From: a virus
Virus record (IMG/VR): IMGVR_UViG_3300013093_000272
Location: 1 to 24,296 of that record
Reading direction: 5' to 3' (one strand)
DNA: 24,296 nt
Position numbers and translations under genes: made by a program. This document shows positions 1-24,296 of the stretch, one piece after another. Positions within the stretch are counted from its first letter, which is position 1. Each line of letters opens with the position of its first letter. Under the pieces are notes generated by a model. The model saw nothing but the letters and a program-made list of their open reading frames with translations. It had not been told where the DNA came from and did no database searches.

Positions 1-573
1 GTCCATGAATGACCTTTTTGCACCAGAGTCAATTGTATACATGTATTTCCACTTATACAAATCTTCATTTTGATAGATGTTGTTTGTGCCATATGAACCT
101 GGTTCAAAGTATGGTTCATATGTGGAAGGACCACCATTGTTATTCCACAAGCACTTGAAAACTTGGTCATAACGGTTCTTCACATAATATTGATATATCA
201 ACAAACCATTTTCATCTTTTTCTTGTAGATTCAATGTGTCGGAATATGCAGTATAGACTGTGTTTTCTGTCCAGTTGATTCTTTGGATAACAGGACTCAA
301 GTTGTTTGAGCCGATATTTTTTATAGCAAACATGTTCTTGAATACTTTTTTCAGATAAGAAGTTGTTTGCTGCGGTGGGCTTGGAGTTTCAATACCATTT
401 ATAACTGGCCACGAATCTTCTTGACCCAAAAATGCATAAAGGGAACCAACAGAAATTGCTTGAGATAGTTGTGGTCCTTGTGGAATCACCGCAACAGGAA
501 TGTAATACTCAAGTTCTACCTGAGATACTGGTGCATAATATGTAAGTAAATTTTGATTTAGATTATTTGCCAT
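1..573 (-). CDS. 8: gp8-like baseplate wedge subunit (partial, C-terminus outside window)
   Basis: The ATG is at 573 and the frame stays open to base 1, giving 191 residues beginning MANNLNQNLLTYYAPVSQVE. The stretch YDQVFKCLWNNNGGPSTYEP near residue 140 resembles the T4 gp8 family signature (a VYKC...NNGG..ST.EP pattern), followed by YKWKYMYTI. In T4, gp8 is a dimeric wedge protein that joins gp10/gp7 and gp6 in the baseplate. It lies last in the visible baseplate operon, after the gp6-like, 1201-aa and fibre-like genes, which fits the T4 order 6-7-8. No good Shine-Dalgarno is visible; instead TATAAATA sits 4 nt before the ATG. The family call rests on the motif plus synteny. The C-terminal part is not seen, so length cannot be compared. 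Confidence 0.7.
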   Translation of the reverse strand, partial: MANNLNQNLLTYYAPVSQVELEYYIPVAVIPQGPQLSQAISVGSLYAFLGQEDSWPVINGIETPSPPQQTTSYLKKVFKNMFAIKNIGSNNLSPVIQRINWTENTVYTAYSDTLNLQEKDENGLLIYQYYVKNRYDQVFKCLWNNNGGPSTYEPYFEPGSYGTNNIYQNEDLYKWKYMYTIDSGAKRSFMD

Positions 574-577
574 GATT

Positions 578-585
578 TATTTATA
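578..585 (-). promoter_or_regulatory. candidate T4-type late promoter (TATAAATA) before gp8
   Basis: The minus strand reads TATAAATA-AATC-ATG, an exact match to the T4 late promoter octamer. It ends only 4 nt before the gp8 start codon. If used as in T4, with initiation a few bases downstream, the transcript would start at or near the ATG and be leaderless. It could instead be just an AU-rich initiation region. A gp33 coactivator gene in this window makes a late promoter system plausible. Confidence 0.4.
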
Positions 586-587
586 TC

Positions 588-2519
588 TTAATTGCCAACT
601 CTAATTAAAGACCAATTCAATACAAGTGCTTCACCTCTGTTACCTGAAGGACCAGTTGCGCCGTTATATACGTTAACGTCAAAACTACCAACTCTAGTAT
701 TTGCAACACATACTTGATAATTTCCACTACCTGCATTTTGAAAGCTAACAAAAACCATATCATATACGTGTTGTACATAACTGTTATTGACAGTAAATGT
801 TACACCAGTTCCAGAATTTAGTGTCGCATTATTCATTGTAATTTGACCAGAAATACCATTTGCTGTGACTGCGGTAGATTTGCTGCTTAATTGTGTTACA
901 CCAGAGTTTGCAGTAGCAGAACCATACACAAATGTATTTGCAATGACTATGTTTACTGTTTCGGTGTTGGTAACGAAAACGTTATTTGAAAAGGTTACTG
1001 TATTTCCAGAAATTGTTAATGCTGTAACGAGTGCATTAGAACCAATTGGTGTACTAGCAAATACAATGTTTGTGCCCTTGTTTGTATCGGAGAAGTTTTC
1101 TGCGGCAACATACTGCATGTATGCACCACCAACACCAACACCACTACCAAATCCTGTTGTTCCGTAACCATTACCACCATATCTAACCATTACATCACCA
1201 GATTGTAATGCTGACGGTGCTGTGGCAGTGCCTCTCATTGAACGACCATTATATAAAGAATATACACCAGTACCGGCAGAATCGTTTGTTACTTTAGAAC
1301 TAATGCCATCTTTACCTGTAATTTGCAACATTGTTCCGTCTGCAAGTGGTGCTTGAACTGCGCCATTTGCTGAACCAACAATCAACACACCAGCCGAATT
1401 GGCCGGGAAAGTTGAATTGTTCATTGTGATGGAACCAGTCATACTGATACTACCATTCATTGTCATCACTTGAGATGCGACATTGATTGAAAATACAGTA
1501 TTAGCATTTAGGTTGCTTGTTATTGCAACAGAACCATTGAAAACTGTGTTACCGTTGAATGTTGATGTGCCATTGGATGTCAAAGTTCCTATACTCAGTA
1601 CGTTGCCTGTAGTTGTTAGGTTGCCATTGTTAATGGTATTTCCGTTATTGATGGTTCGTCCATTATTGACAAAATTACCATTGAATGTTACCGGTCCTGT
1701 GGCAGTCAAGTTGCCTGTCGTAACCACATTACCTGTGGTTGTCATTGTGCCGTATGTAACAATGTTACTGTTAAAGTTTGTATTTGCGCCGTTGAATGTT
1801 ACATTACCTGGCAAAATAATGTTTGCGGTGTTTTGAACTGCGGTGTTTGCTACACCGAATGCAGCATTGGCTTGTGCATATGCTAGGTTTGCTGTTATTG
1901 ATGGTCCAGTATAAGCAAATGTTTGTTTTGAGCCATCACCATAAACAATATAAGATTGTGTGTTTAGTGACAATCCATTTGCAGAAATCCAGCCAACAAT
2001 ATTGTTTGAATTGGTGCCGCCGAGCATAAACTTCAAATTTGCATTAGTTGTTGCAGTACCAATCAATAAATTTCCTTGATAACTCGCAAGACCTGTGGTT
2101 GCATTTGCTCCTTGAACATACAAATAAGCATCATATGAATTGAATGCTGTATAACCTGTATTATTTCCCGTTACTTGTGAGTTATTGATACCAAAATCTG
2201 CAAAATAATTATAATTTGCTTGTGTTGCTTGGTCGGCCGACAAGACATAATCTGCCGAACCCATTGAGTTGAAGTTTTGATTATTAACTTGTATAAAAGA
2301 TGGATCAGAACCAGAAAATTGTGCAATAGTATTTGTGAATTGAAGATTATTGTTGCCAACATTCAAGTAACTATTTCTGAAAAGACCTAAAGCCAATGTG
2401 TTGGCAGTCATTTGGAAAGTGGTATCTGTAGGAACATCAACACCCACAAACAAGGTGTTTGCCGTATTGGCATTGATTACAGTGAATACTGGTAGTTGTG
2501 AAATCTTTATTTGTGACAT
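588..2519 (-). CDS. fibre- or spike-like structural protein, Asn/Thr/Gly-rich beta-repeats
   Basis: This 643-aa protein begins MSQIKISQLPVF and has an AGGA ribosome site about 6 nt upstream that overlaps the end of the 1201-aa gene. The opening ~50 residues (a KISQLP...ANTLFVGVD pattern) look like the short N-terminal cap of virion-attached fibre or appendage proteins in aquatic T4-like phages. Residues ~235-340 are a run of near-repeats built on GNVTFNGN, TTTGNV and NNGNTINNGN units, the composition expected of a beta-helical or trimeric shaft. The C-terminal ~110 residues are less repetitive and could form the tip. It lies between the gp7-like and gp8 genes, so a baseplate-attached role is likely. 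Receptor binding is inference only; no catalytic motif is seen. Long plus-strand frames inside it are repeat shadows. Confidence 0.6.
   Translation of the reverse strand: MSQIKISQLPVFTVINANTANTLFVGVDVPTDTTFQMTANTLALGLFRNSYLNVGNNNLQFTNTIAQFSGSDPSFIQVNNQNFNSMGSADYVLSADQATQANYNYFADFGINNSQVTGNNTGYTAFNSYDAYLYVQGANATTGLASYQGNLLIGTATTNANLKFMLGGTNSNNIVGWISANGLSLNTQSYIVYGDGSKQTFAYTGPSITANLAYAQANAAFGVANTAVQNTANIILPGNVTFNGANTNFNSNIVTYGTMTTTGNVVTTGNLTATGPVTFNGNFVNNGRTINNGNTINNGNLTTTGNVLSIGTLTSNGTSTFNGNTVFNGSVAITSNLNANTVFSINVASQVMTMNGSISMTGSITMNNSTFPANSAGVLIVGSANGAVQAPLADGTMLQITGKDGISSKVTNDSAGTGVYSLYNGRSMRGTATAPSALQSGDVMVRYGGNGYGTTGFGSGVGVGGAYMQYVAAENFSDTNKGTNIVFASTPIGSNALVTALTISGNTVTFSNNVFVTNTETVNIVIANTFVYGSATANSGVTQLSSKSTAVTANGISGQITMNNATLNSGTGVTFTVNNSYVQHVYDMVFVSFQNAGSGNYQVCVANTRVGSFDVNVYNGATGPSGNRGEALVLNWSLIRVGN
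1514..1814 (-). repeat. degenerate tandem repeat encoding NGN/TTGN beta-repeats
   Basis: Within the 643-aa gene a short unit encoding (T/S)xNGNxxxNG or TTTGNVxTTGN recurs at irregular spacing. On the plus strand this appears as repeated ttgccattg, ttaccattg and cctgtggt words. Such repeats can recombine to change shaft length. The limits are approximate. Confidence 0.55.
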
Positions 2520-2522
2520 TTT

Positions 2523-5500
2523 TTATCCTATTAGAAGTGCATTTCCTTGTTCGTCTGTCAATACGTTTCCTAGTTCATCAGTCAGTTCAACAAAATATTG
2601 AACTCCTTTTGGTCCAAATATTTGAATGTCTTCATATAGTGAAACCATTGTTCTACTGATAGAAACCAATCCATTTGCGCCAGCAGTCAAAGGACCATTC
2701 AAATCAACAGTACCATAAGAGATTATGTTTCCATTATTATCATAGCTGTAATTATAATCAACAACAGTAACAACTGCACTAACTCCATTTACATAGACTG
2801 AATCACCAACACGAATCACATCTTCCATAGGATATGCTGTGTTGCTATAGAAGCCATTATTTACGATATCATACGAACCGGTTAAGCTTGTTATATTTAG
2901 TGTGTAGTTGTTGCTGTTCAACCAAGTAGAAGTTGCAACATTTGCAAAATAAGTCCACACATTATCTTGTAGTGTGATACTTGTTCCGTCAACACCAGTG
3001 ACCAAAGACACCACGCAATCATCAGGATTGCTGCCATATTCAAAATTGATTGTGGTTGAATTTGCAAAGAATATGTTATGCAAGTTTGCACCATACAAAT
3101 TACCAAACACAATGATATTATTACTTGGATTTGCAGCAGTACCACCAACGATTGTTGCTATTGTGCCAGTATTTGCATAGTGGTCTAGTGGCACACCAGT
3201 CTGTATCGCATCAATAGTTGATAGGTTAAATGAAGCATTGGACTTCATTGCATAACGACCAATAGCCTGCATACCAGATGGATGCAACAAGTTCAACAAT
3301 ACATCACGATACTTGGCAATTTCTTTTTCTAGTGTAATTTCGTATGTGAAGTTGTTATACTTAGTACTTTGCAATACACTGAAAGCACTTGGCCATCCAG
3401 TATTGTCAAGGTATTCACCGTTACCAATAACAAGACCATTCAAGAATGTTGAAGTCGCTTTTGCGTGTCCGTCACCATATGTCATGACACCATTTGCAGA
3501 ATCAAAGCGTGAATCGTCACCCGTATTGATAAATGATGTTGTGTGTATATTTGTGAAGTTTGGAACTAATCTATAGTTTGCACCAATTGCATCAATCTTC
3601 AATGGTAAGTTGAAGTTTGGTTTTGCATCATAGTTGTAAACTCTCAACTGATAAACTGTGTTGCTTGTTGGATAAGCATTTTCCACAACAAAGATTGAAT
3701 CTACTGTTGCTGCATATGTTGCAACGTTGGTGTTTGCACCTTGATAGATTAATTGACCCGCAACTGGCAAATTCAATTGTGATACGTTTGCAACAATCAA
3801 ATCTTGGACTGCCAAAGAAATTTGTGGTGCACCAACATAGTCTGAACCGTTGTCAATGATATTGAAGCTAGTAATTTCACCGATACGGTTCGCAACAGAA
3901 GTAAATTGTGCACCGGAGCCAAGATAACCAGGTGCTGAAAGAATTGCTGAACCCAAATAGAAGTTGGTTGCAACGTTATTTGTTGTTGCATTTGATGTTA
4001 GCAATAGTGTATTTGCATTCACAATAGATTGCACTGTACCAATAACGATGTTTGTGTTGGTTGCAAGAGTTGCACCAACAGTCATTTGTGTCAAGAAGTT
4101 TGTACCATTACCAACAACCACGGTGCTTGTATTACTTACTCTGACATTACCTGTTGCCAATCTATTAACAACAACATCAGGAAGACCATTAAAGTAGCCC
4201 ATACCACCCAAAGGATATGGATTTGCTGTGTTTCCAATAACATAAGGAACATATTGAATGCCTGTTATGGCACCTGTGCTATTGTTACAACTTGTGATGA
4301 TAGCGTTTGCACCAACACCTGTGCCACCCAAGAATAGAATCTGGTCATTGACTTGATAACCTGTACCAGCATTAACAATTTGAACTGGTGCAAGAATACC
4401 TAGATTTGCAAGATTTGATTGACTGAATTCATCTTCAATGTAAAGAGATTCAACACCAACTGTTGGTGCTTGTGTCAAACCACCACCTTGGTTTTCAACA
4501 ATGATAGATGTTATTGGATATGTTGGGAATGATGTAAACGAAAATGCATCAGACATTTTTGTATTTGCATTTGCTGTTGTAAACAAATAGGTATTTGCAT
4601 TAACACCAGAAAGATAACCGTGAATTTGTTGACCAACATTAATTGTTCCAACAACATTGTTCAATTGTAATATGTTGTTACCTGCGCCAACATTTGTGTT
4701 GATGCTTAAAATAGAAGCAGAGAATGTGCTATTTGCTAGACTTGTTCCTTGATAAACACCTTCACCAGTGTAGAACTGACCGTTAGCATATTGAATACGA
4801 ACATTGTTTGTACCTTGACCCTCATATGCCAGCAAGTAACGAACTGCACCAGTATTAACACCAATCAATGGAGCGGTGTTATTAATTGTTCCTCTTGTGT
4901 GTTGCACCAACAACAATACGTTATTGGCAGGATCCATGTTGGTTACTTGACCATTGAATGTGCTGGTTGCGTTTGATGTACCTTGATACACAAACTCATT
5001 GTTTGCAAATTGAATTGGTTGTGGTACAGTTAGGTAGTTACCAGCATTAAAGTGGTAGTTGGTGTTACCAAGTGTGATGTTTTCTTTTAATATCAAACTA
5101 TCAATTGGAATGAATGTTGCATTAGCCAATTGGGTTGTATCAACACCAGCAACCACAGCAATAGGTGCTTGGGGTTGATTGGTACCAACAACGTTTGTGA
5201 ATATAACTTCTGTGTTTGCTGCACCAGGAGTATTATTTGGACTTGAATAATAATATCCGTAGCCACCATTTTGAACAGAAATGGATTGAATAGAACCAAC
5301 GGTTACAGAACCAACTTCAGCAGTTGCACCAGTCGGAGTTAATACGTTTGGATTTAAACCGCCAATAAAAACAACAGGGTCATTGGTGTTGTAATACAAG
5401 CCTCTTGCTTTTGGATTGATTAGAACTTGGCTAATCTGACCAACGATTGTTGCTGTTAGAGTTTCAGCACCAACAGTATTTGCACTTACAATTTGTCCAT

Positions 5501-6128
5501 CCAAGAAATAAACTGGTTGGTTTCTGTTGTCAACAACAGTTACAGTTTCACCAGATTGGAATAGACGTTCAATATTTGAGATAAAAACTTCAGTCTTTTT
5601 TCCATCGTATGTTGCAGCTTCAACGGTAGCAATAGACTTTGAGAAGTTACCAAACATTCTCAAGTTTTGAATGTTCAAGAAGTTTGGATCACTTGTTGCT
5701 AGTTTTAGACTTCTTGGAACATACCACTTACCGCTTGATGGTGAAAAGACAGCATCTTTGGTATAAAAGAAATCAACATCAGTATTGTATAGAAGACGGA
5801 ATAAGAATTGATACGAAGCAGGTGTACCTTTAGATTGATACAACTGTTTTGCAATTTTTAAAACTTTACGTGGGTCTGATAGAATGTCCTGTGGGAAATA
5901 GGACATAAAATCATTGATAAAGTATTGTAAGAATTCTTGTGTGGTTGTATCCACATCCATATCTTGCAAAAGACTTTTAGAATAGTCTAGAACATTGTTT
6001 TGTTGTTCCATCCATTCATAGTATGCCTTCAAAAACAGCGTAAAGTTGGCATAATTTGGGTCCTCACTGATGAACTTTGGTAGTTCGTAAGGAACCAGTA
6101 ACGATTGCTTTTGATTACTCTGTATCAT
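2523..6128 (-). CDS. large virion structural protein, probable gp7-like baseplate wedge component
   Basis: This 1201-aa protein begins MIQSNQKQSLLVPYELPKFI. The N-terminal ~145 residues (AYYEWMEQQ...SKSLLQDMD...YQSKGTPASYQFLFRLLYNT) match a domain I recognise from large structural proteins of T4-like cyanophages and relatives. The rest is beta-rich, with repeated YQGTSxAxSTF modules near residues 380, 457 and, more degenerate, 792. It also has several NxGxGYxxAP-type segments (QNGGYGYYYSSP, NAGTGYQVNDQ, NQGGGLTQAP, DNGSDYVGAP). The position between gp6 and gp8 matches T4 gp7 (1032 aa), the wedge protein that starts wedge assembly. I cannot show sequence homology to T4 gp7 itself, so the gp7 role is inferred from size and synteny. 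The start has no strong Shine-Dalgarno (AAAAGATAAGTAA before ATG). Confidence 0.65.
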   Translation of the reverse strand: MIQSNQKQSLLVPYELPKFISEDPNYANFTLFLKAYYEWMEQQNNVLDYSKSLLQDMDVDTTTQEFLQYFINDFMSYFPQDILSDPRKVLKIAKQLYQSKGTPASYQFLFRLLYNTDVDFFYTKDAVFSPSSGKWYVPRSLKLATSDPNFLNIQNLRMFGNFSKSIATVEAATYDGKKTEVFISNIERLFQSGETVTVVDNRNQPVYFLDGQIVSANTVGAETLTATIVGQISQVLINPKARGLYYNTNDPVVFIGGLNPNVLTPTGATAEVGSVTVGSIQSISVQNGGYGYYYSSPNNTPGAANTEVIFTNVVGTNQPQAPIAVVAGVDTTQLANATFIPIDSLILKENITLGNTNYHFNAGNYLTVPQPIQFANNEFVYQGTSNATSTFNGQVTNMDPANNVLLLVQHTRGTINNTAPLIGVNTGAVRYLLAYEGQGTNNVRIQYANGQFYTGEGVYQGTSLANSTFSASILSINTNVGAGNNILQLNNVVGTINVGQQIHGYLSGVNANTYLFTTANANTKMSDAFSFTSFPTYPITSIIVENQGGGLTQAPTVGVESLYIEDEFSQSNLANLGILAPVQIVNAGTGYQVNDQILFLGGTGVGANAIITSCNNSTGAITGIQYVPYVIGNTANPYPLGGMGYFNGLPDVVVNRLATGNVRVSNTSTVVVGNGTNFLTQMTVGATLATNTNIVIGTVQSIVNANTLLLTSNATTNNVATNFYLGSAILSAPGYLGSGAQFTSVANRIGEITSFNIIDNGSDYVGAPQISLAVQDLIVANVSQLNLPVAGQLIYQGANTNVATYAATVDSIFVVENAYPTSNTVYQLRVYNYDAKPNFNLPLKIDAIGANYRLVPNFTNIHTTSFINTGDDSRFDSANGVMTYGDGHAKATSTFLNGLVIGNGEYLDNTGWPSAFSVLQSTKYNNFTYEITLEKEIAKYRDVLLNLLHPSGMQAIGRYAMKSNASFNLSTIDAIQTGVPLDHYANTGTIATIVGGTAANPSNNIIVFGNLYGANLHNIFFANSTTINFEYGSNPDDCVVSLVTGVDGTSITLQDNVWTYFANVATSTWLNSNNYTLNITSLTGSYDIVNNGFYSNTAYPMEDVIRVGDSVYVNGVSAVVTVVDYNYSYDNNGNIISYGTVDLNGPLTAGANGLVSISRTMVSLYEDIQIFGPKGVQYFVELTDELGNVLTDEQGNALLIG

Positions 6129-6132
6129 TTAC

Positions 6133-8211
6133 TTATCTTTTCGCTGTTACTGTAATATTTACGGCTGTAGGATCAAATGGGTCAATACTAATAATTCTGT
6201 TATATGAAGAAGATATCAATGTTGTTGCTGGTTTCGCAGAGACAGTCAATTCACCCAATGGATTATCAACTTGAACAACATCTAATCCAGTCAATGTAAT
6301 TATCCCATTTGTATAATCAATAGTTCCAGCATTTGGATTGACAACAACCTTACCTGCTGTGTTACTATTGTAATATGTTCTAACTGAGCCATATTGCCCA
6401 GACAAGTTAACAACAAGAGAACCACCTTGACCAGAAGTATCTCCTATTGCAGGAACAACGGTTGCAACTGCTGATGTATAGCCAATACCAGAATTTGCAA
6501 CAACGACACTGGATAATGCACCATTAACGATGGTTGCAAATGCATTTGCACCATAACCATCACCTTGTATTAGAATTGTTGGTGCTTGTTGATAGTTGTA
6601 ACCAGTTGTGACGATTGAAATGGATTGAACGGAACTTGTTGAAGTTGGAACTTCTTCAATGTAAACACCATCAAGTGTCAACTGTGTATTTGCTGGATTG
6701 ATAACTTGAATTGGTGGTGAACTTGAAATACCACTACCATAAACACCTCTTTGCAATGGTGCACCATAGTTTAGTGTATATGTTTGTGTTGTGCCTAGTG
6801 TTGGATAGATTTTCTTTTGTACATTAATAGAGAAGTCAGAACTAATCACAGAAGGATCAAAATCATTAATGTATTGCAACATCAAGTATGAATTGAACGT
6901 TGAATTAAATGTATTCAGATTGTTTGCAGCATAGTTGTAAACTGCACCTTGAAGACCAGTTTGCATTGCAGTTGGTGTCAATGCTGTTTGTGATTGTTGA
7001 TATACCACATTTGCATACACTTGAAGGTATGTATAATCTGGATCAACAATGACAGGTTGAACAGTCAAAACGCTGATTGGTTTGATGACCTGTTCTTTAA
7101 TCAATTGTTTTTGTGTTGCAGTTAAGTCATAGCCACCTGTCGGTTTCATTGAAACAAACACTTGACCGTAAACTGGAGGAATATTTTCTTCACCACCCCA
7201 AACAGATACCGCATCAAATGGAATACCAAGTGTGTTTTGTTGAATTGCTGTGATGTAGTCGTTCTTATTCACAGCACGGCCCTGTGCGGAGAATGCTTTA
7301 GGTGCTTGGAACTTGATAGACTGAATTGATTCTTTGTCTGTACCTTGTGTTGCTGGACTACCACCAGTAGTTGAAACACTTACGCTAGTGTAACTACCAA
7401 TGTTATCCATCAGTACGAAACTGTTTGCAAGACCACCAGCAGAACCGGCAGTAGAAATATATGTTACTACAACAATGTTACCATCGGATAGTTGTTGGCC
7501 TAATACACCATCACCAAAATAAATTTGATAGTTGCCGTCAACTGCTTCCTGCAAGAAATAAACTGGATCGGTTGGTGTTAAAGCCAAATAGTTTGTTGTT
7601 GGATAAAAAACTTGATATGCACTATTAGAAGATGACTGTTGAACTGATACGGTTAGTGTCGTTGTATCAATATTTGCATCAGGTATTTCAAAAATATACT
7701 GTGGGTTTGATGTGGAATCTACTGTAAAGGTATATTTTGCTAATGTTCCCTGTTTTATATTGACACCAGTAAATGTTGCTGTATTGTTTACAACACCAAC
7801 CGTAGAATAATCTGTGGTGACATAATTAAAGTTAACACCATTAACAGATTCTGACATGAAGTTGGTGTATTTTGGAATGCTGAATGTTGTTGTGGTCACA
7901 CCATTGAATGTTAGATTGATTTCAGCAACAGCACCAACAGGAGATTTTGGTACATAGTTCATTAGTTTAGCATGTGATACAACAGAAGAACGTTGTAATG
8001 CAGAATCCAAGAACATTTCGTTTGCAACCATGTTCAAGTAGTATGCATTGTATTGTGTGTTGTATGCAAGAACATCCAATAGAGTAGACAATGCCGAACC
8101 TGAAAAGTTGTAATCCTTAAAGGTATCTTGTGATTGCAAATAGTTTGTGAAGTTTTTCTTGATGTCACTAAAGTCTAAATTAGCAACTTGAATATTTGTA
8201 TTAGATGCCAT
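6133..8211 (-). CDS. 6: gp6-like baseplate wedge protein (baseplate J family)
   Basis: This 692-aa protein has the gp6 N-terminus: DFSDIKKNFTNYLQSQDTFK, then GSALSTLLDVLAYNTQYNAYYLNM and a QRSSVVSHAKLMNYVP segment (residues ~14-90). In T4, gp6 (660 aa) dimerises to knit six wedges into the inner baseplate ring with gp25 and gp53. The central part contains the baseplate-J-like region (GRAVNKNDYITAIQQ around residue 315). An extra beta-repeat segment at ~530-605 (TTGYNYQQAPTILIQGDGYG, NSGIGYTSA) resembles repeats in the downstream 1201-aa protein. The start overlaps the gp25 stop (TAATG) and AGAGGT in the last gp25 codons is the ribosome site, implying coupled translation. Confidence 0.93.
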   Translation of the reverse strand: MASNTNIQVANLDFSDIKKNFTNYLQSQDTFKDYNFSGSALSTLLDVLAYNTQYNAYYLNMVANEMFLDSALQRSSVVSHAKLMNYVPKSPVGAVAEINLTFNGVTTTTFSIPKYTNFMSESVNGVNFNYVTTDYSTVGVVNNTATFTGVNIKQGTLAKYTFTVDSTSNPQYIFEIPDANIDTTTLTVSVQQSSSNSAYQVFYPTTNYLALTPTDPVYFLQEAVDGNYQIYFGDGVLGQQLSDGNIVVVTYISTAGSAGGLANSFVLMDNIGSYTSVSVSTTGGSPATQGTDKESIQSIKFQAPKAFSAQGRAVNKNDYITAIQQNTLGIPFDAVSVWGGEENIPPVYGQVFVSMKPTGGYDLTATQKQLIKEQVIKPISVLTVQPVIVDPDYTYLQVYANVVYQQSQTALTPTAMQTGLQGAVYNYAANNLNTFNSTFNSYLMLQYINDFDPSVISSDFSINVQKKIYPTLGTTQTYTLNYGAPLQRGVYGSGISSSPPIQVINPANTQLTLDGVYIEEVPTSTSSVQSISIVTTGYNYQQAPTILIQGDGYGANAFATIVNGALSSVVVANSGIGYTSAVATVVPAIGDTSGQGGSLVVNLSGQYGSVRTYYNSNTAGKVVVNPNAGTIDYTNGIITLTGLDVVQVDNPLGELTVSAKPATTLISSSYNRIISIDPFDPTAVNITVTAKR

Positions 8212-8603
8212 TATCTGGACCTCTGAAGAATTAGGTTAACTGCTGTAGGTACTGTATTGTTTCCAACATAAAATTGCAACAAGACTGAAAATGTTTCTTG
8301 GTCTGGATTTAATTGCACAACCAATTTATCAATTTGCACCCTAGGTTCATAGTTATCAATCACATTTCTTATTTCAGTTTCCAACATGTTTGCAGTCAAT
8401 TCTGTCGCTGGTTCAAATAGAATTGCATCTATGTTTGAACCTAAGTCAGGCTGGAAAGGTCTTTCATAAAAATTTGTCAACAATAAATTTCTGACTGATG
8501 CGATAACAGCTTGGTCATTATAACGCATAGCAACATCTCCCGTACCTGGAGTGCGGTTGAAGGTTAAATCCAAATCTGCGTAAATCTTAGGTAATGTTGC
8601 CAT
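8211..8603 (-). CDS. 25: gp25-like baseplate wedge subunit
   Basis: This 130-aa protein is about the size of T4 gp25 (132 aa). It has the GPW/gp25 pattern: DLDLTF near residue 10, a VRNLLLTNFYERPFQPDLG block (38-56) and the conserved EPR tripeptide at 86-88 (NYEPRVQI). gp25 sits at the sheath-baseplate interface and helps start sheath polymerisation; type VI secretion TssE is its homologue. There is no Shine-Dalgarno: the leader reads GATAAATA-GAAC-ATG, one of several starts here with an ATAAATA box in place of a ribosome site. It overlaps gp6 by one base. Confidence 0.95.
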   Translation of the reverse strand: MATLPKIYADLDLTFNRTPGTGDVAMRYNDQAVIASVRNLLLTNFYERPFQPDLGSNIDAILFEPATELTANMLETEIRNVIDNYEPRVQIDKLVVQLNPDQETFSVLLQFYVGNNTVPTAVNLILQRSR

Positions 8604-8607
8604 GTTC

Positions 8608-8615
8608 TATTTATC
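8608..8615 (-). promoter_or_regulatory. candidate late promoter (GATAAATA) before gp25
   Basis: The minus strand has GATAAATA, 7 of 8 bases of the T4 late consensus TATAAATA. It lies between the spike gene stop (8620) and the gp25 ATG, 4 nt before the ATG. It would separate gp25-gp6-downstream genes from the hub genes as a second transcription unit. The unusual closeness to the start codon leaves the role open. Confidence 0.35.
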
Positions 8616-8619
8616 GTGC

Positions 8620-9324
8620 TTATGGAACATCTTGAGATGTTGTAGGCAAAGTAACAAGTGCATCCGCACCGGCCTTTGCAATAAATGGGTGAGTGTGAGT
8701 GTTGTATAGTGCACGTAGATATAGAATACTGTCGGTAACTTGACCTGGACCATCCATAACCAATGGTGCATATACTTGAACACCAGCAGTTACGTTGGTC
8801 ACCGCAGTAACGCTACCGCTTGATGAAATGTCACCAGTAACATTCAAGTCACCATTGACCAACACATCGGCTTGAACTTGAACTTGATTCTTTGATGAAA
8901 TGATTGCATTTCCTGTGATAGTAGAGGTCAAATCGCCTGCAACCTGTTGATTTACACTGCCATTTACACTTTCATATACATTTCCATCAACTTGCATGGT
9001 TGCATCACCTTGCACATGCAATACCGAATCACCAACAACGGTGATGTTACATTTGCCCTTGATTAGAACATTGTTATCTTGTGCAATGATTTCATAATTT
9101 GTACCAACAACCTTATGAATCTCTGTGCCATCAGACTGTACCTCTGTAAAAGTACCAGTTCTATGTTGTAGGCGAACTCTTTCAGCACCAGGAGTATCAT
9201 CCATCTCAAACAAGTGACCAGATTCTGTCTGTGTCAATGTATTGTATGGGTATTGTGCTTGATAATCAGACCTAGGTTCAATCCAAGCTACTAACGGTGG
9301 TAATTGTTGTGTGCTGTTGCTCAT
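8620..9324 (-). CDS. gp5-like beta-helix spike protein (C-terminal part of T4 gp5 as a separate gene)
   Basis: This 234-aa protein has residues ~60-175 made of short repeats (GTNYEIIAQDNNVLIKGKCN, VVGDSVLHVQGDATMQVDGN, SVNGSVNQQVAGDLTSTITG) with the octad-like VxGN/VxGD pattern of gp5 and VgrG triple-stranded beta-helix needles. The N-terminus carries an LFEMDDTPGAERVRLQHRTG segment that is typical of the region just before the needle in gp5/VgrG proteins. The C-terminus has NTHTHP, also common in these spikes. The start overlaps the stop of the OB-domain gene by ATGA, so the two products are probably made in a fixed ratio and assemble as one spike. The lysozyme domain that sits between these parts in T4 gp5 is absent here. 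Confidence 0.82.
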   Translation of the reverse strand: MSNSTQQLPPLVAWIEPRSDYQAQYPYNTLTQTESGHLFEMDDTPGAERVRLQHRTGTFTEVQSDGTEIHKVVGTNYEIIAQDNNVLIKGKCNITVVGDSVLHVQGDATMQVDGNVYESVNGSVNQQVAGDLTSTITGNAIISSKNQVQVQADVLVNGDLNVTGDISSSGSVTAVTNVTAGVQVYAPLVMDGPGQVTDSILYLRALYNTHTHPFIAKAGADALVTLPTTSQDVP

Positions 9325-10208
9325 AATTTAATGGAATTCTCTAGTTGATTGACTGTTGATTTGGCAGAAGAAAGAATGCTGTTGTATAGACCACCAGTTT
9401 GTCCGGGTAGATTTACTTCACTATTTATTTGTTGCACAGCAGCGGCGGGTAGACCCTCAATATAAGATACTGAAGAATTTACCTCAGCAACGGCAGCTTG
9501 AACCTCTTTGGTTGCATCAGTGGCAGCCTTTGCTTCTTGTGCATATGCTTTAAGTTTGTTTGCAATTTGTATAGGTTCTGTCTGTGCTAAGTTACCAATA
9601 CCTGTACCTGGAGCACTAAATGCTGCAATAATTGCATCTTTAGCCAAACGAATCTCTTGCACAAAATACATTGCTTGTAGTTTTGCGGCAGCCAATGATG
9701 CTTTGATTGGTGTTGTAATGTCTTGCACCGCACTTCTTGTAGAATTAGTTGCTGAGATTGCTGAGTTTGCAATTTCACCTCTAGCCAATGGTGCAATCGT
9801 TGGTTGTCCTGGTGTGTATTGTGTTTGACCAGCAGGAACTTGAGGTGCTGCCGCAATTTCTGCCGCAGTTCTTGGGTCTTGGAAACCAGAATCTCCAGAT
9901 GCAACCGCACCTTGAATACCTGGTAAAACACCCATCATCACGGGGAACTGACCCGATTCACCATCAAAGAAGAAGCCAACAATGTAATCACCTTCTCTTG
10001 GTGTTGAAAAGTCTTTAGAGCGATTCAAAGGATACAGGGGCATACACCAAGGTAAATCGGATGTTGGTATCAGTTGTTTGTTGTCTGTGTGCCAACCAAA
10101 GATTCTAACTTGACAACGACCTACTTCTAATGGATCCATGCGGTTCTCAACAACACCTACCCACCACACGAAGCCATTAAGACCCGCAAAATTGTTTACC
10201 ATTTTCAT
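9321..10208 (-). CDS. 5: gp5-like baseplate hub protein, OB-fold part (no lysozyme domain)
   Basis: I place the start at 10208 (MKMVNNFAGL), 295 aa, instead of the upstream ATG at 10238. The 10208 ATG overlaps the previous stop as TAATG and is preceded by AAAGGA at 8-nt spacing. Residues ~9-100 contain WWVGVVENRMDPLEVGRCQV and GWH, a close match to the gp5/VgrG OB-fold motif (GVVEDRMDPLxxGRxxVR), then PLYPLNRSKDFSTPREGDYI and VMMGVLPG. The remaining ~190 residues are Ala/Gln-rich and partly coiled-coil-like. In T4 the OB fold docks gp5 on the gp27 trimer. The gene directly follows the gp27-like hub gene and precedes the spike gene, so the context supports a hub role. Confidence 0.87.
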   Translation of the reverse strand: MKMVNNFAGLNGFVWWVGVVENRMDPLEVGRCQVRIFGWHTDNKQLIPTSDLPWCMPLYPLNRSKDFSTPREGDYIVGFFFDGESGQFPVMMGVLPGIQGAVASGDSGFQDPRTAAEIAAAPQVPAGQTQYTPGQPTIAPLARGEIANSAISATNSTRSAVQDITTPIKASLAAAKLQAMYFVQEIRLAKDAIIAAFSAPGTGIGNLAQTEPIQIANKLKAYAQEAKAATDATKEVQAAVAEVNSSVSYIEGLPAAAVQQINSEVNLPGQTGGLYNSILSSAKSTVNQLENSIKL

Positions 10209-11569
10209 TATGTAATTCCTTTCACGGTATTGTTCCACAGTGAAGAACCTGTGCTAACCGCAGAATATTCGTTTGTATTACTTTCTTTTGCTAATTCCAA
10301 TACAGTTCTATATTGGTGCACAGTCAGCATATGTCTAACTGCTGTAACCAAATAGTTACCAGAATAGAAATCATCTGGTTCTTTTTTGTTCGGGTCTTTA
10401 GATAGTAAGTTGAATTTGATTACACGACCCACGGTCAATCCAGGGTCACCTGGAACTGATATTTTCACTCTTGTATAGTTGAGTAGAGGCAACTGTGCTG
10501 TTCTGTATGGAATATATGTTTCGGCAAAAATGTCGTGTGCTACAGAACCTGGATGGCTCTTGATGTAACTTGAATCGTTTTGATTATAGTTTGAGAATAC
10601 CAACTTGTAGACCGCCTGTGGTGTCTGATTCAAACCATCACCTTTTCGGTTGGTGAAATTATTGGTGATTGGAAATGTATTTAATTTACTTGCTTTGTTT
10701 GAATATGAACCGTAGTCAAAGTTAGTTATCTTGTATCTTCTCAACAACGGATCAATAGAAAGCAATTGGTTTGCATACACACCAGAATTGATTGCACCGA
10801 GTGAATCATATGAATCCATGATTTCATATGTCAATACATTGTAAATTTGTTGTGTATTTGTTTGTGTCTTTTGACTTACGTTTTTTGGATTGAAACTGTA
10901 AGCATTGTAAACTTCTTGCTTAAACAATGATTGTAGTGAACGATAGTTGTAACCAAACTTATCTTCATACAACAACATATCAGCACCTGGATTATTTGCA
11001 GGTCTTGCATATGTTGACATCCAATTGATTGCGTCAAATGGTTTGATGTTTGGAATTAAGAAGTCGTAAACACCATAAGTCTGTTCAATGCTTGCAATCT
11101 TATTGGTTGGAACTTGTAGATAAGTTTTTAGAATGTCAACAACATTGGATGCAATATCTTTACCTCTATAAGACTTGCTGACCTTGTATTGTTCCGACAA
11201 CAACAATTCTTCCGAACAAAAGTATAGAGAATATGTTTCTGTGTTGCCCTCATTCTCAGGTGTTCTTTTTGCTACCTTAAACACGCGGAAAATCTTGTCA
11301 ACGATATTGGTGGTGTCGTCTGCTTTACCAAAAGTCATACGAATGAATTCATTACCATTCATGTGCAACTTTTCAATGTAACCTGTTGCATCAACCAACA
11401 TCAAATAACCAGATGCTGTGTTATTAAAGATATCTTCATTATAAGACAGTTCAACTAAAATATTCTTTACATCGAATGTGCTAACAGAAGTTAACAATGT
11501 CAAGTTGATTAGTGTATAGTCATTTGGGTAAACTATACCTGTCTTATTTAATCCTGGTGTATCTGCCAT
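10208..11569 (-). CDS. gp27-like baseplate hub protein
   Basis: This 453-aa protein begins MADTPGLNKTGIVYPNDYTL. N-terminal half: VELSYNEDIFNNTASGYLML and FIRMTFGKADDTTN resemble the first beta-barrel of phage hub proteins (gp27, gpD/VgrG hub). A middle segment, IPNIKPFDAINWMSTYARPA (~170-190), is typical of hub proteins from aquatic T4-like phages. The C-terminal part has VGRVIKFNLLSKDP and YSGNYLVTAVRHMLTVHQYR, a second barrel-like pattern where hub domains often end. T4 gp27 is 391 aa and forms the trimeric torus that carries gp5. Being immediately upstream of the gp5-type gene strengthens the call. Both ends overlap neighbours by one base (TAATG). Confidence 0.78.
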   Translation of the reverse strand: MADTPGLNKTGIVYPNDYTLINLTLLTSVSTFDVKNILVELSYNEDIFNNTASGYLMLVDATGYIEKLHMNGNEFIRMTFGKADDTTNIVDKIFRVFKVAKRTPENEGNTETYSLYFCSEELLLSEQYKVSKSYRGKDIASNVVDILKTYLQVPTNKIASIEQTYGVYDFLIPNIKPFDAINWMSTYARPANNPGADMLLYEDKFGYNYRSLQSLFKQEVYNAYSFNPKNVSQKTQTNTQQIYNVLTYEIMDSYDSLGAINSGVYANQLLSIDPLLRRYKITNFDYGSYSNKASKLNTFPITNNFTNRKGDGLNQTPQAVYKLVFSNYNQNDSSYIKSHPGSVAHDIFAETYIPYRTAQLPLLNYTRVKISVPGDPGLTVGRVIKFNLLSKDPNKKEPDDFYSGNYLVTAVRHMLTVHQYRTVLELAKESNTNEYSAVSTGSSLWNNTVKGIT

Positions 11570-12243
11570 TATTTACTCATCAATGATTTGAATTGTTGTT
11601 CAAATTGCGGTACATAAATTGAATTGACCAAATTGATAGTTCTATTTGCTTCATTCTGTTGAATTTCATAATCATAGATTGATTGTGTTGAAGCTGAGTA
11701 AGTCTTGGTTACAAAGTTTCCATTGGGGAAGTAAACAGGAGTACCAGGATTCTGACTAATAAGAACATTAACATTTGCGTATGCTGCCGCATCAATTGTA
11801 TAATTTGTTATTGTTGTATTTGATGAAGCACTCTCATATGTTGTCAATGTCAATAGGTAATCTTGTATTGTGCTTTGTGTATAAGACAATACTTGTGTTG
11901 ATGTTACATCTGCAACAGCAATGTTTAATGTGTTTGCTGTGACTTCACTGTATTTGTCAATGATGTAATCGTTGAACAAGTTTGGTCCCATTGGCCATTG
12001 CCATTGGGGGTCAATGATTTGATTTGAATACAATACAATCCAATAGCGATATGGATCACCATAATACTTGTTAGCAATAGATTCTGGCGTATCGCCATCT
12101 TGAATGTCATATGTATAGAATAACAAAGGGTTGTTCAACAAAGTGGGAACAACTTCAGACCTCAACATCAAATTTGTAAGTGCAACTTGATTGCCGTTAT
12201 AGTCGGTTGAAGCAATGATGGGAAAACTTTGAAAATATTTCAT
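11569..12243 (-). CDS. 53: gp53-like baseplate wedge protein with LysM-like segment
   Basis: This 224-aa protein (T4 gp53, 196 aa) begins MKYFQSFPII. Residues ~45-85 hold YDIQDGDTPESIANKYYGDP and YRYWIVLYSNQIIDPQWQWP. This is a LysM-like fold signature followed by the W-rich stretch seen in gp53 homologues. The C-terminus (YDYEIQQNEANRTINLVN, then VPQFEQQFK) also fits the family. gp53 clamps gp6/gp25 wedge units together around the hub. The start overlaps the gp48 stop (TAATG). The segment at ~105-180 is rich in Thr/Ser/Asn and seems to be a lineage-specific insert. Confidence 0.9.
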   Translation of the reverse strand: MKYFQSFPIIASTDYNGNQVALTNLMLRSEVVPTLLNNPLLFYTYDIQDGDTPESIANKYYGDPYRYWIVLYSNQIIDPQWQWPMGPNLFNDYIIDKYSEVTANTLNIAVADVTSTQVLSYTQSTIQDYLLTLTTYESASSNTTITNYTIDAAAYANVNVLISQNPGTPVYFPNGNFVTKTYSASTQSIYDYEIQQNEANRTINLVNSIYVPQFEQQFKSLMSK

Positions 12244-13424
12244 TATCTCAGTCCTTGAGGATCATTAATATTCTGAAAGCCCTTTTGTAGACGGCCTCTA
12301 TCAACAATTTCGAGTTCTTTGAATTGTAATGTCAATGTTGTTTGAACAGGAACACCATCAGTGTGTGCGGCAAAACCATTTGGTGCATAGTTAACATCAA
12401 TGTTTTCCAATACACAGTCAGCATATTTTGGAAGATATTGATTCTCTGCACCTTTAACTTTGAATTGAACCGAAAACAAAGAAGGTGGAACCAAATACAT
12501 GCTTTGACTTGATACCGCAGCGCCACTTGTTAGTGTTGGTGCAGCATGATATTTGAATTTATAAATGATATTATCTACAGCCTTTGCTTCTTGCTGTGAT
12601 TTTGGTGTGAATGTAAATGATAGTTGAAAGGTTCTCATTGAAAGACCTTTATATACCATTTGAACTTGTGGATTAATTGCTAGACCTTGACCTTGCAATA
12701 AAATTGAATTTAGTGCCGAACTATCAGCACCAATATTTCCTGCCAGATTGGAACCTGCTTGCACTGCTAATCCGATTGCATTTGGGTCAGAAGAAACTGC
12801 ACCAAAAACTTTTTTACCTGTTTTTATATCAAACCCACCACCAGCGGCAGCATCACCAAAAGGTTTTGCAAGTTGGTCTAATGACCTTAAATTATTGATT
12901 GTGTCACCTAAAGCATCTCTTAGACTGACCTCAGAATATTCTGCATTATAAGTTGCAGTTAATGTGTCTGGCATATACAATGAGATGATTGTATCTAACT
13001 TTTTAACTGGTGGAGAGATTGAAAGGCCCTCTTTTAGTGTAGTTGAAATACCATTCACCAAATTTGTACCAATGCTTGCTAATTCTGGTGATAGTTTTGA
13101 TGCCAAATTATTAATTGTACCAAGAACTGATTGTCCTGTTTGTGTTCCAGCACCTTGTTGAATCAAACCACCAAGAGCGGTTGTTGAATTTAGTTTTAAA
13201 TTAGGTTGACTTGGTGTTGTCTCATAAGATGCAGGCACAACCTCTTTGATAGAGAATTGAACATAGTGTGTTTTTGTCGCATCCGTAGCAAGTTCTTGTG
13301 GATAATTCAGAGTTGTTAGACTTTTACCACCAAAAAGTGCAGCCAAAGGTCCGCTTGCCACCTGACCTAGTGCTCCAGGTAGTGCTACACCACCTACTGC
13401 TGTTGGAATTGAAATTATTGCCAT
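12243..13424 (-). CDS. 48: gp48-like baseplate-tail tube junction protein
   Basis: This 393-aa protein has an N-terminal LNYPQELATDATKTHYVQFS (about 38-57), which resembles the YP.D......HYM.F opening of gp48. The C-terminal third has FQLSFTFTPKSQQEAKAVDN, IIYKFKYHAAP and LPKYADCVLENIDVNYAPNG, the tail-tube-like domain of gp48/gp54. In T4 gp48 (364 aa) sits on the gp27 hub and nucleates the tail tube. It is first in the minus-strand baseplate operon and starts 33 bp from the divergent gp4 gene. The start lacks a clear Shine-Dalgarno (AAGACGAAC before ATG). A paralogous gp54 is possible but the length fits gp48 better. Confidence 0.85.
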   Translation of the reverse strand: MAIISIPTAVGGVALPGALGQVASGPLAALFGGKSLTTLNYPQELATDATKTHYVQFSIKEVVPASYETTPSQPNLKLNSTTALGGLIQQGAGTQTGQSVLGTINNLASKLSPELASIGTNLVNGISTTLKEGLSISPPVKKLDTIISLYMPDTLTATYNAEYSEVSLRDALGDTINNLRSLDQLAKPFGDAAAGGGFDIKTGKKVFGAVSSDPNAIGLAVQAGSNLAGNIGADSSALNSILLQGQGLAINPQVQMVYKGLSMRTFQLSFTFTPKSQQEAKAVDNIIYKFKYHAAPTLTSGAAVSSQSMYLVPPSLFSVQFKVKGAENQYLPKYADCVLENIDVNYAPNGFAAHTDGVPVQTTLTLQFKELEIVDRGRLQKGFQNINDPQGLR

Positions 13425-13438
13425 GTTCGTCTTAAAAT
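13409..13438 (+). promoter_or_regulatory. candidate sigma70-like promoter for the plus-strand operon
   Basis: TTGAAA (13409-13414) and TAAAAT (13433-13438) lie 18 bp apart on the plus strand upstream of gp4, each 5 of 6 bases from the sigma70 consensus. It overlaps the divergent gp48 start. In AT-rich DNA such matches arise by chance, so confidence is low. Confidence 0.3.
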
Positions 13439-13451
13439 GAGGAATATATAC

Positions 13452-13459
13452 TATTTATG
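13452..13459 (-). promoter_or_regulatory. candidate late promoter (CATAAATA) for the minus-strand baseplate operon
   Basis: CATAAATA on the minus strand is 7 of 8 bases of the T4 late octamer. It lies 27 nt before the gp48 ATG and overlaps the start codon of the divergent gp4 gene. It would drive the whole gp48-to-gp8 operon with a leader of about 20 nt. The position is the best of the late-promoter-like sites here. Confidence 0.42.
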
Positions 13460-13891
13460 GCTTATTCTGGAAGATTTACACCTAAGAATCCACAAAAGTA
13501 TGTGGGTGACTATAAAAACATCATTTACCGCTCATCGTGGGAATGCAAAGTCATGACATGGTTGGACAAAAACCCTGATATTATATCTTGGGCGTCCGAA
13601 GAACTCATCATACCTTATGTATCTCCTGTGGATGGAAAGTACCACCGATACTTTCCTGACTTCCTGGTCAAGGTTAGAACCAAAGATGGTAAGTTAAAAA
13701 CACTTATGATTGAGGTCAAACCCAAGAAACAGACCATGGAACCAGAGAAAAAGAAACGAGTGACCAAACAATACATCCAAGAAGTGGTAACTTACGGTGT
13801 GAATCAAGCAAAGTGGAAAGCCGCAAACGAATATTGTCTTGACCGTGGTTGGGAGTTCAAAATCTTCACTGAAGACCATCTAGGTCTCTAA
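13457..13891 (+). CDS. 4: gp4-like head completion protein, PD-(D/E)XK nuclease fold
   Basis: This 144-aa protein (T4 gp4, 150 aa) begins MAYSGRFTPKNPQKYVGDYK. Catalytic-type residues appear in order: Glu29 in RSSWECK, Asp68 in YFPDF, and Glu86-Val-Lys88 in MIEVKPKK, the layout of PD-(D/E)XK nucleases of TnsA-like type. The gp4 family acts after DNA packaging, closing filled heads before tail joining, possibly by trimming DNA. It opens the plus-strand operon; GAGGA lies 13 nt upstream of the ATG, which is long. It starts next to gp48/gp53, and in T4 too gene 4 is beside gene 53. Confidence 0.9.
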   Translation: MAYSGRFTPKNPQKYVGDYKNIIYRSSWECKVMTWLDKNPDIISWASEELIIPYVSPVDGKYHRYFPDFLVKVRTKDGKLKTLMIEVKPKKQTMEPEKKKRVTKQYIQEVVTYGVNQAKWKAANEYCLDRGWEFKIFTEDHLGL

Positions 13892-13902
13892 CTAAATAGA
13901 AG

Positions 13903-14532
13903 ATGGCAACATCTAAACTAACCTCACTTGCAGAACAAAAGACGGCTCTTGGTCATAAAACTATGTCCAAAGATGCTACCGTATGGTTGCAAGGAAAGAT
14001 ATCTGAACTGAAAAAAGGCCAGATTTCTCAAATACCATCTACTATAAACCGTGAAAAGTTTAGGCAGATGAACCAGTTTAGACTGGGAATGATGTATTGT
14101 TTCTATTACGACCCTAAAACAAAGGCAGATTTGCCATATTGGGATAGATTTCCAATGGTTTTGGTGCTAGAAAGATACAATGATGGTTTCTTGGGACTGA
14201 ATATACACTATCTTCCTGTTAAATGGCGTATTGCTTTTATGAACAAGCTGATGAGATATGCACAGTTGACACCTAATGATGATATACAAAGAATGAGAAT
14301 CTCATATGACATTCTGAATGCAACCAAAAAGTATGCTGAGTTTAAACCATGTTTGAAAAGATACTTGCATAGCCACATTCGTTCTAGATTGTTGATGATT
14401 CAACCTAATGAATGGGATGTTGCAACATTGCTACCTATACAACAATTTAGAGGTGCCAAACCACAAGAAGTCTGGAGAGACTCGGTTCAAGAGTGGAAAG
14501 ACCATATGGCACATTTTAACCAAGAAGAATAA
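13903..14532 (+). CDS. conserved phage protein next to gp4, possibly gp2-like DNA end protector
   Basis: This 209-aa protein has a core YCFYYDPKTKADLPYWDRFP (about 66-85) and DGFLGLNIHYLPVKWRIAFM (95-115). I recognise that pattern from proteins encoded near gp4 in aquatic T4-like phages. In T4, gene 2 (DNA end protector on the packaged genome) lies next to gene 4, so a gp2 role is possible. T4 gp2 is longer (274 aa) and I cannot confirm homology, so no symbol is given. The last third is basic with Trp-rich segments (VWRDSVQEWKDHMAHF). The start is preceded by CTAAATA-GAAG, another TAAATA-N4-ATG start, though GAAG may serve as a weak ribosome site. Confidence 0.6.
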   Translation: MATSKLTSLAEQKTALGHKTMSKDATVWLQGKISELKKGQISQIPSTINREKFRQMNQFRLGMMYCFYYDPKTKADLPYWDRFPMVLVLERYNDGFLGLNIHYLPVKWRIAFMNKLMRYAQLTPNDDIQRMRISYDILNATKKYAEFKPCLKRYLHSHIRSRLLMIQPNEWDVATLLPIQQFRGAKPQEVWRDSVQEWKDHMAHFNQEE

Positions 14533-14534
14533 AA

Positions 14535-15173
14535 ATGAATTCAAACATTTCATCGTTTTTAAGTTCATTTAAGGGTGATATTGCAAGACCAAATAGGTTT
14601 GATGTTACCATTAATGCGCCCATTCCTTTACTTCCATACATTGCGACCAGTCGTAACTTGACCTTTAGATGTGAGAGTGCACAGTTGCCAAGCAGAACTT
14701 TTGCAACTACCGACCAAAAGTTTGGTGCAAACCCTATTGAAAAACATGCATATCAGTCAAACTATAATGAGTCTGAAATGACTTTCATTGTTTCAGATAA
14801 CATGTCCGAAAAGATTTTCTTTGATGCATGGATGGAGTTTATCAACCCAACCATCTCATTTGATTTCAATTACAGAAACGATTACATATCTACACTACAA
14901 GTAAACCAATACAGTGTAGATAACAAATTGACATACTCGGTTAACTTGATTGATGCATTTCCAGTTTCTGTAAATCAATTAGACCTAGACTGGTCTAATG
15001 ATGGTCACCACAAATTGACCGTTGTTTTTGCTTACAGATACTGGCAAAACAATTCTATTCAAGCACTTGGTTCCAGCCTATTGCAGGCTGGTATTTCTAG
15101 TGTTCTTAACAACACAGGTGGTTTGACAGGTTTGACAGCTAATGGAATTAATGCGATAACAAATAATTTTTAA
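14535..15173 (+). CDS. tail-tube-fold protein (gp19/gp54-related)
   Basis: This 212-aa protein begins MNSNISSFLSSFKGDIARPN. The DIARPNRFDVTI opening (14-25), followed by LTFRCESAQLPSRTFATTDQ and later FFDAWMEFINPTISFDFNYR, matches the phage tail-tube protein pattern (T4 gp19: ARPN.F.V...F.C...LP). A single tube protein is normally encoded beside the sheath gene. This copy lies among hub and initiation genes and is longer than gp19 (163 aa), so a tube initiator or hub-proximal ring (gp54-like role) is more likely. The AAGAAGAATAA just before the ATG supplies the ribosome site inside the preceding gene's end. An alternative is that it is the main tube protein. Confidence 0.65.
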   Translation: MNSNISSFLSSFKGDIARPNRFDVTINAPIPLLPYIATSRNLTFRCESAQLPSRTFATTDQKFGANPIEKHAYQSNYNESEMTFIVSDNMSEKIFFDAWMEFINPTISFDFNYRNDYISTLQVNQYSVDNKLTYSVNLIDAFPVSVNQLDLDWSNDGHHKLTVVFAYRYWQNNSIQALGSSLLQAGISSVLNNTGGLTGLTANGINAITNNF

Positions 15174-15190
15174 TGATTTGAGGAGATATA

Positions 15191-15913
15191 ATGGCTTTAC
15201 CAAAAATTGATACACCAATCTATGATTTGACTTTACCGCTATCTAAGAAACTGATTCGTTTTAGACCTTTCTTGGTCAAAGAACAACGTAATCTTATGAT
15301 GGCAATGGAATCAGACGATAAAGAAACTATTCAAAAGAACATCAAACAAGTTTTACATAACTGTACCTTGACAGAGAATGTAGACATTGATTCTTTACCT
15401 ATTCTTGATATTGAATACTATTTCATTCAACTGAGGGCCCGTTCTGTTGGTGAAGTTGTTGAAAACAAATATCGTTGTGAGAACGTTGTTAACGGTGCTC
15501 CATGTGGTCATTTGATGGAAAACAAATTCAACTTGTTGGAAATCAAAGTTAACCAAAGTGATGTTAAAGATGAAATTCAATTGACCGATAAGATTAGCAT
15601 TAAGCTAAGTTATCCGAAGTTTTCAGTATTGAATGCTTCAGCACAAATTGAAACTGCAACTGATATGGCATTTGAAATGATTATAAGCAGCATTGTTCAC
15701 ATTTTTGATGGTGAGCAATTTTACTATGCAAATGAAGTTGCAAAAGAAGAATTTGTTGAATTTATTGAATCTTTGAATACTGACCAATTTGGAAAGATTG
15801 AAGAATTCTTTGACAACCTACCTACATTGAATAAGACCCTTGAAATGGACTGTGGTAAGTGTGGTTTTCACCATACGATTGAGGTGGAAGGGTTAGAAAA
15901 TTTTTTCGGGTAA
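15191..15913 (+). CDS. 26: gp26-like baseplate hub assembly protein with Cys4 zinc-site pattern
   Basis: This 240-aa protein begins MALPKIDTPIYDLTLPLSKK; T4 gp26 is 208 aa. The N-terminal YDLTLPLSKKLIRFRPFLVK is the family hallmark. Four cysteines pair as C96-x8-C105 (YRCENVVNGAPCGHLM) and C221-x2-C224 (MDCGKCGFHH), a likely zinc site. gp26 acts in hub assembly. A strong GAGGAG ribosome site lies upstream. Two codons before the stop the frame runs over T TTT TTC, and the -1 frame stays open for about 60 more codons. gp26 may therefore be made in a normal and a frameshifted long form. Confidence 0.85.
   Translation: MALPKIDTPIYDLTLPLSKKLIRFRPFLVKEQRNLMMAMESDDKETIQKNIKQVLHNCTLTENVDIDSLPILDIEYYFIQLRARSVGEVVENKYRCENVVNGAPCGHLMENKFNLLEIKVNQSDVKDEIQLTDKISIKLSYPKFSVLNASAQIETATDMAFEMIISSIVHIFDGEQFYYANEVAKEEFVEFIESLNTDQFGKIEEFFDNLPTLNKTLEMDCGKCGFHHTIEVEGLENFFG
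15881..15907 (+). promoter_or_regulatory. probable programmed -1 ribosomal frameshift site in gp26
   Basis: The heptamer T TTT TTC (15901-15907) is in the correct register for tandem -1 slippage (AAT TTT TTC in the gp26 frame) and is followed by GGG and the gp26 stop TAA (15911-15913). Upstream lies the anti-Shine-Dalgarno-like stretch GAGGTGGAAGGG (15881-15892), 8-14 nt before the slip site. Known -1 sites such as E. coli dnaX use an internal SD at similar distance as a stimulator. After the shift the ribosome reads CGG GTA ACA TTT and continues to TGA at 16099-16101. Confidence 0.65.
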
Positions 15914-16101
15914 CATTTCGTCATGATACATTAAGAAATTATTATACGACAAACTTTGCATTGATGCAACATCACAAATACAGTTTGTCGGAACTTGAAG
16001 GTATGATACCTTGGGAGCGTGAAGTTTACGTTACTATGCTTGCTCAGTATATTGAAGAAGAAAATGAGAAGATAAAACAAAGAAACATGGAACGTAGATG
16101 A
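15907..16101 (+). CDS. -1-frame extension of gp26 (gp51-like small hub/tail chaperone segment)
   Basis: The -1 frame relative to gp26 is open from 15883 to the TGA at 16099-16101. From the slip site it encodes 64 residues: RVTFRHDTLRNYYTTNFALM, QHHKYSLSELEGMIPWEREV, then YVTMLAQYIEEENEKIKQRN and MERR. The WEREVYVTML...EEENEK pattern resembles the second product of phage tail-assembly chaperone pairs and the small gp51-like ORFs I recall after gp26 in aquatic T4-like phages. No ATG with a ribosome site exists near its beginning; the first ATG (15964) would give only 45 residues. The gap between gp26 and the next gene is otherwise unexplained, and the TGA overlaps the next start (ATGA), which shows that this frame is translated. 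Frameshift expression is inferred. Confidence 0.7.
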   Translation, partial: RVTFRHDTLRNYYTTNFALMQHHKYSLSELEGMIPWEREVYVTMLAQYIEEENEKIKQRNMERR

Positions 16102-17693
16102 AAAAATCAATATTCGATGAGTTAATGAGAAGTGGTGAAATCGAAAGAATGTTCAAAGATAATAAAATCAATGAATTTTTAAATAGTGGACAACTTTCGG
16201 AAAATCAACTTAAAGAAATCAGAGAATTCAGTAAAAAACTCAGTCAAGAAGAACTGGAAAGAAGGCAATATGAAGTTGCTACTTTACCGGGTTGGGCGGA
16301 ATCACAATTAACACCCGTAATAAAGAAGGTCAAAGAACAACAAAAACCGGCTGCTGAATCTAAGAAACCTAATGTAGAAAAAGTAGCTGAGATAATGTCT
16401 AAAAAGACAACTACAGATACCAAAGACATTACTAAAGGTTTATCTAAGCGCAAGTCTACTGCAAAGCCAGCAGCAGCAACACCAAACACAGCAAAGAAAG
16501 TCGGTAATGTAAACACCGGCTTCTATGCTGATGCCGTTTCTGCAAGTAAACCTAAACTACGTAGTGGTGATAGTGCTGCCAACATTGGTGCAAAAATCTA
16601 TGCTGTTATACAACAAGACATAGAAGAACAAAGAACTAGAAAAGAGTTGTCTAAAAACTTTGAAGAAGAAAAATGGGAAAGAGAACAGCGTGAACATAAA
16701 GAGTTGATGGACGCTATAAAGAAAGCACAACAACCAAAAGTTCCAAAGGCAAAACCTAAAAAAGAATTACCTGCACGTGATGAAAAAGGTAGATTCATTA
16801 AGAAAGAACCTGAGAAAGCACCTGCACCGGCTCCTGCTCCAGCACCAGCGGCTAAACCATCACCTGCTCCCGCACCGGCTCCTGCCGCAAAGCCAGCACC
16901 GGCTCCAGCGCCTGCACCTTCAGCGGTAAAAGCACCTGCACCGGCTCCAGCACCGCCAGCAGTTACAAAAGCACCTGTTGTTGAGGCTGCACCAAAGATA
17001 CCAACTGCGGTTAAAGCTGGCGCTGCTGCCGTTGCCGTTGGTGTTGCAGGTTATGAGTTAGCAAAAAATACTATCTTGAAACATGAGGGATTCAAGACTA
17101 GACCATATAAAGATAGCAAAGGTTTATGGACTGTTGGTGTTGGTCACCTTATTGGTGATGGTAAGAGTTTACCTAAAGAGTTTGACCGTGAATTCTCAAG
17201 AGAAGAAATTCAAGCATTGTATGAAGAAGATTTCAAAGAACATAAAAAGGCTGCCGAGAAAATTCCTGGCTATAACAATCTGAATGAAAAAGGTCAAACT
17301 GCATTGATTGATTTGACATTCAACATGGGTCCAAGTTGGTATAAAAAATGGCCTATGCTTGTCAAACAACTAGAAGCAGGAGATATAGAAGGTGCTGCTA
17401 GAAACTTAGAGGGGAGTGATTGGTATAAGCAAGTTAAGTCTAGAGGTCCTGAAGTTGTTGCTTTATTGAGACAAGGTAAAAAAGATAGCGCAAGTGATGT
17501 TACTGCACCACCTATACCTGGATCAAAAGTGAATTCAGATTCTGTTGAAAATAAAGACTTGAAGACACCATCTAAACAAACAACAGTTGTAGTAAATAAT
17601 ACACAAACTAACGTGGTAACAGGTTCAACACCACAAAAACAAGTAATTAGCACCTCAACACCATCAGAAAAACCAGCAATATTAGGTACATAA
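16098..17693 (+). CDS. tail-associated protein with T4-type lysozyme (GH24) domain
   Basis: This 531-aa protein has four parts. Residues 1-110 are charged and helical. Residues 152-207 form a module shared with the next gene (KLRSGDSAANIGAKIYAVIQ...). Residues 241-289 are a Pro/Ala linker of PAPAPA repeats. Residues ~322-462 are a lysozyme domain: ILKHEGFKTRPYKDSKGLWT with Glu330, Asp339 and Thr345, the same 9 and 15 spacings as the T4 lysozyme triad Glu11/Asp20/Thr26, then VGVGHL and ALIDLTFNMG. It should cleave the glycan of host peptidoglycan during tail penetration. There is no signal peptide. In T4 this domain is inside gp5; here gp5 lacks it, so this protein probably takes over that role. 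The ATG overlaps the preceding TGA (ATGA). The C-terminus (VVVNNTQTNVVTG) resembles the end of the next protein. Confidence 0.85.
   Translation: MKKSIFDELMRSGEIERMFKDNKINEFLNSGQLSENQLKEIREFSKKLSQEELERRQYEVATLPGWAESQLTPVIKKVKEQQKPAAESKKPNVEKVAEIMSKKTTTDTKDITKGLSKRKSTAKPAAATPNTAKKVGNVNTGFYADAVSASKPKLRSGDSAANIGAKIYAVIQQDIEEQRTRKELSKNFEEEKWEREQREHKELMDAIKKAQQPKVPKAKPKKELPARDEKGRFIKKEPEKAPAPAPAPAPAAKPSPAPAPAPAAKPAPAPAPAPSAVKAPAPAPAPPAVTKAPVVEAAPKIPTAVKAGAAAVAVGVAGYELAKNTILKHEGFKTRPYKDSKGLWTVGVGHLIGDGKSLPKEFDREFSREEIQALYEEDFKEHKKAAEKIPGYNNLNEKGQTALIDLTFNMGPSWYKKWPMLVKQLEAGDIEGAARNLEGSDWYKQVKSRGPEVVALLRQGKKDSASDVTAPPIPGSKVNSDSVENKDLKTPSKQTTVVVNNTQTNVVTGSTPQKQVISTSTPSEKPAILGT
16818..16964 (+). repeat. 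GC-richer imperfect tandem repeat encoding a Pro/Ala linker
   Basis: Repeated gcaccggctcctgctcca-type words encode PAPAPAPAPAAKPSPAPAPA and similar units (residues 241-289 of the lysozyme protein). It is an extended, flexible spacer between the helical N-terminal region and the enzyme domain. The repeat may vary in copy number. Confidence 0.8.
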
Positions 17694-17694
17694 C

Positions 17695-19188
17695 ATGGCA
17701 AGTAATAAAATGTCTTATCAAAGAGCAAGAGGCCTTAAAAACAAAGGCCTTGGCTCACTTATTGTGGATAGAATTGTATCAGGTGAGGGAGTTGGTCGTT
17801 CCATTAAATCTTCCATTTCAGACAAAACTGTTGCTAAGTTTACACGCATCAAAGAAAAGTTTGACCCATTAAACATCGGTAAAGCTGTTGGTGGTCGCCT
17901 TGGTGCTTATGCATTGGGTAGATTGACTGGTCGTAGCAATGAAGACATTTCTTATTTTACTGGCACAAGAATCAAAGCAAAACCTGTTGAAGCAAAAATG
18001 AATCCATTGGTGACCAAAGTTGCTGAAGGTGACCGTAGAAAACTGAAGCGTGGTGATGGTCTTGCTGATGTAATGTCCAAAGTTTACAATCTTATTAAAT
18101 CAAACATTGAAGACCAAAAAACACAACACGAAGTTGAACATGCTGAGAACCTTGGTAAAGAAAAACAACGTAGTAAGTGGCATGAAGAATTGATTAAAGC
18201 ATTGTGTGGTTTTAGTGGTAAAACAACTACTGTAACTGTTCAGAAAAAAGATGGTGGTGGTTTTCTTGATGGCATCATCAAAATGGTTGAAGACTTTGTT
18301 GAAAACATGTTTGGTGGAATGTTAAAGAAAATTAAAGATTTCTTTTCTGGTGGCATCTTTGAATCACTATTCAACTTCTTAAAAGGTCCTGTCTTTAGAT
18401 TACTTTCTTCTGGTGCAAAATGGTTGTTTGCACTATTAACCGGTCCTGAAGCATTGATTGCCGCATTGGTTGCCGGTGGTCTTGCCGCTGCCATTTTTGC
18501 AGGTAGAACCTTGGCTTCATTCTTTGAAAAATCTCAAGAAGATAAAGCACAAGAACAAGGTGGCAAGAAAGCAGTTGCAGCATTACAGAAACAACGTGCC
18601 GCTAATGATGCTTTGAATGAATCTGGAATGGAATCGGAAGAACAATCCAAAGCAAAAGAAGAATATGATGCCGCAGTAAAAGAAAAGCAAGGTCTTGTTA
18701 CCGCTTACATGAATAAGAAGGGCTATAAAAAGTTCAAGAAAACTTTTATGGGCTTTGAAACTGGTGGTGTAACATTTGAAGATAAGAATGGTAAAGAAGC
18801 ACCAGAATCTTTACTAAAAGAGGCAAATGATTTTGCCGATAAATCATTGGAGAAAACGGCTACACCTGTTGCACCAGCGGCACAGCAAACGGCAGTACCA
18901 GCAGAATCTAAACCTGCATCGGCATCACCTGGAGCACCCTCAACTGCAACCTCCGCACCACCAGAACCAAGCGGAACTGGTGCGAGAGTGCAATCTGCTA
19001 TCAGTCAGAACAATGATATGAATTTAGAACCTAGCGCACCACAGGTTGTTACGATAGACAATTCAAAATCTATCAATGCAGGTGGCGGTTCTTCTGCTCC
19101 CGCTGTGTCTATGGATAGTTCCGTTACCGTCAGAACGGATGACCCAACCTTACAAAACATCTTTAAGAAACTTGCAAGGCAGGTATAA
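17695..19188 (+). CDS. baseplate hub / tape-measure-like structural protein with a hydrophobic segment
   Basis: This 497-aa protein starts 2 nt after the lysozyme gene. Residues ~117-170 (KLKRGDGLADVMSKVYNLIK...) align with residues 152-207 of the upstream protein. Residues ~188-280 are hydrophobic and amphipathic (FVENMFGGMLKKIKDFFSGG) and include a probable membrane-spanning helix, LIAALVAGGLAAAIFAG, at 254-270. Then come a charged helical region (~280-345) and a Pro/Ala/Ser-rich tail ending in TDDPTLQNIFKKLARQV. Position after gp26 and gp51-like genes, and the helix-plus-membrane-segment make-up, suggest the T4 gp29 role (hub and tape measure). It is shorter than T4 gp29 (590 aa) and homology is not shown. 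It could instead be a membrane-insertion component of the hub. Confidence 0.5.
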   Translation: MASNKMSYQRARGLKNKGLGSLIVDRIVSGEGVGRSIKSSISDKTVAKFTRIKEKFDPLNIGKAVGGRLGAYALGRLTGRSNEDISYFTGTRIKAKPVEAKMNPLVTKVAEGDRRKLKRGDGLADVMSKVYNLIKSNIEDQKTQHEVEHAENLGKEKQRSKWHEELIKALCGFSGKTTTVTVQKKDGGGFLDGIIKMVEDFVENMFGGMLKKIKDFFSGGIFESLFNFLKGPVFRLLSSGAKWLFALLTGPEALIAALVAGGLAAAIFAGRTLASFFEKSQEDKAQEQGGKKAVAALQKQRAANDALNESGMESEEQSKAKEEYDAAVKEKQGLVTAYMNKKGYKKFKKTFMGFETGGVTFEDKNGKEAPESLLKEANDFADKSLEKTATPVAPAAQQTAVPAESKPASASPGAPSTATSAPPEPSGTGARVQSAISQNNDMNLEPSAPQVVTIDNSKSINAGGGSSAPAVSMDSSVTVRTDDPTLQNIFKKLARQV

Positions 19189-19191
19189 AAA

Positions 19192-19210
19192 ACCCCGCAC
19201 TAGGCGGGGT
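19192..19210 (-). terminator. intrinsic terminator for gp32, at a convergent gene junction
   Basis: On the minus strand the hairpin ACCCCGC-CTAGT-GCGGGGT is followed by a run of T (TTTTTTAT). It is a strong factor-independent terminator 8 nt after the gp32 stop. On the plus strand the same stem follows the 497-aa gene but lacks a T run (GCGGGGTCTTCAT), so it should work mainly for minus-strand transcripts. Confidence 0.9.
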
Positions 19211-19217
19211 CTTCATC

Positions 19218-20099
19218 TTACTCGTCAGCCAACTTGCTGAAGTAGGCCAAATCGTCATCATCATCGGTAACCAATTCAGGTTCTTCCTGAACTGGTTTCT
19301 TAGGTGCAGATTTCAATGTCTCTACTGTGGTCTTAGGCATTGGTGTATCACCATTCAAACCTAGAACCTTTTCAAGGCGAGCCTTCAAGTCATCATAAGA
19401 CTTGAATTCTTTGTCTGCAACCAACTCTGCAAGAGAGTGTTCTGACTTCCAAATCTTTTCCAACTCATCGTCATCATCCAACAAAGCGGATGAAGCGGCG
19501 AATTCAGACTTGTCATAGTTTTGATAGCCAGCAACCTTAGTGATACGCAACTTGAAGTTAGCACCAGTCCACAGGTCAAACGGATTGATTGCTGTTTCAT
19601 CTTCAAAAGCAGGATTCATTGCACCTGTAATCTTCTCAAAAATCTTTGCACCGAACTTGAACAACTTAACTTGTCCTTCATTTTCTGGATGCTTAGGATC
19701 AGAAACGATATACACGTTAGCAATGTAATTCAACTTACGTTTTTGCTTACGAACGATTTCTTTGTTGGCTTCAATGCCAGAATTCCACAACTTGTTATTG
19801 TGTTCACACACAGGACATTGTTGATTCTTGGTAGTCAGGCAGTTATCAATCAACCAACCGCCACTTCCCTGGAATCCATGTGAGAACACCTTAACCCATG
19901 GTAACGCATCGTCACCATCTACAGCAGGAGCAGGAAGAAAACGAATAACGGCCGATCCGTTCCCAATTTTATCAACCTCAGGTCGCCAGTAATTGTCTTT
20001 ATTGTCAGCACCAGAAGATGATGAGTTTAGTGCTTCAACGGCTTTGGCCAATTTATCCAAGTTGCCGGAGTTTCTTTTAAGATTTGCAAATGATGTCAT
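19218..20099 (-). CDS. 32: gp32-like single-stranded DNA-binding protein
   Basis: This 293-aa protein (T4 gp32, 301 aa) begins MTSFANLKRNSGNLDKLAKA. The zinc site is visible as His74-x12-Cys87-x7-Cys95-x2-Cys98 (SHGFQGSGGWLIDNC...QQCPVC), with the same His-Cys spacing as T4 gp32 (His64, Cys77, Cys87, Cys90). The basic N-terminus would mediate cooperative binding. The C-terminal tail is acidic (TDDDDDLAYFSKLADE), as expected for the partner-docking tail. It coats ssDNA in replication and recombination and recruits gp59, also encoded nearby. AAGGA lies 8 nt before the ATG. A sigma70-like promoter and a short leader hairpin lie upstream and a strong terminator downstream, so it can be expressed on its own. 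T4 gp32 represses its own translation. Confidence 0.95.
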   Translation of the reverse strand: MTSFANLKRNSGNLDKLAKAVEALNSSSSGADNKDNYWRPEVDKIGNGSAVIRFLPAPAVDGDDALPWVKVFSHGFQGSGGWLIDNCLTTKNQQCPVCEHNNKLWNSGIEANKEIVRKQKRKLNYIANVYIVSDPKHPENEGQVKLFKFGAKIFEKITGAMNPAFEDETAINPFDLWTGANFKLRITKVAGYQNYDKSEFAASSALLDDDDELEKIWKSEHSLAELVADKEFKSYDDLKARLEKVLGLNGDTPMPKTTVETLKSAPKKPVQEEPELVTDDDDDLAYFSKLADE

Positions 20100-20133
20100 A
20101 TTATTTCCTTTATATAACGGTGTGTAAAAAATA

Positions 20134-20153
20134 TTAACGGATTATCCACTTAA
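20134..20153 (-). promoter_or_regulatory. small leader hairpin upstream of gp32
   Basis: The minus-strand leader contains TTAAgTGG-ATAAT-CCGTTAA, a 7-bp stem with one bulged G and a 5-nt loop, about 35 nt before the gp32 ATG and inside the transcript from the promoter at 20169-20197. T4 gp32 mRNA also has a leader structure used in autoregulation; any similar role here is speculation. The stem is AU-rich and weak. Confidence 0.3.
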
Positions 20154-20168
20154 ACATAACAAAAGTTT

Positions 20169-20197
20169 ATTTTATAATAAAATACAAGAGTTGTCAA
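20169..20197 (-). promoter_or_regulatory. sigma70-type promoter for gp32
   Basis: The minus strand has TTGACA (20197-20192), a 17-nt spacer and TAAAAT (20174-20169). The -35 is a perfect consensus, the -10 is 5 of 6 and the spacer is optimal. The -35 overlaps the stop codon of the preceding gene. It predicts a leader of about 60 nt and early expression by unmodified host RNA polymerase. Confidence 0.75.
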
Positions 20198-20622
20198 GCA
20201 TACTCCCAAAGATAACCATATGAATACCGAATAATACCTTGGCAACATTTGGAGATTTGGTTATAATTTTTTGCATTGATTTTTCTTGCGGCAGAACGGA
20301 CACTATCATGTATTGCAATGAGATTGCCGTCCATATCAAACTGTTTGACCTTTTTACCCTGCAATTGGGTTAAAATTTCAATATTCTTTTTTCTATTCTG
20401 TTCTATGGTTTCAGCCTTATGCTTTTTGCCAAAGAATTGGTTTTGTTTTCCTACTTTTGTGGATTGCATTTCAGATAAATGTTTTTTAGTTTCATCATCA
20501 TGTTTGCAACCATAAAATGGATTACTTTCACCAATGGGTGATTGTATAAATTCTGTTTCTTCAAACTTGAAAGTTTTACAGAATTCTTTTAAGTCCTCTA
20601 AGAAAAAATCTAGGTCGTTCAT
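20194..20622 (-). CDS. homing-endonuclease remnant: NUMOD3 and NUMOD1 DNA-binding motifs without a nuclease domain
   Basis: This 142-aa protein contains two NUMOD3-like motifs, NPFYGCKHDDETKKHLSE (34-51) and NQFFGKKHKAETIEQNRK (61-78). A NUMOD1-like helix-turn-helix follows at ~91-142 (VKQFDMDGNLIAIHDSVRSA, ISKCCQGIIRYSYGYLWEY). These are the DNA-recognition tails of GIY-YIG and HNH homing endonucleases. The first 33 residues contain neither GIY-YIG nor HNH signatures, so the catalytic part is missing or replaced. It sits between gp32 and the nucleotidase/gp59 genes. T4 has the GIY-YIG homing gene segG beside gene 32, so the location is suggestive. It may be a decayed mobile gene or a retained DNA-binding regulator. 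The leader reads GATAAATA-GGTAT-ATG. Confidence 0.8.
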   Translation of the reverse strand: MNDLDFFLEDLKEFCKTFKFEETEFIQSPIGESNPFYGCKHDDETKKHLSEMQSTKVGKQNQFFGKKHKAETIEQNRKKNIEILTQLQGKKVKQFDMDGNLIAIHDSVRSAARKINAKNYNQISKCCQGIIRYSYGYLWEYA

Positions 20623-20627
20623 ATACC

Positions 20628-20635
20628 TATTTATC
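20628..20635 (-). promoter_or_regulatory. candidate late promoter / ATAAATA box before the NUMOD gene
   Basis: GATAAATA on the minus strand lies 5 nt before the ATG at 20622 and overlaps the stop of the nucleotidase gene. It matches 7 of 8 bases of the T4 late octamer. T4 homing genes are often under late promoters, which fits, but the motif may also be only an AU-rich initiation region. Confidence 0.35.
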
Positions 20636-21122
20636 CACGCAACAATGCGTCCAAGATACTAATTGTTGTCAAGGCATCTTTGTGAAGAATACCAGTACCA
20701 CCTGCTTTATTCCAATCATCAATAACAGAAGGTGTGTCATCAATGATTATGGAATTTTCGTCAGCAAATTTATACTTGAACTGTTTGCCAGGTACAAAGT
20801 TTGCAGGATAGTTAATGTTGTGTTTGCCAAGCCAGATTTCCTTTTGACGGGAGATTTCAGCATTGCTCACTGGTCGTGCAGTAGAAGAAAGAATCTCTAC
20901 AGGCACACCACAAGTTTTGAGGTACGACAACAATTCTGTTGCATCAGGCATCAGGTCAAGGGTTTGAAATTCCTTGTTTTGAATGAATGCACCGAATCTT
21001 GCACCAAAACGCTTACGTGCATCATCATGTGACGGACTACAATCATACAATTCTCGGTATCGTTTGGTGAAGTCAGCAATCACACCATCCATATCAAGAT
21101 AGATTTTGGTAAATTTATGCAT
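20631..21122 (-). CDS. HAD-superfamily 5'(3')-deoxyribonucleotidase-like phosphatase
   Basis: This 163-aa protein has motif I YLDMDGVIADF with the nucleophile Asp10 and acid/base Asp12, motif II EILSSTA (Ser79/80, Thr81), a possible motif III lysine in PGKQFKYKFAD (113-118) and motif IV SIIIDDTPSVIDDW (Asp128/129). This is the compact C1-type HAD layout of 5'-nucleotidases (NT5C family). It should remove phosphate from (deoxy)nucleoside monophosphates, perhaps to tune nucleotide pools during replication. The start overlaps the end of gp59 by 8 nt, so it is in the same operon. Exact substrate is unknown. Confidence 0.88.
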   Translation of the reverse strand: MHKFTKIYLDMDGVIADFTKRYRELYDCSPSHDDARKRFGARFGAFIQNKEFQTLDLMPDATELLSYLKTCGVPVEILSSTARPVSNAEISRQKEIWLGKHNINYPANFVPGKQFKYKFADENSIIIDDTPSVIDDWNKAGGTGILHKDALTTISILDALLRG

Positions 21123-21720
21123 GTTCTGTTATCACTTCTTTAAGTATGTTTTTGAATTTAACTTTGTCGTATTGTATAAAAGGTGCATACTTTTCACATT
21201 TCAATCGCCAGTTGGGCCAGATAATATCATCACTGATTTTACGGTCCCACATGGGAAAGAAGTTCATAATATCATTAAGTATGCACAAAGTTTCTACTGA
21301 AATTGTACCAGACATTACCTCACGGAGTAAGATAGGATGTTGACCATCATTGACAATCAACATTTGTTCTGGTGCATCATTTCCTACAAGACCAAGTATA
21401 TCATTTTCAAAGACATATGTCAAGCTCTGGTTAATCTTCTGCCACTTTTTGTATGCCACTTCACCTTCAGGTCCAGTCATTTCACCAACCCAAGACGCAT
21501 CACCATATACAAAATTTGCAAGGTAAAAGTTCCGCAATTCTTCCAAAGAAAACTTCCGTGAAAGTTTGTAGAAACTGTATTTGTCTTTACGTTTGAGAAA
21601 TGTTTCTTTAGATACATTGGTCTTGCCATTATAGCGAAAAAAATCATAGGATTTTGAGGTGAAGTGTGTTTTCAGTGCATTATAAAGTGCAAAAGATGCA
21701 AAACCTGTACCTTCATTCAT
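21115..21720 (-). CDS. 59: gp59-like loader of the replicative helicase
   Basis: This 201-aa protein (T4 gp59, 217 aa) contains FLKRKDKYSFYKLSRKFSLE, then ELRNFYLANFVYGDASWVGE (about 42-80). This parallels T4 gp59 (KRRDKYFFQKLSEKYKLKEL...WIGD). The C-terminal half has SGTISVETLCILNDIMNFF and WPNWRLKCEKYAPFI, also with T4 counterparts. gp59 binds forked DNA and gp32-coated ssDNA and loads gp41 helicase. The gene order 33-59-(insertion)-32 matches T4. The start overlaps the gp33 stop (ATGA). Confidence 0.93.
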   Translation of the reverse strand: MNEGTGFASFALYNALKTHFTSKSYDFFRYNGKTNVSKETFLKRKDKYSFYKLSRKFSLEELRNFYLANFVYGDASWVGEMTGPEGEVAYKKWQKINQSLTYVFENDILGLVGNDAPEQMLIVNDGQHPILLREVMSGTISVETLCILNDIMNFFPMWDRKISDDIIWPNWRLKCEKYAPFIQYDKVKFKNILKEVITEHA

Positions 21721-21938
21721 AGCGGAAGTTTAGATGCTTTTTTGATTAGATTAACTGATTGTGCTTCTTCACGGATTCGTGCTTTGAGGTGAGATGAAAT
21801 TAAGGTGGCAGCCACCTCAATCTCAATACCTGTTTCTTCGCAATGTTGAACAATAGCATCCATGCAATGAATGTCATACTGTTCTGCAATTTCCTCAATC
21901 TTTAGTGAGAAGTCACGGATTTCGTCTTTACTTGGCAT
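21717..21938 (-). CDS. 33: gp33-like late transcription coactivator
   Basis: I choose the start at 21938 (MPSKDEIRDFSL, 73 aa) over the ATG at 21968 because it overlaps the preceding stop as TAATG. The core EEIAEQYDIHCMDAIVQHCE and the following VAATLISSHLKARIREEAQ segment align in pattern with T4 gp33 (MVEEFGMSYLEATTAFLEEN...IQSEA). The adjacency to gp59 is the same as in T4. gp33 bridges RNA polymerase and the sliding clamp gp45 and is needed for late transcription. The protein is shorter than T4 gp33 (112 aa) and lacks the extended C-terminal tail. Presence of gp33 supports reading the TATAAATA sites here as late promoters. Confidence 0.82.
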   Translation of the reverse strand: MPSKDEIRDFSLKIEEIAEQYDIHCMDAIVQHCEETGIEIEVAATLISSHLKARIREEAQSVNLIKKASKLPL

Positions 21939-22171
21939 TATTTGGCCTTCAATGCATAGACCATGCAAAGGTTATCTGTCTGTGTTGCATATGCACACTT
22001 AACAGAAATAGGATCAATACCTCTTTGAATGGCTGAGTCCATGTTTTTTGACATGTTGTTACGGTCATTAATGTTTGACAAATAAGAACTAATGATTATT
22101 GATACGGCAACAATAGTGATACATGCCAATAATGTGATAACAACTTTCAAATTTGAATTTTGGTTTTCCAT
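21938..22171 (-). CDS. small single-pass membrane protein, function unknown
   Basis: The ATG at 22171 (MENQNSNLKVV, 77 aa) is chosen over the upstream in-frame ATG at 22330, which lies wholly inside the SleB gene. AAGGAAA lies just upstream of 22171. Residues 9-29 (KVVITLLACITIVAVSIIISS) form one membrane helix. The outer part has IQRGIDPISVKCAYATQTDN and two cysteines (C59, C69) that could form a disulfide. It sits between the wall hydrolase and gp33, so a lysis-related role (spanin- or holin-like) can be imagined but not supported by any motif. Confidence 0.7.
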   Translation of the reverse strand: MENQNSNLKVVITLLACITIVAVSIIISSYLSNINDRNNMSKNMDSAIQRGIDPISVKCAYATQTDNLCMVYALKAK

Positions 22172-22172
22172 A

Positions 22173-22724
22173 TTAAATGATTTCCTTGTTTCTGTCAATT
22201 GAGTCTTTGTTGGATCGGTAGAAGATGTGTTGTCCAATTTGTTTGACCTTTTCCAAATGATGCCAACCAGGGTGGACGTAATCCGCATGATAGTATGTCG
22301 CACCTTCTGTAACATCTTTTTGCCTTTCATAGTTAACCACTAAGTTTGTTGCGAGATCCAAGATTTCATTATACAACCTTTTGTCGGTGATTGGCAAGCC
22401 CTTACCATCTTTCTTTTCGCAATACCAAGAGAACTGACATGTTCCGTTCGTTTTCTGTTTCACCACGGAACAAATATCTTCACCATAACCGGATTGTACA
22501 CGGTTAATTGTAACGAAAGCAACGGCCTTTTGACCATCTAATGGCTCATGTGCCGCTTCGTGATAGATATTTTGTGCCAAACAATTTACCTGAACTTTAG
22601 TTTCGTCAGATAGTGCATTGTAAGTGGTCTTGAACGGTAAATTATAAGTATCAATGTTGATACAGGATAACATCAGTATGATTGCTGAAAAGAATACTGC
22701 TACAAGTATAATTCTACTTTGCAT
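22173..22724 (-). CDS. SleB-type cell wall hydrolase (Hydrolase_2 family), membrane-anchored or exported
   Basis: This 183-aa protein has an N-terminal hydrophobic segment (IILVAVFFSAIILMLSC, 4-21) that could be a signal anchor or, with Cys21, a weak lipobox. Residues 45-105 hold QVNCLAQNIYHEAAHEPLDG with the likely catalytic Glu56, GQKAVAFVTINRV and GTCQFSWYCE. This is the SleB/CwlJ signature seen in spore cortex enzymes and many phage endolysins of Gram-negative hosts. It should cleave peptidoglycan glycan strands. A GGAG ribosome site precedes it. A signal-anchor-release type endolysin is a fair reading, but no holin is recognised beside it. It is the second peptidoglycan enzyme in the window, after the tail lysozyme. 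Confidence 0.85.
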   Translation of the reverse strand: MQSRIILVAVFFSAIILMLSCINIDTYNLPFKTTYNALSDETKVQVNCLAQNIYHEAAHEPLDGQKAVAFVTINRVQSGYGEDICSVVKQKTNGTCQFSWYCEKKDGKGLPITDKRLYNEILDLATNLVVNYERQKDVTEGATYYHADYVHPGWHHLEKVKQIGQHIFYRSNKDSIDRNKEII

Positions 22725-22743
22725 GTAATTCTCCAGTTAAATG

Positions 22744-22766
22744 GGTGGGTTTTGTAAGAACCCACC
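22744..22766 (-). terminator. stable hairpin between the outer-membrane protein gene and the SleB gene
   Basis: GGTGGGTT-(7 nt)-AACCCACC is a perfect 8-bp stem located 16 nt after the stop of the outer-membrane protein gene and upstream of the SleB ribosome site. On the minus strand it is followed by CATTTAACTG, a poor T run, so it may be a weak terminator or an mRNA-stabilising hairpin that limits read-through into SleB. Confidence 0.55.
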
Positions 22767-22782
22767 GAAACTTATTGGACTC

Positions 22783-23235
22783 TTAGAAAGAGAACTTTGC
22801 GCCTACAGCAACGGTGTTACCATCAAAAGATTTAACTTTGTGGTCACCATCTTGATAACGATAATCAACAGTCAAAGCAAGTGCCTTGGTAACTGGAACG
22901 GTAACGCCAGCACCAACTTCAGCAACATAACGCTCATCGCTCTTGATACCTTTCTTGTCAAGGTAACCAACACCAGCCTTAGCGGTCAATGCGGCATTAC
23001 CCAACTTGAAAACATCATAACCACCGATAACGCTGAATTTGTCTAGGTTACGTTTGATTTCACGGTCGGCTTCAGCAGTAACGCTTACTTTACCAAAATG
23101 TTCACCTACAGTCAAACCAAAACCATCACGGTCTTTCTTGCTGTAATTGTCGATAGAACCATTAACACCAACTTCAACGGCTGATGCAACTCCAAATGCA
23201 GCCATCAAAGTGGCCAATAGAACTAACTTCTTCAT
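22783..23235 (-). CDS. phage-encoded outer-membrane beta-barrel protein
   Basis: The start at 23235 (MKKLVLLATLMAAFGVASA) is chosen because AAAGGAG lies 8 nt upstream and the first 19 residues are a clean signal peptide (Lys-Lys, hydrophobic core, ASA cleavage site). The mature ~131 residues alternate polar and hydrophobic in strands separated by charged turns (VSVTAEADREIKRNLDKFSV, GVGYLDKKGIKSDERYVAEV) and end VAVGAKFSF. A terminal Phe after alternating residues is the signal recognised by the BAM machinery. The length suits an eight-stranded barrel (OmpA/OmpW/Opa-like size). It could change host surface properties, for example block superinfection, but this is inference. It may also have been acquired from a bacterium. 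It lies directly downstream of the tmRNA terminator-like hairpin. Confidence 0.85.
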   Translation of the reverse strand: MKKLVLLATLMAAFGVASAVEVGVNGSIDNYSKKDRDGFGLTVGEHFGKVSVTAEADREIKRNLDKFSVIGGYDVFKLGNAALTAKAGVGYLDKKGIKSDERYVAEVGAGVTVPVTKALALTVDYRYQDGDHKVKSFDGNTVAVGAKFSF

Positions 23236-23254
23236 TAAAAACTCCTTTAAGTTA

Positions 23255-23291
23255 AAAAATGCCAACTGATTGGGTAATAAGGACAGTTGGC
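23255..23291 (-). terminator. terminator-like hairpin after the tmRNA coding half
   Basis: On the minus strand GCCAACTG-(15 nt)-CAGTTGGC forms a perfect 8-bp stem followed by ATTTTTTAAC. It probably ends the precursor tmRNA. The ribosome site of the outer-membrane protein gene follows about 10 nt later, so that gene would depend on read-through, or the hairpin acts in its leader. Confidence 0.75.
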
Positions 23292-23308
23292 GAAACCTCA
23301 GCTTAACC

Positions 23309-23341
23309 TCAAGCGGCTAGGCGGTAAACGCTTTCGTTTGC
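23309..23341 (-). other. tmRNA proteolysis-tag reading frame (ANESVYRLAA-stop)
   Basis: Resume codon GCA (23341-23339), then AAC GAA AGC GTT TAC CGC CTA GCC GCT and TGA at 23311-23309. With the alanine from the charged tmRNA the tag would be A-ANESVYRLAA. It keeps the AN(D/E) start and the LAA end needed for ClpXP recognition in E. coli (ANDENYALAA). The stop lies in a small stem GCTT/AAGC (23314-23301), as in P5 of E. coli tmRNA. Confidence 0.92.
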
Positions 23342-23429
23342 ATTTATTTTTGATTTAGTGTTTACGTCAACTCTGACGGATAGCCTAATATAATACTTGT
23401 TACCCTGTCGAAACTATTTCTCGCCCATC

Positions 23430-23513
23430 ATAAAAATTCAGGCTTGGATTATGTGGATGTCCGTGATACCTTAGTCATCTTCATTACCGCACGGCGCTGG
23501 CCTGAATTTTTAT
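23430..23513 (-). repeat. perfect 14-bp inverted repeat closing the tmRNA intervening segment
   Basis: ATAAAAATTCAGGC (23430-23443) and GCCTGAATTTTTAT (23500-23513) are perfect inverted copies flanking a 56-nt loop. The helix stacks on the acceptor stem through C-G, a C/A mismatch and A-U, giving one long hairpin in the precursor. Inside the loop a CCGTG/CACGG stem (23461-23465 with 23490-23494) is possible. The segment should be removed by RNA processing to give two tmRNA pieces. Confidence 0.9.
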
Positions 23514-23579
23514 GGTGGACGAGGGCGGTACTGCCCCGCCGTCCAGAATACTTTTCTTATACCAAGTTTACTATCATTA

Positions 23580-23711
23580 TTAGCGCACCGATTCGGTGTG
23601 CTTACCTTTGACAGACTTCTTCAATAACTTCATCCAAAATTTCTTGGCTTTTTCTAAGTTATGTTCAAATTCTGCACGATTTAGTTTTTGGATTAATTTT
23701 TTGATTTTCAT
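23580..23711 (-). CDS. 43-residue basic amphipathic peptide, unknown function
   Basis: The reading frame MKIKKLIQKLNRAEFEHNLE, then KAKKFWMKLLKKSVKGKHTE and SVR-stop has its ATG overlapping the preceding stop (ATGA at 23711-23708), the coupling used throughout this phage. It is strongly basic, with 13 Lys and 2 Arg in 43 residues, and helical in pattern. Its 3' end forms a GCACACCGA/TCGGTGCGC hairpin and abuts the tmRNA acceptor half. It could be a small RNA- or membrane-binding peptide. It could also be non-coding leader of the tmRNA transcript, although the overlap argues for translation. Confidence 0.5.
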   Translation of the reverse strand: MKIKKLIQKLNRAEFEHNLEKAKKFWMKLLKKSVKGKHTESVR

Positions 23712-24031
23712 TGATTTGGTACCAATACAATTCGTTTAGTGTTAGTTTGTTGGTCAAACATTTCAGCCCAATGATAACCTGGTGGTGGCAATTGAACCGT
23801 AGGTTGTGGCTGAATGTAGACTGGCGGTTGTTGGATGTAGACCGGTGCTTGTTCAACCATGATAGGTCTAGGTTGTGATGCAAGTTCTGCACCAATAACA
23901 ACACCTGCGGCCAACGGAACCCAACCGACACCAGGACCACCCCAATGGTGATGAGGACGATAGCAACAGTAATCAGCAGAAGCCGCAGTTGCTAAAGTTG
24001 CCAATAAAAGCAAAGTAATAAGTTTTTTCAT
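23708..24031 (-). CDS. secreted Pro/Gln-rich protein with signal peptide, function unknown
   Basis: The start at 24031 (MKKLITLLLLATLATAASA, 107 aa) has AGGA 10 nt upstream and begins a clear signal peptide with ASA cleavage, so the in-frame ATG at 24097 (inside the upstream gene) is rejected. The mature part opens DYCCYRPHHHWGGPGVGWVP (possible disulfide or metal-binding residues), has a Gly/Ala segment PLAAGVVIGAELA, then the repeats VYIQQPPVYIQPQP, and ends in GYHWAEMFDQQTNTKRIVLV. The composition resembles small envelope-associated proteins of Gram-negative bacteria. Together with the beta-barrel it makes a pair of exported proteins flanking the tmRNA. A role is not deducible. Confidence 0.75.
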   Translation of the reverse strand: MKKLITLLLLATLATAASADYCCYRPHHHWGGPGVGWVPLAAGVVIGAELASQPRPIMVEQAPVYIQQPPVYIQPQPTVQLPPPGYHWAEMFDQQTNTKRIVLVPNQ

Positions 24032-24053
24032 GTTCGTAATCCTATCAGAAAGT

Positions 24054-24296
24054 TTAATTTTTGGCAAGCGTTTTCTGGTAATAGTGAATTGCTTCAACTA
24101 AACCGTCAATATGGTCGCTTGTCTTTTCTTTAAAAATCAATGGTTCAGAATCTTTCACGGCCATGATAATGATTAGGTTATTTATAGGAGTTCCAATTAG
24201 TTCTTCATACATGAGACTGTAAGCAGTTGTTTGCCAGAAATAATCCATGATGGAATCTCTGGATTTTGGTCTGGATGCAGTCTTAAAGTCAATAAC
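24054..24296 (-). CDS. PD-(D/E)XK nuclease, C-terminal part (5' end outside window)
   Basis: The frame is open to the right edge and gives 80 residues beginning VIDFKTASRPKSRDSIMDYF. VIDFKTA is the catalytic D-x-K strand of PD-(D/E)XK nucleases, and DYFWQTTAYSLMYEELIG is the helix with Gln and Tyr seen after it in RecB-like and phage exonucleases (QTxxY pattern). The ATG at 24248 is therefore internal, not the true start. Phage members of this family serve in DNA recombination or host DNA degradation. Only the last third is visible, so the subtype cannot be given. Confidence 0.8.
   Translation of the reverse strand, partial: VIDFKTASRPKSRDSIMDYFWQTTAYSLMYEELIGTPINNLIIIMAVKDSEPLIFKEKTSDHIDGLVEAIHYYQKTLAKN
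24179..24186 (-). promoter_or_regulatory. candidate late promoter (TATAAATA) inside the nuclease gene
   Basis: An exact TATAAATA octamer lies on the minus strand about 150 nt upstream of the secreted-protein start. If active it would drive the secreted protein, basic peptide, tmRNA and beta-barrel as a late unit. No better promoter was seen for these genes. Being inside a coding region it may be chance. Confidence 0.3.

Follow-up and report, generated by a model that had tools for sequence, protein, structure and literature searches.

A two-piece tmRNA gene of probable betaproteobacterial lineage in a T4-like phage, with an apparently chimeric elbow, an exchangeable tag cassette and a conserved spacer RNA

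The permuted tmRNA locus

The stretch of DNA analysed here (the window) is a virus fragment of 24,296 bases that carries a complete circularly permuted tmRNA gene on its minus strand, at positions 23605-23261. ARAGORN calls a permuted tmRNA (tmRNA*) at 23218-23605(-) with the tag ANESVYRLAA, and cmscan with Rfam yields 126 bits for RF04321 (tmRNA_permuted; gathering threshold 47, E 1.2e-24, model positions 1-213 of 213) and 85.5 bits for RF01850 (betaproteobacterial tmRNA). A dedicated search with RF01849 (alphaproteobacterial tmRNA) yields 74.1 bits. The RF04321 and ARAGORN matches lie far beyond chance level. The initial annotation had recognized all key tmRNA parts on the minus strand in permuted order; each element that it named is present, its tag is the one called independently by ARAGORN, and its coordinates are right almost to the base (CCA end at 23513, start of the coding piece at 23426, end of the 3′ hairpin at 23261). 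A standard one-piece tmRNA is excluded by the order of the halves and by the model matches.

Sequence features expected of RF04321 are present: the acceptor half lies 5′ of the coding half, the 7-bp acceptor stem is intact with G3-U70, A73 and CCA, and the tag frame has a resume codon and a stop (ANESVYRLAA*). Directly 5′ of the acceptor piece is a leader hairpin, GCACACCG-AAT-CGGTGCGC (23583..23601, minus strand, as are all features below). Contig L003 lacks the overlapping upstream gene and yet has the hairpin with 30/30 identical positions; in L011 it has another sequence with pairing retained (GCACAC..GTGTGC). The acceptor piece (23513..23575; RF04321/RF01850 and ARAGORN) comprises a P2 strand GATAG (23575-23571), the T-arm GGCGG-GGCAGTA-CCGCC (23540-23524), the acceptor 3′ strand CTCGTCC (23523-23517), A73 (23516) and the encoded CCA (23515-23513). 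It is followed by an intervening segment, or spacer, of 86 nt (23427..23512; 109.6 bits with our model R1). The coding piece, aligned by RF04321 and RF01850 up to the tag stop (23309..23426), begins with the acceptor 5′ strand GGGCGAG (23426-23420), in which G3 (23424) stands opposite U70 (23519), so that the sequence bears out the alanine-type acceptor stem of the initial annotation. The D-loop AAATAGTT, then TCGACAGGG, and the P2 strand CTATC (23383-23379) lie within the same piece; TTTCGACAGGG, which had been named among the coding-half elements beside GGGCGAG and the tag, is present on the minus strand. ARAGORN places the tag frame GCA...TGA, encoding ANESVYRLAA, at 23309..23341. The 3′ hairpin GCCAACTG...CAGTTGGC (23261..23291, z -3.45) belongs with the tag; its counterpart in L011 has the same loop and a different stem, GCCGGATG/CATCCGGC.

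The contig belongs to a T4-like phage, as seen from its genes for baseplate wedge and hub proteins, tail tube, DNA end protector, gp33-like coactivator, gp59-like loader and gp32-like SSB. The gene next to the tmRNA on the downstream side (22783..23243), an outer-membrane protein gene according to the initial annotation, has no PHROG match. Farther downstream is the gp33-like late-transcription coactivator (21717..21968; phrog_254, E 3.5e-15). Its baseplate protein is closest to those of the isolates HTVC008M, Mosig, Melnitz and Caulobacter phage Cr30, with identities of 36-39%, and blastn of the whole locus against INPHARED (50,697 phage records) gave no match. The tmRNA lies upstream of gp33/gp59/gp32, the position that it has in Melnitz, and in Mosig it precedes gp33 and a gp59-like gene. 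HTVC008M has a permuted tmRNA in the same region (KC465899.1 145161-145370), with the T-loop TGCAATA, that is unannotated in GenBank.

Conservation among relatives

Two blind scans, made separately with the acceptor half and the coding half, converged on one set of 13 viral contigs, and therefore the two halves go together. One of the relatives, L006, is the same phage as the window (99.96% over 14.7 kb). L003-L005 are ~84-95% identical to the window over most matched stretches, with the acceptor piece and spacer 100% identical and the next two genes at 85-97%. The acceptor piece is also identical in L011 (62/62), though the other alignable genes of this contig are only ~70-80% identical.

The acceptor stem of the window differs from the common GGGGGCG/CGCCTCC through double changes. 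The initial annotation had made its case depend on a significant covariance-model match and on acceptor-stem complementarity in related phages; the match is significant, and the complementarity is retained. G3-U70 and A73 are kept in 121/121 viral records, which were parsed with at least 6 of 7 acceptor-stem pairs required. The tag frame is open in 14/14 members despite its replaced sequence.

Lineage of the tmRNA body and the chimeric elbow

Betaproteobacterial two-piece tmRNA reportedly constitutes a third lineage of such genes, a finding credited to Sharkady and Williams in 2004. The 85.5 bits of the window with RF01850 are marginal against a gathering threshold of 84 and exceed its score with RF01849; L002, L007 and L424 reach 117-142 bits with RF01850. 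In a tree built on a short alignment of ~330 columns, the window group clusters with betaproteobacterial hosts (SH-aLRT 99). This placement, which we regard as moderate evidence, agrees with the kinship to bacterial lineages with two-piece tmRNA proposed in the initial annotation.

A feature that had been overlooked is the T-loop, which is GGCAGTA and not TTCRANY. The betaproteobacterial genes read for comparison (12/12) have TTCRANY T-loops and NGG D-loops, and the window would be a chimera with a betaproteobacterial body rather than a plain betaproteobacterial tmRNA because its T-loop is non-canonical for that lineage. Among the matches listed for the GGCAGTA T-arm pattern, 112 of 118 genome contigs are assigned to Alphaproteobacteria; the others have no class assigned, one being a Marinimicrobia MAG. 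The alpha-type tmRNA on L130, a contig binned as Marinimicrobia, probably reflects a binning error or transfer. A purely alphaproteobacterial gene, as the T-loop by itself would suggest, is ruled out by the model scores and the tree: the loop fits RF01849, but neither the best match nor the tree position is alphaproteobacterial. Judged by these comparisons, the tmRNA body is of betaproteobacterial lineage and the T-loop/D-loop elbow is of alphaproteobacterial type.

The T-loop and D-loop sit on opposite sides of the spacer, and their types covary across it in all parsed genes (GGCAG with NAG, TTC with NGG), save for two exceptions, L191 and L060, that look like parsing artefacts. The near-identical phage L421 illustrates an exchange of the elbow, which is changed on both flanks of an identical spacer core. 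It matches the window at 97-100% in the leader, P2, spacer core, coding part, tag and 3′ hairpin, and has an elbow of the other (ordinary) type, with identities of 21/33 in the T-arm and acceptor 3′ strand and 10/15 in the acceptor 5′ strand and D-loop. The window T-loop, which is without T54-Psi55, is probably active in alphaproteobacteria, since it is the normal loop there.

The tag cassette

L003 and L004 follow the window at 96-100% through the leader, acceptor piece, spacer and 5′ part of the coding piece. Identity then drops to 17/33 for the tag and 23/51 for the 3′ hairpin before recovering to 85-97% in the next genes. Their tag is ANDEKFALAA in place of ANESVYRLAA, and the 3′ hairpin is swapped along with it. 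The same segment differs between the L011 group (ANDSEYRLAA) and the L276 group (ANDSRFLMVA). From these alignments, the tag and 3′ hairpin appear to form an exchangeable cassette; that of L003 is similar to the one in L002, a likeness that points to recombination. L275, L276, L279 and L280, with a backbone otherwise like that of L011, have the tag ANDSRFLMVA without the usual AA end, and so tag-directed proteolysis may be dispensable in this group.

The spacer RNA element

The spacer (23427-23512) is closed by a stem of 13-14 bp that prolongs the acceptor stem, and it is presumably excised. It is 86/86 identical in L003-L005. A search of Rfam up to E 1 returned nothing besides the tmRNA models themselves, and a riboswitch or known ribozyme was rejected for want of an Rfam match. 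The spacer core, GTGCGGTAATGAAGATGACTAAGG, is found in seven further viral contigs. Five of these have it in tmRNA spacers with other acceptor stems, while L423 (2280-2350) and L426 (~685-755) have it in another phage as a stand-alone element with its own closing stem, between tRNA-Met and tRNA-Trp. Two contigs with the same element, L422 and L427, have 19 tRNA genes near the tmRNA.

Across six distinct copies, a small sample, the core is nearly invariant, and the 24-base search pattern itself forces part of this invariance. The closing stem covaries in the same six copies, with 4 pairs changed on both sides against 0.7 in shuffles, and the paired fraction of the stem collapses once the partner is slid. 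These patterns indicate a conserved structured RNA, an element of 82 nt, that is absent from Rfam. With model R1, only the L002 spacer adds a clear match (25.6 bits, E 8e-4), and the retrained model R2 added none. L002, of beta type, and L027, of alpha type, have a common spacer core of 54 nt without gaps (score 80 against a maximum of 33 in 1000 shuffles), which points to transfer of spacers from one tmRNA lineage to another. In L011 and L276 the spacer is a hairpin of just 37 nt, and the tmRNA therefore does not depend on the element.

No match to the element was found in phage isolates or plasmids, nor in 150 genomes of the betaproteobacterial host's order, a search run without a positive control. 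A looser core pattern gave four extra matches, all of them in unrelated surroundings that lack tmRNA and tRNA genes. Derivation from a tRNA was also considered, as GGTTCGAATCC occurs in some spacers, but was rejected: T-arms with a stem number 2 against 0.56 expected and up to 4 in shuffles, which is no significant enrichment. A different spacer of 144 nt is found in L087, L092, L094 and L103 (140/144 identical between L087 and L092), whose tmRNAs show compensatory differences from one another in the acceptor stem and T-stem.

Protein genes in phage tmRNA spacers

Spacers have a median length of 86 nt (up to 277) in 121 viral genes, chosen by the alpha T-loop pattern, against 12 nt in 115 host genes, many of which are SAR11. 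Among phage spacers of at least 25 nt, 76% have ends that pair over 7 bp or more, compared with 5% in shuffles, in samples that include relatives and are to this extent non-independent.

Many marine spacers, that of Melnitz among them, contain an ORF behind a Shine-Dalgarno sequence. The Melnitz ORF (MFKWLSKTRLVV...; spacer peptide MFKWLSKTRLVVITRDYF...) is unannotated in MZ577097. Spacers with ORFs number 21/72 against a shuffled mean of 8.9 and maximum of 19; such counts are weak evidence by themselves, and the case for coding spacers therefore rests on selection and homologues. Family A (MFKWL..ITRDYF..IPKYLSG) occupies a tmRNA spacer, in whole or in part, in 18/18 relatives found, with a dN/dS of 0.23 (L252, which is Melnitz MZ577097 with its tmRNA at 45984-46436, L055, L104, L109 and L391-L408). 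Family B is a common free-standing gene for a small phage protein with 290 relatives; among the 80 of these that were kept, 12 are nested in tmRNA spacers (L311-L321 and L323), one cut by a contig end, and L038, L042 and L095 are alike. Its dN/dS inside spacers is 0.07. These ratios and homologues indicate that marine spacers, that of Melnitz included, carry small protein genes under purifying selection. In the literature searched, no description of protein genes inside tmRNA spacers was found.

Proposed function and alternatives

The interpretation that we hold with high confidence is that the locus encodes a phage-borne two-piece tmRNA of betaproteobacterial lineage, with swapped modules and a conserved spacer RNA, that acts by the following route. 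The locus would be transcribed together with neighbouring genes, and the acceptor stem (GGGCGAG paired to CTCGTCC) would form a single long helix with the spacer stem. Host tRNA-processing enzymes would then generate a CCA terminus at 23513 and a 5′ terminus at 23426, leaving two pieces held together by the acceptor stem, P2 and the contact between T-loop and D-loop. Host AlaRS would charge the tmRNA via G3-U70, and the charged tmRNA would enter stalled ribosomes with host SmpB, add ANESVYRLAA and let the ribosome terminate, after which tagged fragments would be passed to host proteases. The structure, pairing, covariation and conservation of the gene are established by the comparisons above; processing, alanine charging, SmpB action, tagging and proteolysis are expected by analogy with established tmRNA biology. 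SmpB was not found in 22 phage records by a search that was positive in 10/14 control genomes; the window covers 24 kb of its phage genome, and an SmpB gene may lie elsewhere in it. As SmpB is encoded in none of the records checked, the tmRNA presumably works with that of the host. The phage likely brings its own rescue RNA, as the initial annotation had proposed, and our guess at the benefit is that ribosomes stalled on cut mRNAs are freed during infection. The exchanges of elbow, spacer and tag cassette described above indicate that the gene evolves through module swaps.

Selection might act instead on the spacer product, an RNA here and small proteins in marine relatives, with tmRNA processing serving to excise it. 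The invariant core, in tmRNA copies and stand-alone in L423/L426, and the dN/dS of 0.07-0.23 in marine spacer genes would fit this reading. However, the acceptor piece is identical in L011 and L276 despite a spacer of just 37 nt, which argues that the tmRNA itself is under selection, and we consider the reading improbable. A decoy role, in which host SmpB or AlaRS is captured and rescue is hindered, has a precedent in phage DS6A, whose CDS-less tmRNA is reported to block rather than perform rescue (PMC11915505). The missing phage SmpB, the unusual elbow and the ANDSRFLMVA tags of one sub-group are compatible with such a role, but most members keep a complete tag frame ending in LAA and the replacements are also complete frames, not losses, making a decoy unlikely as well. 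Least probable is a decayed relic of a host tmRNA, kept by chance and non-working: the case for function derives from sequence, the tag ends atypically in one sub-group and the T-loop is non-canonical, but a relic would hardly show an acceptor piece and spacer at 100% identity beside genes at 85-97%, compensatory changes in the acceptor stem, P1 and T-loop/D-loop, and a tag frame that stays open through sequence replacement.

A rescue tmRNA built from exchangeable modules is also a natural experiment. Within the tmRNA gene, the close relative L421 departs from the window chiefly in the elbow and L004 chiefly in the tag cassette, so that the effect of each module is directly testable. The permuted gene is otherwise regarded as two halves plus waste; the conserved spacer RNA and the marine spacer genes suggest that permutation created room for extra genes. 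We put forward tentatively, as something slightly short of an even chance, that the spacer is a functional cargo slot in aquatic T4-like phages, holding a conserved RNA here and small protein genes in marine relatives. If so, one transcript would mature into three products, the two tmRNA pieces and a third RNA. Since the Melnitz spacer gene sits in a published, isolated phage, this idea is testable in culture, and the spacer is in our judgement the part of the locus that most deserves experiment.

Comparison with known two-piece tmRNAs

The initial annotation suggested that no two-piece tmRNA had been described in a T4-like phage, but one has been published for Melnitz (Buchholz et al., 2022; PMC9004378) and another is annotated in the GenBank record of Mosig. 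Among 133 distinct phage tmRNAs, 53 are two-piece genes, and all but three of these come from marine or aquatic phages (50; PMC9004378); a tmRNA database paper of 2025 gives 79 phage tmRNAs. The kind is therefore known; what is new are details of this locus, namely the chimeric elbow, the swappable tag cassette and the conserved spacer RNA, as read from the sequence.

Melnitz and Mosig resemble the window in having a permuted tmRNA in a T4-like phage, upstream of gp33, with no SmpB found. They differ in that both carry a glutamine riboswitch, whereas the window has no riboswitch match and a different spacer, and the Melnitz gene is alphaproteobacterial in type whereas that of the window has a beta-type body. 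Among bacterial genes, the betaproteobacterial two-piece tmRNA (RF01850) is the best clan match for the window group, and some betaproteobacterial hosts feature a spacer hairpin and a GATGGGG junction like those of this group, but host spacers measure 5-43 nt compared with 86 nt in the window. The alphaproteobacterial two-piece tmRNA (RF01849) has the T-loop GGCAGTA and the D-loop NAG in common with the window, which differs from it in TTTCGAC and TTCTGGAC, both as in betaproteobacterial tmRNA.
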